Shown here: positions 1-64,000 of the stretch, piece after piece
How the letters are laid out: each line of letters starts with the position of its first letter
Numbering within the stretch: the stretch's first letter is position 1
NCBI GenBank assembly: GCA_017617545.1
Contig: JAFZVZ010000044.1
Location: 154,194 to 218,193 of the forward strand
Direction: 5' to 3'
Length of the DNA stretch: 64,000 nucleotides
From: Lachnospiraceae bacterium
GTDB lineage: Bacteria; Bacillota; Clostridia; Lachnospirales; Lachnospiraceae
Position numbers and translations under genes: made by a program
The notes under the pieces: generated by a model
Databases searched by the model: none
Told to the model about the DNA's origin: nothing
Seen by the model: the letters and a program-made list of their open reading frames with translations, nothing else

Positions 1-1
1 T

Positions 2-316
2 GATCTGGATGTGATCGCACAGTATGCGGGTTCCGCTGCCGTGGAGAATTTCGGCGTGGTCGGAATGTCGGCCGTAAGCATGAAGGACGGTTTGGCGAAG
101 CTGCTTCGCAGAGAGAGCTTAAGCCACGGTGTTCAGGTGCAGATCGACGGCAACAAGCTTACGATCGATCTTCATATCATTGTATCTTACGGGATCAGTG
201 TGGCGACAGTCTGCCAGAACCTGTGTGAGACGGTCAAGTACCGCGTGGAAGAATTTTCCGGATTGATCGTAGAGAAAATTAATGTCTATGTCGACGGAGT
301 ACGCGTGATCGACTGA
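2..316 (+). CDS. Asp23/Gls24 family envelope stress protein, 5' end outside window
   Basis: The frame is open from base 2 and the stop is at 314-316; the first visible residues (DLDVIAQYAG) match the usual start of the Asp23/Gls24 (DUF322) fold a few residues after its true N-terminus, so the start lies upstream of the window. The glycine-valine-glycine core (NFGVVGM) and the closing VNVYVDGV-like strand typical of the family are visible. It corresponds to Bacillus YloU, whose gene also precedes yloV and recG. Family members are small cytosolic proteins linked to envelope stress; the exact role here is not known. Confidence 0.85.
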   Translation, partial: DLDVIAQYAGSAAVENFGVVGMSAVSMKDGLAKLLRRESLSHGVQVQIDGNKLTIDLHIIVSYGISVATVCQNLCETVKYRVEEFSGLIVEKINVYVDGVRVID

Positions 317-391
317 TGACACTTGCCTTGCGCCGGGAAAGCTTCACCGGCGTTGCCGCGTGACGGCAGAGGCTAAAAGGAGGAACGTAAA

Positions 392-2068
392 GTGGCGTTG
401 TTGACAGTGGATGCCGCACTTCTGCGCAAGATGTTTCTTGCCGGTGCAAAGAATCTGGAATCCAAGAAAGAGATTATTAACGAGTTAAATGTGTTCCCTG
501 TGCCGGACGGTGATACCGGAACCAACATGACCCTGACGATCCTGTCGGCGGTCAAGGAGGTTCAGGCCGCACAGGACCAGTCATCCATGAAGGCGCTCTC
601 CAAGGCAATGTCCTCGGGTTCGCTGAAGGGTGCGAGAGGCAATTCGGGTGTTATCCTTTCCCAGCTGCTTCGTGGATTTTCCAAGGTTGTCGGTAATTAC
701 GACGAGATTACGATCCCGATCGCGGCAGAGAGTTTTGCCAAGGCGGTTGACACGGCGTACAATGCCGTAATGAAGCCGAAGGAGGGCACGATCCTCACGG
801 TAGCGCGCGCAGGTGCTGAACGCGCGGCGGAGCTGGTCGGCGTGAGCCAGGATTTCGAGGATTTTACGACGCAGGTTGTACAGCGCATGCAGGAAGCGCT
901 TGACTATACGCCGGAGCTGTTGCCTGTTTTGAAGGAAGCGGGAGTTGTCGACAGCGGCGGACAGGGACTCCTTGAGGTGATGCGCGGCGGGCTTGACTGC
1001 ATGCTCGGCAAGGAGGTCAATCTCGACTTTGAGTCGGGCGCGGAGACGAAGGCGAGCGGCAACGGTGCCAAGGGCGCTGCTTCCGACAGCATCTCCACGG
1101 CGGATATCAAGTTCGGTTACTGCACCGAGTTCATCATCAAGCTGGAGAGAACGTTCTCCATGGCGGATGAGGCGGCATTCAAGGCATATCTGTCATCCAT
1201 CGGCGATTCGCTTGTATGCGTTTCGGACGATGATATTGTGAAAGTACATGTACATACGAACGATCCCGGTCTGGCGATCCAGAAGGCTCTGACCTTCGGA
1301 CAGCTGACCCGCATGAAGATCGATAACATGCGCGAGGAGCACAACGAGCGCGTGATCATGAGCGCGGAGAAGGCGGCGGAAGAGGAGCCCGCGAAGGACG
1401 AGCCCCGCAAACCGTACGGCTTTGTGGCGGTTTCCGTCGGCGAGGGCATGAACGCCATCTTCCGTGAGCTCGGTGTTGACTGCCTGATCGAGGGCGGCCA
1501 GACGATGAACCCGAGCACCGAGGACATGCTTACTGCGGTTGCCAAGGTCAACGCGGACCACGTGTTCATTCTTCCGAACAACAAGAATATCATCCTTGCG
1601 GCTGAGCAGGCAAAGCACCTTGAGAAGGAGAAGGATATTATCGTGATCCCGACCAAGACGGTGCCGCAGGGTGTGAGCGCGGTGATCGCGTTCAACCCCG
1701 AGCTGTCGGCGGAGGAGAACCTCGAAGCCATGAAGGAAGCTCTCGGTTATGTCAAGAGCGGTCAGGTGACGTACGCGGTGCGCGATACGAGCATCGACGG
1801 GCACGAGATCCACGAGTCCGACATCATGGGCATTTCCGACGCGGGCATTGTCGCAGTCGGCAAGAACATCGAGGATACGACGCTCGAGATGATCGAGACG
1901 ATGGTTGACGAGGAGTCCGGCCTTCTCAGTATCTACTACGGCAGCGATGTCACGGAGGAGGATGCGCAGGGACTTGCGGATCGGTTCTCCGAGAAGTTCC
2001 CGCTGATCGATGTGGAGATCCACAGCGGCGGTCAGCCGATCTACTACTATGTAGTTTCCGTGGAATAA
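392..2068 (+). CDS. yloV: DAK2/DhaL-type kinase, YloV/FakA family (fatty acid kinase catalytic subunit)
   Basis: A 558-residue protein starting at GTG 392, chosen because an AAAGGAGGA site sits just upstream. The N-terminal DhaL-type domain carries the metal/ATP motif DGDTGTNM (residues 40-46) and GARGNSGVILSQ further on; the C-terminal half has the FakA-type domain with the signature QTMNPS. In Staphylococcus the homologue FakA phosphorylates fatty acids presented by a DegV-type FakB, feeding exogenous acyl chains into phospholipid synthesis. No fakB is in this window, so its partner must be elsewhere. It follows the Gls24 gene and precedes recG, the conserved Firmicutes order. Function is by family; the gene identity is secure. 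Confidence 0.93.
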   Translation: MALLTVDAALLRKMFLAGAKNLESKKEIINELNVFPVPDGDTGTNMTLTILSAVKEVQAAQDQSSMKALSKAMSSGSLKGARGNSGVILSQLLRGFSKVVGNYDEITIPIAAESFAKAVDTAYNAVMKPKEGTILTVARAGAERAAELVGVSQDFEDFTTQVVQRMQEALDYTPELLPVLKEAGVVDSGGQGLLEVMRGGLDCMLGKEVNLDFESGAETKASGNGAKGAASDSISTADIKFGYCTEFIIKLERTFSMADEAAFKAYLSSIGDSLVCVSDDDIVKVHVHTNDPGLAIQKALTFGQLTRMKIDNMREEHNERVIMSAEKAAEEEPAKDEPRKPYGFVAVSVGEGMNAIFRELGVDCLIEGGQTMNPSTEDMLTAVAKVNADHVFILPNNKNIILAAEQAKHLEKEKDIIVIPTKTVPQGVSAVIAFNPELSAEENLEAMKEALGYVKSGQVTYAVRDTSIDGHEIHESDIMGISDAGIVAVGKNIEDTTLEMIETMVDEESGLLSIYYGSDVTEEDAQGLADRFSEKFPLIDVEIHSGGQPIYYYVVSVE

Positions 2069-2090
2069 GAATATTCTGAAAATGCGGTTC

Positions 2091-2133
2091 GCCGCGCGAG
2101 CCCCTTGAGCGGGGAGCGCGCGGCGTGTTTTTT
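2091..2133 (+). terminator. Rho-independent terminator between yloV and recG
   Basis: An 8-bp GCCGCGCG/CGCGCGGC stem (2091-2098 with 2117-2124), then a CCCC/GGGG inner stem around a 6-base loop, is followed by a T run at 2128-2133. recG starts only 15 bases later, so recG transcription depends on read-through or a promoter inside this short gap. Confidence 0.85.
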
Positions 2134-2147
2134 AGGGAGAGTCGTCG

Positions 2148-4166
2148 ATGAGGTGGAATTCACCGATAACCGAACTCAAGGGCATCGGCCCGAAAAGCGC
2201 GGAAGCGTATCATCGTCTGCGGATCGAAACCGTGGGCGATCTGTTGTCGTGGTTTCCGAAGAAGTACGATACCTTCGAGGCGGAGCGCCCGATCGCGGAT
2301 GCGAGGGAGGGGCGTCTTGTCACGCTGCTGGGAACATTTTCCGGAAACCCGCGCGTCATCACGACAGGAAAGGGAATGACCATCCTCACGTGCACGTTCC
2401 GAGACGTGAGCGGGACCATCGCCGCAAAATGGTTCAACGCACCGTTCCTGCGCAAGCAGATCTCCCAGGCGAAGTATGTGCTTCTTCGCGGGAAAATCTC
2501 GAGGGACCGCGGTGGTCTCTGCATTCTTCAGCCGGAGATCTACACACCGGAACGGTACCGCGAGATGATGAAGACGCTGCGGCCGGTGTACGGACTGACG
2601 GCAGGACTTACGAAAACCTCGGTCGCGAAAGCGGTTGCGGATGCGCTGCGGCAGTGTGAGATCCCGGACCCCATGCCGGTTTCCATGCGAAAGGAGCTGC
2701 GGCTGTGGAGCTTGAAGGACGCGTATGAGGAGGTTCATTTTCCGAAGAGTGAGGAGACGACGAAGGAAGCTATCCGTCGGCTGGCGTTCGACGAGTTTTT
2801 CCGTTTCCTTGTGGGAATCCGGAGTGTAAAGGAACAGACGGAGGTGATCCCCAACCGGCATCCCGCGTTTATGACGGAGTACGCGAACCGGATCGTCAGG
2901 TCGCTTTCGTACGCGCTCACGGGCGCGCAGGAGAGGTGCTTTCAGGAGATCGCGGAGGATCTGCGGGGCGAAAGCCCGATGCAGCGCCTGTTGCAGGGCG
3001 ACGTCGGTTCGGGCAAGACCGTGATCGCCGAGATGGCGCTTGCCACGATCGCGGAGGCCGGGTACCAGGGGTGCCTGATGGTGCCTACCGAGGTGCTTGC
3101 GAAGCAGCATTTTGCGGAGCTGTGCAGACGCTTTGAACCGCTCGGGATCAGCGTAGGCCTTCTCACGGGATCCATGACGGCGGCGGAGAAACGTACGGTC
3201 CGCGAGGCGGCGGAAAAGGGCGAGATCCGCGTGCTTGTAGGAACGCACGCGCTGTTCCAGCAGTCGGTTGGGCTGCCGGAGCTCGGACTTGTGGTCGTCG
3301 ACGAACAGCATCGCTTCGGCGTGGAGCAGCGCCGGAAACTGACGGACAAGGGAGTGACGCCGCACGTACTTCTGATGAGCGCGACACCGATCCCGAGAAC
3401 GCTCGCCATGATGCTGTACGCGGACCTTGACATATCGCTTCTCGACGAGATGCCGGGAGAGCGGCTGCGGATCAAGACGGCGGTCGTGGACGGCGGGTAT
3501 CGTCCGAAGGCGTGGAAGTTCCTCGAGGAGCATGTCCGCGCAGGGGAGCAGTGCTATGTCATCTGCCCGCTGATCGAGGAGAGCGACGGCCTGGAGGCGA
3601 ACAACGTCTCGGACTATGCGGAACAGCTTAAGGAGGCGTTGCCGGATCTGCGGATCGGCCTTCTGCACGGGCGCATGAGCGCTTCTTCGAAAAATGAGGT
3701 CATGGAGGCGTACGCAGCCCATGACTATGATATTCTGGTGAGCACGACGGTCATCGAGGTCGGTATCGACGTCGCCAATGCGACCGTGATCCTGATCGAG
3801 GACGCCGAGCGCTTCGGCCTTGCGACGCTGCATCAGCTTCGAGGGCGCGTCGGACGAGGGAACAAGCAATCGTACTGTATTCTCGTGCAGGGAAGCGATT
3901 CGGATGAGGCGCGCGAGCGGCTGACCGTTCTGCAGACGGCCGCGGACGGATTTGCCATCGCGGAGAAGGATCTGCAGATGCGAGGCCCCGGAGATTTCTT
4001 CGGAATCCGCCAGAGCGGCGACAATGTGTTCCGGATCGCGGACCCGATCCGTGACGCGGAAGTGCTGACGCTCGCGAAGCGCACGGTCGACAGTCTGACC
4101 AAGGAACAGTACGCCAAAGCCGTGAAGCTTTGTCTTGCAGATAATGACACTAATGTGGTATACTAG
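2148..4166 (+). CDS. recG: ATP-dependent DNA helicase RecG
   Basis: A 672-residue protein, the normal RecG length. An N-terminal wedge/OB domain (about residues 50-150) is followed by a superfamily 2 helicase core: Walker A GDVGSGKT near residue 283, the DEQH box near 384, MSATPIPRTLA as motif III, and the C-terminal QLRGRVGRG motif VI. RecG remodels stalled replication forks and branch-migrates Holliday junctions. The ATG at 2148 follows an AGGGAGA site directly behind the upstream terminator. Its last codons and stop form the left arm of the next terminator. Confidence 0.97.
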   Translation: MRWNSPITELKGIGPKSAEAYHRLRIETVGDLLSWFPKKYDTFEAERPIADAREGRLVTLLGTFSGNPRVITTGKGMTILTCTFRDVSGTIAAKWFNAPFLRKQISQAKYVLLRGKISRDRGGLCILQPEIYTPERYREMMKTLRPVYGLTAGLTKTSVAKAVADALRQCEIPDPMPVSMRKELRLWSLKDAYEEVHFPKSEETTKEAIRRLAFDEFFRFLVGIRSVKEQTEVIPNRHPAFMTEYANRIVRSLSYALTGAQERCFQEIAEDLRGESPMQRLLQGDVGSGKTVIAEMALATIAEAGYQGCLMVPTEVLAKQHFAELCRRFEPLGISVGLLTGSMTAAEKRTVREAAEKGEIRVLVGTHALFQQSVGLPELGLVVVDEQHRFGVEQRRKLTDKGVTPHVLLMSATPIPRTLAMMLYADLDISLLDEMPGERLRIKTAVVDGGYRPKAWKFLEEHVRAGEQCYVICPLIEESDGLEANNVSDYAEQLKEALPDLRIGLLHGRMSASSKNEVMEAYAAHDYDILVSTTVIEVGIDVANATVILIEDAERFGLATLHQLRGRVGRGNKQSYCILVQGSDSDEARERLTVLQTAADGFAIAEKDLQMRGPGDFFGIRQSGDNVFRIADPIRDAEVLTLAKRTVDSLTKEQYAKAVKLCLADNDTNVVY

Positions 4167-4204
4167 CAGAGTACGCGTACAGCGTACTCTGCTAGTATAC
4201 TTTT
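4158..4204 (+). terminator. Terminator hairpin overlapping the recG stop codon
   Basis: A perfect 19-bp inverted repeat (4158-4176 with 4182-4200, loop GTACA) is followed by TTTT. The recG stop TAG at 4164-4166 lies inside the left arm, so a ribosome finishing recG would cover half of the hairpin. Confidence 0.9.
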
Positions 4205-4210
4205 ATCGCA

Positions 4211-4252
4211 GAACCGCGCAGCGGAAGGTTCGCTACGCTCACCGCGCGGTTC
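4211..4252. repeat. GAACCGCGC hairpin repeat, copy A
   Basis: GAACCGCGC (4211-4219) pairs with GCGCGGTTC (4244-4252), with a small AGCG/CGCT pairing inside. A related hairpin beginning with the same GAACCGCGC-(A/G)GCG and AAGGTT order occurs at 28968-29008, downstream of another gene. Confidence 0.6.
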
Positions 4253-4289
4253 GCGGCATTGAATAGTAGTCCTTGTTGTGGAGGAGAAC

Positions 4290-6539
4290 ATGCTGGGTCT
4301 GTTATATATTATTCTGAATTTCTTTACCGGCTTTGTGATCTGTTCGCTCTGTATTCCCAGACTTTCGTTGTTCACACGAAAGACATATCTTGGGAGTAAA
4401 ATATCACTGAGCCCGGCTCTGCTTTCACTGCCTTTGTGGTATATCACGGGCGCATTTCTCATGACGTGGGTGACATATTTTACGGCGTACCTCGCGATGA
4501 TGTGCGGAGCGAAGAATCCTCTCGTTGTCGCGGATATTATGGTGATGCCGTTCTTTGCGCTGTTTGACGTTCTGGGAGTGCTGCTCCTCAACAAGCGTCA
4601 TAAGCTCAGAAAGGTTGTCGGAACGCTGTGGCGCAACCCGCCGACGGGCGACATTATTTTCGCTTTCCTCGCGTTCCTTTTTGCCGCGTTTTTGATGTGG
4701 TGGACGTTCAGCTACCAGAACGGTACCTACCGCGTCGGTATCTCGGTGTTCAGCGATTTTGCGCCGCATCTCGGAATGATCCGCTCGTTCTCAAAGGGAA
4801 CGAATTTTCCGACTTCGTACTCGCACTTTGCGGGTGAGGATATCAAGTACCACTTCCTGTTCCAGTTTATGGTCGGCAACCTGGAGCTTCTCGGACTGCG
4901 TCTGGACTGGGCGTTCAACCTGCCGAGCGCGATCTGCTTCGCCGGCGCGTTCTGCCTTCTGTATGTGCTTGCCGTGAAGATCTCGGGCAAGAAGGCAGTC
5001 GGCTGGGTGGCGGCGCTTCTGTTCGCGTTCCGTAGCAGCGACGCTGTTTTCGATTATCTCGCAAAGCCTACGGAGGCGGAGATCAAACGACTGTTCCCCG
5101 ACCTGCTGAAGAAGACACCGTGGTTTATGATCCAGGGGGATCCGGACAAGCTCGAGGAAGTGACCTGGGATGCGCTGAAGGCCAATGAGGGGTTCGTCGG
5201 AACTACGACCCATGAGGACTGGGGCCTTTGGAATCTCAATGTATACTGCAACCAGCGGCATCTGGCGATCGGTCTGTGCGCGATGCTGTGCCTGATATTG
5301 TTCCTGCTGCCGCCGTTGTTTGCGGCGATCAAACGGATCCGCGAGCGTATCGTGCAGGCGGAGACGCAGTACAGGGAAGAGGATCCGGAATTCAAGTTCC
5401 TGTACGCGGAGAAGGTTGCCAACGCGATCCGATATTCGCTCGCAACGAAGGAGGGGTGGCTTGCGCGCAACTGGGTGCAGCCGATCTTCTTAGGGTGTCT
5501 GCTCGGCATGTGCAGCTTCTTCAACGGCGCCTGTGTCATCGGATGCCTGTGCGTTTTGTTTGTGCTTGCGATCGTGTCTGACCGCAGGCTTGAGTATGCG
5601 ATCGTTGCGGCGATCACGGTGGCGTTCACCCTGTTCGCGACGCATTTCTTCATCGACGGTTCGGCTGTCGATCCGCAGTATTACTTCGGTTTCCTCGCGG
5701 ATACCCGGACCTTTGCCGGAGCGTGGGAGTATATCATGACGCTGTGCGGTATCCTGCCGTTTGTGCTGCTTGCCGCCTTCGTGCTGTCGGACGGCACGCG
5801 CAAATGGGTCATGTTCGCCTTCACCGCGCCGTTCATTCTCGCGTTTACGACCTCGTTGACCATCGATATCACGGTCAACCACAAATACATCATGATGAGC
5901 CTGATGCTTCTCGCGGTGCCCGCGGCATACTTCCTTGTGTGGCTGTGGGAGAGAGCGGGAGCGTGGCCGAAGATCGTGTGCGTGCTCCTGATCTTCGTGC
6001 TGACGGCTACCGGACTGTACGACCTGCGTACGGTGATCCGGAAAAACGATCCCCAGAAGGGGAAGAATGTCGGCTACATCGCGCTGGAGGAGGACGATCC
6101 GATCACGGAATGGATCGCGGAAAATACAACCTCGAAAGATATATTCCTCTCCCCGTACTACTCGCTCAACAACGTAGTCATGGGCGGTGCGATGCTGTAC
6201 TACGGCTGGCCGTATTACGCGTGGTCCGCGGGATATGACACGCCGACACGGCAGAAGAATGTTACGGCGATGTACGAGGCAAGCTCTCAGGTGGAGCTGA
6301 TGGAACTTGTCATGGAGTACGGGATCCGCTATATCATCGTCGATGACGAGGCGCGCAGGTCAAGCGAATATGACCTGAACGAAACCGTGATCAAGATGAC
6401 ATACAAGAAGGTTATGGAAAACAGGGACATGGCGATCTACGACACCAGGGAGGTGCTCGATTCGGCATATCTGCCGCTTCCGGATACGAGTGATCCCGAC
6501 ACGGATATAGATGACATAGATGACGGTTACGACGATTGA
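4290..6539 (+). CDS. Polytopic membrane protein, GT-C glycosyltransferase-like
   Basis: About 749 residues starting at ATG 4290; a GTG 12 bases upstream is also open, but the GGAGGA site at 4280-4285 fits the ATG. Many hydrophobic segments cover the first three quarters, followed by a soluble part with a DPITEWIAENT segment and GIRYIIVDDEARR near the end, a layout common in GT-C (PMT/ArnT-like) enzymes that use polyprenyl-phosphate sugars. The tail is acidic (DTDIDDIDDGYDD). It is followed by a GT2 that could make the lipid-linked sugar and by a DUF2298 membrane protein, so joint action in envelope glycosylation is inferred. Substrate unknown. Confidence 0.75.
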   Translation: MLGLLYIILNFFTGFVICSLCIPRLSLFTRKTYLGSKISLSPALLSLPLWYITGAFLMTWVTYFTAYLAMMCGAKNPLVVADIMVMPFFALFDVLGVLLLNKRHKLRKVVGTLWRNPPTGDIIFAFLAFLFAAFLMWWTFSYQNGTYRVGISVFSDFAPHLGMIRSFSKGTNFPTSYSHFAGEDIKYHFLFQFMVGNLELLGLRLDWAFNLPSAICFAGAFCLLYVLAVKISGKKAVGWVAALLFAFRSSDAVFDYLAKPTEAEIKRLFPDLLKKTPWFMIQGDPDKLEEVTWDALKANEGFVGTTTHEDWGLWNLNVYCNQRHLAIGLCAMLCLILFLLPPLFAAIKRIRERIVQAETQYREEDPEFKFLYAEKVANAIRYSLATKEGWLARNWVQPIFLGCLLGMCSFFNGACVIGCLCVLFVLAIVSDRRLEYAIVAAITVAFTLFATHFFIDGSAVDPQYYFGFLADTRTFAGAWEYIMTLCGILPFVLLAAFVLSDGTRKWVMFAFTAPFILAFTTSLTIDITVNHKYIMMSLMLLAVPAAYFLVWLWERAGAWPKIVCVLLIFVLTATGLYDLRTVIRKNDPQKGKNVGYIALEEDDPITEWIAENTTSKDIFLSPYYSLNNVVMGGAMLYYGWPYYAWSAGYDTPTRQKNVTAMYEASSQVELMELVMEYGIRYIIVDDEARRSSEYDLNETVIKMTYKKVMENRDMAIYDTREVLDSAYLPLPDTSDPDTDIDDIDDGYDD

Positions 6540-6575
6540 CGAAGACATGTCGTCAAGCATGACTGGAGGAGTAAA

Positions 6576-7343
6576 ATGGATAAGCTGTATATTGTGATCC
6601 CCGCGTACAACGAGGAAGCGAATATCGAGACTGTCATTAAGGAATGGTATCCCATCATCGAGGAGCGCAGCGAGGACAGCCGCCTTGTCGTCATTGACGA
6701 CGGCAGCAAGGACTCGACCTACGCCATCATGCAGAAGCTCGCGGAGACGATGCCGAAGTTCATTCCGCTCACAAAGCCGAACGGTGGACACGGCGCGACC
6801 GTGTTGTACGGTTACCGCTATGCTCTGGATGAGGGCGCGGACTATGTGTTCCAGACGGATTCGGACGGACAGACGAGACCCGCGGAGTTCGCTCAGTTCT
6901 GGGAGAAGCGCGAGGAGTATCACATGGTGATCGGACACCGCAAGGGCCGCCAGGACGGATTTTCCCGCGTTATCGTAACGAAGACGCTGAAACTTGTGTG
7001 CCTGTTGTGCTTCCATGTGCGCGTGAAGGATGCCAACACTCCGTTCCGTATCATGCAGTCGGAGTACCTCAAGAAAAACCTTGAGGTTATTCCGGAAAAC
7101 TACAACCTGCCGAACGTTGTGCTCTCGGTGCTTTACGCGAAGAAGAAGGAGCCCGTTCTCTATATACCGATCACGTTCCGTCCGAGACAGGGCGGCGTGA
7201 ACTCGATCAACATGAAGAAGATCTTCAAGATCGGAAAGCAGGCGTGGAAGGATTTCCGCGAGATCAACCGCTGCATCAAGCGCAGCATGAAGGCCGAGAA
7301 GGCGGAGAAAGAGAAAGCAGAGAAGCAGAAGGGGGAGAAGTAA
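6576..7343 (+). CDS. Family 2 glycosyltransferase (polyprenyl-phosphate sugar synthase-like)
   Basis: A 255-residue GT-A fold protein. The N-terminus has VIPAYNEEANIE, then VIDDGSKDST, and the DxD-type motif TDSDGQT near residue 95, as in dolichol-phosphate-mannose synthase-like enzymes. There is no transmembrane segment; the C-terminus is a Lys/Glu-rich tail. A TGGAGGAG site precedes the ATG. Placed between two large membrane proteins with GT-C-like features, it most likely transfers a nucleotide sugar to a lipid carrier for them; that is inference from context. Confidence 0.88.
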   Translation: MDKLYIVIPAYNEEANIETVIKEWYPIIEERSEDSRLVVIDDGSKDSTYAIMQKLAETMPKFIPLTKPNGGHGATVLYGYRYALDEGADYVFQTDSDGQTRPAEFAQFWEKREEYHMVIGHRKGRQDGFSRVIVTKTLKLVCLLCFHVRVKDANTPFRIMQSEYLKKNLEVIPENYNLPNVVLSVLYAKKKEPVLYIPITFRPRQGGVNSINMKKIFKIGKQAWKDFREINRCIKRSMKAEKAEKEKAEKQKGEK

Positions 7344-7346
7344 GGA

Positions 7347-10193
7347 ATGAAGACAGGAAGGAGAAAAACATACCTGTATGCCACCGTCGTGGCCATACTG
7401 ATGTTTTTCATGTTTTTTTCACTGGGCATGCACTACCTCGGGGCGTCCGATTTTTCGTACGTGCTCCGCTGGTGGCTGACATTGCTGATGCTCGGTCTGG
7501 CGTTCCAGCCGCTGTCCATGGTGATGTTCAAAAACCTGCGTGACGGAGGGTGGTTATTTTCCAAAATGCTGGGTATCGCATGCGCCGGCTGGCTGATGTG
7601 GGTGCTTGCGTCGATCAGGCTGTTCAAGTTCACGCGCACCAACTGTGTGATCATGGTCATCGTGGTGTTCGCGATCAACATGCTGATCTACTACCTGATG
7701 GACCTGAGAAAGAGCAGGAAGGCCGATCTGCGCAAGTTCTATACGGATGAGCGTGTATGTGCCATCCTGAGCGTGGAGGCGATCTTCTTCTGCGCGTTTG
7801 TGTTCTGGTGCTACCTGAAGGGCATCTCGCCCGCGGCATACGGCACAGAGCGCTTCATGGACTACGGTTTCATGATGTCCATGTTCAAGAGCGATTACAT
7901 GCCGCCGGCCGATATGTGGCTGGCAGGCAACAGCATCAACTATTACTATGTGGGTCAGTATCTCATGACCTACATGACGAAGCTGGCGGGAGTGCCGGTG
8001 ACGCACGGTTACAATATCGCGATGATGTTTCTGGCAGCAGGCGCATTTGCCATGTCGTACTCGCTCGGAAACAATCTGATGCACATTTATATTTCGTACC
8101 GCAGAAAGCGCACCTACACGCAGACGGAGCTTCAGCAGATGGCGGAGGTCGGATGCGTCTCATCAGAGAAGGAGCCGCCGTTCTTCCGGCCGTTCTTCGC
8201 AGGTTCGCTGTCCGCGCTGGCAGTTGCCATCGCCGGAAATATGCACTACCCGTACTACAAGTACATTTATCCGAAGCTGCAGCACCTGTGGGGCGTTGAG
8301 GAATCGGATATCTACTCCAAATACTGGTTCCCGGACGCGACGCGTTACATCGGGTACCGCCCGGATGTGGATGACAAGACGATCCACGAGTTTCCGGTGT
8401 ATTCCTTTGCTATCGGCGACCTGCACGCGCACGTGATCAACATGCTGTTCGTGCTGACGCTGCTGACGCTTCTGGTCGCATGGCTCACGCACCGCCGCAA
8501 GGCTATGGACATTGTGCGCGATTACGGATGCAAACCGCGCATGCTTTCATACTGCAAGGAAGTGTTCCGTCCGGAGCTCGTGCTCTGTGCATTCCTTCTC
8601 GGAATGTTCAAAATGATCAACTACTGGGATTTCCCGATTTACTTTGTCGTCTGCGGCGCGATCATCCTGTTCTCCAACCTGATCGTGTACCGGTATCGTT
8701 CGGAGGCGTGGATCCTGACGGCGTTGCAGGCAGCAATGTTCATCGTTGTTCCGTCGGTCGCATCGCTGCCGTTCACGCTTACGTTCGACAGCATTTCGAC
8801 AGGCATCGGCTTCAACGGGGCAGGGCATCATACGTCACAGTTCCAGTTGATGATCCTTTGGGGACTTCCGTTCCTGTGCCTGTGCACCTTCATCATCCTG
8901 CGGTTCCATGAGTTCACCGTGCAGATGAACAACAGCAAGAAGAACGCATCCCGCGTGGCGCTTCCGAAGGAACTTGAGTCTGAGGTGGATAACGAGGAGA
9001 CGGCGGAGGATCCGTTGAGACCGGAGGTTTCCAACGTCATCACCCGCTTTATGGACAGCCTGGGGATCGCGGATCTGTTTATCCTGACCATCGGACTGTG
9101 CGCGTTCGGTCTCGTTCTGCTGCCGGAGATCGTCTATGTCAAGGATATCTACGGTGGCGCGTACCAGCGTGCCAACACGATGTTCAAACTGACGTATCAG
9201 GCGTTCATCATGTACGGGCTGAGCATGGGATACATCATCACCAGATTCCTCACCATGCCTGCTAACCGTGTCATGAAAGGGGCGGGAATTGTGTTCTTCT
9301 GTCTGCTGATGTCCACGGTCGGATACTTCAACGAAGCGTACACGACCTGGTTCGGCGGATACTACCAGGGACTGGATGCGTCGGCGTTCATCCGCAAGGA
9401 CTGCAGTACGGCAGACGCGGAGATCATCGACTTTATCAACGAGACATTTGACGAACAGGTCAATGTGCTGGAGATGCACGGCCTGAGCTACACGTACTTC
9501 AACCGTATCTCCGCATTTACCGGAATGCCGACCGTGCTCGGCTGGCAGACGCATGAGTGGCTGTGGCGAAGCAGCGGCATCAAGGATTATCCCGAGCTTG
9601 TCTCGAACCGCCGCAATGACGTCATCACGATCTACACGTCGACCAATGAGAGTCAGGTCGCATATCTGATCGAACTGTATGACCTTGATTACGTATATAT
9701 CGGACAGTGCGAGCAGGTGGACGGTTACGCCGACAACCCAGGAGCGGATGAGCAGGCAGTCACCGTACAGGGGAAGCGCTGCCGCAAGATCGATGTCAAC
9801 ACGGCGCTTCTGAAGAGCCTCGGATCGGTGGCGAAGGAAGCCGTTGATAACAAGACCAAGGAGACGGCATACCTGATCAAGATCGACCGTGACCGCACGG
9901 CAGAGCTGGCAAAGCAGTATTTTACGAAGCTGTCCGACAAGGAGCTCCTGATCGTAGGCGACGGACGACTTCTTCATATCGATTACGAACTGGATCTTCA
10001 GCTTCGCAAGACCGGATACGCGACTGTTTCCGACTATATCATCTACGTCCTCGGACGCATGCCGGAGCAGGGCGAGAAGGTAACCTACAAGCCCGCGGAG
10101 AAGGAAGAGCAAAATGTGAACTTCGGTGTTGTCTTCGAGGTGGTCAAGGTTTCCGAGGATGGCATTGAACAGGTTAAGGTGATCAAGCCGTAA
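7347..10193 (+). CDS. DUF2298 (Chlor_Arch_YYY) large membrane protein
   Basis: A 948-residue polytopic protein. The segment WLAGNSINYYYVGQYL (about residues 190-205) is the hallmark of the DUF2298/YYY family, and an HAHVINMLF stretch follows the FAIGDLH segment typical of the same family. The last 250 residues are soluble and contain a DYVYIGQCE strand similar to the C-terminal parts of GT-C enzymes. The ATG is 3 bases after the GT2 stop, so translation is probably coupled. Family function is not established; membrane-bound glycosyl transfer is the likely role. Confidence 0.85.
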   Translation: MKTGRRKTYLYATVVAILMFFMFFSLGMHYLGASDFSYVLRWWLTLLMLGLAFQPLSMVMFKNLRDGGWLFSKMLGIACAGWLMWVLASIRLFKFTRTNCVIMVIVVFAINMLIYYLMDLRKSRKADLRKFYTDERVCAILSVEAIFFCAFVFWCYLKGISPAAYGTERFMDYGFMMSMFKSDYMPPADMWLAGNSINYYYVGQYLMTYMTKLAGVPVTHGYNIAMMFLAAGAFAMSYSLGNNLMHIYISYRRKRTYTQTELQQMAEVGCVSSEKEPPFFRPFFAGSLSALAVAIAGNMHYPYYKYIYPKLQHLWGVEESDIYSKYWFPDATRYIGYRPDVDDKTIHEFPVYSFAIGDLHAHVINMLFVLTLLTLLVAWLTHRRKAMDIVRDYGCKPRMLSYCKEVFRPELVLCAFLLGMFKMINYWDFPIYFVVCGAIILFSNLIVYRYRSEAWILTALQAAMFIVVPSVASLPFTLTFDSISTGIGFNGAGHHTSQFQLMILWGLPFLCLCTFIILRFHEFTVQMNNSKKNASRVALPKELESEVDNEETAEDPLRPEVSNVITRFMDSLGIADLFILTIGLCAFGLVLLPEIVYVKDIYGGAYQRANTMFKLTYQAFIMYGLSMGYIITRFLTMPANRVMKGAGIVFFCLLMSTVGYFNEAYTTWFGGYYQGLDASAFIRKDCSTADAEIIDFINETFDEQVNVLEMHGLSYTYFNRISAFTGMPTVLGWQTHEWLWRSSGIKDYPELVSNRRNDVITIYTSTNESQVAYLIELYDLDYVYIGQCEQVDGYADNPGADEQAVTVQGKRCRKIDVNTALLKSLGSVAKEAVDNKTKETAYLIKIDRDRTAELAKQYFTKLSDKELLIVGDGRLLHIDYELDLQLRKTGYATVSDYIIYVLGRMPEQGEKVTYKPAEKEEQNVNFGVVFEVVKVSEDGIEQVKVIKP

Positions 10194-10220
10194 CGGTTGT
10201 ACAGAACACAAGAATAATTA

Positions 10221-10258
10221 AAGCTGCAGTGCCGGTGATCCGGTGCTGCAGCTTTTTG
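10221..10258 (+). terminator. Rho-independent terminator after the glycosyltransferase cluster
   Basis: AAGCTGCAG pairs with CTGCAGCTT around a GC-rich inner stem and TGAT loop, followed by a T run at 10252-10256. It separates this operon from the converging gene to the right. Confidence 0.85.
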
Positions 10259-10310
10259 TATGCTCATATTAAGTTTTATATGGTTCGGAAAATGAACCCG
10301 TTCACAGGCC

Positions 10311-11615
10311 TTACTCGTCCGCGTCAGCGGGCATCGAGCGCTCGGTGCCTGCCGCCTCGTCCGACTTGTTCGGAAGCGTGATCCGCACGCGGTCGATGCG
10401 GTTCTTGTCCACCTCGACAACCTCGTAAGTGACACCGTTTTCGTCGGTGACCGTCTCGCCGTTCACGGGGATATGCTCCAAAAGCATGTTCAAATGGCCT
10501 GCGATCGAGTCGTAGTCATCGGACTCGAGCGAGAGCCCGGTGGCATCGTTGACATCGTCAAGTTTGGCGGAGCCGTCCAGAAGGAACTCGGTGTCGGAGA
10601 TCTTCGTGATCGGATCCTGTTCGTCCTCATCGTACTCGTCGCGGATCTCACCGACGATCTCCTCGAGGAGATCCTCAAGAGTGATGATGCCTGCGGTAGC
10701 GCCGTATTCGTCCAAAACGACGGCGATCGTGTAGGAGTCCCTGCGCATCTCGGCAAGCAGGTCAGCCGTCTTCTTGAACTCGTAGGTGTAGAACGGCTTT
10801 CGCATCAGGTTTTTCACGTCGAACGCCTCGCGCTGACCGTCGTAGTGGAAGAGATCCTTCAGAAACAGAATGCCGATGACGTTGTCCTGCGTGGTCTCGT
10901 ACACGGGGAGACGCGAATAGTTGTTGGCGCGGAACGCCTCGACGACATCGTCGTAGGACATTTCCGTCGAGACGAAATCAACATCGATACGCGGCACCAT
11001 GACATCCTTGGCGACCGAATCGCCGAAGTCGACCACGTTGTTGATCATCTCTTTCTCTTCATTTTCCAAAACACCGTCCTCATGGCTCGCCTCAACGACG
11101 GTGAGAAGCTCGTCCTCGGTGATGGTCTGACGCTTGCGGGGATCGATCCCGAGCACGCGGAGAAGTCCTGTCGAGAAGACATTGATGAGGAAAATGACAG
11201 GTGTCATTACGATCGTGTATGCGCGGATGACGGCGGAATACGCCATGGCGATGCGGTCACTGTACAAAGCGGCGATCGTCTTCGGGATGATCTCGCCGAA
11301 AATGATGACCAGAAACGTGAGCACGCCTGTGGCGATCGAGAGCATCGTGCGTCCCCACATGCGCTGCGCGAACACGGACGTGAGCGCGGAGGCGGTGAGG
11401 TTGACGATATTGTTGCCGATGAGGATCGCAGAGAGAAGCTTGGGCTGGTTGTCTAAAAGCGCAAGCACGCGGCGGGCAGCCCGGCGCGTCTCCGAGAGAC
11501 TTCGCATCTTCATCCGGTTGACGGACATCAGAGCCGTCTCCGCGGATGAGAAGAAAGCGGAGAGAAGTAACAGAATTATGATGATTGCCAGTTGTAGTCG
11601 TGAGGCAGGGTCCAA
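10311..11615 (-). CDS. CNNM/HlyC-type membrane protein with CBS domains
   Basis: About 434 residues. The long open frame continues far upstream without a good start, so I chose TTG at 11615, behind an AAGGAG site; it puts the first membrane helix at the N-terminus as in the family. Order: DUF21 membrane domain with the SSAETALMSVN signature, two CBS domains with the family segments NYSRLPVYE and DEYGATAGIITLEDLLEEIVGEI (quoted in part: TAGIITLEDLLEE), then a CorC_HlyC C-terminal domain. Relatives are Mg2+/Co2+ efflux or resistance proteins. A promoter (TTGATT-17-TATAAT) lies upstream. Confidence 0.85.
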   Translation of the reverse strand: MDPASRLQLAIIIILLLLSAFFSSAETALMSVNRMKMRSLSETRRAARRVLALLDNQPKLLSAILIGNNIVNLTASALTSVFAQRMWGRTMLSIATGVLTFLVIIFGEIIPKTIAALYSDRIAMAYSAVIRAYTIVMTPVIFLINVFSTGLLRVLGIDPRKRQTITEDELLTVVEASHEDGVLENEEKEMINNVVDFGDSVAKDVMVPRIDVDFVSTEMSYDDVVEAFRANNYSRLPVYETTQDNVIGILFLKDLFHYDGQREAFDVKNLMRKPFYTYEFKKTADLLAEMRRDSYTIAVVLDEYGATAGIITLEDLLEEIVGEIRDEYDEDEQDPITKISDTEFLLDGSAKLDDVNDATGLSLESDDYDSIAGHLNMLLEHIPVNGETVTDENGVTYEVVEVDKNRIDRVRITLPNKSDEAAGTERSMPADADE

Positions 11616-11706
11616 AAAATAATCACACTCCTTAATCGGATAAAAATGGAACTTCGGGGGTTTTTGCGTCGCGAAATGCACGGCGCAAACCCGATGATAC
11701 GTTACA

Positions 11707-11735
11707 ATTATACAGGAGAGCGCGAAAAAAATCAA
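11707..11735 (-). promoter_or_regulatory. Promoter of the CNNM/CBS gene
   Basis: Read on the - strand: TTGATT (11730-11735), 17-base spacer, TATAAT (11707-11712). It gives an untranslated leader of roughly 85 bases before the TTG start. Confidence 0.7.
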
Positions 11736-11819
11736 ATATTGCCTTGCCGGAGGATAACAGGCCGCTTTGAGATGGGGAGAGCGGATCGTCTGTGCACACA
11801 TTTTTCGTATTTTTCTCAC

Positions 11820-11848
11820 TTTCCCTGTAAGGGAAACTATGGTATAAT
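11820..11848 (+). promoter_or_regulatory. sufCB promoter with a 17-base palindrome over the -35
   Basis: Extended -10 TGG-TATAAT (TATAAT at 11843-11848). At the -35 position is the perfect palindrome TTTCCCTGTAAGGGAAA (11820-11836), 7-bp arms around GTA. A poor -35 covered by a symmetric site suggests control by a dimeric regulator; which one is unknown. Confidence 0.65.
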
Positions 11849-11918
11849 ACGGGCGGCGTCCACAGGGAGTCGGACGCGGCAGAGAGGCTGCCGCAGCGGT
11901 GGCGCGGGAAAGGATCAT

Positions 11919-12683
11919 ATGTTAGAGTTACGCAACGTGAGCTTTGCTGTCTCGGAGGAGAACAGCGGAGCGACGAAAGAGATCATAAAGAACGTCAGCC
12001 TGACGATCGGCGACAATGAATTTGTCGCGATCACAGGCCCGAACGGCGGCGGAAAGTCGACGATGGCGCGCCTGATCATGGGCATTGAGAAGCCCACGTC
12101 GGGACGTATCCTCTACAACGGGGAGGACATCACCGACCTGAGCATCACGGAGCGCGCGAAGAAGGGACTCGGATTCGCGTTCCAGATGCCGGTTCGTTTC
12201 AAGGGCATCACGGTGAAGGATCTGCTGACGCTTGCCTACGGCAGCAAGCTGAGCACCTCGGAGGCGTGCCAGTACCTCTCGGAGGTTGGTTTGTGTGCGC
12301 GCGATTACGTGAACCGCGAAGTCAATTCAAGCCTCTCGGGCGGCGAGCTCAAGCGTATTGAGATTGCGACGATCCTCGCGAGAAAGCCGCAATTTTCCGT
12401 GTTCGACGAGCCCGAGGCGGGCATCGACCTGTGGAGTTTCCAGAACCTGATCCGCATCTTCGACCGGTTGCACAAGGAGATGAACGGCTCCGTCGTGGTC
12501 ATCAGCCACCAGGAGCGTATCCTCAACATCGCGGACCGCATCGTTGTGATCGCGGGCGGTGAGGTGCTGGAGCAGGCGGCCAGCGAGGAGCTGCTGCCGA
12601 AGATCCTGAGCGATTCGCTCGCGTGCCTGACGCATCATGAGACGATGGACGCGGGCAAAAGTGTGGCGGAAGGAGGTAAGTGA
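11919..12683 (+). CDS. sufC: SufC-like ABC ATPase of the Fe-S cluster assembly scaffold
   Basis: 254 residues from ATG 11919; the frame is open upstream, but this start follows AAAGGA and gives the family N-terminus MLELRNVSF. Walker A GPNGGGKS at residues 40-47, signature SLSGGELKR near 137-145, Walker B VFDEPEAGID near 160. SufC is the soluble ATPase that binds SufB/SufD-type proteins to build and transfer Fe-S clusters. Here it stands only with one SufB/D-like gene: no sufS, sufU or sufE is adjacent, the reduced SufCB layout seen in many anaerobes. Confidence 0.92.
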   Translation: MLELRNVSFAVSEENSGATKEIIKNVSLTIGDNEFVAITGPNGGGKSTMARLIMGIEKPTSGRILYNGEDITDLSITERAKKGLGFAFQMPVRFKGITVKDLLTLAYGSKLSTSEACQYLSEVGLCARDYVNREVNSSLSGGELKRIEIATILARKPQFSVFDEPEAGIDLWSFQNLIRIFDRLHKEMNGSVVVISHQERILNIADRIVVIAGGEVLEQAASEELLPKILSDSLACLTHHETMDAGKSVAEGGK

Positions 12684-12685
12684 TC

Positions 12686-13603
12686 ATGGATGCAATTCAG
12701 AAGCAGCTGTTTGAGCAGATCGCGGACCTTCACGAGGTACCGCAGGGCGCCTACAACTTCCGTGTGAACGGTGAGGGCGCGGGGCGCAATACAACGGAAA
12801 ATATCAACATTGTTACGAAGTCGGACAAGCCCGGCATCGATATCATCATCAAGGCCGGCACGAAGAACGAGAGCGTGCATATCCCTGTTGTTATCTCGCA
12901 GACGGGACTGCAGGAGTGCGTGTACAACGACTTCTATATCGGTGAGGACGCGAACGTGACGATCGTCGCGGGCTGCGGCATTCACAATTCGGGGGACAAG
13001 ACCTCCGAGCACGACGGCATTCACACGTTCCATGTCGGCAAGAACGCCCATGTCAAGTACGTGGAGAAGCACTACGGCTCCGGCGAGGGAACCGGCGAGC
13101 GGATCCTGAATCCCGAGACGGTGGTGTATCTCGACGAGGGCAGTACGCTCGAGATGGATACGGTGCAGATCGAGGGTGTTGATTCGACGGTTCGCACGAC
13201 GCGCGCGACGGTTGGCGACAGAGCGTCCCTGGTGATCCGCGAGAAGATCATGACGCATGACCGCCAGTTTGCGAAGACCGATTTCTCGGTGGAGATGAAC
13301 GGTGAGGACAGCGCGGTGGATCTTGTGTCCCGCTCGGTCGCGAAGGACAACTCCCGCCAGGAGTTCTACTCGAACATCGACGGCAACAACCGCTGCAAGG
13401 GCCACTCCGAGTGCGACGCGATCCTGATGGACCACGGCGCGGTGGCGGCGGCTCCGAAGCTGACGGCCAACCACCTCGACGCGTCCCTGATCCACGAGGC
13501 TGCCATCGGCAAGATCGCCGGCGATCAGATCATCAAGCTGATGACGCTCGGCCTGACTGAGGAGGAAGCGGAGCAGCAGATCATCAGCGGTTTCCTGAAG
13601 TAA
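12686..13603 (+). CDS. Short SufB/SufD-family Fe-S assembly protein
   Basis: About 305 residues, much shorter than classical SufB (~470). ATG 12686 follows GGAGGTAAGTGATC; a GTG at 12680 overlapping the sufC stop is the alternative. The beta-helix SufBD core shows as alternating segments such as HVKYVEKHYG and VDLVSRSVAKDNSRQEFY, and the C-terminal LTANHLDASLIHEAAIGKI is the conserved SufBD end. Known: such short proteins pair with SufC in minimal Fe-S systems. It is translationally coupled to sufC. Confidence 0.88.
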   Translation: MDAIQKQLFEQIADLHEVPQGAYNFRVNGEGAGRNTTENINIVTKSDKPGIDIIIKAGTKNESVHIPVVISQTGLQECVYNDFYIGEDANVTIVAGCGIHNSGDKTSEHDGIHTFHVGKNAHVKYVEKHYGSGEGTGERILNPETVVYLDEGSTLEMDTVQIEGVDSTVRTTRATVGDRASLVIREKIMTHDRQFAKTDFSVEMNGEDSAVDLVSRSVAKDNSRQEFYSNIDGNNRCKGHSECDAILMDHGAVAAAPKLTANHLDASLIHEAAIGKIAGDQIIKLMTLGLTEEEAEQQIISGFLK

Positions 13604-13644
13604 TCCGGAGACCGGCGCATTATAGTGAGGAGTATTACTTAAGA

Positions 13645-14553
13645 ATGAAGTTTGTATCAAAGATGAGAGCGGTGGCGGCATGTGTGTTGCTTCTTGCGTG
13701 CCTGCTGGCGCTGACCGCGTGTGACAACGGCGGCAACAACACGACGCCCACGTCGGAGCCGACGGCGATCCCCGCGACGGGTTGTGAGGTACACATCCTC
13801 TCGATCGGCAAGGCGGACGCCATCTTACTGCTGGCGGACGGCAAGGCGATGCTGATCGACGCGGGCTATAAGCACAATGCGGATGAGATCGTGGCATATT
13901 TGAAAAATAAAGGCGTGAGCCGCCTTGAGTACGTGATCCTCACGCACGGTGACAAGGACCACGTGGGCGGCATGGCGGATGTGCTCCGCAGCTTTGAGGT
14001 GGGGCAGGTACTGATCTCGCCGAAGAAGGAGAAATCGGAATACTATTCGGATATGGTAGCGGTGATGCAGGAGAAGAACATTTCCTGCGTGTCACCGGAG
14101 GTCGGCACGACGTACACGCTCGGGACGGCATCGTTCCAGACGCTTGCGCCGGGACCGAAGGCGCTGAAGGAAGGCTCGGACAATGACGCGTCGATCGCGA
14201 TCCGCTTCACGTACGGCAGCAAGAATTTTCTGCTGATGGGCGACGCGCTGTCGACGACGGAGAAGGAGTTGATGGATTCGTCCATGTCCATCCGCGCGGA
14301 TGTGCTGAAGACCGGACACCACGGTAAGAGCGACGCGACCAACAAAAAGTTTCTGAAGGCCGTGCAGCCGAAGTATGCGGTGATCTGCTGCGGCGAGTCG
14401 GAGGAAGGTGACGAGGCAGGCGAGCCGGCATCGAAGGTTCTCGAACTGTTGGAGGATTTCCACGTGAAGACGCTGCGCACGGATGTGGTGGGAACCATCG
14501 TGTTCAAGACTGACGGGACGACGCTCACGTGCAACGCGGACGAAGCGGAGTAA
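13645..14553 (+). CDS. Lipoprotein with metallo-beta-lactamase fold (ComEC C-terminal-like)
   Basis: 302 residues. N-terminal lipoprotein signal with lipobox LTAC (Cys26), then a short Thr/Pro linker and a metallo-beta-lactamase domain: HGDKDHVGG near residues 102-110, a second metal region LLMGDA, and KTGHHGKSDA near 220. This domain resembles the soluble C-terminal part of ComEC/Rec2 and stand-alone secreted relatives often annotated as hydrolases. It would sit on the outer face of the membrane. The substrate (nucleic acid, nucleotide or other phosphoester) cannot be told from sequence. Confidence 0.85.
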   Translation: MKFVSKMRAVAACVLLLACLLALTACDNGGNNTTPTSEPTAIPATGCEVHILSIGKADAILLLADGKAMLIDAGYKHNADEIVAYLKNKGVSRLEYVILTHGDKDHVGGMADVLRSFEVGQVLISPKKEKSEYYSDMVAVMQEKNISCVSPEVGTTYTLGTASFQTLAPGPKALKEGSDNDASIAIRFTYGSKNFLLMGDALSTTEKELMDSSMSIRADVLKTGHHGKSDATNKKFLKAVQPKYAVICCGESEEGDEAGEPASKVLELLEDFHVKTLRTDVVGTIVFKTDGTTLTCNADEAE

Positions 14554-14576
14554 CAAGTCGGTAGAAGGGGGTAGCT

Positions 14577-14996
14577 ATGGCGGATTACGCGAGACTGCTT
14601 GAGGCGGCCAACGAGGCCAGACGGAACAGTTATTGCCCGTATTCGGGCTTTGCGGTTGGAGCGGCGCTGCTCACGACGGACGGCACCGTATACACCGGCG
14701 TCAATGTGGAAAATGCGTCCTACGGCGCCACGAACTGTGCCGAACGCACCGCGGTATTCAAGGCGGTTGCCGACGGGAAGCGCAAGGGCGATTTCGTCGC
14801 GATCGCGATCTCGGGAGGGCCGAAGGACGGCTCACCGGTTCCGTGCCCGCCGTGCGGGATCTGCCGGCAGGTGTTGTCGGAATTCACGGATGCCGCGACA
14901 TTTACCGTGCTCTGGGTGACGGAGATCACGGACGGAGACATGGCGTTTGAGAAGCACACGCTCGCGGAACTGCTGCCGGGTGCGTTCGAACTGTGA
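14577..14996 (+). CDS. cdd: Cytidine deaminase
   Basis: 139 residues, the normal size of the tetrameric small cytidine deaminases. The zinc site is complete: CAERTA (Cys53, catalytic Glu55) and PCPPCGICRQ (second and third Cys). The N-terminus has the substrate-binding YCPYSGFAVGAAL. It hydrolyses cytidine and deoxycytidine to uridine forms in pyrimidine salvage. A GAAGGGGG site precedes the ATG, 23 bases after the lipoprotein gene, so the two are probably co-transcribed. Confidence 0.95.
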   Translation: MADYARLLEAANEARRNSYCPYSGFAVGAALLTTDGTVYTGVNVENASYGATNCAERTAVFKAVADGKRKGDFVAIAISGGPKDGSPVPCPPCGICRQVLSEFTDAATFTVLWVTEITDGDMAFEKHTLAELLPGAFEL

Positions 14997-15029
14997 CGCT
15001 TGAAACTTATAATTTTTGAACGGAAACGC

Positions 15030-15057
15030 TTGACAAAAGACAACTTCATGATATAAT
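15030..15057 (+). promoter_or_regulatory. Promoter of tRNA-Met
   Basis: TTGACA (15030-15035), 16-base spacer, TATAAT (15052-15057): both elements match the consensus exactly. Confidence 0.9.
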
Positions 15058-15060
15058 AGC

Positions 15061-15090
15061 GAAGTACCGCTTGAAAGAGAGCGGTACTTC
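15061..15090 (+). other. Hairpin in the tRNA-Met 5' leader
   Basis: GAAGTACCGC (15061-15070) and GCGGTACTTC (15081-15090) are perfectly complementary (10 bp, extendable) and end 4 bases before the tRNA. Lying at or just after the predicted transcription start, the stem would form in the precursor and may affect RNase P processing. Confidence 0.75.
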
Positions 15091-15094
15091 ATAT

Positions 15095-15168
15095 GGCGAA
15101 GTAGCTCAGTTGGCTAGAGCATACGGTTCATACCCGTAGTGTCGAGGGTTCGAATCCCCCCTTCGCTA
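15095..15168 (+). tRNA. tRNA-Met (anticodon CAT), elongator type
   Basis: Cloverleaf: acceptor GGCGAAG/CTTCGCT (G-T closing pair), D arm GCTC..GAGC, anticodon stem TACGG/CCGTA with loop TTCATAC, T arm GAGGG TTCGAAT CCCCC, discriminator A. CCA is not encoded. The paired first base (no 1-72 mismatch typical of initiators) argues for the elongator. Confidence 0.93.
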
Positions 15169-15177
15169 TCAAAGAAA

Positions 15178-15211
15178 AACCTCTTCTGCAAAACGGCAGG
15201 AGAGGTTTTTT
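15178..15211 (+). terminator. Terminator of tRNA-Met
   Basis: AACCTCTTCTGC pairs with GCAGGAGAGGTT (one G-T pair) and is followed by a T run at 15206-15211. Confidence 0.9.
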
Positions 15212-15279
15212 GTTGCTTTCTTTATTTCGGAAAATGTGCATCACCCGGCAATCCCGGGAACAGAAACTTCAAGTATCGT

Positions 15280-15555
15280 TCAGTCCGCTGCGACGGTAAA
15301 TGTCAGATTGTCATTTTCCGACGCGGAATTGCGAAACACGGTGAGCAGTGCCTCGCCGTAGCCGCCGAGCGCCTTGAGCATGAGGTCCTTGCGGTACAGG
15401 ATCAGGTGCGTCGGTTCGCACGGATCCGTCAGGATATCGTGCAGGGCATCGAGGTTGCACCCGTAGTAATCCGGCGCCTGCAGCCGCCAGCGGAGATAGG
15501 CATGCGTCGCTTCTTTCGTTGTCATGTAAAGCCCGTCCAGAGCTATCGTTTTCAT
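15280..15555 (-). CDS. Barstar-family ribonuclease inhibitor
   Basis: 91 residues, the same size as Bacillus barstar. The signature DYYGCNLDALHDILTD matches the barstar helix 2 region that plugs the barnase active site. GGAGG lies 8 bases before the ATG. It follows the barnase-like gene on the same strand after 45 bases, so it is the cytoplasmic immunity protein made from the same transcript, protecting the cell from nuclease that fails to be exported. Confidence 0.92.
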   Translation of the reverse strand: MKTIALDGLYMTTKEATHAYLRWRLQAPDYYGCNLDALHDILTDPCEPTHLILYRKDLMLKALGGYGEALLTVFRNSASENDNLTFTVAAD

Positions 15556-15600
15556 CTGTGCCTCCGTGTTGTCCGGACGATCGTGCCGGAAATCCGTAAT

Positions 15601-16368
15601 TTAGTACAGCTGTGTGAACGTCTCATAGTGGTCGTCGGTGTAGAAGATCAGACCGTCGTTGGAGAAAATGATGCGCTTCGCGCCGCGGCTCTTGCCCTTC
15701 GTGTCGATATCGCACTCGGTGTATTTGCGGCCGTTTTTCTGCGGGAGCAGACCCTCGTAGTTGCCGAAGTAATCGCCGCCGATGGCCTTGCCCTTGGCGT
15801 ACTTGTCGACGGAACCGCCGCTCCAGCCGAGAGCCTCGGCCTCCTTCTTGGTGATGTAGTTGCCCGGAAGATGACCGTAGGTGTGGATGTAGAGCGCAAC
15901 ACTGTCCTTGTCGTAGTACCAGCCGTCCTCATCGATGGCAGCGGACTGTTTCGGCGTCGGTGTCTTCGTCGGTTTCGGCGTCACCGTAGGCGTCGGAGTC
16001 TTGGTGGGCTTCGGCGTCGGTGTCGCGGTCGCGGGCTTGACCGTAGGTGTCGCAGTTTCCGTCGGCTCCGATGTCGGTGTTGCCGTGGGAGTGGGCGTCT
16101 CGATCGCTGCCTTCGTAGGCTCGCCTGCGGTTGTCGGTGTCGGCGTATCCGGCTGGCTTTCCGTCGGCGTTGTCGGCACGGGTGTGTCGGTCGCGGAAGC
16201 GCTCTCCGTAGGGGTAACCGTTACAATGTCGACCCCGCCGTCGGGAGTGTTGTCCTTCGAGGCGATGTACAGACCGTAGGCAAGCAGACCGACCGCGGCG
16301 AGGACGATGATCGTCGCCAGGATCGGATGCTTTTTATAATTCTTTAAAATGTTGATCAGTTGTTCCAT
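15601..16368 (-). CDS. Membrane-tethered barnase-type ribonuclease
   Basis: 255 residues from ATG 16368; an in-frame ATG at 16449 would lie upstream of the predicted transcript start. Residues 15-35 form a transmembrane helix, 41-145 a Thr/Pro-rich stalk with TPTPT and PKPTKTP repeats, and 148-255 a complete barnase domain. Catalytic Glu218, Arg228, Arg232 and His247 keep exactly the spacing of barnase Glu73, Arg83, Arg87 and His102. Barnase is normally secreted free; here the helix has no clear cleavage site, so the RNase would be displayed on the outer surface. No Shine-Dalgarno site is obvious: the start reads CGGAAAATG. Confidence 0.92.
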   Translation of the reverse strand: MEQLINILKNYKKHPILATIIVLAAVGLLAYGLYIASKDNTPDGGVDIVTVTPTESASATDTPVPTTPTESQPDTPTPTTAGEPTKAAIETPTPTATPTSEPTETATPTVKPATATPTPKPTKTPTPTVTPKPTKTPTPKQSAAIDEDGWYYDKDSVALYIHTYGHLPGNYITKKEAEALGWSGGSVDKYAKGKAIGGDYFGNYEGLLPQKNGRKYTECDIDTKGKSRGAKRIIFSNDGLIFYTDDHYETFTQLY

Positions 16369-16439
16369 TTTCCGTAGACCGCGGGCGGAGCGCGCGGCCG
16401 ATCCTTTCTCCCGTGAACGGGGCGTGTGCGGACAGTTAC

Positions 16440-16468
16440 ACAATAGCATTTTCCAAGCGGAAAATCAA
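16440..16468 (-). promoter_or_regulatory. Promoter of the barnase-barstar operon
   Basis: On the - strand: TTGATT (16463-16468), 17-base spacer, TATTGT (16440-16445). The spacer holds an inverted pair TTTTCC-gctt-GGAAAA, i.e. two copies of the dispersed GGAAAAT word facing each other. Confidence 0.65.
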
Positions 16469-16488
16469 CCGCGGGACGGCGGAAATGT

Positions 16489-16517
16489 TTGCATTTGAAG
16501 GGGTGTCGTGGTATTAT
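16489..16517 (+). promoter_or_regulatory. Promoter of ispF
   Basis: TTGCAT (16489-16494), 17-base spacer, TATTAT (16512-16517), about 90 bases before the ispF start; divergent from the barnase promoter. Confidence 0.65.
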
Positions 16518-16609
16518 GGAAAATGGTTTCGGGTCGATACCCGGGCGTCCGCGACGGACGTCGCGCGGGGATCATGATCCGCGGCGGAAGACGGTTCAGA
16601 GAGGTAATT

Positions 16610-17152
16610 ATGAGGATCGGAACAGGATATGATGTGCACCGGCTGACAGAGGGAAGACCGCTGATCTTGGGCGGCGTGACGGTGCCTTACGATAAGGGGC
16701 TTGCGGGCCATTCGGATGCGGATGTGCTTTTGCATGCCATCATGGACGCGCTGCTGGGGGCGGCTGCCCTCGGGGATATCGGGCTTCATTTTCCGGATAC
16801 GGATCCGGCGTATGAGGGTGTCGATTCCCGTGTGCTGCTTCGGAAGGTCGGGACGCTGATCGCGGAGCAGTGCTACGTGATCTCGAACATCGATGCGACC
16901 GTGATCGCGCAGCGGCCGAAGCTGCGGGATTACATCAATGACATGCGCGGCAACATCGCCGAGGACCTCGGACTTGATATCTCGCAGGTGAGCGTGAAGG
17001 CGACGACCGAGGAAGGACTCGGATTTACCGGCGCGGGCGAGGGAATCTCGGCGCAGGCGGTATGCCTGTTGGAGCCGATGGTTCCGTACACGGAGGTTGC
17101 GTACGGCGGCGGATGCGCCGGGTGCGCGGGCTGCTCCGGATGCGGACAGTAA
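16610..17152 (+). CDS. ispF: 2-C-methyl-D-erythritol 2,4-cyclodiphosphate synthase with Cys-rich tail
   Basis: 180 residues from ATG 16610 (GAGAGG upstream; the longer open frame lacks a site). [12 protein letters not shown] supplies metal ligands Asp8 and His10, followed by [19 protein letters not shown] and [11 protein letters not shown], all diagnostic of IspF. It closes the cyclodiphosphate in the MEP isoprenoid pathway. IspF normally ends near residue 160; here a glycine-rich tail ends in four cysteines at every third position ([10 protein letters not shown]), which could bind metal or a cluster. No other MEP gene is nearby. Confidence 0.95.
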
Positions 17153-17183
17153 GTAAGATTATTAACGGGAGAGAGATTACCGT

Positions 17184-19460
17184 ATGACGATTTCACAGAC
17201 CATTGCGAAGGAACTGAACATCAAAGTGACGCAGGTGGAGGCGGCGATCACGCTGATCGACGAGGGCAACACGATCCCCTTCATCGCGCGCTACCGCAAG
17301 GAGGCGACGGGGATGCTCAACGACGAGCAGCTCCGTGACCTGAACGAGCGGCTTACGTACCTTCGCAACCTTGAGGATAAGAAGAAACAGGTGCTTGCGA
17401 CGATCGAGGAGCAGGGCAAGCTCACGGACGAGCTGCGCAAGGCGATCGAGGACGCGACGACGATGGTGGCGGTGGAGGATCTGTACCGCCCGTACCGTCC
17501 GAAGCGCCGCACAAGAGCGACCGATGCGAAGGAGAAGGGTCTCGAGGGTCTCGCAGCCATTCTCACAATGCAGTACACGGACAAACCGATGGAGGAAGAG
17601 GCGCAGGCCTACCTCTCCGAGGAGAAGGGTGTGACGAGCGTCGAGCAGGCACTTCAGGGCGCGATGGACATCGTGGCCGAGTCGGTGAGCGATTCCGCGG
17701 ACTACCGCAATTATATCCGCAGCGCCACGTTCAATAAGGGCATGCTGTACTCGGAGGCGAAGACGAAGAGCGAGGAGCCGTCCGTGTACGATATGTACAA
17801 GGATTTTTCGTCGCCGATCGAGAAGATGAGCGGCTACCGCGTACTGGCGGTCAACCGCGGCGAGAACGAGAAGGTGCTCACGGTGCGCATCGAGGCGCCC
17901 GAGGAGGACATCCTTCGCTACCTGGAGAAGCAGGTTATCGTGCGTGATAACCCGAACACGACGCCGTACTTAAAGCTTGCCGTGGCGGACGCGTATCATC
18001 GCCTGATCGCGCCGTCGATCGAGCGCGAGATCCGCAACGAGCTTACGGAAAATGCGGAGGACGGTGCCATCAAGGTCTTCGACAAGAACCTTACGCAGCT
18101 TCTGATGCAGCCGCCGATCACCGGCAAGGTGGTTCTCGGCTGGGACCCTGCGTTCCGCACGGGCTGCAAGCTCGCGGTCGTGGATGCGACAGGCAAGGTG
18201 CTGTACACGGTCGTCATTTATCCGACCGAGCCTCAGAACAAGATTGCAGAGGCCAAGTCGTTACTCAAGAAGATCATCAATCACTTCGGCGTCGAGCTGA
18301 TCTCGCTCGGCAACGGAACTGCGTCGAGAGAGTCGGAGAAGGTCATCGTCGAGCTTCTCGCGGAGATCCCGCAGAAGGTTGCGTACGCGATCGTCAACGA
18401 GGCGGGAGCGAGCGTGTACTCGGCGAGCAAATTGGCGACGGAGGAGTTTCCGAAGCTCGATGTCGGCGCGAGAAGCGCGGCGTCGATCGCAAGACGACTT
18501 CAGGATCCGCTGGCGGAGCTTGTGAAGATCGAGCCGCAGGCGATCGGTGTCGGGCAGTATCAGCACGATATGAACCAGAAGAAGCTTGCGGAGAGCCTCG
18601 GAGGCGTTGTCGAGGACTGCGTGAACCGTGTCGGTGTCGACCTGAACACGGCGAGCGTCTCCCTGCTTGAGTATGTTTCCGGTATCAATAAGACGCTTGC
18701 GAAAAATATCGTCACCTACCGCGAGGAGAACGGCCGATTCAAGAGCCGCAAGGAGCTTCTGAAGGTTGCGAAGCTCGGACCGAAGGCGTTTGAGCAGTGC
18801 GCGGGATTCCTGCGGATCCGTGACGGCAAGGAGGCGCTTGATAACACGGGCGTGCATCCGGAGAGCTACGAGGCAGCATACAAGCTTCTCGATAAGCTCG
18901 GATACACCGCAGCGGACATTACTGCGGGCGGCGCGAAGGGCATGCGCTCGAAGGTGAAAAATACGGCGGCACTCGCCGAGGAACTCGGTGTCGGTGAGAT
19001 CACTCTCACGGATATCATCGGCGAGCTCGAGAAGCCCTCGAGAGACCCCAGAGAGGATATGCCGAAGCCTATTTTACGAAGCGATGTCCTGGAGCTTAAG
19101 GACCTGAAGCCCGGCATGATCTTAAAAGGAACGGTCCGCAACGTCATCGATTTCGGAGCGTTCGTCGACATCGGCGTGCATCAGGACGGACTGGTGCATG
19201 TTAGCGAGCTCTCGGACAACTTCGTCAAGCACCCGCTCGATGTCGTGAAGATCGGCGATATCGTGGAGGTACGCGTCCTCAGCGTGGACGAGAAGCGCGG
19301 AAGGATCCAGCTCTCGATGCGCTCGGAGGAAGCAGCAGCCAGACAGGCGGCAGCGAAACAGGAGCGTGAGGCGCGCCGTGACAACCGAGACAACCGTGGC
19401 GGAAACCGCGGCGACAACCGCGGAGGGAACCGGAACGATACCCGGGAGAACAGAAGATAA
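17184..19460 (+). CDS. tex: Tex-family S1 RNA-binding transcription accessory protein
   Basis: 758 residues. Tex N-terminal domain, YqgF-like RNase H fold (GWDPAFRTGCKLAVVD near 315), helix-hairpin-helix pair (VGVDLNTASVSLLEYVSGI near 480), and an S1 domain at about 640-712 (GTVRNVIDFGAFVDIGVHQD). Relatives bind nucleic acid and affect transcription and stress survival. The last 25 residues are an Arg/Asn/Gly repeat (NRDNRGGNRGDNRGGNR), an RGG-like disordered tail that would increase RNA affinity. Gene identity is secure. Confidence 0.95.
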   Translation: MTISQTIAKELNIKVTQVEAAITLIDEGNTIPFIARYRKEATGMLNDEQLRDLNERLTYLRNLEDKKKQVLATIEEQGKLTDELRKAIEDATTMVAVEDLYRPYRPKRRTRATDAKEKGLEGLAAILTMQYTDKPMEEEAQAYLSEEKGVTSVEQALQGAMDIVAESVSDSADYRNYIRSATFNKGMLYSEAKTKSEEPSVYDMYKDFSSPIEKMSGYRVLAVNRGENEKVLTVRIEAPEEDILRYLEKQVIVRDNPNTTPYLKLAVADAYHRLIAPSIEREIRNELTENAEDGAIKVFDKNLTQLLMQPPITGKVVLGWDPAFRTGCKLAVVDATGKVLYTVVIYPTEPQNKIAEAKSLLKKIINHFGVELISLGNGTASRESEKVIVELLAEIPQKVAYAIVNEAGASVYSASKLATEEFPKLDVGARSAASIARRLQDPLAELVKIEPQAIGVGQYQHDMNQKKLAESLGGVVEDCVNRVGVDLNTASVSLLEYVSGINKTLAKNIVTYREENGRFKSRKELLKVAKLGPKAFEQCAGFLRIRDGKEALDNTGVHPESYEAAYKLLDKLGYTAADITAGGAKGMRSKVKNTAALAEELGVGEITLTDIIGELEKPSRDPREDMPKPILRSDVLELKDLKPGMILKGTVRNVIDFGAFVDIGVHQDGLVHVSELSDNFVKHPLDVVKIGDIVEVRVLSVDEKRGRIQLSMRSEEAAARQAAAKQEREARRDNRDNRGGNRGDNRGGNRNDTRENRR

Positions 19461-19756
19461 TTTTTCTTCTTGTTGTTTGATATAGCAAGTACACAGTATT
19501 CATATCAATTGTATCAATATCGCATTTTACAATTGCATATTGACTAAGTAGGTGAAATGCTGTATTCTTTGACGAAACAAGAAACCAAGGAATATACATT
19601 CCTAAATAAACGAACCATGCATATTTCGCAAAAGTATTCATAGGCTTCGGCGACGCGCATACAATTGCCGTAGCGAGTATTGCGAAGCCTACGAGCCGAG
19701 GCAATTCGTATGCGCATCGCCGAGGACAGCGGAAATGGATGGAATGGGAGGTCGCT
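19461..19756. other. AT-rich intergenic region with two mutually exclusive hairpins
   Basis: 296 bases with no gene. The first 180 bases are clearly AT-richer than their neighbours. At 19641-19723 two long pairings compete: helix A, TAGGCTTCG (19641-19649) with CGAAGCCTA (19683-19691); helix B, 19647-19669 with 19700-19723 (about 22 pairs, one bulge). Bases 19647-19649 belong to both, and helix B would enclose half of helix A. This could be a repeat element or an RNA switch before the kinase gene. Confidence 0.6.
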
Positions 19757-20584
19757 ATGGCATATAAGAGAGTGTTGACAATTCAGGATATTTCGTGTGT
19801 CGGACAATGTTCCCTCACCGTAGCACTGCCGATCCTGTCGGCGTCGGGAACCGAAACCTGTATTTTGCCGTCCGCGGTTCTTTCGAACCATACGGCCGGC
19901 TTCTCGGGATTCACATTCCGCGATCTCTCGGATGACATGCCTGCGATCAGCGCGCAGTGGAAGAAGGACAAGATCACGTTTGATGCGATCTACACGGGAT
20001 ACCTCGGAAGCATCAAGCAGATCGACTACGTCCGCAACATCTTCGCGACGCATTGCAAGGGCCTTACGATCGTCGATCCGGCGATGGCGGACAACGGCAA
20101 ACTGTACGTCGGCTTCGACGAGGCATATGCGCAGGAGATGGCAAAACTCTGTTTCGAAGCGGATATCACGCTTCCGAACATCACCGAAGCATGCATGATG
20201 ACGGGCATGGAGTACAGGGAGACGTATGATCGCGCCTACATCGATCAGCTGCTTGACAAGCTGTGCGAGCTCGGCGCGAACACGATCATCCTCACGGGCG
20301 TTTCCTACAAGGAAGGACGCACGGGAGTGGTCGTCAACAAGAACGGCGTTTCGACGTACTATGAGCACAAGAAGATCGCGGGCGGCTGTCACGGCACCGG
20401 CGATGTGTATGCATCGGCGTTCGTCGGCGCACTCATGCAGGGCATGAACGAGCAGGAAGCAGCCCGGATCGCGGCGGACTACACGGTACTGTGTATCGAG
20501 AAGACCGAGGGCGACCCGAAGCACTGGTACGGCGTCAAATTCGAACTGGCGCTCCCGGATTACGTGCGGATGCTCGGACTGTAA
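19757..20584 (+). CDS. Pyridoxal/pyridoxamine kinase-like protein (PfkB/ribokinase fold)
   Basis: 275 residues from ATG 19757 behind GGGAGG. The N-terminus VLTIQDISCVGQCSLTVALP and the anion hole GGCHGTGDVYASAF (Asp as catalytic base) identify the PdxK/PdxY group. It phosphorylates the 5'-hydroxyl of pyridoxal, pyridoxine or pyridoxamine in vitamin B6 salvage. Two PLP-dependent aminotransferases occur later in the window but not in this operon. A thiamine-pathway HMP kinase role is less likely given the PdxY-like N-terminus. Confidence 0.88.
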   Translation: MAYKRVLTIQDISCVGQCSLTVALPILSASGTETCILPSAVLSNHTAGFSGFTFRDLSDDMPAISAQWKKDKITFDAIYTGYLGSIKQIDYVRNIFATHCKGLTIVDPAMADNGKLYVGFDEAYAQEMAKLCFEADITLPNITEACMMTGMEYRETYDRAYIDQLLDKLCELGANTIILTGVSYKEGRTGVVVNKNGVSTYYEHKKIAGGCHGTGDVYASAFVGALMQGMNEQEAARIAADYTVLCIEKTEGDPKHWYGVKFELALPDYVRMLGL

Positions 20585-20640
20585 AGGATAATAAGAAGAG
20601 CCGTGATCTACCGGATCGCGGCAGAACGGAGTATAGATAT

Positions 20641-22077
20641 ATGGAAGACAGATTACAGATGTATAACACACTGACGCGCAACATCGAGCGCTTTGTACCG
20701 AATGAACCGGGCAAGGTGGCGATGTATACCTGCGGACCGACGGTGTATCATTTTGCGCATATCGGAAACCTGCGAAGCTACATCCAGGAGGATGTTCTGG
20801 AGAAGACGCTTCGCTACCTCGGCTATGACGTCAAGCGGGTGATGAACATCACCGACGTCGGTCACCTTTCCGATGACGGCGACAACGGCGAAGACAAGAT
20901 GGTCAAGGGCGCGCAGCGCGAGCACAAGACCGTCATGGAGATCGCGAAGTTCTACACGGACGCATTTTTCGAAGACTGCAGAAAGCTCAACATCAAGACG
21001 CCTGACGTAGTCGAGCCCGCGACTGGCTGCATCCCCGAGTTCATCCACATGATCGAGGTGCTCCTTGAGAAGGGTTACGCGTATCAGGCAGGGGAAAATG
21101 TGTACTTCGACACGTCGAAGCTCAAGGAGTATTACGTGCTCACGAACCACAGTGAGGATTCGCTTCTCGAGGGTGTGCGCGACGACGTCGATGTCGACCC
21201 GAACAAGAAAAATAAGAACGACTTCGTTCTTTGGTTTACCAAGTCGAAGTTCGAGGATCAGGCGCTCAAGTGGGACAGCCCATGGGGCGTCGGATATCCC
21301 GGCTGGCACATCGAGTGCTCGTGCATCAGCATGAAGCATCTCGGCGAGTACATGGACATCCACTGCGGCGGCGTGGACAACATTTTCCCGCATCACACGA
21401 ACGAGATCGCACAGTCCGAGTCGTACCTCGGACACAAATGGTGCAACTACTGGTTCCATGTGAACCACCTGAACGACCGCAACGGCAAGATGAGCAAGAG
21501 CAAGGGCGCGACGCTCACGGTTTCGGTGGTCGAGGAGAACGGGTACAACCCGCTTGTGTACCGCATGTTCTGCCTGCAGTCGCACTATCGCAAGCCTCTT
21601 GAATTCTCGTACGAGGTCATGGACCAGGTGAAGGCTGCTTACGAAAAGCTTCGCCGCAGACTTTCCGGTCTCGCGGAAACTGTCAGCGCCTGCAAGGCGG
21701 GGGAGGTCGATACTGAGGCGTTTGCGCAGTTCCGCAAGCAGTTTGAGGACGCGCTGTGCAATGATCTTAACACGGCGTCGGCGCTCACGGTGCTGTACGA
21801 TGTGCTCAAGGCGGACATCTCTGACGCGACGAAGGTCGCGCTGACGGACAGCTTTGACGAAGTGCTCAGCCTGGATCTGACGAAGCCTCTTCCGGAGACG
21901 GAGGGCAGCGGTGCGGATGATGAGCTCACCTCGTGGATCGAGGAGATGATCGCGAAGCGTACCGAGGCGAAGAAGGCGAAGGATTTTGCGACGGCGGACG
22001 CGATCCGCGCGGAGCTTCTCGAGCGCGGCGTGGCGATCAAGGACACCCGCGAGGGAGTTGTCTGGGAGCTTGTATAA
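20641..22077 (+). CDS. cysS: Cysteinyl-tRNA synthetase
   Basis: 478 residues from ATG 20641. Class I features: TCGPTVYHFAHIGN (HIGH variant and zinc Cys), WHIECSCISMKHLG with the second zinc Cys, HCGGVDNIFPHH, and KMSKSKG near residue 283. It charges tRNA-Cys. A hairpin (20602-20624) lies in the leader but there is no T-box sequence. The downstream mrnC starts 3 bases after the stop, the common Firmicutes pairing. Confidence 0.97.
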   Translation: MEDRLQMYNTLTRNIERFVPNEPGKVAMYTCGPTVYHFAHIGNLRSYIQEDVLEKTLRYLGYDVKRVMNITDVGHLSDDGDNGEDKMVKGAQREHKTVMEIAKFYTDAFFEDCRKLNIKTPDVVEPATGCIPEFIHMIEVLLEKGYAYQAGENVYFDTSKLKEYYVLTNHSEDSLLEGVRDDVDVDPNKKNKNDFVLWFTKSKFEDQALKWDSPWGVGYPGWHIECSCISMKHLGEYMDIHCGGVDNIFPHHTNEIAQSESYLGHKWCNYWFHVNHLNDRNGKMSKSKGATLTVSVVEENGYNPLVYRMFCLQSHYRKPLEFSYEVMDQVKAAYEKLRRRLSGLAETVSACKAGEVDTEAFAQFRKQFEDALCNDLNTASALTVLYDVLKADISDATKVALTDSFDEVLSLDLTKPLPETEGSGADDELTSWIEEMIAKRTEAKKAKDFATADAIRAELLERGVAIKDTREGVVWELV

Positions 22078-22080
22078 TAT

Positions 22081-22539
22081 ATGGACAATGATTTTTCAGA
22101 GTTAAATGTAGCATCGGCGATTCTTGCGGAAGCGGGAATCGCCGATTGTGATGCAAAAGAATTTTCCCCGCTCACGCTTGCGTATATCGGGGACTGCGTG
22201 TATGAGCTTGTCGTGCGGACCATCGTGGTCGGAACGGCGGAACGGACCGTCAACACGATGCACAAGCACACCTGTAAGTATGTCAACGCGGCGGCACAGC
22301 GGCAGATCCTCGATTCCATCGCGGATCAGCTCACCGAGCAGGAGCAGTCGGTCGTACGGCGCGGGCGCAACGCGAAATCGCACTCGGTCGCGAAAAATGC
22401 ATCCGTGTCCGATTACCGTTACGCGACCGGTTTTGAGGCTTTGTGCGGGTTCTGGTATCTGACCGGCCAAAACGGAAGGATGCTTTCGCTGATCACGGAG
22501 GCGATGAAGGCGTTCGACAGCGGAAAGACGAACGTCTGA
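22081..22539 (+). CDS. mrnC: Mini-ribonuclease III
   Basis: 152 residues: an RNase III catalytic domain without the double-stranded RNA-binding domain. LAYIGDCVYELVVR carries the catalytic acid and RRGRNAKSH and YRYATGFEALCGF are family signatures. In Bacillus it matures 23S rRNA ends. It sits 3 bases after cysS and before rlmB, an rRNA-maturation context. Confidence 0.95.
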   Translation: MDNDFSELNVASAILAEAGIADCDAKEFSPLTLAYIGDCVYELVVRTIVVGTAERTVNTMHKHTCKYVNAAAQRQILDSIADQLTEQEQSVVRRGRNAKSHSVAKNASVSDYRYATGFEALCGFWYLTGQNGRMLSLITEAMKAFDSGKTNV

Positions 22540-22649
22540 TGAGAACGGAATGGAGCAGCGCGAGGAAACTTTGCGGGGAGGCTTGTGCTGCGCAGGCAGT
22601 ATAGGAGAAGTTTGACGGTACGGCAAGAGACGCAGAATGGAGGAATTCC

Positions 22650-23399
22650 ATGAGATACGAAGAGTTTACGATTGAGGGGCGCAACGCAGTGCTGGAGGCA
22701 TTTCGCGCGGGCAAGACCATCGACAAGCTTTACATACAGACCGGGTGCAAGGACGGACCGATCCAGTCCATCCTCCGCGAGGCGAAGAAGGGCGACACGA
22801 TCGTCAACTTTGTGGAGAAGGAACGCCTGGACCAGATGAGCACAAGCGGCAAGCACCAGGGCGTGATCGCACAGGCTGCGGCTTACGAGTACGCGGAGGT
22901 TGAGGACATTCTCGCGGCGGCGGAAGCGAAGGGCGAGGCTCCGTTTATCCTGATCCTCGACGGCATCGAGGATCCGCATAACTTAGGCGCGATCATCCGT
23001 ACCGCGAACCAGGCGGGCGCGCACGGCATCATCATCCCGAAGCGTCGCGCGGTCGGCCTTACGGCGGTGGTTGCGCGCACAAGCGCGGGCGCGATCAACT
23101 ACACACCCGTAGCGAAGGTGACCAACCTCGTGCGGACGATGGAGGATCTCAAGAAGCGCGGGATCTGGTTTGTGTGCGCGGACATGGACGGTGACGTGAT
23201 GTACCGTATCGATATGACCGGTCCGATCGGGCTTGTCATCGGCAACGAGGGAAGCGGCGTCAGCCGCCTTGTGAAGGAAGCGTGTGACTATACGGCGCAG
23301 GTGCCGATGAAGGGTGATGTGGATTCGCTCAACGCGTCGGTCGCGGCAGGCGTGCTTGCGTACGAGATCGTGCGCCAACGAATGATGAAGAAGGCATAG
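22650..23399 (+). CDS. rlmB: 23S rRNA 2'-O-ribose methyltransferase, TrmH/RlmB family
   Basis: 249 residues. An N-terminal substrate-binding domain (IEGRNAVLEAFRAGK) is followed by a SPOUT knot methyltransferase: DGIEDPHNLGAIIRTA, GLVIGNEGSGVSRLV and VDSLNASVAAGVLAYE, motifs 1-3 of the family. It uses S-adenosylmethionine to methylate a ribose in rRNA (G2251 for E. coli RlmB); the exact target here is inferred. GGAGGA precedes the ATG. The 110 bases before it hold no convincing gene. Confidence 0.9.
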   Translation: MRYEEFTIEGRNAVLEAFRAGKTIDKLYIQTGCKDGPIQSILREAKKGDTIVNFVEKERLDQMSTSGKHQGVIAQAAAYEYAEVEDILAAAEAKGEAPFILILDGIEDPHNLGAIIRTANQAGAHGIIIPKRRAVGLTAVVARTSAGAINYTPVAKVTNLVRTMEDLKKRGIWFVCADMDGDVMYRIDMTGPIGLVIGNEGSGVSRLVKEACDYTAQVPMKGDVDSLNASVAAGVLAYEIVRQRMMKKA

Positions 23400-23418
23400 T
23401 CGATCCGGGGCAGCATCG

Positions 23419-24111
23419 ATGGAACTCAGGCAAATTGCGACAATTTACAACGATTACACGGACAAATTCGGGATTCCGCGGCAGAGCGGACTCGCGGATA
23501 CGGAGAGCCGCATCGTGTTTGAAAAGCCGTACCGCAATGCGGACGCGCTTCGCGGGATGGAAGGATTTTCCCACCTGTGGCTGATCTGGGGATTTTCCGA
23601 GGTGCCGCAGGAGCAGACGTTCCGGCCGACGGTGAGGCCACCGCGTCTCGGCGGCAACACGCGTGTCGGAGTGTGGGCGACCCGGTCTCCGTATAGGCCG
23701 AACCCTTTGGGGCTTTCGTGCGTGAAGATCATCCGTGTGGAGACGTCGACACCGGACGGACCTGTCATTACGGTGAGCGGCGCGGATCTGATGAACGGAA
23801 CGCCGATCTATGACATCAAACCGTACATTCCGTACGCGGACTGCGTGAACGGCGCGACCGGCGGATTTGCGGATGAGTTTGCGGGATACCGGCTGGAGGT
23901 CGTATGGGCACCGGGAGTGCGCGAGAAGGCGCTTGCGGAGGGCAGGAGCGAGGAATGGCTCGACGGCCTTGCCGAAGTTCTCTCGTCAGATCCGAGACCC
24001 GCGTACCAGACGGATCCGGAGAAGGTATACGGAATGCGCTATGCGGACGCGGAGGTATCATTTTCCGCGGAAGAGACAAGACTGATCATCCGGGATGTCA
24101 GGGAGGCATGA
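23419..24111 (+). CDS. trmO: tRNA (t6A37) N6-methyltransferase TrmO/TsaA
   Basis: 230 residues. The beta-barrel TsaA domain shows FSHLWLIWGFSEV, RVGVWATRSPYRPNPLGLS and the YDIKPYIPYAD motif, all diagnostic. TrmO adds a methyl group to N6 of threonylcarbamoyladenosine at position 37 of tRNA-Thr. A tRNA-Thr gene is 1.3 kb downstream, probably a coincidence. Starts 19 bases after rlmB; likely one RNA-modification operon with cysS-mrnC-rlmB. Confidence 0.93.
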   Translation: MELRQIATIYNDYTDKFGIPRQSGLADTESRIVFEKPYRNADALRGMEGFSHLWLIWGFSEVPQEQTFRPTVRPPRLGGNTRVGVWATRSPYRPNPLGLSCVKIIRVETSTPDGPVITVSGADLMNGTPIYDIKPYIPYADCVNGATGGFADEFAGYRLEVVWAPGVREKALAEGRSEEWLDGLAEVLSSDPRPAYQTDPEKVYGMRYADAEVSFSAEETRLIIRDVREA

Positions 24112-24148
24112 CCGGATCAGTGCATATTGGAGTTTATTGGGGGGCAAA

Positions 24149-25321
24149 ATGGAAGAAGTGAAAGAAGAAAAGCAGAAGAAACCGCGACGGGGGATCGAGG
24201 ACAGGCATTTGGCGATCGTCAATATTATCATGTTTGTGTTTCTTTTGAACATCCTGTTTTTTACGATGCTGGAGACCTGGCCGCCCGACAGGGAAACGGC
24301 CGTAACGGTGGAGAACAAGACAGGGGAGCCTTGTTATATTGCGATCCTCTCAACGGATACGGAACGATACGGGGCAACTGTAGAAAAGAACCTGTTCGGT
24401 GATAGATACGCGGATTGTTTTGAAAAAGGTGAGGAAACAGACTTATACTGGCAAGCCGTTGAGGGTGCCGGAATTGTGCGCGGCCTCTCGGAAGAGGAAG
24501 CGAAATCGCTCGCGTCCGCGAAAAAACAGGAGCTTGCGATGCCGGGAAACCGGTATGCGTTCGAAATGTATCGCGAGCTGGTTCAGGAGTATTACAACTG
24601 TTCACAAGGGTATTTGAATAAAAGGGAACTCAATCCCGAAGACTATGCGCCCTATAAAGACTGGGTCGGGATCGCGGCGTATGAAGATCCCGAGGGGTAT
24701 CGTTTTGTTCACCAGAATGTCCGGCAGGTGCAACAGGGCGAGACGGTCGCCCGTTGGTATGATGTCCTTGTGGAAGGACCGTTCAAGGTGCTGCTGTACT
24801 GGCCGTTCAGTGAACGATACGCGGTATCCGGTACGCTTGAGAGCAAACAGTGTCTCGATGAGTTGCGCGTGAGTGTAACGGAACTGCCGGAGAGTGTGGG
24901 ACAGATCTCTGTCGAGAACGTGAGCAGGAGTGAGATGGTTCCGCTGTGGATCATCCTGCTTGCTTTTGTTGTGTCAGTCGGAGTGATTCTCCTGATCGCC
25001 TTCTCGCTCGGCGCTACGAAGAGGCAGCTTAAGATCATTACGCTTGTCAGCGCGGGCGCGCAGGTGATCCTGTATGCGTTTATGATCCTGACACACAACG
25101 CTCTTATGGTTGAAGGCAGCCTGCGCGTGCATTACGGGGTTTTCGTCCCGGTGAAGGCTGTGTTTATTCCCCTTATGGAATTGCCGCTGTACGCACATTT
25201 CCTGCGCGAGAAGGAAAGCAGGGCCCCCTGGTTCAGGTATTGCGAGTTTACGCTTTTTGTTAACTGGGCGCCCATCGTCCTGAGCGTGGCGGGGATTATG
25301 CTTGTGAGTTGGCTCTTCTAG
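24149..25321 (+). CDS. Membrane protein of unknown function
   Basis: 390 residues from ATG 24149 (GGGGGG upstream). One transmembrane helix near residues 22-42, an exposed domain of about 230 residues rich in Tyr and Glu, then four helices in the last 120 residues. No motif I recognise. The layout, one N-terminal helix, an external domain and a C-terminal bundle, resembles the unknown gene at 54421-55314. The ORF ends 110 bases before tRNA-Thr. Confidence 0.7.
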   Translation: MEEVKEEKQKKPRRGIEDRHLAIVNIIMFVFLLNILFFTMLETWPPDRETAVTVENKTGEPCYIAILSTDTERYGATVEKNLFGDRYADCFEKGEETDLYWQAVEGAGIVRGLSEEEAKSLASAKKQELAMPGNRYAFEMYRELVQEYYNCSQGYLNKRELNPEDYAPYKDWVGIAAYEDPEGYRFVHQNVRQVQQGETVARWYDVLVEGPFKVLLYWPFSERYAVSGTLESKQCLDELRVSVTELPESVGQISVENVSRSEMVPLWIILLAFVVSVGVILLIAFSLGATKRQLKIITLVSAGAQVILYAFMILTHNALMVEGSLRVHYGVFVPVKAVFIPLMELPLYAHFLREKESRAPWFRYCEFTLFVNWAPIVLSVAGIMLVSWLF

Positions 25322-25388
25322 GAATCTTAAGAGAAACAGCGCTTATACGGGACATCTCGGATATTTGTTGAAAAAGGGAAAATAGTGC

Positions 25389-25417
25389 TTGCAAATCGGG
25401 TTTGGTTGTGTTATATT
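25389..25417 (+). promoter_or_regulatory. Promoter of tRNA-Thr
   Basis: TTGCAA (25389-25394), 17-base spacer, TATATT (25412-25417), 15 bases before the tRNA. A GGAAAAT word (25377-25383) lies just upstream. Confidence 0.75.
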
Positions 25418-25431
25418 AGCCGTTGTGTGAT

Positions 25432-25504
25432 GCTGCCTTGGCTCAGCTGGTAGAGCGTCGCCTTGGTAAGGCGGAGGTCGGCGGTTCAAATCCGCTAGGC
25501 AGCT
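25432..25504 (+). tRNA. tRNA-Thr (anticodon GGT)
   Basis: Perfect acceptor GCTGCCT/AGGCAGC, D arm GCTC..GAGC, anticodon stem CGCCT/AGGCG around TTGGTAA, T arm GGCGG TTCAAAT CCGCT, discriminator T; no encoded CCA. Confidence 0.95.
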
Positions 25505-25698
25505 TGAACGATAGCGAGACAGCACTGTGAAAAAAACGCAGTGCAAACAAAAGGGGCGAACTTGTGAAACGAAGTTTCAATGAGTTCGCTCTTTTTGTTT
25601 GCAAAGGTTGCGCTTTTTGCGCAACCGTGCTGCGAGTAAACGACCACCGAGCGAGCTTGGCTCGCGAGGTGAGCGATTACGAGACAGCAACTGCGTAT

Positions 25699-25758
25699 CG
25701 AGCAAACGTACACGAGAGGGCGCAGCCCTCGAGGGAGTTTGTTCGCAGTACTGCGCTT
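25699..25758. repeat. 60-base palindromic unit, copy 1
   Basis: Identical to 25816-25875. Outer arms CGAGCAAAC and GTTTGTTCG pair (one G-T), the inner stem is GAGGGC/GCCCTC around GCA, and the unit ends in the self-complementary GCAGTACTGC. Confidence 0.85.
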
Positions 25759-25815
25759 GTTTCGATGGCGTGCTTTTTTGTTTGTATAACGGCGCGCCGG
25801 AGGCGCACCGTGCTG

Positions 25816-25875
25816 CGAGCAAACGTACACGAGAGGGCGCAGCCCTCGAGGGAGTTTGTTCGCAGTACTGCGCTT
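25816..25875. repeat. 60-base palindromic unit, copy 2
   Basis: Same 60 bases as copy 1, offset by 117. The outer stem extends to about 15 bp here (GTGCTGCGAGCAAAC with GTTTGTTCGCAGTAC) and a T run follows. Confidence 0.85.
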
Positions 25876-25881
25876 TTTAAT

Positions 25882-25917
25882 GAAAATGCCCTGCACTGTG
25901 AAGTGCAGGGCATTTTC
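25882..25917. terminator. Perfect 16-bp hairpin closing the repeat island
   Basis: Arms 25882-25897 and 25902-25917, loop GTGA; the right arm ends in the dispersed CATTTTCC word. There is no separate T run after it on the + strand, so strong termination rests on the T-rich right arm; it may work for either strand. Confidence 0.55.
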
Positions 25918-26095
25918 CGTTCAGAGCAATATTCTGTCCGGAGAATTTGAAGTACTGTTGAAAACTTCAGAGAAAAGGTAGAAATTTTTCGCAAAATTTG
26001 GTAATATAAAGTAATCCCCGAAATGGTGCCTACGGGTTTACGGCACCGGCGCCGTTCGCTTCACGGGCGAAGAAGGGGACAGTACGAGGAGAAAG
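25918..26095 (+). promoter_or_regulatory. Leader of the MORN gene
   Basis: AT-rich 5' half with a possible extended -10 (TGG-TAATAT, 25999-26007), then a GC-rich part with two adjacent hairpins, GGTGCC/GGCACC (26025-26047) and TTCGC/GCGAA (26055-26071), just before the GAGGAG ribosome site. Matches no riboswitch I know. Confidence 0.4.
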
Positions 26096-28900
26096 GTGAG
26101 TGGAAGATATATGTATTGTATGATCTGCAAGGAAAACAGGGCAGGCGGCGACGGATTGTGCGTCAAATGCCGTTTCAAGATGAACACGCAGAATAAGGAC
26201 GTTGCCAACGACCTTGAAATACTGCTTCCGGAGGGCCGCTACGTCGGTAAAGCCAGAAACGGAATCCCGAACGGCAAGGGCGAGCTCACCTACAACGAGC
26301 ACGATTCGCGCAAGTTCTACAGAGGCGATTTCAAGGACGGCATGCGCCACGGCAAGGGCAAGCTTGTGTTCCGCAACGATGCGTACTATGACGGTGAGTG
26401 GGCGAACGACAAGTACGAGGGCTATGGCGAGGAATCGCTTCCCGGCGGCAATCTGCTGGAGGGCTATTACACCGCGGGACGCCTCACGAACGGCCGCGTC
26501 ATCTTCGGTGACGGTCGCGAGTACGAGGGAGAGTGGAGCGATGACATGCCTAACGGTACGGGAAAGATGTACTGGCGCGACGGTCACGCGGAGGAAGGCT
26601 ACTGGGTAAACGGAATATGCGCATTTTCCGAGACACCGACCGAGGAACAGATCGCACAGTTCCTGGCGGAACAGGAACAGCGCTCGCTCGATGAGAATCC
26701 TCTTGAGGATGAGGCGGACCAGGTCTGGAGACAGCAGAATACGGAGCTGCCGCCGGATGAGAACGCGGACAGCATCTGGAATTCTCTCGCGCGCGAGGAG
26801 CTCGCGGCTGCGGAGGAGGAAGAAGGAGCGCCTCTTCTGTTTGACAGCATGGGGGATTCCCCGAATATTTCCAAGAAGACATCACAGCGCGCGGAGCCGA
26901 CGAAGAAGTCGGTCGCAAGACCGGTATTCCGTGGCAACGGATTTAACGGAGCGGATGCGAACGGAGACCTCGAGGACGAGGCGGATGCGCTTGCGAAGCG
27001 CATGGCGGAGGCTGCTGCACAGACTCTTGTAGTGCTTGACGACAGTGTTTCCGACATCGATCTGAACGGAAACGAGGCTGCTGCGGCAGCTGATGATGCG
27101 GAGAAGCCGCTGATCGCGGACGAGGGGACCGCAGCGGAGGCTGCGGACGGCAATGATGCGGCAGAAGCAGGAAAGGCCGCAGGAGAAACCCTGATCGCAG
27201 GGGACGCAGAGGATCTAGAGGATGCAGCGATCGCAGTCGCTGCGGAGAAGGGCAGTACAGAGGGGACTACTGAAATGATCGAATCCAGTTTTGTAGACAC
27301 TTCGGATGACAGAAAAGACAATGCCAATTCGAAGATTTTGAGCGGCATGTACGAGAGCATCGGCAAGCCGATCCCGGAGGAGCTTCGCGAGAAGAAGGTT
27401 GAGGTTCCGAAGGTGTCCGAGAAGACGCTTGAGGACCGCGCGATGCAGAGCCTGTTTGCCAAGATGGGAATGGTAACTGTTCCCGCGGAAACGGTAGAGG
27501 CTGCGGCAGCAGCGCAGCAGGCGGAAGAGGCGAACGCAGCTGAGCAGGAAACTGAGGCTGCTGAGGAGAAACCGGCAGCCACTGCGGAGGCGACCAATGC
27601 AGCGGAAGAGACCGCGGCGGAGGAGCAGGCTGAGGCTGTTGCGGAGACCAAGCCGTACGATCCGGTGACCAAGACCGGTTACCACGAGGAGACGTATGCG
27701 AACGGCGAGCACTATGTCGGTGATTTCCTGAACGGTAAGCGCCATGGCGTCGGCCGCATGGAATACATGAACGGCGATGTGTATGAGGGCGGCTACAATA
27801 TGGGCAAGCGCCACGGTCAGGGTATTATGACCTATGCATCGGGCAGCCGTTACGAGGGCAACTGGGAGAACAGCATCAAATCCGGCCAGGGTCGTTTTGT
27901 TCAGACCAACGGCGAGGTTTACGAGGGCAATTTCGAGGGCGGTACCTTCGAAGGAAACGGTTCCTACCAGTTCAGCAACGGCAATACGTACATCGGCGAC
28001 TGGAAGGGCGGCAAGCGCGACGGCAAGGGCGTGCTGATCTATGCCAACGGAGCCAAGGAACTCCAGATTTGGGAAGGCGGCAAGAAGGTCTTCGCGGAGA
28101 TCGTAGACGATCCGGTTCCGGCGGAGCCGGTCGAGGAAGCGGCGCAGGCAGCAGAGGAGACTACGGACAATGCGGCAGCAGCCGTTGAGAACGCAGTTGA
28201 GGCAGCAGCGGAGACCGCACAGGCGGCAGCAGAGAATGTTGCGGAGAACGCAGCTGAGGTTGCGGAGAATGCGGCTGAGACAGCTGAGAACGCTGTTGAA
28301 AATGCAACGGAGACCGTAGAGAATGCAGCTGAGAATGTTGCAGAGAATGTAGAGAATGCAGCTGAGAACGCAGTTGAGACCGCACAGGCAGCTGTAGAGA
28401 ATGTCGTTGAGAACGCGGCTGAGGTTGCAGAGAACGCGGCTGAAGCTGTCGAGAACACTGCAGAGAACGCGGCTGAGACCGTGGAGAATGCGGCTGAGAA
28501 CGTTGCAGAGGCAGCAGCGGAGAACGTACAGGAAGCCGCGGAGAGTGTTGCGGAAGCAGCGGAAGAGACCGCGCAGGAAGCACAGCAGCAGGTTGAGGCG
28601 GCTCCGGTTCGCGAGATCAAGAGCTTCAGCTACAAGAGCGGCAACCGTTACGAGGGTGAGGTTGACGAGAAGAGCATGCCTCACGGCAAGGGCGTCTTCA
28701 CCTATACGAACGGCAGCAGCTACGAGGGCGAGTTCGAGCACGGCGTGCGCAACGGATACGGCATTTTCCGCTGGTCGACGGGCGACAGCTACGAGGGCGG
28801 TTGGAAGAATGACAAGCGCCATGGCGAGGGTGTCATGAAGTACGCCAACGGACGTGTACGCAAGGGCCGCTTTGAAAACAATGAGTATGTCGGGATCTGA
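26096..28900 (+). CDS. Large MORN-repeat protein with zinc-ribbon N-terminus and Ala/Glu helix
   Basis: 934 residues from GTG 26096 (GAGGAG 5 bases upstream; ATG 26111 is the alternative). CMICKEN..CVKCRF at the N-terminus looks like a small zinc ribbon. Three MORN blocks (GxYEGxxxNGxxHGxGxxxY type) lie at about residues 48-175, 521-660 and 842-934. They are separated by acidic Ala/Glu linkers; the second linker (about 680-835) is an extended run of ENAAE-like repeats expected to be one long helix. No signal peptide or membrane segment, so probably cytosolic. MORN repeats bind lipids or proteins; function here unknown. Confidence 0.85.
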   Translation: MSGRYMYCMICKENRAGGDGLCVKCRFKMNTQNKDVANDLEILLPEGRYVGKARNGIPNGKGELTYNEHDSRKFYRGDFKDGMRHGKGKLVFRNDAYYDGEWANDKYEGYGEESLPGGNLLEGYYTAGRLTNGRVIFGDGREYEGEWSDDMPNGTGKMYWRDGHAEEGYWVNGICAFSETPTEEQIAQFLAEQEQRSLDENPLEDEADQVWRQQNTELPPDENADSIWNSLAREELAAAEEEEGAPLLFDSMGDSPNISKKTSQRAEPTKKSVARPVFRGNGFNGADANGDLEDEADALAKRMAEAAAQTLVVLDDSVSDIDLNGNEAAAAADDAEKPLIADEGTAAEAADGNDAAEAGKAAGETLIAGDAEDLEDAAIAVAAEKGSTEGTTEMIESSFVDTSDDRKDNANSKILSGMYESIGKPIPEELREKKVEVPKVSEKTLEDRAMQSLFAKMGMVTVPAETVEAAAAAQQAEEANAAEQETEAAEEKPAATAEATNAAEETAAEEQAEAVAETKPYDPVTKTGYHEETYANGEHYVGDFLNGKRHGVGRMEYMNGDVYEGGYNMGKRHGQGIMTYASGSRYEGNWENSIKSGQGRFVQTNGEVYEGNFEGGTFEGNGSYQFSNGNTYIGDWKGGKRDGKGVLIYANGAKELQIWEGGKKVFAEIVDDPVPAEPVEEAAQAAEETTDNAAAAVENAVEAAAETAQAAAENVAENAAEVAENAAETAENAVENATETVENAAENVAENVENAAENAVETAQAAVENVVENAAEVAENAAEAVENTAENAAETVENAAENVAEAAAENVQEAAESVAEAAEETAQEAQQQVEAAPVREIKSFSYKSGNRYEGEVDEKSMPHGKGVFTYTNGSSYEGEFEHGVRNGYGIFRWSTGDSYEGGWKNDKRHGEGVMKYANGRVRKGRFENNEYVGI
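28140..28600 (+). repeat. Low-complexity GAGAAxGCxGCTGAG coding repeat
   Basis: Imperfect tandem copies of a 12-21 base unit encoding ENAAE, ENVAE and ETAQAA variants in the MORN protein. Such DNA can expand or contract by slippage. Confidence 0.8.
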
Positions 28901-28967
28901 TCAAACGGTATCCCGCTCAGGGAACCGGAGGATAGTCCGATACCGCTGATACTTTGAATTCAACTGA

Positions 28968-29008
28968 AGAACCGCGCGGCGAAGGTTTATCTTTGGTTGC
29001 GCGGTTCT
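28968..29008 (+). terminator. Hairpin after the MORN gene (GAACCGCGC repeat, copy B)
   Basis: AGAACCGCGC (28968-28977) pairs with GCGCGGTTCT (28999-29008). Only a weak T-rich stretch follows. The left arm and following GGCGAAGGTT match copy A at 4211. Confidence 0.6.
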
Positions 29009-29044
29009 CGTTATGTTACGGGAATATGTAAGAGGAACGAAAAT

Positions 29045-31177
29045 GTGAGAAACAGTCTTCGGAAAATCGCATGGCTCATCGTCGCGGCGCTGCTTGTGAC
29101 CGCGGTGTTGTTCGGCTGCAGTCAGGATAAGCCTGATGAACGGCCGGGCAGGCCGACGGAAGCGTCGACTCCGAGCCCGAGCTCGGTTTCCTCGTCCGTG
29201 ACGCCGACGGATCCGCCGACGCCGACGAACACGCCGAGCCCGTCGCCAAGTCCGACACCGATCCGCTCGAGGGACGACTACACTCTGAGCGAGCTGTACA
29301 CTCCGACGTACGGGGATTCGGTTTACTCGATCCCGCTTGGGGAGTACATGGAGGAGTGCTACCTGGCATCGGTGACGACCAACAACGACTTCGTCCTGAT
29401 CTCGGCATTCCGCGAGTATCACCAGGATGTCGATCAGTCCGATGACCCGGAGGAGGCGCGGCTGATCCTGTTTCATCTGGGAGTGCCGGACATTGTGAAG
29501 GTGCGTTCGCTGAGTGAACAGCCGATGATGAGCCCCGTGCTTTTTGATGACGGGTATTCGATCGCGTACAACGGGGAAGGCGCGTTTCTTGTTCTTGACC
29601 TGGATCTGCAGGAAGTCAGCCGGATCACCGTGGAGGGGGATTCGGTATCCTGTGTCGGCGCGATGGACAACCATGACATGTGGATATTGTCGCGGAACGA
29701 CAAGGAAGGGGACACGCTCTATCTGTATTCCCGGGAAGGGGAGCAGCTCGCGGCATACGAGACCAACGGTGTACGGATTGCCAGGTATCTCTGCATGGAC
29801 GGCAGCATCCCGGTTTTCGCGGCGTATCGTTCCGACTACACCGAGTACCGCGTGCGGCTGGATACGGTCGACGGCGTGTTCCGGCAGATGAACGGTATTC
29901 ATCTCGAGCTTGAGTGCTACCGTGATATGCTGGAATACTCGACGGAGCAGAAGTGGATATTTACCGATTTCCATCAGTCCGACCCGGTGTATATGATCCC
30001 CAAGGCGACGTCGAAGGAAATTCTGGAGTCGTGCGAGAACGGACGGTTTTCCACCGTTGAGTGGATATTTTCCGACGACAGCGACGACTATGAGACGATC
30101 TACCGGGTGTACGACATCAAGACGCAATCCCTCATCGGACAGCTGTCCAACTCGCTGATCAACGACCACGACTACTTCGGGCAGTCGCACCTGACGAAAC
30201 ACGGCTACGTGCTGATTGAGACCGGCATCGGTGCGGATGACACGGCGTTGCTGATCTGGGATCCCACGTCGGAGCCTCCCGTGCAGGTTGAGGGCTCGCA
30301 GGTTGTATATCCGACGAGCCAGATCTACGACCTTCGGATCATGGCGAACCGGTTCCTCACGGAATTCGGCGTCTATGTGTATTTTGAGGAAGTGGATATG
30401 CACGGGGAGATGTTCGGAAGCTACCGGCTGATCCCGTGTGAAGATATGAACCGCCTGCAAATGACGATGAACGAGTTGTACGAATCGGTTCTGGAGTACC
30501 CGGAAGGCTTCTGGGAGGACCTGCTCGCGGACGGTGAGAGAGGGTGTGTGAGGTTCTTCCTGTGCGGCGGTTTCGAGCGCACGGACTTAAGCGCCATCGA
30601 GGACGCGGCAGCTCTTACGAGCACGTCCTTTGAGGACATCTGCATGGCGTACGGCTCGACATATATCAACCAGTTCCGCGAGACGTTTGTGCACGAGTCC
30701 ATGCACATGATGGAGGTGCGGATCCGGCATTTCTGCGCGGAAAATGATCTGGATTTCGCGGGGTACTGGAACAACACGCTGAACACGGACAAATACCCGT
30801 ATTTCGACGCGTACACGGACGATTCCGGAGTGTCGCTCGACGATACCTCGGGAACGTACCTCGACAAGCCGAAGAAGGCGTGGTACATTGATGCGTATTC
30901 CCGGACCAACGAGCGGGAAGACCGAGCGAGGATCCTGGAGCATCTGTATCTCGGAAACAACTTCTACTTCAAGGAGAGCAGCCATCTGCGCGACAAGGCG
31001 GAGCATGTATGCGCCATCATCCGGGCGGCGTTTCCGAGTATCCGCAACAGCAGTTCGGAGATGCGATGGGAGTCCTACATCGGCATACTCGATCCGGCAC
31101 CGTATCTGAGAAAGTATCGGTCGCAGAAACAGGATCAGGATCAGGAAATAATAAATGCCTCAGTCGTATCGGACTGA
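29045..31177 (+). CDS. Lipoprotein with HExxH putative zinc metallopeptidase domain
   Basis: 710 residues from GTG 29045 (AGAGGAA upstream). Lipoprotein signal ending in lipobox LFGC (Cys near residue 19), then a Pro/Thr/Ser linker (about 30-70) and a large extracellular region. Near residue 550 is FVHESMHMMEV, an HExxH motif, followed about 70 residues later by TNEREDRAR (Glu625), which resembles the third zinc ligand of gluzincin-type families with a TNxxEDxAE pattern. I infer a surface zinc protease; I cannot name its family, and the substrate is unknown. The first ~450 residues may be a beta-rich domain. Confidence 0.7.
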   Translation: MRNSLRKIAWLIVAALLVTAVLFGCSQDKPDERPGRPTEASTPSPSSVSSSVTPTDPPTPTNTPSPSPSPTPIRSRDDYTLSELYTPTYGDSVYSIPLGEYMEECYLASVTTNNDFVLISAFREYHQDVDQSDDPEEARLILFHLGVPDIVKVRSLSEQPMMSPVLFDDGYSIAYNGEGAFLVLDLDLQEVSRITVEGDSVSCVGAMDNHDMWILSRNDKEGDTLYLYSREGEQLAAYETNGVRIARYLCMDGSIPVFAAYRSDYTEYRVRLDTVDGVFRQMNGIHLELECYRDMLEYSTEQKWIFTDFHQSDPVYMIPKATSKEILESCENGRFSTVEWIFSDDSDDYETIYRVYDIKTQSLIGQLSNSLINDHDYFGQSHLTKHGYVLIETGIGADDTALLIWDPTSEPPVQVEGSQVVYPTSQIYDLRIMANRFLTEFGVYVYFEEVDMHGEMFGSYRLIPCEDMNRLQMTMNELYESVLEYPEGFWEDLLADGERGCVRFFLCGGFERTDLSAIEDAAALTSTSFEDICMAYGSTYINQFRETFVHESMHMMEVRIRHFCAENDLDFAGYWNNTLNTDKYPYFDAYTDDSGVSLDDTSGTYLDKPKKAWYIDAYSRTNEREDRARILEHLYLGNNFYFKESSHLRDKAEHVCAIIRAAFPSIRNSSSEMRWESYIGILDPAPYLRKYRSQKQDQDQEIINASVVSD

Positions 31178-31186
31178 GGCATTTTT
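31155..31186. terminator. Bidirectional terminator overlapping the lipoprotein stop codon
   Basis: ATGCCTCAGTC pairs with GACTGAGGCAT; a T run (31182-31186) follows on +, and a T-rich stretch follows on -. It serves the lipoprotein gene and the converging ybjN-like gene; the TGA at 31175-31177 is inside the right arm. Confidence 0.85.
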
Positions 31187-31207
31187 GCATTGGTTAAGTC
31201 AGCTATG

Positions 31208-31675
31208 TTATTCCTCCGGCATCACGGCCTCAACGCCGTGAGAGAGATCGTAGAGATAGGGAGTGTACTTGTTTACGGTGTTATATGTGTAGCGGGCAAC
31301 GCCATCCAGCAGTTCGGGCGAAAGGATGCTCTTGCGGAAGAGAACGGGAACGCGGAACACGGTGAATCCCTTGGTCGGCGAGAAATCAAACGTTGCCTCG
31401 TACATGCGGTCGTAGTTCAGTTCGCAGATCGCGCGCGCATACGCGTCACGGTATTCCTCCGCAACCGTAAAATTCAGCTTGCTGTACAGCGTGAGAAGCT
31501 GTGAGTTGGGATGAACGCTGAATTTGAACGACACCTCAAACGGCTCGGAGTCCACCTGGAACTCAATTTTCATCGTTTCATCGTCGCAGCTGTAGTTCTT
31601 CACAAGACCGGATACAACCTTCTTGAGTGTCGCGAAGATGCGCTTTGCATCCAGCTCTTCCTGTGATGTTGCCAT
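31208..31675 (-). CDS. YbjN domain-containing protein
   Basis: 155 residues with no signal or membrane helix. The pattern MKIEFQVDSEPFEVSFKF and the following ICELNYDRMYEATFDFSPTKG fit the YbjN fold, which resembles type III secretion chaperones and usually binds a partner protein. It starts 15 bases after the AAA ATPase stop on the same strand, with no terminator between, so the two form an operon and YbjN may be the adaptor of the ATPase. Confidence 0.75.
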   Translation of the reverse strand: MATSQEELDAKRIFATLKKVVSGLVKNYSCDDETMKIEFQVDSEPFEVSFKFSVHPNSQLLTLYSKLNFTVAEEYRDAYARAICELNYDRMYEATFDFSPTKGFTVFRVPVLFRKSILSPELLDGVARYTYNTVNKYTPYLYDLSHGVEAVMPEE

Positions 31676-31690
31676 GTGTCTTATCCTCCC

Positions 31691-33907
31691 TTAAATAAAC
31701 CCTAAGGTATGTTTGGTCATTAATTTTTCGGAAAATTCACCTTCCGAAGCCGCCGCGCGGAAGTCATCGGAGGTGATGCGGATGGTGTCGAGACCGTCCA
31801 TCTGCGAGCGGATCGCGGCTTTGGACCAGGTGCGTTCGTACAGGTTGCGCACGAAGCGGGCATTCGCGAAATCCTGCGAATCCACGTAGGCCTGGTCGAG
31901 CGAGTCGAAGAAGTTCGCAGCCGTCTGTTCCAGCTCGGGCTCGTACGCAAAATGCTTCCGAACCATCAGCATGTAAATCTCCGTCAGCTGTTTCTTCGTG
32001 TAGCTCGGAAAATCAATCTGGTACGGCATGCGGGAGCGAAGTCCTGCGTTGCCTTCCATCAACTTATCCATATCGTCCTTGTAACCGGCCATGATAACGA
32101 CCATGTCGTCGCGATGATTTTCCATCTCGGAGATCAGGGTGGCAAGCGCTTCCTTGCCGTAGTCGTTGTTGCTCTCGCCGCTGTACAGCGCGTACGCCTC
32201 GTCGATAAAGAGCACGGAACCGTAGGCGTCTCGGCAGATGGAAGCCGTCTTCGGGGAAGTCTGTCCCACATACTCACCGCAGAGATCACGCGACATGTAC
32301 TCGAAGAAGTATCCGTTGCGGAGAATTCCGTTCTCCGCGAAGATCTGTCCGAGAATGCGGGCAACGGTCGTCTTGCCGGTACCGGGAGCGCCGGTGAAGC
32401 GCATGTGCAGCGTCGGACGGTCGATGGACTTGTCCTTAAGGGAATACTTGACCTGGGAGACGATCTCACGGATGCGCTCCGTGATCGTTTCCATGCCGAT
32501 CAGTTCGGAGAGCTTGTCAAATCCGGACTGCTTGTTTTCGTTGTAAGAAGTGGAGAGCCCCAGGATATCCTTCTTGTTGATGATCGTGAGGTCCGGAAGA
32601 TCGGTGAAATCGGCTGAGGTGTCCGCCGCGGCAAGTGCCTCATCGCAGATCATGGCGTCGCTTTCCGCAACCGGGTCGGCTGTCTCAGAAGCATTTTCCG
32701 CTGCATCGGCAGCTGCGGCAATTGCTTCGATAGCTGCGTCCGCTGCATCGGCAGCTGCGTTCGTTATATCGGTTTCTGCAACGGTTTCCTCCGTTGCAGC
32801 GGTGGCTGTATCAGCTGTAGTGTCTGTCGTTTCAACCGCGGCTGCTTCCGCCTCTGCAGCGGCATTGGCATCGGCGAGGTGCTTCAGCCACAGGATCTCG
32901 CAGACGATTTTCCGTACCGACTGCATGCCGTAGAAGCGGCCGTCGCTTTTCTCCTCGGCGATCCGGGAGAAGAACACATCCCACGCGTCGTCATCCAGGC
33001 GGAAGGAGTAATCCGCAAGGGCAAGCACGGCACCCTGCTTCAGCTGCTCGTTCGAGTACGGCGGCACGGCGATCGTGCGCAGGTACAGAACGTCGCTGAT
33101 GGTGTCGCTGAGGGACTTGAGAGCGGTGGGCTCGATATAGGAAACGCGGAAAGCGAAGATGTAGTCGCTCTCCAGCGGGATCAGCTGGCGAAGGAACTGC
33201 TTCAGGTCGCCGAGACGCGGCCGCTCGGTAAATGCGCGGATGTCGATGCAGACGAGCCTGTTGCGGTTCTCGAGCTTGCCCAGAGCGGTGATCGTGTCGA
33301 ACGGCGACGTAAAACCGTCCTCAGTGTGCATGCCGAGCTTGATCTCCTTGACCGGATCGTCCCTGTAGAACGGGAACAGCTCGAGCGCCGTGATGAAATC
33401 GGTGAAGGTGTTCAGCATGGTCGTCAGACCGGCGCCGTCATTGACGGCGAACAGATAGTTCTGATGCTGGAAGGTGATCTGTGTATTGTGGCTGCGGATC
33501 TGGGGCGCGACGCTTGCGATCTCGCGGCACAGCTTCTTAAACTCGTCCCATCCGACAAGCGTGTCGAAGTAGGAGAGCGGTGAACTGTCATTGCTTTTGG
33601 GACCTTCGGTCATTGCCAGCATGACCTCCGGGTAGACATAGTACACGGAGTTGGTCGACTCGTGGATCTGCCGTCCGTCGTTGAGAGTAAACTCCTCCTG
33701 AAGAACGGAGTTGATCTTCTGCGCGGTCTGTTCCACGGCGCCGTTTTCAAGGGTGAAGGAGATCAGTGCGTAATCCTCGTGATCGACCTTGAAGCTGTTG
33801 CCGAACATGGTTTTCAGCCTGTCCTTGATGATCTCCACGGGCAGCTTTTCATCGTTTCTCCGGTCGAGTAACCAGATCTGGTCAAATTCGATTTTTCCGT
33901 CGAGCAT
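31691..33907 (-). CDS. Tandem AAA protein: degenerate first AAA domain plus active CbxX/SpoVK-type AAA domain
   Basis: 738 residues from ATG 33907 (GGAGG 10 bases upstream). Residues 1-105: unknown alpha/beta domain. Residues 110-345: AAA-like domain whose Walker A position reads NDGAGLTT (156-163), lacking the Lys, with RLVCIDIRAF at the Walker B position and no catalytic Glu. Residues 350-430: Ala/Thr/Glu-rich linker. Residues 460-738: intact AAA with GAPGTGKT (506-513), VLFIDEAY (565-572), MAGY sensor and SRMPYQIDF. Close in the last domain to CbxX/CfqX and SpoVK. Domain 1 is probably structural, domain 2 the motor. Role unknown. Confidence 0.85.
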   Translation of the reverse strand: MLDGKIEFDQIWLLDRRNDEKLPVEIIKDRLKTMFGNSFKVDHEDYALISFTLENGAVEQTAQKINSVLQEEFTLNDGRQIHESTNSVYYVYPEVMLAMTEGPKSNDSSPLSYFDTLVGWDEFKKLCREIASVAPQIRSHNTQITFQHQNYLFAVNDGAGLTTMLNTFTDFITALELFPFYRDDPVKEIKLGMHTEDGFTSPFDTITALGKLENRNRLVCIDIRAFTERPRLGDLKQFLRQLIPLESDYIFAFRVSYIEPTALKSLSDTISDVLYLRTIAVPPYSNEQLKQGAVLALADYSFRLDDDAWDVFFSRIAEEKSDGRFYGMQSVRKIVCEILWLKHLADANAAAEAEAAAVETTDTTADTATAATEETVAETDITNAAADAADAAIEAIAAAADAAENASETADPVAESDAMICDEALAAADTSADFTDLPDLTIINKKDILGLSTSYNENKQSGFDKLSELIGMETITERIREIVSQVKYSLKDKSIDRPTLHMRFTGAPGTGKTTVARILGQIFAENGILRNGYFFEYMSRDLCGEYVGQTSPKTASICRDAYGSVLFIDEAYALYSGESNNDYGKEALATLISEMENHRDDMVVIMAGYKDDMDKLMEGNAGLRSRMPYQIDFPSYTKKQLTEIYMLMVRKHFAYEPELEQTAANFFDSLDQAYVDSQDFANARFVRNLYERTWSKAAIRSQMDGLDTIRITSDDFRAAASEGEFSEKLMTKHTLGFI

Positions 33908-33941
33908 AATATGCGTACCTCCACGCGAATCAATTCGCTCA

Positions 33942-33970
33942 ATTATACCATATAAACGGGCGGAAAACAA
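33942..33970 (-). promoter_or_regulatory. Promoter of the AAA-ybjN operon
   Basis: On the - strand: TTGTTT (33965-33970), 17-base spacer, TATAAT (33942-33947), about 35 bases before the ATG. Confidence 0.75.
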
Positions 33971-33984
33971 CAAGCAATCCACAC

Positions 33985-34013
33985 TTTACTTACGCGCGTT
34001 ACCGTGGTAAAAT
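33985..34013 (+). promoter_or_regulatory. Promoter of the aminotransferase operon
   Basis: TTTACT (33985-33990), 17-base spacer, TAAAAT (34008-34013). The palindrome TTACCGTGGTAA overlaps the -10 and could be an operator. Confidence 0.6.
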
Positions 34014-34086
34014 GACCGTGTATCTGCGCCCCGAAAGCATTACGGAAACGGCTTTCACAAGGGTGCGGCGAAAGGAGATTTTCACA

Positions 34087-35277
34087 ATGATCAATTCCAT
34101 GATTCTCGATCTCAACAAAAACGGTTCCGCCATCCGCGCGATGTTCGAGGAAGGCGCGAAGATGGCGAAGGAGTTCGGACGAGAGAACGTCTATGACTAC
34201 AGCCTCGGCAACCCGAGCGTAGTTCCGCCCGCGGAGATCCGCGAGACGCTTCTCGACATCATCGCCCACGAGGACGAGAACGTGCTGCACGGATATATGA
34301 ACAATGCGGGTTTCGAGGATGTCCGCACCGCGATCGCAGAGCATCTCAACAAGGAGTTCGGCACCGCATTTTCCGCGAAAAATATACTGATGACGGTCGG
34401 TGCCGCAGGCGGTCTGAACGTTATTCTGAAGACGCTCGTAAACCCGGGCGATGAGGTCATCACGTTCGCTCCGTTCTTCGGCGAGTACCGCAACTATGTG
34501 CGCAACGTGGACGGCGTGCTTGTGACGGCTGCGACCGATCCCGACACGTTCATGCCGGTACCTGAGGTTCTCGCGTCGGTGATCACGCCGAAGACGAAGG
34601 CGCTCATCATCAATACGCCGAACAACCCCACGGGCGTTGTGTACCCCGAGGAGATGATCCAAAAGATCGCCGAGGTTCTGTGCGCGAAGGAGAAGGAGTA
34701 CGGGACGAGCATCTACATGATCGCGGACGAGCCGTACCGCGAGCTCGTGTATGACGGAGTTACCGTGCCGTATCTTACGAAATACTACCACAACACTGTT
34801 GTGGGTTACTCTTACAGCAAGTCGCTCTCGCTTCCCGGCGAGCGCATCGGGTATCTGGTGCTGCCGGACGAGCTTGACGACGCCGACGAGATCATTCCGG
34901 GCGCAACGGCGGCAAACCGCGTGCTCGGCTTTGTCAACGCGCCGTCGCTGATCCAGAAGGCGGTCGGACGCTGCCAGGACGCGAAGGTGGATGTGGAGAT
35001 CTACAATAGAAACCGCGAGCTTCTCTACGGAAAGCTCACCGAGTACGGCTTCTCATGCATCAAACCGCAGGGCGCGTTCTACCTGTTTGTGAAGGCTCCG
35101 GACGGAGACGACAAGGCGTTCGTCGCAGCGGCGAAGAAGCACCGCATTCTCATGGTAGCGGGCACGGGCTTCGGAGGCCCGGGCTATGTGAGACTTGCAT
35201 ACTGCGTATCGTACGACATGATCGAGCGCTCCCTTCCGGGTTTCAAGGCGCTCGCGGAGGAGTACGGCCTGAAGTAA
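34087..35277 (+). CDS. Class I/II PLP-dependent aminotransferase
   Basis: 396 residues from ATG 34087 behind AAAGGAG. Fold-type I features: YDYSLGNPSVVPP near the N-terminus, NTPNNPTGVVYP, IADEPYREL, and the lysine motif SYSKSLSLPGERIGYLVLP, with the C-terminal Arg region GPGYVRLAYC. It most resembles aspartate/aromatic aminotransferases found in many Clostridia; substrate specificity cannot be fixed. It precedes hisC with a 43-base gap. Confidence 0.88.
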   Translation: MINSMILDLNKNGSAIRAMFEEGAKMAKEFGRENVYDYSLGNPSVVPPAEIRETLLDIIAHEDENVLHGYMNNAGFEDVRTAIAEHLNKEFGTAFSAKNILMTVGAAGGLNVILKTLVNPGDEVITFAPFFGEYRNYVRNVDGVLVTAATDPDTFMPVPEVLASVITPKTKALIINTPNNPTGVVYPEEMIQKIAEVLCAKEKEYGTSIYMIADEPYRELVYDGVTVPYLTKYYHNTVVGYSYSKSLSLPGERIGYLVLPDELDDADEIIPGATAANRVLGFVNAPSLIQKAVGRCQDAKVDVEIYNRNRELLYGKLTEYGFSCIKPQGAFYLFVKAPDGDDKAFVAAAKKHRILMVAGTGFGGPGYVRLAYCVSYDMIERSLPGFKALAEEYGLK

Positions 35278-35320
35278 GACGCTCCCGGACTGCGATACCG
35301 CAACAACGAAAGGATGAACT

Positions 35321-36373
35321 ATGGCAACATGGCAGGATAACGTGCGCCGCGTGGCCCCCTATGTTCCGGGGGAACAACCGCAGCGTCCCGTGATCAAATT
35401 AAATACGAACGAAAATCCCTATCCGCCGTCGCCGGCAGCGGCAGCGGCCATGCGGGAGTTTAACAGCGATCTGTCGCGCAAATATCCCGACCCTTCGGCG
35501 ACGGAGCTTGTGACCGCGATCGCCGATGTGTACGGCGTGGACAAGGACCAGGTGTTCGTCGGCGTCGGCTCGGACGACGTTCTGGGAATGTCGTTCCTCA
35601 CGTTCTTTAACGGAGACAAGCCGATCCTGTTCCCCGACGTGACGTACTCATTTTACGACGTATGGGCCGAGCTGTACCGGATCCCGTACCGCATGATCCC
35701 GCTCGACGAGAATTTCCGGATCCGTCCGGAGGACTACGCGGTGGAAAATGGCGGTATCGTTATCGCAAACCCGAACGCGCCGACCTCGATCGCATTGCCG
35801 CGCGATGAGATCCGCCGCATTTTGGACGCGAACCGCGATGTGACCGTGATCGTCGACGAGGCGTATGTCGATTTCGGCGGCGAGAGCTGCCTTCCGCTCC
35901 TTGCGGAGTACGACAATCTTCTTGTCGTGCAGACGTACTCGAAGTCGCGCAGCATGGCGGGAAGCCGCATCGGCTTTGCCATCGGAAGCAAGGAGATGAT
36001 CAAGGCTCTCTCGGATATCAAATTCGCATACAACTCGTACACGATGGATCATGTGACGATCCGCGCGGGTGCCGCTTCCATGAGGGATGTTGATTATTGG
36101 AAGAAGATGGTCGCGAAGGTCGTGGCAACGAGGGAGAAGTATCTTCCGAAGCTTCAGGAGCTCGGCTTTACGGTGCTTCCGACGTCGACGAACTTTTATT
36201 TTGCGTCACACGGGAAGGTGCCGGCCGACGAGATCTTCGAGGAGCTCAAGAAGAGAGACATCTTCGTGCGCCACTGGAAGAAACCGCGCATCGACAACTG
36301 GCTTCGCATCACGGTGGGAACCGATGAGGAGATGGATGCGCTCATCACAGCGCTTAAGGAAATCATACGATGA
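35321..36373 (+). CDS. hisC: Histidinol-phosphate aminotransferase-like protein
   Basis: 350 residues, usual HisC size. KLNTNENPYPPSP at the N-terminus, NPNAPTSIALP, DEAYVDFGG and the PLP lysine in TYSKSRSMAGSRIGFAIG are HisC signatures. The reaction converts imidazole acetol phosphate and glutamate to histidinol phosphate in histidine synthesis. No other his gene is in the window, so a broader aromatic aminotransferase role is possible. It overlaps queH by four bases (ATGA). Confidence 0.88.
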   Translation: MATWQDNVRRVAPYVPGEQPQRPVIKLNTNENPYPPSPAAAAAMREFNSDLSRKYPDPSATELVTAIADVYGVDKDQVFVGVGSDDVLGMSFLTFFNGDKPILFPDVTYSFYDVWAELYRIPYRMIPLDENFRIRPEDYAVENGGIVIANPNAPTSIALPRDEIRRILDANRDVTVIVDEAYVDFGGESCLPLLAEYDNLLVVQTYSKSRSMAGSRIGFAIGSKEMIKALSDIKFAYNSYTMDHVTIRAGAASMRDVDYWKKMVAKVVATREKYLPKLQELGFTVLPTSTNFYFASHGKVPADEIFEELKKRDIFVRHWKKPRIDNWLRITVGTDEEMDALITALKEIIR

Positions 36374-37086
36374 ACCGAAGAAACTATCAGAAGGAACTGG
36401 AGGACATGCTCGCCCGGATCGACGCGGACGGGCATGTCCCTTCGTTGCTTTTGCACGCCTGCTGCGCGCCGTGCAGCAGCTATTGTCTGACGGTTCTGGC
36501 GGAGCATTTTCATGTGACGGTGTATTACTATAACCCGAACATCACCGAGGCTGCGGAGTTTGACAAGCGCGCGGAGGAGCTACGGAGGCTCGTGCGTGAG
36601 CTGCCGGTAAAGTATCCGGTGAATGTTGTAGTTCCGGAGTATAAGCCGGAGGAGTTCTACGAGATCGCGAAGGGGCTGGAGCAGGAACCGGAGCGCGGCA
36701 AGCGCTGCGAGGCGTGCTTCAAGCTTCGTCTGTCGCACGCGGCGAAGGCGGCGGCCGAGATGGGGGCGGAGTATTTTGCGACGACGCTCACGATCAGTCC
36801 GCAGAAGGACGCAGAGCTTCTCAACCGCATAGGCGAGGAGGCAGCGGCGGAGCTGATCGGCCTGCTGGCGGACGCGGACAGCGCGGGAGAAAATGAGGAC
36901 GGTCATTTTCCGAAATATCTTGCTTCGGATTTCAAGAAGAAGGGCGGTTATGCCGAATCGGTGCGGCTCTCGGAGATGTACGGGCTGTACCGGCAGAATT
37001 ATTGTGGGTGTGTGTATTCCAAACGGGATGCGATCGCGCGCGAGAGGGAGCGCGCAAACTGTGGGGAAGGACAGTTTGAGGGATGA
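36370..37086 (+). CDS. queH: Epoxyqueuosine reductase QueH
   Basis: 238 residues. DUF208 signatures: HACCAPCSSYCL near residue 30, KRCEACFKLRL, FATTLTISPQKD and the C-terminal RQNYCGCVYS. These Cys carry the cluster and metal of QueH, which reduces epoxyqueuosine to queuosine in tRNA anticodons and replaces QueG in many Clostridia. Coupled by ATGA overlaps both to hisC upstream and to the DUF3137 gene downstream. Confidence 0.95.
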   Translation: MNRRNYQKELEDMLARIDADGHVPSLLLHACCAPCSSYCLTVLAEHFHVTVYYYNPNITEAAEFDKRAEELRRLVRELPVKYPVNVVVPEYKPEEFYEIAKGLEQEPERGKRCEACFKLRLSHAAKAAAEMGAEYFATTLTISPQKDAELLNRIGEEAAAELIGLLADADSAGENEDGHFPKYLASDFKKKGGYAESVRLSEMYGLYRQNYCGCVYSKRDAIARERERANCGEGQFEG

Positions 37087-38255
37087 GTGACAAAAAGCAG
37101 AGCGGGTATCAGTATGCAGTCGGGGACGAGCAGGAAGCATACGATGAAGTGACAGACGAATACGAGGATGAGGAGTTCCGTGATGCAGAGGACGAAGCGG
37201 AAGAGGATGACGCGGTAGAGGATGAAGCGGAAGTATCTGATGATGCGGACGGGGACGAGAACGCGGAGTTCGAACAGTGGGTGAACAGTTTGGAAACCGT
37301 AAAACTTGCGCACCGGTACGGTGCTGCCTCCAACACGTCGCCGGTGTGGATCCTGGTCCTTATAGGCGCGGTGATCCTGTGTTTTTGGAGTTTTCTATCA
37401 TTTTTGACCAACTGGACATGGTTCGATTGTTTTACCATGTTACTCTCGTTTATCCTTGCGATCGCCGGCGGTATCAGACTTTCTGTCATTTCTGCCGATA
37501 AAGAAAAAACGATGAAAGAGCTCAGGACGAGCCTTTTGAAAGAATCCGCGGACGGAATTCTTCTGCGGAGCCGCTACGGGGAGAGGGTCAACTTCCCGAA
37601 CGACAACGTCATGAAGCGGTACCTGATGCTTGGGTATGCACCCGAGGTGTCACGGAAATCGTATGTGGAGGGAGTATGCCCGAACCGCGCGAACTTCCGG
37701 TTCATGGATGTCACCGTGTCGTACAACATCTTCGAGGGATTGTTCGGCAACAATATGCAGGACATGATGATGAGAGCCGCCGGAGAGGATGACATGGCTG
37801 ACAGGGATTCCGAATACTATTCCTGGATTGTCTTCCGTACGGCGAAGCGCATCGAGACGCCGCTGACGATCCAGTCATGGGATCTTCGCAACACGCATTC
37901 ATTTATGTCGTCCGAGGATTGCTTCGAGACGGAGGACACTTACTTCAACAGTGCATTCTGCTGCAGCTGTACGTCCATGGAGGAGGCGTACTACGTGCTT
38001 ACGCCGCAGTTGATGAACGTGCTGCGCGAGATTTATACCGAGCGATGCCTCGCGGGGAAACCGTCGATGGCGTTTGCCTTTGAGGAGGACGAACTCCATA
38101 TCCTGTTGCAGCGCGAAAACCCTACGCTGAACCTTGAGGGAGTGAAGGATATTGACGGGGTTCGCAGGGTCCTCGAGCAGCGCGAGGAGTTCAGTACCGT
38201 GGTGATGCTCTCGGAGCGTCTCGCGGATTACATTGTGGAGGGCGACTACTACTAA
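37083..38255 (+). CDS. DUF3137-type membrane protein with acidic N-terminus
   Basis: 390 residues. Residues 10-65 are very rich in Asp and Glu, followed by two transmembrane helices (about 90-140) and a cytosolic or surface domain. That domain has FNSAFCCSCTSMEEAYYVLTPQ, the same F-x-C-x-(C)-x5-EA-(F/Y)YLLTP pattern as the proteins at 41436 and 42450. DUF3137 proteins often neighbour LemA genes, as here. Function unknown. Confidence 0.75.
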   Translation: MSDKKQSGYQYAVGDEQEAYDEVTDEYEDEEFRDAEDEAEEDDAVEDEAEVSDDADGDENAEFEQWVNSLETVKLAHRYGAASNTSPVWILVLIGAVILCFWSFLSFLTNWTWFDCFTMLLSFILAIAGGIRLSVISADKEKTMKELRTSLLKESADGILLRSRYGERVNFPNDNVMKRYLMLGYAPEVSRKSYVEGVCPNRANFRFMDVTVSYNIFEGLFGNNMQDMMMRAAGEDDMADRDSEYYSWIVFRTAKRIETPLTIQSWDLRNTHSFMSSEDCFETEDTYFNSAFCCSCTSMEEAYYVLTPQLMNVLREIYTERCLAGKPSMAFAFEEDELHILLQRENPTLNLEGVKDIDGVRRVLEQREEFSTVVMLSERLADYIVEGDYY

Positions 38256-38290
38256 GACAGCAAACACAGCGTATTGAAAACGTGATGACG

Positions 38291-38348
38291 GTCGATCATT
38301 TTCCGAAAGAAAGAACAAAAGCTTCTTCGGAAAATGGTCGACTTTTTT
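38291..38348 (+). terminator. Terminator built from an inverted pair of the dispersed word
   Basis: Arms 38291-38307 and 38326-38342 pair over 17 positions (one G-T). They contain CATTTTCCG and CGGAAAATG, and a six-base T run follows at 38343-38348. Confidence 0.92.
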
Positions 38349-38356
38349 ATAGGAAA

Positions 38357-38406
38357 TTATTGACAAACGATAATTTGCATGCTAAGTTATTATCGTAAAA
38401 CAATAA
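38357..38406 (+). promoter_or_regulatory. Promoter and twin operators of the DUF2975-XRE operon
   Basis: TTATTGACAAACGATAA (38357-38373) and TTATCGTAAAACAATAA (38390-38406) are inverted versions of the same TTATTG-n5-CGATAA-like site, centres 33 bp apart (about three helical turns). A TTGACA -35 (38360-38365) lies inside the first; the -10 (TAAGTT, 38383-38388) is weak and lies between them. Likely autoregulation by the XRE protein encoded downstream. Confidence 0.7.
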
Positions 38407-38426
38407 TTCACCTTGCGGAGGTGCTT

Positions 38427-39332
38427 ATGAAAGTTTTGGGATTTCCGTTTCGCCAACTGGGGGAACTGCTGCGAAACATGTCACTGTCCGGTTCGTCAGG
38501 CAACGTGTGTGCGTGGGGGATATTCGTGATCCTGTGCCTGATCCCGGTCGCCGTGCTTGTGGTGCTCAAGCTGAGCAAGAGGGCGCGGAAAATTGATTAC
38601 TGCCTGATCCCGATCGCGATCGCGGAAGCGGCAGCGCTTTATCTGTCCGTCAATCCGCTGCTGATCGGTGACTGGGACATGGTCTCGAAGCCGCTGGAGA
38701 ATGCCGACCTGCGCGTCGCGACCATCGGAGCTTCGTTTTACTCGCTGTTGATGTGTTACCTTGTTCTACGGTTCTGCATCCGGCTGCTCAAAGGTTCGCG
38801 GGATGATACGTTCCGGCTGATCGAGGAGCTGTGTGTGATCGCGTGCATCGTGTTTGCGTGCTTTGCGGTGCTTGAGGCAGTCACGCTGGTCGAAAACCTC
38901 AAAGGGCCCTCGGAAGCAGAGCAGTCGATGCTCGTCGAGGCGATCGAACGGTTTGAGGAAACCGAAACGGCAGACAGGGCATTTGCCGTGTGGAAGAGCG
39001 TATCGGCCACGCTTGTGCAGCTTGGAATGGCTGTCACGTTCCTTCTCACGGGGATCATTGTCCGGCGGTACCGCATTGACGGTGCCACGGAAGCCAACGA
39101 GAAGCGAGTGCACAGCTTCACCGTGTTCTGCGTGGTTGAGATCGTTCTGTACCTGCTCGGCGTCGCGGCGTTCAATGTGGGACAGCTGCTGTGCATCAAC
39201 CGGTTGCTGACGTTTGATATCAGCCTGATCCTTCCGCTGTCGGAACTTGTGGCGATCGCGTTCATCCCGGCCGCTCTTTACATGATGAGGGAGACGCGCG
39301 AGGTGAAGGACGAAAATTCGTTGTACATTTAG
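38427..39332 (+). CDS. DUF2975 membrane protein
   Basis: 301 residues from ATG 38427 (GGAGGT just upstream; an ATG at 38379 lies inside the operator region). About four to six transmembrane helices, with a conserved-looking RRYRIDGATEAN loop. Together with the next small XRE gene it matches the DUF2975-HTH pair known from Bacillus (YoaS-YozG type). A sensor or partner for the regulator is likely but unproven. Confidence 0.8.
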   Translation: MKVLGFPFRQLGELLRNMSLSGSSGNVCAWGIFVILCLIPVAVLVVLKLSKRARKIDYCLIPIAIAEAAALYLSVNPLLIGDWDMVSKPLENADLRVATIGASFYSLLMCYLVLRFCIRLLKGSRDDTFRLIEELCVIACIVFACFAVLEAVTLVENLKGPSEAEQSMLVEAIERFEETETADRAFAVWKSVSATLVQLGMAVTFLLTGIIVRRYRIDGATEANEKRVHSFTVFCVVEIVLYLLGVAAFNVGQLLCINRLLTFDISLILPLSELVAIAFIPAALYMMRETREVKDENSLYI

Positions 39333-39341
39333 GAGAAGCGC

Positions 39342-39569
39342 ATGGCAATCAAAGTATATCTTGAGGATGTCCTGAAGAAAAACGGGATGACATCCAAGGA
39401 ACTGTGCGCCAGGATCGGTATCACGGAGGCCAACCTTTCGATACTCAGGAGCGGCAAAGCCAAAGGCGTGCGGTTCGAGACGATCAACAAGATCTGTTAC
39501 TATCTGCAGTGTGACGTGGGAGATATATTGAAATTTGACGGGGGGTTAGACAATGAAGAAGACGATTAG
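39342..39569 (+). CDS. Small XRE/Cro-type HTH regulator (YozG-like)
   Basis: 75 residues, a single helix-turn-helix domain: MTSKELCARIGITEANLS as the HTH and an ICYYLQCDVGDILKF C-terminus typical of the YozG-like group. Nine bases after the DUF2975 gene. The twin palindromes before the operon are the natural candidates for its binding sites. Its last 17 bases overlap the next gene. Confidence 0.88.
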   Translation: MAIKVYLEDVLKKNGMTSKELCARIGITEANLSILRSGKAKGVRFETINKICYYLQCDVGDILKFDGGLDNEEDD

Positions 39570-40548
39570 TTTGCTTGTTTTGTTACTGCTTGTGTGCAGT
39601 GTGTGCGGTTGCAGCAGTCTGGCGGTGGAAGCCGCGGATATTCCGAGGGAGAGAGATATCCCGATCGGAATCTGCTTCATCAAACTTACCGAGGAGGAGT
39701 TCAACGGTTTGGAGGGATCGTTCATCGGGTATGACGATGATGGCACGGTCAGGGTCAGGGAATACGGCGCACGGAGTAATGACGAACTGCTGATCCCGGT
39801 GGTGGACGGTGAGAGGGATTTTGCAAACATTACGACAAGTGACAAGCGCAAGGTCTACATGAGCGCAATGTACATCGATCCGGAAACCGTTACCTCGCAC
39901 GGATACTTTTCAAAGCGTGTCGTATTTTCCGGAGGCTTGTACGGCAACAGCGTAACGTTCAACACCAAAAACTTGTACGGAGAGGACGCCTTCGCAGGAA
40001 ACGAGTTCGACTATACGGAAAAGCCCGAGCAGACAATTGAGACATCAACGCTTGAGGCGATCGGTTACACAAACAGCGATGGCGGGGATTACTATATGTT
40101 CTACATAGTGTATGAACGGTCGGACGGGACGCTTTACATTAAGCATGATGGCATGGGCACCGAGTACTTCAGCGGGCAGTCCATGTCCCTGCACAAGGTG
40201 CTGACAAGCGATGTCTCCTGGGAGGGCGACGATGAATCACTCAAGAATGTTGATGTGACGGTTACGATCGAAGCGAGGCCGAAGGACATGAGCTATGAGC
40301 TCAGCTGGCTGGACGCGGACAACAATCCGGTCGGCGGGAAGATTGCCTGGACTATGTCGGATGAGAAGATCCCGGAGTTGACGGCGCCCGACGGTGCGGC
40401 GTGGGTGCTGCTGCACGAGACCGGAACCGGCTGCGACAACAATACCGTATATAAACTGGATGAGGTCCGTGGAGGAGCATCGTCGATCAGGGTCGTCGTG
40501 GACGGCGGAAGCGAACTGTTTCAGATTACTTATATAACAATTCGGTAA
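39553..40548 (+). CDS. Lipoprotein of unknown function in the XRE operon
   Basis: 331 residues with a lipoprotein signal (lipobox VCGC, Cys near residue 20). The mature part is predicted beta-rich, without recognised motifs. The ATG at 39553 (GGGGGGTTAGACA upstream) overlaps the XRE gene by 17 bases, so expression is coupled to the regulator. An envelope role regulated by the DUF2975-XRE pair is inferred. Confidence 0.75.
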   Translation: MKKTISLLVLLLLVCSVCGCSSLAVEAADIPRERDIPIGICFIKLTEEEFNGLEGSFIGYDDDGTVRVREYGARSNDELLIPVVDGERDFANITTSDKRKVYMSAMYIDPETVTSHGYFSKRVVFSGGLYGNSVTFNTKNLYGEDAFAGNEFDYTEKPEQTIETSTLEAIGYTNSDGGDYYMFYIVYERSDGTLYIKHDGMGTEYFSGQSMSLHKVLTSDVSWEGDDESLKNVDVTVTIEARPKDMSYELSWLDADNNPVGGKIAWTMSDEKIPELTAPDGAAWVLLHETGTGCDNNTVYKLDEVRGGASSIRVVVDGGSELFQITYITIR

Positions 40549-40606
40549 GTTGTTAACAATTTGTTAAATTTGATTTCAAACTATGGTAAATTACACTTAC
40601 ATGTGA

Positions 40607-40612
40607 TATACT
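40607..40612 (+). promoter_or_regulatory. Possible extended -10 before lemA
   Basis: TGA-TATACT at 40604-40612 with no clear -35; upstream bases are AT-rich and include the palindrome TTGTTAACAA. Fits a separate start for the LemA-DUF3137 group. Confidence 0.4.
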
Positions 40613-40670
40613 GCAGGAAATCGAAAGGAGGAACGTGCTTACAGCGAGTGGCTGAGCACGGAATAACATT

Positions 40671-41252
40671 ATGATGAGGACATTGATTTTTGGTGTAGAA
40701 ACAGGAAGTATGATCGCTATCGTTGTAGCAGCGGTAGTCGTGCTGCTCCTCTTCTGGTACATCGGAACTCTGAACGGACTTCGCCAGACGAAGATCAAGA
40801 TTCAGGAAGCGGTGTCCGGCATTGATGTAGCGCTTACCAAGCGGTATGACGTGTTGACGAAGATGGTTGATGTCGCAAAATCCTACGCAACGTTCGAGAA
40901 GGCGACCATTCTTGAGGCAGTGAAGCTCCGCAGCGGCATGAGCATGACTGAGAGAAATCAGGCGGTTGCCTCGATGGAGCAGGCTGCGAAGGAATTGAAT
41001 TTCCTCGCTGAGAATTATCCGCAGCTGCATTCCAATGAGAATTTCCGTCAGTTGCAGGTTGCGATCATGGACGTGGAAGAGCATCTTCAGGGTGCGCGCA
41101 GAGCGTACAACAGCAATGTTTCTCTGCTGAACCGCAAGATCGTGACGTTCCCTACCAGCATTGTTGCAGGCCTGAGCGGCATCCATGCGGAGGAGTTCTT
41201 TGAGGCGGAAGCGAGCAAGCGTGAGGACGTGAACGTAAACATCACGATCTGA
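40671..41252 (+). CDS. lemA: LemA family membrane protein
   Basis: 193 residues. One N-terminal transmembrane helix (about 14-34), then the LemA helical domain: TLNGLRQTKIKIQEAVSGID, VALTKRYDVLTKMVDVAK, and the ARRAYNSNV signature near the end. The body would be on one side of the membrane; LemA function in bacteria is unclear. The start is uncertain by a few codons because the GGAGG site is 45 bases upstream. Followed by two DUF3137 genes, a recurrent association. Confidence 0.92.
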   Translation: MMRTLIFGVETGSMIAIVVAAVVVLLLFWYIGTLNGLRQTKIKIQEAVSGIDVALTKRYDVLTKMVDVAKSYATFEKATILEAVKLRSGMSMTERNQAVASMEQAAKELNFLAENYPQLHSNENFRQLQVAIMDVEEHLQGARRAYNSNVSLLNRKIVTFPTSIVAGLSGIHAEEFFEAEASKREDVNVNITI

Positions 41253-41367
41253 TGACAAAGTGTAATATATCTTGGGGAAGGTATACACTGTGCGATACGG
41301 CACAGCGCAATGTGACAGCTTGGAGTGAGGGATGAGCGCGTGGGGCGCTCGCTAAGATGAATCAGGA

Positions 41368-41395
41368 GCGTGCCGGGGAGTGATCTCCGGCACGC
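41368..41395 (+). other. GC-rich hairpin between lemA and the next gene
   Basis: GCGTGCCGG (41368-41376) with CCGGCACGC (41387-41395), stem extendable inward. No T run follows, so probably an RNA-processing or attenuating structure rather than a full terminator. Confidence 0.5.
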
Positions 41396-41435
41396 ATTAT
41401 GAAAAGGGTTGTGTGGCCCTTGAAAGGAAAATACT

Positions 41436-42335
41436 ATGTTCACAACATGGGAGGAAGTCGAAGTAAAGCAAAACAGTGTTCGGCTTTTTGCCATAATCAA
41501 CACTGTTTTATCAATTGCGGTAGTTATATTCGGAGTATATCTGTTAGCAGCCCGGGGGGAATGGGCGCTGTTGCTGCTCGGACCGATCACGGTCGGGATC
41601 CTGTGGTGGATTTATTCGAGGAGACTGAAGGACTACAAGGCCGGTTACAAGAGTGTCGTCGTGGACCGCGCGGCCGAGGGAATGTTCGACAGCTATGAGT
41701 ATCATCCGGAGAAGGGGTACGATAAGGATGAGATCACGGCCACCGGACTGATGAGCATGGGCAATATCTACAGGAGCGAGGATACGATCGAGGGCAGCTA
41801 CAAGGGCGTCAGTTTCCGCCGCGCCGACGCGTACATCGCGCAGATGTATTCGACCGGTAAGAGCTGCTACATCATTGAGTTTCTGAACGGTACATGGCTC
41901 ACGTTCACGTACAACAAGAGATTTTCCTCGGACCTTCAGATCCGGACCTCAGGGTTCAAGTTCGCGAACACGAAGACCGGCAGACTGTTCAACAGTGAGG
42001 ATGAACGCAGACATACCTTTGAGACGGAAAATATGGAGTTCAACAAACTCTTCGATTGTACATGCCAGAACGATTCGGAGGCGTTTTACCTGCTGACACC
42101 GCGGTTGATGCAGATGTTGATGCTGCTGAAGGATGAGTTCAATTGTGAATTCATGCTCGGATTTGTACAGAACAGGTTGCATTTTGCGATAAATTCGGGT
42201 AAAAATAATATGGAGCCGCCTGTATTTTCAAGCACCAGTCTTGAGTACGAGGTGGAAAAGGTTCGCAAGGAACTGAAGATCATCACGAACATCGTGGATA
42301 CGCTGGCGATCGACGAAAAGATATTTACGGCGTGA
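41436..42335 (+). CDS. DUF3137-type membrane protein
   Basis: 299 residues. Two N-terminal helices (about 18-60), then the DUF3137 domain with GSYKGVSFRRADAYIA, MEFNKLFDCTCQNDSEAFYL and LLTPRLMQMLMLL. Clearly homologous to the protein at 42450 over its full length and more distantly to that at 37083. Located after lemA; the family is unassigned, and an envelope or membrane role is inferred. Confidence 0.82.
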   Translation: MFTTWEEVEVKQNSVRLFAIINTVLSIAVVIFGVYLLAARGEWALLLLGPITVGILWWIYSRRLKDYKAGYKSVVVDRAAEGMFDSYEYHPEKGYDKDEITATGLMSMGNIYRSEDTIEGSYKGVSFRRADAYIAQMYSTGKSCYIIEFLNGTWLTFTYNKRFSSDLQIRTSGFKFANTKTGRLFNSEDERRHTFETENMEFNKLFDCTCQNDSEAFYLLTPRLMQMLMLLKDEFNCEFMLGFVQNRLHFAINSGKNNMEPPVFSSTSLEYEVEKVRKELKIITNIVDTLAIDEKIFTA

Positions 42336-42376
42336 GGGATGATCCATAAACTACGGCAGGTTCGGAGAAGCCGTAA

Positions 42377-42424
42377 GGGGGACGCGGTTGCTGGTTCAGT
42401 GAGACCGCATGGGGGACGCGGTTG
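42377..42424 (+). repeat. Short direct repeat GGGGGACGCGGTTG
   Basis: Exact 14-base copies at 42377-42390 and 42411-42424, 34 bases apart, between the two DUF3137 genes. Probably a local duplication. Confidence 0.7.
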
Positions 42425-42449
42425 TGCGGCCGCGATATGACGGAGGAAA

Positions 42450-43361
42450 ATGGCGATGGAACATGAGTTTCAGGAGTTGCTCGACCTGGGCAACCGGATT
42501 AAGAAGAGAGACCGGATCAGTGTCTGTGTGGCGGTGGTCGGTGTCATTGTGACGATCCTTTTGTTCGGGACGCTGTATTTTCCGGTTGGGATCGTAATCT
42601 GCATCGGCGCGCTGATCGCGATGTTCATCACGAGCGCGAGCCTCGGAAAGAAGTACCGTGAGCTGTACAAGCGGACGATGATCGACCGCGTCGCGCAGGA
42701 GTATTTTACGAACTATGAGTATCTGCCGGACACCGGTTTCAAGGAGGAGTATCTGAGCTCCTACGGCATCATGTCCTTCGGCAGCGACTACAGCAGCGAG
42801 GATATGCTTAAGGGTGTGTACAACGGAGTGCCGTTCACGCGCGCCGACGTATACATCGCGGACACCACGACCGATTCGGAGGGCAACAGCTCGACGACCG
42901 TGTACTTTAAGGGACAGTGGCTGGAGATCGTGCCAAACAAGTCGTTCAACACCGATCTGCAGATCATCCAGAAGGGCTTCGGGTTCACAAACCGCAAGAA
43001 GTCGATCTTCACCAGAAAGTCGGAGCGGAGACATGAACTGGAGACCGAGGACGTCGATTTCAACAAGCGTTTCCAGTGCCTGTGCCAGAACGACGCGGAG
43101 GCATTTTACCTGCTGACGCCCGCGCTGATGCAGTCCATCATGAATCTTTCGGAGATCCTTCCGTACAAGATGATGATCGCGTACGTGAACAATTCGCTTC
43201 ATGTGCTTGTGGACACGCACCGAGATTCGATGGAGCCTTCGAGCCCGAAGAACGGAAACTTCGATCGGCAGATCGCCGATCTGAGACAGGACATGGAGAT
43301 CATCGTGAGCGTGATCACCGGGCTTTTGGTCGACCGCAATATCTATCAGGCAGTTGAGTGA
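42450..43361 (+). CDS. DUF3137-type membrane protein, paralogue
   Basis: 303 residues from ATG 42450 (CGGAGGAAA upstream). Two helices (about 27-68), then GVYNGVPFTRADVYIADTTT, VDFNKRFQCLCQNDAEAFYL and a LLTPALMQSIMNL stretch, matching the preceding gene element by element. Tandem duplication is the simple explanation. No catalytic motif visible. Confidence 0.82.
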   Translation: MAMEHEFQELLDLGNRIKKRDRISVCVAVVGVIVTILLFGTLYFPVGIVICIGALIAMFITSASLGKKYRELYKRTMIDRVAQEYFTNYEYLPDTGFKEEYLSSYGIMSFGSDYSSEDMLKGVYNGVPFTRADVYIADTTTDSEGNSSTTVYFKGQWLEIVPNKSFNTDLQIIQKGFGFTNRKKSIFTRKSERRHELETEDVDFNKRFQCLCQNDAEAFYLLTPALMQSIMNLSEILPYKMMIAYVNNSLHVLVDTHRDSMEPSSPKNGNFDRQIADLRQDMEIIVSVITGLLVDRNIYQAVE

Positions 43362-43416
43362 TCCCCGGGGCGGCAGAGCATCGAATAACGGGATCGTGAG
43401 AATATTCAAACAGTAT

Positions 43417-43453
43417 AAAAGGGCGTTATCTTTTTGCAAGGTAACGCCCTTTT
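43417..43453. terminator. Bidirectional terminator
   Basis: AAAAGGGCGTTA (43417-43428) pairs with TAACGCCCTTTT (43442-43453). T runs exist in either reading direction, serving the DUF3137 gene (+) and the converging PBP gene (-). Confidence 0.9.
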
Positions 43454-43525
43454 CAGCCCCTTACGGGGATGCTTTTGAGTTGTGAAACGGTTTGTACGGA
43501 GGGCTTTTGAGAACTTTGAAGCGGA

Positions 43526-44929
43526 TCACTTGGAGGCCTTCTTGATCAGTTCCTTCAGCACCGCCGCGGTGACATCACCGGCAGCGCGGCTTCCGACACC
43601 GCCGTGCTCAACGTACACGACGAAGGCGTACGGCATATCCTCGTCGGTCGTAAATCCGGCGAACCAGCCGTTGGATTCGCCCTGAGCCTGTGAGACCGTG
43701 CCGGATTTGGCGGCGATGGCGCACGGGAAACGATCCTTGCCGTAGGTGAGGCGCACATCCTCCGAGAGCGCGTTGCGCAGATACTCGGCGGAGGATGCCG
43801 TGAGAAGCTGATCGGTCATCACGATCTCCGGACGACGAAGAACCTTGCCGGAGCTGTCGCGGACTTCCAGTACCGTGTTGGGAACGGCAGCCTTGCCGCC
43901 GTTTGCGATGGCCGCGTAGTACACGAGAAGGCTGCACGGGTTGACCTGATCGAGGTAAAGTCCGACACCCGCGTAGCCGAGCTGATAGTCGTAGATTCCG
44001 GAGAACCGGAAGGTGCTGCGCGCGGTGTTGACGGTGCCGATCTTGTAGGAGTCGGTAAGACCGCTCTTGCGGATTCCCTCGGCGACCTTCTCGGGGCCGA
44101 GCGCCACGGCGAGAACTGCGTACGCGCAGTTGCAGGAGTTCGCGAGCGTCTCCGTGAGAGACTGACTGTTGTGCGTCTTCGGGCATTTGACGTTGCCGTC
44201 AGGGAAACGCGCGATGCCCTTGCAGGTATATTTCCATTCCGTGAGCGGACCGCTCTGCGCGGGATCGAGATCCGAGGCCTGAAGACCTGATTCGAGTGCC
44301 GTCTGCAGGATGACCGGCTTCATGACGGAGCCGGGCGCAGCCGTCGTTGAAAGGAAACGGTTCAGGTAGGCGCCGGAGTATGCGCTGTCCTCCTCAAGGT
44401 TCTCGGGGATGTTCACCGGGTCAAACGTCGGCGTCGAGACAAGCGCGAGGATCTCGCCGGTCTTATAGTTGTACACGCAGACGGTGCCGTTGCGGCCGTC
44501 CAGCGCTTTGAGAGCCGCCGCGTTGAGGTCCGCGTCGATCGAGAGCACGACGGTGTTGCCTGCCTCGTCGACCGATGAGATGCCTTCCAGAGTGCGGAAG
44601 GAAATCAGGTCGTTGCGCATCGTGGCGAGCGCGGAGGTACCGATCTTTCCGTACGGGTCACCGACGACATGGAGCGTCGACTTGCGGATGAGCTCGTTAT
44701 CGTTGTACAGGCGCACACCGTTACTTACATAGGACAGGACAGTGCCGTTGCGGTCGGCGACGGTACCGGTGAGAAGCACATTTTCCGACGAATAGAGATG
44801 CCGGTTGTAAGGAGTGAGAAACCACTTCGCGGCGTTTTTACGGTAGGTGTTCAACAGAAGCAGGATCGCGGCGAAGAACAGCGCGAGAACGACGGAACAC
44901 AAACCGATGCGGGAACGGATCTTCTTCAT
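43526..44929 (-). CDS. Penicillin-binding protein transpeptidase (PbpA/FtsI-like class B)
   Basis: 467 residues. One N-terminal helix (about 8-28), short pedestal, then the transpeptidase with all active-site motifs: SVMK (Ser201, Lys204), SCN (265-267) and KSG (408-410). It cross-links peptidoglycan outside the membrane. The start overlaps the FHA-FtsW stop (ATGA), so the two are made as a pair, matching the known glycosyltransferase-transpeptidase partnership of SEDS and class B PBP proteins. Confidence 0.93.
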   Translation of the reverse strand: MKKIRSRIGLCSVVLALFFAAILLLLNTYRKNAAKWFLTPYNRHLYSSENVLLTGTVADRNGTVLSYVSNGVRLYNDNELIRKSTLHVVGDPYGKIGTSALATMRNDLISFRTLEGISSVDEAGNTVVLSIDADLNAAALKALDGRNGTVCVYNYKTGEILALVSTPTFDPVNIPENLEEDSAYSGAYLNRFLSTTAAPGSVMKPVILQTALESGLQASDLDPAQSGPLTEWKYTCKGIARFPDGNVKCPKTHNSQSLTETLANSCNCAYAVLAVALGPEKVAEGIRKSGLTDSYKIGTVNTARSTFRFSGIYDYQLGYAGVGLYLDQVNPCSLLVYYAAIANGGKAAVPNTVLEVRDSSGKVLRRPEIVMTDQLLTASSAEYLRNALSEDVRLTYGKDRFPCAIAAKSGTVSQAQGESNGWFAGFTTDEDMPYAFVVYVEHGGVGSRAAGDVTAAVLKELIKKASK

Positions 44930-46743
44930 TCGTCATCACCTTCTTCCCGGTCGGATTCCAGTTCGTCCTCGGAATCGTAATCATCATCAGTTTCCTCTGC
45001 GAGCACGCCGAGACGGCGCTGTTGTTCGCGGTACGACCTGCGGAACACAAAGCTTGCGCCGGGTCGCGTGTCGGCAGCCTTCAGGAACGCGAGAAGACCC
45101 CACGACAGGAGCATGGACGAGCCGCCGTTGGAGACGAACGGGAACGTCACGCCCGTGAGCGGAAGAAGGTCCGTGCAGCCGAACACGTTGAGCGCGGTCT
45201 GGAAGATCAGCATCGTTGTCGCGGAGCATGCCGCGATCATGTAGAAGGACGATCGGCAGGACATGGCGGAGCGGATGGCAAACGCGGACAGCGCGATGAT
45301 GCAGAGCACCGCGAAGATCGCCGTGATCAGGCCGAGCTCCTCGCACATCATGCCGAAGACAAGGTCGGTGTCCGCAGCCGCGACACGCTTTAAGAAGCCG
45401 CCGCCGGGGCCGGTGCCGAGCAGTCCTCCCGAGGCGATCGCCGTCAGCGTGCGCGCCTGCTGGTAGCCACCTTCGGAGGCGTACTCCATCGCGTGGCGCC
45501 AGGTCGAGAAACGCGCCCATATATAAGGCTTCGCGACGAGCACAAGACCGCCCGCAGAGATCGCGCCGCCGAGCATCAGAAGAAGCGTCGCAAAATCACC
45601 CGAGCGCAGGAACGAGATCACGAGGAAGGTCACGAAGAAGACCGACGCCGTGCCGAAATCGTTCATCATCGCGAGGCTGATGATCAGCACAAAGGAGAGC
45701 AACAGGAAGAGACCGAGGTTTCTTCTGCGGAACAGTCGGTCGAGTGTCGCGGAACCCGCGAATACATAGCAGAGCTTGGCCAGCTCGGAAGGCTGGAAAC
45801 TGAAGCCGCCGATGTGGATCCAGTTGGTCGCGCCGTATTTCAGGCTACCGAGAAGAAGCGTGCTGGCGACCAGGCCGAGCGCGACGGCCGCCATGCCCCA
45901 GCGGAAATACCGGCGGATCAGGTCAAGGTTTCTTAGCATGCGCCCGATGACGAACATCAGAATGATCCCGAGCGGCACGGAGAGAAGCTGCTTCGGCAGC
46001 AGTGTCCAGTTGCACGAGGTCGTCACCGAGAGACAGATGGATGTCAGGTAAAACGCGATGATCTCCAGCTCGAACCCGGTGATCTTGCACAGGCGCATCA
46101 CCGTAAAATACGCCCACATCAGCGCGGTGTACATCATGAACACGGTCACGATCGTGTGCGTGGCCTGCGCATTTTTCGTGATACAGAGCTGAAGGCACAG
46201 CATGCCCTGAAGGATGGTGAGCATTAGAAGAGATGTCCACGGCGGAAGAGGCCGCACGATGCGGCGCTTTCGCAGAACCGCGGCCTCCTCAAGGGTGCCG
46301 ACAGGGCGAAGCACGGTGGAGACGTTGCCGAACGTGATCGTGTCCCCGTATTGAACCGGGAGCGAAACGCCCACTTCCTCGCCGTTGACGAAGGTTCCCT
46401 GCTTGGAATCAATGTCGTAGACCGTCCACTCGCCGCGACCGTTGCCGGAGAGCGTCGCGTGGATGCGGTTGACCGAGTTGTCATGCAGCGCGATATCGGC
46501 CGCGCCCGTGCGCCCCACGAGAGCCTCGAGGTGGTTGACGGGGTACGATTCGGAACCGTCCTCACGCTCTAAGCGGGCAAACACTTCCTTGTTGCGCGGG
46601 AGCGAGAAGAGCGAGAGAAACGCGCCCGAGAGAATGATCAGCGAGAGCATCGGGATCGCGTAGCGGACAACGAGAGTAAAGCTCTCCGTAAGATTCGGCG
46701 AGCTGTCGAGATAAGCTTTCAATGCTGCAGTCAGAGCGTGCAT
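44926..46743 (-). CDS. FHA domain fused to FtsW/RodA-type peptidoglycan polymerase (SEDS)
   Basis: 605 residues from ATG 46743 (GGAGGAATTGT upstream). One N-terminal helix (about 25-48), an FHA domain at about 60-148 (GR 77-78, Ser90, His95, FVNGEEV around 118-124), then a ten-helix SEDS domain from about 165 with SFQPSELAKL and a VTFPFVSNGGSS end segment. The Asp-rich tail is cytosolic. The FHA binds phosphothreonine, so polymerase activity may be tied to a Ser/Thr kinase such as PrkC; no kinase gene is in the window. Confidence 0.92.
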   Translation of the reverse strand: MHALTAALKAYLDSSPNLTESFTLVVRYAIPMLSLIILSGAFLSLFSLPRNKEVFARLEREDGSESYPVNHLEALVGRTGAADIALHDNSVNRIHATLSGNGRGEWTVYDIDSKQGTFVNGEEVGVSLPVQYGDTITFGNVSTVLRPVGTLEEAAVLRKRRIVRPLPPWTSLLMLTILQGMLCLQLCITKNAQATHTIVTVFMMYTALMWAYFTVMRLCKITGFELEIIAFYLTSICLSVTTSCNWTLLPKQLLSVPLGIILMFVIGRMLRNLDLIRRYFRWGMAAVALGLVASTLLLGSLKYGATNWIHIGGFSFQPSELAKLCYVFAGSATLDRLFRRRNLGLFLLLSFVLIISLAMMNDFGTASVFFVTFLVISFLRSGDFATLLLMLGGAISAGGLVLVAKPYIWARFSTWRHAMEYASEGGYQQARTLTAIASGGLLGTGPGGGFLKRVAAADTDLVFGMMCEELGLITAIFAVLCIIALSAFAIRSAMSCRSSFYMIAACSATTMLIFQTALNVFGCTDLLPLTGVTFPFVSNGGSSMLLSWGLLAFLKAADTRPGASFVFRRSYREQQRRLGVLAEETDDDYDSEDELESDREEGDDE

Positions 46744-46858
46744 ACAATTCCTCCCCCAGAGGATCCTCTGACACACCGTCTGAACGGTGCGAAAAGACTG
46801 AATTCGCGGGTGTCGGTTGATACCAAATCCGGCGACAGCCGCGTCAAAACACGTGCCT

Positions 46859-46887
46859 ATTATACCACAGAACCGGCCTGCTGGCAA
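46859..46887 (-). promoter_or_regulatory. Promoter of FHA-ftsW/PBP operon
   Basis: On the - strand: TTGCCA (46882-46887), 17-base spacer, TATAAT (46859-46864). Confidence 0.75.
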
Positions 46888-47005
46888 GAAAGGCGGAAAG
46901 CCGCCGCGGAACAGGGCTTATGGGGCGGAGCATCATTTTTCGTCGAAAAATGATTTTCGGGAAGAAAACTTGCGAAAAACGGAGACATTTTCCGGGGGGT
47001 TGTGA

Positions 47006-47011
47006 TATAAT
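47006..47011 (+). promoter_or_regulatory. Extended -10 of the dgt-dnaG-rpoD operon
   Basis: TGA-TATAAT with no good -35, 33 bases before the dgt start (GGGGGAGTG site). Confidence 0.6.
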
Positions 47012-47043
47012 GACAGATACTACATTATAAGGGGGAGTGTTTC

Positions 47044-48057
47044 ATGGCGAACAACATTCGGGTAATGCTGGAAGAGCGCGAGCATCTGATGCTCCGGCCT
47101 TGCGCCGCGCATTCGGACGAATCCCGCGGACGGCTGCGCGATGAGGAGCAGTGCGATATCCGCACGGTGTTTCAGCGCGACCGCGACCGGATCATCCACT
47201 CGAAGTCGTTCCGCAGGCTCAAGGATAAGACGCAGGTCTTCCTGACGCCGGACGGGGACCATTACCGCACGCGCATGACGCACACGCTTGAGGTTTCCCA
47301 GATCGCGAGATCCATCTCCAAGGCGCTCCTTCTGAATGAGGACCTGACGGAGGCGATCGCACTGGGGCACGATCTGGGGCACACGCCGTTCGGCCATGCC
47401 GGGGAGAGAGCTCTCAACCGCGCGTGTCCGCTCGGATTTGAACATAATTTGCAGAGCCTTCGCGTTGTAAATATTCTGGAGAAGGACGGACGCGGACTGA
47501 ACCTGACGCAGGAGGTCCTGGACGGCATTCTCAACCATCAGACGGAGGGAAACCCGTTCACGCTCGAGGGGCGTGTGGTGCAGCTGGCGGACAAGATGGC
47601 GTACGTGAACCACGACATCGATGACGCAATCCGCGGACACATCATCCGCGAGGAGGACATTCCATCGGAGCTTACGAACGTGCTCGGCCACTCCCTGAAG
47701 GAGCGTCTCAACACGCTTGTGCACGACGTTGTGATCCACAGCGCGGACAGGGATGAGATCGTGATGTCCGACCGGATCCGCGAGGCGTTCCGGAAGCTTC
47801 GCGAGTATATGTTCGAGCATGTCTATACGAACCCCGTGGCCAAGGGGCAGGAGTACAAGGCGGAGCGGCTGGTGGAGCAGCTGTACAAGTATTACATGGA
47901 GGATATCAGCCGTCTTCCGGAGGAATTCGGCCGGCTGATCGCGAGCGGCGAGGTCAAGGAGCGCGTCGTATCGGATTACGTTGCGGGAATGACGGACAAA
48001 TTTGCCGTCATGACCTATGAGGAACTGATGATACCGAAAGCTTGGGGAGTGTATTGA
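47044..48057 (+). CDS. dgt: Deoxyguanosinetriphosphate triphosphohydrolase-like protein
   Basis: 337 residues. HD-domain protein with SFRRLKDKTQVF, RTRMTHTLEVSQIARSI and the metal site GHDLGHTPFGHAGE. Relatives of this short (type 2) class hydrolyse dNTPs to nucleoside and triphosphate and control dNTP pools. In Clostridia it commonly stands directly before dnaG-rpoD, as here; the stop overlaps the dnaG start by one base. Confidence 0.93.
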   Translation: MANNIRVMLEEREHLMLRPCAAHSDESRGRLRDEEQCDIRTVFQRDRDRIIHSKSFRRLKDKTQVFLTPDGDHYRTRMTHTLEVSQIARSISKALLLNEDLTEAIALGHDLGHTPFGHAGERALNRACPLGFEHNLQSLRVVNILEKDGRGLNLTQEVLDGILNHQTEGNPFTLEGRVVQLADKMAYVNHDIDDAIRGHIIREEDIPSELTNVLGHSLKERLNTLVHDVVIHSADRDEIVMSDRIREAFRKLREYMFEHVYTNPVAKGQEYKAERLVEQLYKYYMEDISRLPEEFGRLIASGEVKERVVSDYVAGMTDKFAVMTYEELMIPKAWGVY

Positions 48058-49892
48058 TGTATTATCCGGATTCAGTCATCGATGAGGTGCGGAGCAGAAA
48101 CGACATTGTTTCCGTGATCGGGCAGTATGTGGCACTGAAGCGTGCCGGGTCCGGTTATGTGGGACTGTGCCCGTTTCACAGCGAGAAGACGCCCTCATTT
48201 TCCGTAACACCCTCAAGACAGACTTATAAATGCTACGGCTGCCAGAAGGGCGGCAACGTGTTTACGTTCATGATGGAGCATGAAAATGTATCCTTCCCCG
48301 AGGCGGTGCGCATGCTCGCCGAGCGCGTCGGATACGAGCTGCCGAAGCAGCAGGAATCCGCTTACGGGGCGGAGCTCCGCACGAAGAAAGAGCGCATGCT
48401 CGCGCTGTACAAGGAGGCGGCGGAGTACTACTACCGGATGCTTCGCACGGAAGCCGGAAAGTTCGGCATGGAGTACCTGACCGGGCGGCGGCTGACCGCG
48501 GAGACCATGCGGCAGTTCGGCCTCGGATACAGCGACGGCAAGCTGTACGCGGCGGTCAAGGACCGCTACGACGACCCGTTCCTGCGCGAGAGCGGCCTGT
48601 TCACCTTCCGCGAGAACGGCGGTGCGGGCGACAAATTCTTCAACCGCGTCATGTTCCCGATCTTTGATAACCGAGGCAAGGTCATCGCGTTCGGCGGGCG
48701 CGTCATGGGGGACGCGAAACCGAAATACTTAAACTCACCGGAGACGCTTGTTTTCAATAAGAGCCGCAACCTGTACCACCTGAACGAGGCGCGCAAGAGC
48801 CGCCGCGGGTACTTGATCCTCTGTGAGGGATACATGGATGTCATCTCCCTCACGCAGGCAGGTTTTGACAACGCGGTCGCGACGCTCGGTACCGCGCTTA
48901 CGGACCAGCAGGCGCAGCTGTTGTCGCGCTACACGAAGGACGTTGTCCTCACCTACGATTCCGACGGCGCGGGACAGACGGCCATCAACCGGGCGATCCC
49001 GATCCTGTATCAGGCGGGCATCCGGGCGAGGGTGGTCGACATGACGCCGTACAAGGATCCGGACGAGTTCATCAAGGACCTCGGCGCGGAGGAGTACGAG
49101 AAACGCATACGCGACGCGCGGTCGAGCTACCGGTTCGAGATGGAGTACCTGCAGAAGCAGTTCGGCGACATCGGCAGCACGGACAACACGGACGGTGCGA
49201 ACGCCTTTCTGGATGCCGCGGCACGGTGGATGGTGCGCTACGAGGACGAGCTTGAGCGCGAGACGTACATGAAGGCATTTTGCAAGGACTACAACGTCAG
49301 CTACCAGGCATTTGTCCGCAAGGTGAACCACATCGGAGCGGACGAGGCCAAGCGGCGTGCGGCGGAGGCCGCGAGGGACCAGCAGGAGGCCGCAAGGGCG
49401 GCGGAGGTGCTCGACGGCAACGGCGAGGTGCAGGAGACGACGGCAGGTCGGGCTCCGAAGCGGGATGACATCCTGAACACGCAGGACTATCTCGTGACGC
49501 TGATCGGTAGCCGGCCGAGGGCGCGGAAGGTCATCCGCAAGTACCTGACGATTGAGGATTTTACGGGCAATGTCTACCGCGAGGTGGTGCGCCGTTGTTA
49601 TGAGTACGCGGAAAATGATCCCGTCGACGTCGCAGCGCTCGTGAGCCGTTTTGAGACTGCGGAGGAACAGAGGCTGGTGGCCGAGATGCTCTCCGACGAG
49701 ATGGCGGTCAAGGCGGGCGATGTGTCCAAGGCGGTGGAGGACGCCGTGATGAAGATACACAAGCGGCGGACGGAGGAGCGGATTGAGAAGGCGAAGGCGG
49801 ACAATGATGTGAAGGAGGCGTCGCGCCTGATCCGCGAGAGCAGAAAGGAGACGGAGTCGCTTCGGATGCGGTTGAGGATGGAGACGTATTGA
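48057..49892 (+). CDS. dnaG: DNA primase
   Basis: 611 residues from ATG 48057 overlapping the dgt stop. N-terminal zinc finger Cys38, His41, Cys59, Cys62 (CPFH..CYGC), then the Toprim core with LILCEGYMDVISL and TYDSDGAGQTA, and a C-terminal helicase-binding region. It lays RNA primers at the replication fork. Upstream of rpoD, the classical macromolecular synthesis operon without rpsU. Confidence 0.97.
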   Translation: MYYPDSVIDEVRSRNDIVSVIGQYVALKRAGSGYVGLCPFHSEKTPSFSVTPSRQTYKCYGCQKGGNVFTFMMEHENVSFPEAVRMLAERVGYELPKQQESAYGAELRTKKERMLALYKEAAEYYYRMLRTEAGKFGMEYLTGRRLTAETMRQFGLGYSDGKLYAAVKDRYDDPFLRESGLFTFRENGGAGDKFFNRVMFPIFDNRGKVIAFGGRVMGDAKPKYLNSPETLVFNKSRNLYHLNEARKSRRGYLILCEGYMDVISLTQAGFDNAVATLGTALTDQQAQLLSRYTKDVVLTYDSDGAGQTAINRAIPILYQAGIRARVVDMTPYKDPDEFIKDLGAEEYEKRIRDARSSYRFEMEYLQKQFGDIGSTDNTDGANAFLDAAARWMVRYEDELERETYMKAFCKDYNVSYQAFVRKVNHIGADEAKRRAAEAARDQQEAARAAEVLDGNGEVQETTAGRAPKRDDILNTQDYLVTLIGSRPRARKVIRKYLTIEDFTGNVYREVVRRCYEYAENDPVDVAALVSRFETAEEQRLVAEMLSDEMAVKAGDVSKAVEDAVMKIHKRRTEERIEKAKADNDVKEASRLIRESRKETESLRMRLRMETY

Positions 49893-49976
49893 TCGCGTTC
49901 GGCGGCTTTGACAGATACGGAATAAAATTGAGGGGACAGTGGTCGGCGGTACGGTCGACGACGGAAAGGGGTTCAC

Positions 49977-51284
<1,308 letters not shown>

Positions 51285-51295
51285 TTTTGATCATA

Positions 51296-51321
51296 CGGAA
51301 AATGCGCATCTGCATTTTCCG
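51296..51321. terminator. Hairpin after rpoD made of an inverted word pair
   Basis: CGGAAAATGC and GCATTTTCCG form a perfect 10-bp stem around GCATCT. No T run follows on either strand beyond those in the arms, so termination is plausible but not certain. Confidence 0.6.
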
Positions 51322-51377
51322 AAGACGGTTTCTGTTACGGGAACTGTCGTAACTACGGTAGTACGGAGGTCCATGGT

Positions 51378-52142
51378 ATGAGGTTGTCGGACCGGCTTCG
51401 GATGGTAGCCGGAATGGTGCCGTCCTGTGAGGCGGTTGCCGATGTCGGCTGCGATCACGCATACTTGAGCGTGTGGCTGCTGCGGGAAGGCAGGACGAAA
51501 TACGCATATGCCTGCGATGTGCGCAAGGGGCCGCTCGCGAAGGCGGAGGAGACGATCCGTTTCTTCCACATGCAGGAGCGCGCCGAGACGGTGTTGTGCG
51601 ACGGGCTCGCGGGACTTGCGCCCGGGGCGGCGCAGGTGATCGTGATGGCCGGCATGGGCGGCGAGCTGACGAACCGCATCCTCACGGAGGGGAGTGATCG
51701 CGCCGTCGCGGCGGAGACGCTGGTGCTTCAGCCGCAGTCCGACTGGGATCTTGTGAGGCGCCGCGTATACGCGCTCGGCTTTGTCATAACGGACGAGCAG
51801 TGTCTGTACGAGGACGGAAAATACTACCTGTGCATGAGGGCGGACCGCGGAGACGTCGCGAAGCGGAATGCCGCGGACATCGCTTGTTGTTGCGGTGATC
51901 CGGCCGACGCAGCGGGCGCGGACGAGCAGGAGTACACGGACGCGGAGTATCGCTACGGGCGGATCCTTCCGCGGAAGAAGGACATGACGTATCTCGCGTG
52001 GCTCACGGAGGAGTGCGCGAAGAAGACCGCCATGGTGGAACGGCTGACGGAGACCGACACCGAGGCAGCGGCAGCAAGACTTGCTTCCGCGACGGCCGAG
52101 CTTCGGGAACTCGTCGACGTGATGCACCGGTTCGGCGTGTAG
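51378..52142 (+). CDS. trmK: tRNA (adenine-22-N1)-methyltransferase TrmK
   Basis: 254 residues. Rossmann methyltransferase: VADVGCDHAYLSVWLL (SAM motif I), CDVRKGPLAKAEETI, and the family signature VIVMAGMGGELTNRIL, followed by LQPQSDWDLVRRRVY. A coiled segment near the C-terminus is normal. It sits after rpoD as in many Firmicutes. CGGAGG precedes the ATG. Confidence 0.94.
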   Translation: MRLSDRLRMVAGMVPSCEAVADVGCDHAYLSVWLLREGRTKYAYACDVRKGPLAKAEETIRFFHMQERAETVLCDGLAGLAPGAAQVIVMAGMGGELTNRILTEGSDRAVAAETLVLQPQSDWDLVRRRVYALGFVITDEQCLYEDGKYYLCMRADRGDVAKRNAADIACCCGDPADAAGADEQEYTDAEYRYGRILPRKKDMTYLAWLTEECAKKTAMVERLTETDTEAAAARLASATAELRELVDVMHRFGV

Positions 52143-52171
52143 TATATGAATACAGTGTGAGGAGAACAGGT

Positions 52172-53821
52172 ATGAAGATTACAGTGGGTAACGAGACGAG
52201 AGAGATTGAGGAGGGCATCTCCCTGTCGAAGATCGCGGATGCATTTACCGTAAACAATCGCGACCGTATCATTCTGGCGAAGGTTAACGGAAAGCTGCAG
52301 GAGATGTTCAAAAACTGCTACTGGGACAGCACCATCGAGTTTCTGGATATCACCGACAACGACGCGCGTCGCACCTATATCCGAGGTGTGTTGTTCGTCA
52401 TGCTCGCGGCGGTCAACGCCTGCTACGGGATTGAGGCTTGCAACGAGATCTCGGTGGAACACTCGCTCGGAACGGGCATCTACTGCAAGAAACTCGGTGA
52501 GCCCGTGACGCAGGAGTTCATCGATACGGTGAAGGCGAAGATGCACGAGTATATCGCGGCCAACCGCGCGATCGAGAAGAAGAGCATGAACAAGCCCAAC
52601 GCGGTACGGCTGTTCCGCGAGAACGGCATGGATGACAAGGTCCGTCTCCTGCGGTATCGCTGCGTGTCGAAGGTCAACGTCTACTGCATGAGCGGGTATA
52701 CCGATTATTTCTACGGGTATATGCCGGCGTCAACGGGCGTGCTGAAGCTGTGGGATATCGTTCCGTACGAGGACGGTATCATGGTGCTGATGCCGGACAA
52801 AGAGACCGGCACGACGGTTCCGCCGGCGAAGAGCTCCGACAAATTCTTTGAGACGCTTCAGAAGACCAACACCTGGGGAAGCGCAGTCGGCATCGAGCTT
52901 GTCGGCGACCTCAATGACTGTATCGCGAGCGGCGGTGCGGAAGACCTGATCCTTGTGCAGGAGTCGCTTTTAGAGAAGCGCGTTTCGGAGATTGCCGAGA
53001 TGATCCGTTCCTCGGGCGGAAAGAAGTTTGTCATGATCGCGGGACCGTCCTCGTCGGGCAAGACTTCATTTTCCCATCGATTGTCGATCCAGCTGCGCAC
53101 GCACGGGTTCAAGCCGCATCCGATCGGATTGGACAACTATTACCGCGACCGCGAGTTCTGCCCGCGCGATGAGTACGGAAACTATGATTTTGAGTGTCTC
53201 GAGGCGCTTGACATCGAACTGTTCAACAAGCAGATGACACAGCTGTTGAACGGTGAGAGAGTTGAGATGCCGGAGTTTAACTTCAAGACCGGAAAGCCAG
53301 AGTACAAGGGCAATTTCATGCAGCTCGGACCGGATGACATTCTCGTCATCGAGGGCATCCACGGACTGAATGACCGCCTGTCGTACTCTCTGCCGGCGGA
53401 GAGCAAATTCCGCATCTACATCAGCGCGCTTACGGAGATCAACATCGACCGTCACAACCGCATTCCGACGACGGATGTCCGTTTGATCCGCCGCATCGTG
53501 CGCGACGCGAGAGCAAGAGGAACGTCCGCGACGGAGACCATCGCAATGTGGTATTCGGTGCGCCGAGGCGAGGAGAAGAATATATTCCCGTACCAGGAAT
53601 CCGCGGACGTGATGTACAACTCGGCGGCAGTGTACGAACTTGCCGTTTTGAAGACATACATCGAGCCGCTTCTGTACGGCGTTCCGGAGGATTCACCGGA
53701 GTATCTGGAGGCCAACCGCCTTCTCAAGATGCTCTCGTATATCTTGGCTATGCCGTCGGAGAGCGTGCCGCACAACGCGATCCTCAGAGAGTTTATCGGA
53801 GGAAGCGTCTTCCGTGTGTAA
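52172..53821 (+). CDS. Uridine kinase-like nucleoside kinase with N-terminal TGS and ThrRS-like domains
   Basis: 549 residues from ATG 52172 (GAGGAGAACAGGT). Residues 1-60 form a TGS/ubiquitin-like domain, about 70-240 an alanyl/threonyl-synthetase-like second domain, and 285-end a P-loop kinase of the uridine kinase group with GPSSSGKTSFSHRL, IGLDNYYRDRE and VIEGIHGLN. Such fused kinases are frequent in Clostridia; the substrate is probably a nucleoside but is untested. Its 3' end is duplicated just downstream. Confidence 0.88.
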   Translation: MKITVGNETREIEEGISLSKIADAFTVNNRDRIILAKVNGKLQEMFKNCYWDSTIEFLDITDNDARRTYIRGVLFVMLAAVNACYGIEACNEISVEHSLGTGIYCKKLGEPVTQEFIDTVKAKMHEYIAANRAIEKKSMNKPNAVRLFRENGMDDKVRLLRYRCVSKVNVYCMSGYTDYFYGYMPASTGVLKLWDIVPYEDGIMVLMPDKETGTTVPPAKSSDKFFETLQKTNTWGSAVGIELVGDLNDCIASGGAEDLILVQESLLEKRVSEIAEMIRSSGGKKFVMIAGPSSSGKTSFSHRLSIQLRTHGFKPHPIGLDNYYRDREFCPRDEYGNYDFECLEALDIELFNKQMTQLLNGERVEMPEFNFKTGKPEYKGNFMQLGPDDILVIEGIHGLNDRLSYSLPAESKFRIYISALTEINIDRHNRIPTTDVRLIRRIVRDARARGTSATETIAMWYSVRRGEEKNIFPYQESADVMYNSAAVYELAVLKTYIEPLLYGVPEDSPEYLEANRLLKMLSYILAMPSESVPHNAILREFIGGSVFRV

Positions 53822-53882
53822 GGGGTTGCGCCGGAGGTTGATCGGAGGCAGTGTTTGCCACGTGTAAGGGGTTGCACAGGAA
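53791..53882 (+). repeat. 46-base imperfect tandem duplication of the kinase gene 3' end
   Basis: Copy 1 (from 53791) covers the last codons, stop and AGGGGTTGC; copy 2 (from 53837) repeats them, encoding a FIGGSVFRV-like end as LIGGSVCHV plus stop. The small hairpin GGAAG-CGT-CTTCC in copy 1 becomes GGCAG-TGT-TTGCC in copy 2, so paired bases changed together. Confidence 0.75.
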
Positions 53883-53918
53883 GTTTTATCAGGGTTGGAG
53901 AAGGTATCGGGGGTAACA

Positions 53919-54428
53919 ATGAAAAGGAGATATACGGCAGCCGTCATGATGGCGGGGCTTGTCATCCTGCTTGCTGGGATGACACGGGTATGCTATGCGG
54001 GATGGAGGTATGAGGGCAGTGGCACTCCGTCTACCAAACCGCTGTTTTACTTACTTGAGTGGTTCATTATCCTTATAAAGGCTTATGAAATACTCATTGT
54101 GGTGATGATCGTGATCTTCATCGCCGGTATCCTGCTCCGCATCTTCGGCGGAACGGACGGCCCGGAAGGAGCCGCGGCTAACAGGATGATCATCCTTTTC
54201 CTTGTGCTTGGCTTCCTGACGATCGGCGGGTTGATCGGCATCGTGTTCTACGGCATCGCGTTCTATCGCATTGCACTCTATCTGGGGCGCGGATACCGGA
54301 AAAACCGGCCGGCAGAGGGTTTGCTTGTGCCGCCGGACATGGAGAAATACTGGGAGGACAGTGCAACTGCATCCGTGGGGGATGAAGTATCCGGTGCTCC
54401 GGAGAAAAACGGGGAGGAAAATGAATAA
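53919..54428 (+). CDS. Small membrane protein of unknown function
   Basis: 169 residues from ATG 53919 (GGGGGT upstream; an upstream ATG has no site). A signal-like helix at 9-28, a short exposed part, two strong transmembrane helices (about 45-72 and 86-112) and an acidic cytosolic tail. No known family recognised. Overlaps the next gene by 8 bases, so the two are co-translated and may form a complex. Confidence 0.7.
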   Translation: MKRRYTAAVMMAGLVILLAGMTRVCYAGWRYEGSGTPSTKPLFYLLEWFIILIKAYEILIVVMIVIFIAGILLRIFGGTDGPEGAAANRMIILFLVLGFLTIGGLIGIVFYGIAFYRIALYLGRGYRKNRPAEGLLVPPDMEKYWEDSATASVGDEVSGAPEKNGEENE

Positions 54429-55314
54429 ACGAAGAACGGGAGTATGTTGTGCCGTACTCGTATTGTTTCTTGTGATGATGTCGGGGATCCTTCTGTCGGG
54501 CAATCGGGAAGCGAGGGCCGACATGGGACCGAAGCCGTCGATCGAAGTTACCGTAGTCAACGCGCCGGAGGATTATTACCTTGCGCTGCTCTGCGATGAA
54601 AAGTATGACTTGGACAGAAACCGGTTCAATATCTCTTCCCTGTTGGTGATAGATTTTATGTGCGAGTTCGAGCAGGACGGGTGGTATGTGTTTGGTGGGA
54701 TGACATATCCCATTGCTTACCCCTCAAACAAGAAAGGAATTTATCATTATACCTATGATGTGCCGGATCCGTTTCGGGTGCTTATCGTCGATATGGAGAA
54801 CAATGTCTATGTGAGCCCGGTCCTGGATCAGAAGGGCTTCAACGCACGATGCACCTATGATGTCGCCGCAGGAACCCTGACCGAGCAGCTGAGCCTGGAT
54901 GCCGCGGCGGAAGAGGATTCACCCACGGTGATCATAAGCTGGAAATATGTTTTGTTTTGCCTTATCATGACGCTTTTGATCGAACTGGTCATCTATGTCT
55001 TCTTCAGGTTTCCGTTCACAAAGAGAAACATGCTTTGTTTCGTTGCGATCAACACGATAACGAACCTGTCCTACTCGTACTACACGGTCAATTCCGTGAG
55101 CAGCTGGAATTTCGTTCTCCGGTGTATCGTGTTTGAGATCGGGATCGCGGTCGTTGAGGCTGTATTTTACGCGTTTATGCTCCGCGATGCCAAGGGCCGG
55201 CGTTGCGCGGAGAAAAGCTTCGGCTACGGTGTTGCCGCGAACTTTGTCAGCGCGGCGGCAGGGGTTATCGGCATGATGATCTATGCCTTTGTCAAGCGCA
55301 TGTTTATCCTGTAG
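54421..55314 (+). CDS. Membrane protein of unknown function, signal peptide plus C-terminal helices
   Basis: 297 residues. Signal peptide or anchor at residues 5-30 (ending SGNREARAD), an exposed beta-rich domain to about 175, then four helices. The external part has VVNAPEDYYLALL, similar in pattern to surface domains of other Clostridia membrane proteins. Same overall layout as the 24149-25321 gene. Starts at ATG 54421 directly after GGGGAGGAAA. Confidence 0.7.
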   Translation: MNKRRTGVCCAVLVLFLVMMSGILLSGNREARADMGPKPSIEVTVVNAPEDYYLALLCDEKYDLDRNRFNISSLLVIDFMCEFEQDGWYVFGGMTYPIAYPSNKKGIYHYTYDVPDPFRVLIVDMENNVYVSPVLDQKGFNARCTYDVAAGTLTEQLSLDAAAEEDSPTVIISWKYVLFCLIMTLLIELVIYVFFRFPFTKRNMLCFVAINTITNLSYSYYTVNSVSSWNFVLRCIVFEIGIAVVEAVFYAFMLRDAKGRRCAEKSFGYGVAANFVSAAAGVIGMMIYAFVKRMFIL

Positions 55315-55356
55315 TTATCCTGTAGCGGGAGCGACGGCTGTCGCGGGATGAAATAC

Positions 55357-55385
55357 TTGCCTCGTTTCGGAAAATGTGGTACAAT
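55357..55385 (+). promoter_or_regulatory. Promoter of rnpB
   Basis: TTGCCT (55357-55362), 17-base spacer, TACAAT (55380-55385), 7 bases before the RNA. The spacer contains CGGAAAATG (55368-55376). Confidence 0.8.
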
Positions 55386-55392
55386 CCTCAAT

Positions 55393-55740
55393 CGGCAGCA
55401 CGGGTGATCGCGCTTAACGGCGAGGAAAGTCCGGGCTATACAGGGCAGGGTGCCGGATAACGTCCGGTGGAGGTAACTCTAAGGAAAGTGCAACAGAAAA
55501 TAAACCGCCTCTTCGGAGGTAAGGGTGGAATGGCAGTGTAAGAGACTACCGCCTTCACGGTAACGCGAAGGGCTGTGTAAACCCCACTCATAGCAAGACC
55601 ATGCAGAGAGCGATACGGCGGCCCGTCGTGCTCTCGGGTAGGTTGCGCTCCGCGGTCGAAAGGCTTCGGAGGAGCTGCGCGGTGACGCGCAGTCAAGATA
55701 GATGATCACCTAAGACAGAACCCGGCTTATAGTGCTGCCG
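55393..55740 (+). ncRNA. rnpB: RNase P RNA
   Basis: About 348 bases. Conserved pieces in order: CGGCAGCAC (P1 left), GAGGAAAGTCCGGGC (CR I), AGGGTGCCGGATAACGTCCG, GAAAGTGCAACAGAAA (P11-P12 core), and ACAGAACCCGGCTTAT (CR V), closing with GTGCTGCCG (P1 right), which pairs with the start. It is the ribozyme that removes tRNA 5' leaders. Confidence 0.97.
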
Positions 55741-55755
55741 ATGTAAGAAAATTCG

Positions 55756-55790
55756 AATGCGCACCTCGTGAACAACGCGAGGTGCGCATT
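55756..55790 (+). terminator. Terminator of rnpB
   Basis: AATGCGCACCTCG (55756-55768) pairs perfectly with CGAGGTGCGCATT (55778-55790), followed by TTGTCGTTT. Confidence 0.8.
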
Positions 55791-55931
55791 TTGTCGTTTA
55801 ATAACTGCGAAAAAATAAAATAATCAGACAAAAACGGTATAAATCTCTTGATTTACTAACAATAACAAAATACAATGGATAAGACATGCAACGTTAGAAA
55901 TCGCCGACGTTGCGTTGTTTCCGTAGGATAA

Positions 55932-56105
55932 TACGGTATCGGTAACAGGAATCCGGGAGGTGATACCGGAGCCCAGGGCGAGAAGGGCGCAGACGGAAAG
56001 GACAGTCCGCTGGGGCTGCTGATCGCATCCATTGCACTGGCATCTGCCGGAGCGATTTCGTTTGGCGCATCGTGCGTCATCCTAGCCAAGGCGAAAAAGC
56101 AATGA
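55932..56105 (+). pseudogene. Remnant of a collagen-like (GXY) surface protein gene
   Basis: The frame between a TAA (55929-55931) and TGA (56103-56105) has no start codon. It reads as GDTGAQGEKGADGKDS, i.e. Gly-X-Y triplets, then a transmembrane segment LGLLIASIALASAG and a KAKKQ end. This is the usual C-terminal end of Clostridia collagen-like surface proteins; the rest of the gene is missing. The terminator behind it is intact. Confidence 0.75.
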
Positions 56106-56125
56106 GGTAATAGCTTACAGGCGGG

Positions 56126-56150
56126 AGCGGGAGAAATCCCCTCCCGCTTT
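56126..56150 (+). terminator. Terminator behind the collagen-like remnant
   Basis: GCGGGAG and CTCCCGC (56127-56147) around AAATCCC, followed by TTT. Confidence 0.65.
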
Positions 56151-56208
56151 GCTGTGCCTTCCGGTTGAAAAGATTTGCTTTACTGCGGAAAAGTTTACCC
56201 GTATTTTC

Positions 56209-56237
56209 TTGCTATTTGTGACGGTTTAGGGTATGAT
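56209..56237 (+). promoter_or_regulatory. Promoter of the ATP synthase operon
   Basis: TTGCTA (56209-56214), 17-base spacer, TATGAT (56232-56237), about 90 bases before atpB. Confidence 0.65.
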
Positions 56238-56330
56238 GTAATTTGATATTACCGTTCGGCGGAAAGAGCATTTTCCGAACGATGATACGCCGTATTACGA
56301 GACTGCAAAGGGGGTAAATGACAGGATACC

Positions 56331-57008
56331 ATGACTGAAGAATTAATGGAAAAACTGGAAGTGAAGACCGTCTTCACCATCCCTTTGTTCGGTGGGATCC
56401 CCGTGAAGGAGTCAATCGTTGTTACGTGGATCATCATGGCGGTGTTCATCATCCTTGCCATCGTGATGACACGGGGGCTTCGCACGAGAAACATTACCAA
56501 GCGGCAGGCGTTCCTGGAGTGGGTTGTCCTGAAGCTTGACGGTATCGTCGGCGGCATGCTCGGCGGCAAAGCCAAGGTGTTCGGCGAGTACCTGATCACG
56601 GTGCTGCTCTACATCGGCCTGGCGAACATCGTCGGTATCTTCGGTTTCAAGTCTCCCACGAAGGATATGAACGTGACGATCTCGCTCGCGTTGATGAGTA
56701 TCGTGCTCGTGGAGGCGGCGGGGATCATTTTCCTAGGGATCAAGAGACATCTGCACAAGTTCATAGAGCCGACGCCGGTGATCCTCCCGATCAATATCAT
56801 GGAGGTCGTCACGAAGCCGCTGTCGCTGTGCATGCGACTGTTCGGTAACGTGATCGGTGCGTTCGTCATCATGGCCTTGATCGAAATCTGCGTGCCGATC
56901 GGTATTCCGATGGTGCTCAGCGTCTATTTTGACTTCTTCGACGGACTGCTGCAGGCATACGTCTTCGTATTCCTGACAGGTCTGTATCTGACCGAGGCGG
57001 TGGAGTGA
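56331..57008 (+). CDS. atpB: ATP synthase Fo subunit a
   Basis: 225 residues. Five to six transmembrane helices; the essential Arg is in KPLSLCMRLFGNVIGA, and the last helix has LLQAYVFVFLTGLYLTEAVE (split: AYVFVFLTGLYLTEA), both diagnostic. It forms the proton half-channels next to the c ring. First gene of the atp operon, order a-c-b-(delta-alpha)-gamma-beta-epsilon. No atpI precedes it. Confidence 0.95.
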   Translation: MTEELMEKLEVKTVFTIPLFGGIPVKESIVVTWIIMAVFIILAIVMTRGLRTRNITKRQAFLEWVVLKLDGIVGGMLGGKAKVFGEYLITVLLYIGLANIVGIFGFKSPTKDMNVTISLALMSIVLVEAAGIIFLGIKRHLHKFIEPTPVILPINIMEVVTKPLSLCMRLFGNVIGAFVIMALIEICVPIGIPMVLSVYFDFFDGLLQAYVFVFLTGLYLTEAVE

Positions 57009-57134
57009 CCGCAGGAGATTTTTCATCGGAAAATGAGGCTCCGCAATAAGGAGCGAACAGGCTAGGCCCGCGTACGTTAATTGGGCGCGCAAGCGTCATC
57101 CATATATCAGAACAAGAGAAATGAGGGAACAGTT

Positions 57135-57362
57135 ATGAACACGACATTGATTGCAATCGGAGCAGGAATCGCAGTTCTTGCAGCTATCGGTGCAGGTATC
57201 GGTATCGGTATCGCTACCGGCAAGGCGATGGATGCCATCTCGCGTCAGCCCGAGGCGGAGAGCAAGATCAGTAAGAACCTGATCCTCGGTTGCGCGCTTG
57301 CAGAGGCAACGGCTATCTACGGCTTCGTTATCGCGCTGCTGATCATAATCATGTTGAAGTAA
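57135..57362 (+). CDS. atpE: ATP synthase Fo subunit c
   Basis: 75 residues, two helices joined by the RQPEAE loop. The ion-binding Glu is in [10 protein letters not shown]. Na+-type c subunits have Gln in helix 1 and Ser directly after the Glu; here the Gln position is hydrophobic and Ala follows the Glu, so H+ coupling is expected. Confidence 0.95.
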
Positions 57363-57488
57363 CCGGAGTCGAGCAGTGTTTGGCCAGATGAGGCGCAAAC
57401 AAGATGATCCGGTCACTTCGTCTGCATTCCGGGGAAGCTATCTACCCGGCAATGCTTTATTTTCCTGTGATTACTAAGGGGTTACATT

Positions 57489-57965
57489 ATGCTGGAGATT
57501 GATTTCTGGAGTATTCTGTTCACCGTCATCAATCTGCTGATCCTTTTCGTTGCGATGAAGATTTTCCTCTTCAAGCCGGTGCGCAATATCATTGCGAAGC
57601 GGCAGGAGGAGGCGGATGCCGCAGCAAAAGAGGCAGACGCACGGGCTGAGGAGGCGGAACGCCGCAAGGCGGACTACGACAGGGCCATTGCGAAAACCGA
57701 GGCAGAGCGTGAGAAGATTTTGAAGGAAGCCAGAGAGCAGGCGGACGAGGAGTATCAGAAGATGCTCTCGGAGGCGCGCTCGGAGGCGGCGATCATCAAG
57801 AAGGAAGCCAGCACGGAGGGCGAGAAGCGCAAGCAGCGCATCATTTCCGAGGCCGGCAAGGAGATCGGTGACATGATCGCTTCCGCTACGACCAAAATCC
57901 TCGGCAATGTCGATGAATCCGAGCTTTACGATGCGTTCCTGAACACGATGGAGGACGAGAAATGA
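57489..57965 (+). CDS. atpF: ATP synthase Fo subunit b
   Basis: 158 residues: one N-terminal helix (about 8-27), then a long Ala/Glu/Lys-rich coiled coil forming the peripheral stalk. KAKGGGG-type landmarks are absent but the FKPVRNIIAKRQEEADA start of the stalk is typical. The last four bases overlap the next gene (ATGA). It must bind the delta domain that is fused to alpha here. Confidence 0.93.
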   Translation: MLEIDFWSILFTVINLLILFVAMKIFLFKPVRNIIAKRQEEADAAAKEADARAEEAERRKADYDRAIAKTEAEREKILKEAREQADEEYQKMLSEARSEAAIIKKEASTEGEKRKQRIISEAGKEIGDMIASATTKILGNVDESELYDAFLNTMEDEK

Positions 57966-59699
57966 AGCATGCAACTCTGTATTGCGTGACGCCTCCGTCG
58001 GAGGCTCAGCTTGCGCGCATGAAAGCCTTCCTCGCACGTGAAGAAGGCGATCCCGAGATTGAGATCAAGGTTGAGGTCGAGTTGTCTCTTGTGAGCGGTT
58101 TCATCCTGCGCACAGAGAGCAAGATTTACGACTGGAGTATGTACGGCCGCGTGGAACAACTGCGCGGCGCGCTTGGCGTTGTGCACGGAAGACGCCCGAA
58201 GAAGACAGTTGCCAACCTGAAGAAGTGCATCGAGGAGTTCAAGCTTGCCGCGGGCGAGAAGGAGTACGGAACCGTATCCTTCGTCGGTGACGGCATCGCT
58301 GTGGTGACCGGACTGGATCACGCCTGCTACGGGGAGATCGTGACATTTTCCTGCGGTGTCAAGGGCATGGTTATGGATATCCGCCGCGATGAGATCGGCG
58401 TTATCCTGTTCGGACGCGACACGGAGATCTTTGAGGGCAGCCAGGTGACGAGAACGTGCCGCATGGCAGGAATGCCTGTGGGCGACGGCTTCATCGGCCG
58501 TATCGTAGATGCGCTCGGCAATCCTGTTGACGGTCAGGGAGAGGTTATCTCTTCGGACTTCCGACCGCTGGAAAACCCCGCGCCGGGCATCATGGATCGC
58601 CAGCCGGTCACGACCTCGTTGGAGACGGGCATTCTCGCGATCGATTCGATGTTCCCGATCGGTCGCGGACAGCGCGAGTTGATCATCGGTGACCGCCAGA
58701 CAGGCAAGACAAGTATCGCGCTCGACACGATCCTCAATCAGAAGGGGAAAAATGTCGTGTGCATCTACGTGGCGATCGGTCAGAAGGCTTCAACCATCGC
58801 GAAAATGGTGACCACACTGCGTGAGGCAGGCGCCATGGAGTACACCGTAGTGGTGAGCTCCACCGCGTCGGAACCCGCGCCGTTACAGTATATTGCGCCG
58901 TACTCGGGCACAGCGCTTGCGGAGTACTTCATGTACAGCGGGCGTGACGTGCTGATCGTGTACGACGATCTTTCCAAGCACGCGGTCGCGTACCGCGCGA
59001 TCTCGCTTCTGCTGGAGCGTTCCCCGGGACGTGAGGCGTATCCGGGCGACGTGTTCTACCTGCATTCCAGACTGCTGGAGCGCGCGAGCCGTCTAAGCGA
59101 CGAGCTCGGCGGAGGTTCGATCACCGCGCTGCCGATCATCGAGACGCAGAACGGCGATGTGTCCGCGTATATCCCGACCAACGTGATCTCGATCACGGAC
59201 GGTCAGATCTATCTCGAGAGCGAGCTGTTCTTCGAGGGACAGCGGCCGGCCGTCAACGTCGGTCTCTCGGTTTCCCGAGTCGGCGGTGCCGCGCAGGCGT
59301 CCGTCATGAAGCAGGCTTCCGGTACGGTCCGTATCGATCTGGCGCAGTACCGCGAGATGGAGGTGTTCACGCAGTTCTCCTCGGAGCTTGATGACAGCAC
59401 GAAGCGTCAGCTAGCGCACGGACGCGCACTGATGGAGCTTCTCAAGCAGCCGCTCGGACATTCGCTGTCCATGCCGGAACAGGTCGTTCTGCTGCAGGCG
59501 GCGAACCGCAGACTGTTCGAGAACCTGAGCGTGAAGGAGCTTTCCGCGGAGAAGTACGAGTTCCTGAAGTTTATGAAGATGAATTTCCCCGATCTTTTCA
59601 CGGAGATCGGCAACGGCGATAAGCTGCGCAAGTCGCAGCTGGAGCGATTGGACGAAGCCGGCGCAAAATGGCTTGCGCAGCGGGGACAGGAGAGCGGAG

Positions 59700-59716
<17 letters not shown>
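57962..59716 (+). CDS. atpA: Fusion of ATP synthase delta C-terminal domain with subunit alpha
   Basis: 584 residues against about 505 for ordinary alpha. Residues 1-71 match the C-terminal domain of subunit delta: a PPSEAQLARMKAFL helix, then LSLVSGFILRTESKIYDWSM and GRVEQLRGAL, the pattern of delta segments such as vdpsliGGfvir and D-S-vrgrl. From about residue 80 alpha follows: YGTVSFVGDGIAVV at 102-115, Walker A GDRQTGKT, and SVSRVGGAAQ. There is no separate atpH: this is the gene in delta's usual place between b and alpha. The delta N-terminal domain, which normally docks delta to alpha, is absent and made unnecessary by the covalent link. Confidence 0.93.
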
Positions 59717-62044
<2,328 letters not shown>

Positions 62045-62078
62045 CAGTTATGGAACCAACACTTTTGAAGGAAACAGC

Positions 62079-62504
62079 ATGAACACATTTCATCTGAAAA
62101 TCATCACCTGCGACCGGATCTTCTACGACGGCGAGTGCGAATCCATCATTTTCCCGGGATTCGACGGCCTGATGGAGATCCAGGCGAACCATGCTCCGAT
62201 GGCGACAACCGTGGCCGTCGGTGAAGTGCGCTTCCGCGACGCGGACGGCAGCACGCAGGCGGTGATCGTTTCGGACGGAATGATCAAGACGGCGGACAAT
62301 GAAGTGACATTGCTCGCATTTTCCGCTGAGAGACCGGATGAGATCGATGCGCACCGCGCGCAGGTGGCACTGGACATGGCGCGTGAGGAGATGCAGAGAA
62401 AACAGAGCATGGTGGAGTACAACATCTCCAACGCCGCGATGGCGCGCGCGATGGCTCGGCTGAGCGGCGCGAAGAGGATCCATCCGGATGATTTTAACAC
62501 GTGA
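62079..62504 (+). CDS. atpC: ATP synthase F1 subunit epsilon
   Basis: 141 residues. N-terminal beta sandwich (FHLKIITCDRIFYDGE, FPGFDGLMEIQANHAPM) and a C-terminal helical hairpin ending in a RAMARLSGAKR segment. It links the gamma rotor to the c ring and can inhibit hydrolysis. Last gene of the operon; no terminator was found after it. Confidence 0.95.
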   Translation: MNTFHLKIITCDRIFYDGECESIIFPGFDGLMEIQANHAPMATTVAVGEVRFRDADGSTQAVIVSDGMIKTADNEVTLLAFSAERPDEIDAHRAQVALDMAREEMQRKQSMVEYNISNAAMARAMARLSGAKRIHPDDFNT

Positions 62505-62506
62505 GA

Positions 62507-62707
62507 TTACTCAACACAGAGCAACAGATATTTGTAGTATTTGTGATCGGTCCCGACCTCGTAGAGGTTGATGAGACTGATGGAGAACAGATCGGAGCAG
62601 GCCTTGAGCCTGTTCCTTTTTGTATAGTGGAGAATGCGGCGGTAGGTGCGGTCGATGTCGGGCTCGTTGTGGTCGTGCGAGCACAGCACGGCGCGGTGAT
62701 CTGCACC
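62507..62707 (-). pseudogene. C-terminal fragment of a regulator-like protein (GyrI-like effector-binding end)
   Basis: On the - strand an open frame of about 65 codons ends at TAA 62507-62509: HDHNEPDIDRTYRRIL, then KACSDLFSISLINLYEVG and a final YYKYLLLCVE. The TYRRILHY..SLINLY rhythm resembles the C-terminus of GyrI-like effector-binding domains of AraC/MerR regulators. Its upstream part would lie to the right but is replaced by the acyl-CoA synthetase fragment. Identification is tentative. Confidence 0.45.
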
Positions 62708-63669
62708 TCACGGTTGCCGATTCGGGTTGGGCGAAGACCGCATGGGGCAAGCTGTACGGGCAGTGGTTTCTCGGGGCGAGGATCCTTGTGTACGATTATG
62801 ACCGGTTTTACGCAGGCGAGTTTTTGAAACTGCTGACGGAGCGGAAGGTCAATACCTTCTGCGCGCCGCCGACGATCTACAAGTACCTGGTGCTGGAGGA
62901 TCTGACAAAGTACGACTGGTCAAACCTTCATCATGCGGCTACCGCGGGCGAGCCGATGCCGACTTCGGTTGCAAGGAGCTTTGCGGAGGCAACGGGCATC
63001 ACGGTCCGGGACGGCTTCGGGCAGACAGAGACAGCGCTTCAGATCTGCACGCCGGTCGGCGGAAATTCCGTGCCCGGCTCAATCGGCAAGGCGTCACCGC
63101 TGTACCGGGTTGAGATTGCGGATGAGCAGGGACAGTTCCTTCCCGACGGTGAGGAGGGGGAGCTTGTGATCGTGCCGTGGGGCGGTGAGCGTCCGATCGG
63201 GATCTTCTGCGGATACCTCGGGGAACCGGAGCGGTACCGGGAAGTATGGCGCGGCGGCATGTACCATACGGGCGACCGCGCGAAGAGAGACGCGGGCGGC
63301 AATTTCTTTTTCTTCGGGCGCAACGACGATGTCATCAAATCAAGCGGCTACCGCATCGGACCTTCGGAGGTGGAGGATCTGCTGATGCAAAACCCGGCCG
63401 TAAAATTATGCGCGGTGACCGGATACCCGAGCCGCACGAGGGGAACTGTTGTGAAGGCAAGCATCGTCCTGAAGGACGGTTACAACGGTGACCAGCGGCT
63501 GACGACGGAGCTTCAGGATTACGTGAAGAAGAACGGAGCCGTGTACAAATACCCGCGCATGATCGTGTACGTCGACGATCTTCCGCGGACCTCGAACGGC
63601 AAGATCAACCGCGCCGCGATCCGCAGAGCGGACGAGGATAAACTTCGACAGACAGACAACAGAACATAA
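62699..63669 (+). pseudogene. 5'-truncated AMP-forming acyl-CoA synthetase
   Basis: Homology begins abruptly at [23 protein letters not shown], which is near residue 220 of a normal ~550-residue enzyme, and runs to the stop at 63667-63669. Present: APPTIYKYL, GFGQTETAL, YHTGDRAKRD, SGYRIGPSEVEDLL and the C-terminal catalytic Lys in RTSNGKINR. Missing: the N-terminal ATP-binding P-loop part. Upstream in-frame codons (CGGRCGRCRARCGR) are nonsense. The fragment cannot make a working synthetase unless internal start products have another role. Confidence 0.85.
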
Positions 63670-63674
63670 CAAGG

Positions 63675-63714
63675 ATTGCAGCGTACGCGGAATTCACGTG
63701 CGCTGCAGTTTTTT
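63675..63714 (+). terminator. Terminator behind the synthetase fragment
   Basis: ATTGCAGCG (63675-63683) pairs with CGCTGCAGT (63701-63709), followed by T's to 63714. Confidence 0.8.
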
Positions 63715-64000
63715 GTGTGCGGAAGACCGGCGGGAGGCGGCCTCATTTTCCGAAAAATGTATCGAAAAAAGATAAAAAGGGTACAAAAAAGGCATAAAAA
63801 AGATATATCTGTGTGGTATGATACCAACAGCAAAAGATGTTTCGAAACTATTCTGCGAATGAGGTGACAAACTATTAGAAGTCAAGTGGTAAATGGTGGA
63901 ATTTTGCCGCTGTCTTTTGGAACACAGCAAACAAGCCATCTGAAAAACGCATTTCAGATGGCGTAAGACAGGGTACAGTTCCAGTCACCGAAGAGCTTGC
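63715..64000. other. AT-rich region at the window end
   Basis: 286 bases with no supported gene. It contains a CATTTTCCG word (63744-63752), a possible extended -10 (TGG-TATGAT, 63814-63822), an 11-bp hairpin (63935-63945 with 63952-63962, loop AACGCA), and two GTGG words 10 bases apart near 63881. This may be the promoter and leader of a gene beyond the window. Confidence 0.4.

Follow-up and report, generated by a model that had tools for sequence, protein, structure and literature searches.

An F-type ATP synthase alpha subunit carrying the delta C-terminal domain in Lachnospiraceae, predicted to form more than one peripheral stalk

The window analysed here, a stretch of 64,000 nucleotides from a Lachnospiraceae bacterium, carries a complete F-ATPase operon on the forward strand, in the order atpB, atpE, atpF, a fused gene, atpG, atpD and atpC. 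Subunits a, b, c, alpha, beta, gamma and epsilon of one F1Fo set are all encoded in this one operon. No separate two-domain delta was found in it; the C-terminal domain of delta is the only part present, and it is attached to alpha. The features are as follows (window coordinates).

56331..57008, + strand: atpB, subunit a, 225 amino acids; PF00119 at 128 bits, NF004486 at 295.1 bits (cut-off 272)
57135..57362, + strand: atpE, subunit c; PF00137; GIGIGIATG ... LAEAT without Gln, an H+-like site
57489..57965, + strand: atpF, subunit b, 158 amino acids; PF00430 at 53.4 bits; the only b found in the operon
57962..59716, + strand: fused delta C-domain/alpha gene, 584 amino acids; aligned to the engineered delta-alpha chain 9jc1_I
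57962..58174, + strand: delta/OSCP C-terminal domain, residues 1-71 of the fused protein; PF00213 profile positions 104-172 of 172
58175..58267, + strand: junction together with the N-terminal helix of alpha (residues 72-102); no in-frame start codon here has a Shine-Dalgarno (SD) motif before it
58202..59647, + strand: alpha proper, residues 81-562; TIGR00962
59700..60626, + strand: atpG, gamma; PF00231 and TIGR01146; start read from the list of open reading frames
60647..62044, + strand: atpD, beta; TIGR01039 at 794.9 bits
62079..62504, + strand: atpC, epsilon with a C-terminal helical domain; PF02823 and PF00401

The P-loops of alpha and beta, the arginine of subunit a and the glutamate of subunit c could be read from the window sequence, and we take them to be functional residues of the enzyme; the essential arginine presumably lies in the SLCMRLFGN stretch of subunit a. 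The fused frame starts with an ATG that overlaps the atpF stop codon. Residues 3-71 of its product matched positions 104-172 of the 172-position Pfam OSCP profile (30.6 bits, cut-off 22.3), and residues 1-79 by themselves scored 35.8 bits; ATP-synt_ab_N, ATP-synt_ab and ATP-synt_ab_C followed. The atpA model TIGR00962 covered residues 81-562 (709.5 bits, cut-off 484.45). When the full-length protein was compared with the PDB sequence set, residues 4-551 aligned across both domains to residues 6-555 of 9jc1_I (E = 2.9e-182), a chain named delta plus alpha that we take, from this molecule name, to be the engineered deltaDeltaN-alpha chain described below. A profile built from the first ~108 residues of ten relatives (A2) also had its best match there (3.2e-14), followed by the C-domains of solved delta subunits (E. 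coli, Bacillus PS3) and of mitochondrial OSCP. Judged by these matches, the gene is a delta C-domain joined in frame to the N-terminus of a complete alpha. The Pfam search called for in the original prediction, with its OSCP match at residues 3-71 ahead of three ATP-synt_ab domains, and the TIGR00962 match bear out the fusion proposed there. Pfam likewise found no delta N-terminal domain among the operon's open reading frames, as had been claimed.

We know of no separate delta or delta domain in N-ATPases, and their gene order differs from that of the window operon. The window operon shares the lack of a separate delta but has a delta domain on its alpha. This alpha scored 606.8 against the alternate-F1F0 model (cut-off 750.5), and since every alternate-F1F0 model listed for the window subunits fell below its cut-off, an N-ATPase identity was rejected.

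That the fused gene is a pseudogene, a frameshift or an assembly artefact has a negligible probability. In five other assemblies (L175-L179) the first 108 residues matched at 92-100% identity in an open reading frame fused likewise, and this recurrence makes an assembly artefact very unlikely. In comparisons with eight relatives of the window lineage, the delta part had a dN/dS of 0.03-0.20 (seven of the eight pairs computable), similar to or somewhat above that of alpha (0.03-0.12), which indicates that it is under purifying selection. The operon is intact, and nothing was found in favour of an artefact.

The window genome (G000; 2.73 Mb, 45 contigs, 97.6% complete) encodes a second, conventional and complete F-ATPase operon on contig C30, including a full delta (145.2 bits, 183-residue frame). 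The original claim that there is no separate delta gene therefore holds for the operon but not for the genome. A second atpH had been named as an observation that would speak against the fusion; one does exist, but it belongs to another enzyme, and we dropped it as an objection because it sits in its own conventional operon. The c subunit of the C30 enzyme has GIGQG and AETT, against GIGIG and AEAT in the window; by the usual ion-site rule, which we assume to apply, the C30 enzyme looks Na+-type and the window enzyme H+-type. The V-type D subunit was not found in the window genome. A detached delta N-domain was sought with a profile of the N-domain of the window clade's delta (A3), which found no real match in the window genome or in ten others (nine with fusions lacking the N-domain, called truncated here, and one with a triple fusion), with both controls positive; A3 did not detect the same genome's conventional delta at E ≤ 1, and a very divergent N-domain could escape it. 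Sub-threshold matches in G000 (E = 0.34) and G068 (E = 0.048) were rejected as N-domain genes, their frames resembling, by eye, an SbcD-type nuclease and an ArsR-type regulator.

The original prediction had treated the fusion as one odd protein, but the survey of relatives that it proposed revealed a widespread architecture. Genomes were taken as even draws from the family, class and phylum, within which related genomes are not independent; the family and class counts come from single-sequence queries and are lower bounds. Of the 200 genomes drawn from the window's family, at least 42 have delta fused to alpha. In 29 of them the fusion is truncated (those of G147 and G089 run into contig ends), in 12 it includes a full delta, and in one it takes in b as well. 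The class draw (391 genomes) gave at least 27 genomes with a fused frame of ≥560 residues, all but G531 (26) confirmed on DNA; the length of an open frame may overrun a stop, as with G103, listed at 674 residues although delta and alpha are separate in L132. In a species-level scan, the best 80 of 184 confirmed relatives were all fused (41 truncated, 39 full), full fusions occurring in the cultured species Pseudobutyrivibrio ruminis DSM 9787, P. xylanivorans MZ8, Butyrivibrio fibrisolvens 16/4 and Agathobacter ruminis JK623. At least 11 fused frames from other classes, in five families, were recovered from the phylum draw (398 genomes), and all 11 listed were truncated when their operons were read. 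The loci closest to the window come from metagenome-assembled genomes labelled Lachnospiraceae or Lachnoclostridium, several of them from rumen or reticulum, and we place the window among these.

Some loci had further peculiarities. In G068, one open reading frame of 787 residues (L130, 5129-7489, + strand) encodes b, the delta C-domain and alpha as a single polypeptide, and no second b was found in the operon. This triple fusion was seen in one genome only; none of 40 relatives of G068 matched the whole b-delta query, and the others matched mainly its delta part. Gamma and beta form one open frame of 797 residues in L140 (7563-9953, G326) and of 802 residues in L141 (7091-9496, G453). The two loci belong to different families, and each also has a truncated delta-alpha fusion. 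Joining rotor to stator is puzzling; an in-frame ATG stands at the beta start of both, with an AGGA stretch ahead of it in L140. L162 (G207) and L163 (G449) encode the delta C-domain alone, as a separate frame of 80-81 residues directly before alpha, a truncation without fusion. The truncated fusion of L151 (G302) begins with three tandem copies of a ~21-residue segment, and next to the full delta-alpha fusion of L102 (G129) the beta open reading frame is broken in two, giving frames of 176 and 325 residues.

How the two genes may have joined is suggested by close relatives with separate genes, in which the delta stop codon overlaps the alpha SD motif (GGAGGTGA) in 11 of 13 cases. Delta and alpha share a frame in 5 of the 13, so loss of the stop could fuse them. 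The alpha start signal itself was clear in the separate-alpha controls: GGAGG (12) or AGGAG (1) was present in 13 of 14, preceding a start codon that lies 29-30 codons in front of the alpha anchor, and the only miss was the window genome's own conventional alpha. Among the 132 of 142 fused genes that could be scored, even a four-base SD match was found in only 6 of 86 truncated and 3 of 46 full fusions (background 171/2507; stretch scanned 33-14 codons, narrower than the 45-14 codons of the controls), and none had a match of five bases. The distance from YDWS to alpha is mostly 45-54 residues in the fused genes, and junction residues 72-102 of the window protein are 74-100% identical to those of eight relatives. 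With the ribosome-binding site of alpha at background in the fused genes, free alpha is unlikely, which would leave three docking domains per F1; from sequence, every alpha should carry the delta domain, three per enzyme. Free alpha from an internal start was accordingly set aside, the window junction also having no SD-preceded start.

The truncated fusion appears to work without a full delta. In eight genomes with it (G043, G062, G079, G109, G130, G137, G142, G154) there was a single weak OSCP match, whose place was not listed and which we took to be the fused gene, and one alpha above the atpA cut-off; two of these genomes are less than 90% complete (G137, 81; G154, 87). With no full delta and a single alpha in these relatives, the fused form seems to function alone. 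A V-type D subunit was present in six of the eight, with none in G109 and G142.

We reconstructed the history of the fusion from alpha sequences. A tree of 78 of the best 80 loci, without the two whose alpha is cut off by a contig end, placed full and truncated fusions together in one 29-row clade (98/98) that contains the window. In this tree, L105 (truncated) grouped with L114 (full) at 100/96, L107 and L118 (truncated) with L112 (full) at 98/97, and the window and its genus mate joined the full fusion L102 at 99/79. A larger tree, from which the deep rows L153, L156, L159, L160, L162 and L163 were dropped and which kept 117 of the remaining 152 rows after removal of near-copies, implied 5 changes for fusion and 20 for the state of the N-domain, numbers from a quick method with a long-branch warning; its well-supported branches alone forced 11 changes of the truncated-fusion label. 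A third tree held 28 of the 29 rows of the window clade (near-copy L144 omitted) and five outside rows, all picked after the 78-row tree. Here the fused set lay on one side of a branch at 97/93, in a tree whose bootstrap had not settled, and an AU test rejected the truncated fusions as one group (p-AU = 0.00116 for 33 rows, a value that presumes a group named beforehand). Most likely, the N-domain was lost repeatedly after fusion; its regain by exchange is the other formal possibility. A single origin of the truncated form was rejected on the evidence of the mixed clades, the AU test and a separate lineage in other classes. When the 11 other-class fusions were added to 33 rows chosen from the 78, they formed a group of their own (98/93) in the half of the tree that does not hold the window, and the truncated fusions of f7 and f45, both of the window's class, were also distant from it. 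By this placement, the truncated-fusion layout is also found in other classes, in an alpha lineage distinct from that of the window. The layouts found in nature form a series of separate delta, full delta-alpha, truncated fusion, separate C-domain and b-delta-alpha.

The truncated layout is already in print, and the original statement that no characterised delta-alpha fusion was known is out of date. According to the accessible text of Ueno et al. 2025 (PMC12229609), these authors built such a fusion, removing the delta N-domain of the Bacillus PS3 enzyme and joining the C-domain to alpha, and noted natural ones. The authors state that all ATP synthases so far have had a single a subunit, with H+/ATP following c-ring size, and they argue that the delta N-domain limits stalks to one. 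As given in that text, the engineered enzyme contained 2.2 and 1.8 times as much a and b per gamma, its equilibrium proton-motive force (pmf) was 68 instead of 133 mV and its H+/ATP was doubled to 5.8. The cryo-EM maps had one to three stalks, triple stalks being rare, which the authors attribute to dissociation, and pump activity was below that of the wild type. The window protein resembles this construct in its delta C-domain, short junction, alpha N-terminus and missing N-domain. It differs in being natural, with an intact operon and a full epsilon, where the engineered enzyme had its epsilon C-domain removed. The Discussion of that paper, in its accessible text, names as natural examples Acidaminococcus fermentans and UniProt G4Q3K6 and A0A1I2C5T3, calling a multi-stalk structure highly likely for A. 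fermentans. Compared by published description, all three are fusions without the delta N-domain, as in the window. Unlike these examples, the window enzyme belongs to Lachnospiraceae, stands beside a conventional Na+-type F-ATPase and comes from a lineage that also has full-length fusions.

Other systems are less close. The b-delta fusion of mycobacteria (PMC5709465, accessible text) is also a covalent fusion of stalk parts, but it joins b to delta and not delta to alpha; in the window, b is a separate 158-amino-acid gene, atpF. Niu et al. 2017 (PMC5709465) described Clostridial operons without delta, and in the text accessible to us no delta domain on alpha was recognised there; we infer that these are probably fusion operons in which delta was missed. 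Our literature search, with most subscription journals outside it, found no paper that describes full-length fusions of delta and alpha, any delta-alpha fusion in Lachnospiraceae or a repeated loss of the N-domain. What is new here is the full-length fusions and the repeated loss of the N-domain.

The original prediction had rightly asked how many stalks would form when each hexamer carries three delta domains. Because the window protein has the layout of the engineered PS3 fusion, we adopted a multi-stalk enzyme as the best reading: by this analogy, the operon is rather likely to encode a natural multi-stalk H+-type F1Fo-ATP synthase of a rumen member of the Lachnospiraceae. The delta C-domain at the N-terminus of each alpha would serve as that subunit's own docking site for b. 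The delta N-domain, whose usual place is the three-fold axis, where it presumably restricts the enzyme to a single stalk, appears to be gone, and each F1 would thus offer three equivalent docking sites. Most likely, more than one b2 stalk would be built, and every stalk would bring in a subunit a next to the c-ring. More a subunits would mean more protons per turn, and hence a high H+/ATP and the ability to make ATP at low pmf; several stalks and a low-pmf role of the natural enzyme are predicted from the engineered one. Single atpB and atpF genes say nothing of copy number, and with three stalks each F1 would require additional a and b.

The enzyme may instead have a single, covalently anchored stalk, with only one of the three C-domains ever binding b2, either through a shortage of a or b or because the other sites are blocked once a first stalk is in place; joining the two proteins would then save a subunit and prevent loss of delta. 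We regard this as possible but somewhat unlikely. It fits an operon with one a and one b gene, and it fits the 39 full-length fusions among the best 80 loci, whose N-domain should still permit one stalk only. These fusions keep a conserved N-domain and also have no alpha start, so no symmetry argument is needed for fusion by itself to be tolerated; three N-domains could not all occupy the axis, which complicates the picture. The triple fusion L130, supplying just three b per F1, likewise does not fit three b2 dimers and agrees with a single stalk. On the other side, relative to gamma, the engineered PS3 fusion contained roughly double the a and b (PMC12229609, accessible text), and the repeated loss of the N-domain, together with its absence in another lineage, suggests a benefit tied to its removal. 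A mixed hexamer, in which one alpha per F1 keeps delta and free alpha arises by internal initiation or a protease cut, would preserve the normal stoichiometry, and cleavage is compatible with the sequence. It is nevertheless very improbable, given the background-level ribosome-binding site of alpha, with no fused gene reaching five SD bases, a window junction without an SD-preceded start and the conservation of residues 72-102.

The multi-stalk reading also has a compatible variant, in which the machine runs mainly in reverse as an ATP-driven pump, moving more protons per ATP at low pmf for acid tolerance beside a Na+ or V-type partner. Partner enzymes speak for it: a second rotary ATPase was present in 40 of 42 fused genomes, compared with 76 of 133 non-fused genomes with an F-type enzyme among the 200 family genomes (Fisher p = 1.2e-6, kinship ignored). 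The partner was a conventional F-type in 31 fused genomes and V-type in nine, with both in none and neither in two. F-type enzymes were called by OSCP matches, the five genomes outside the match list being assumed to be the five handles absent from it, and V-type enzymes by PF01813 over cut-off (98 of 200; a weak 99th, G147, was omitted). No rnfC over cut-off was found in the window genome or its genus mate, which also suits a pump, while 35 of the 42 fused genomes do have the gene. The window species is consequently not explained by a simple Na+ circuit driven by Rnf. Against the variant, the engineered enzyme pumped less than the wild type (PMC12229609, accessible text), and membranes of P. 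ruminis are reported to have both Na+- and H+-dependent ATP synthase activity (accessible text of PMC11026938, citing Schoelmerich et al. 2020). We consider a mainly pumping role unlikely. The P. ruminis locus L220 has an H+-like c subunit, and its fused operon suggests that the H+ enzyme of this species is the full delta-alpha fusion. None of the 142 fused Clostridia operons with a readable c (two more rows gave no c) had the Na+ Gln motif in c, which was present in 3 of the 11 other-class fusions (L268, L270, L271). Other-class fusions L265-L267, L269 and L272-L275 have an unusual GDAxVA or GDSNVA in c in place of GxGxG, and the c of L117, L140 and L141, in a second truncated-fusion clade, has a long, signal-like N-terminal extension.

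The broader proposal is that nature has repeatedly evolved multi-stalk ATP synthases, to which we give an even chance. In Lachnospiraceae, fusion of delta to alpha with loss of the alpha start would have put three delta on each F1, and independent losses of the N-domain would then have freed the three-fold axis, allowing two or three b2-a stators per c-ring and raising H+/ATP; a separate lineage in other classes would have reached the same layout. The product would be a low-gradient H+ enzyme with a partner ATPase, either V-type or conventional F-type, the latter being Na+-type where the window genome is concerned.

The window layout is the one engineered for up to three stalks and ATP synthesis from a weaker gradient (accessible text of PMC12229609). 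The natural series from separate delta to b-delta-alpha makes the multi-stalk idea directly testable, in part in cultured species. If the natural enzymes are multi-stalk, stator number would be a further way to set the gear ratio of ATP synthases, one used by many anaerobes of gut and rumen.
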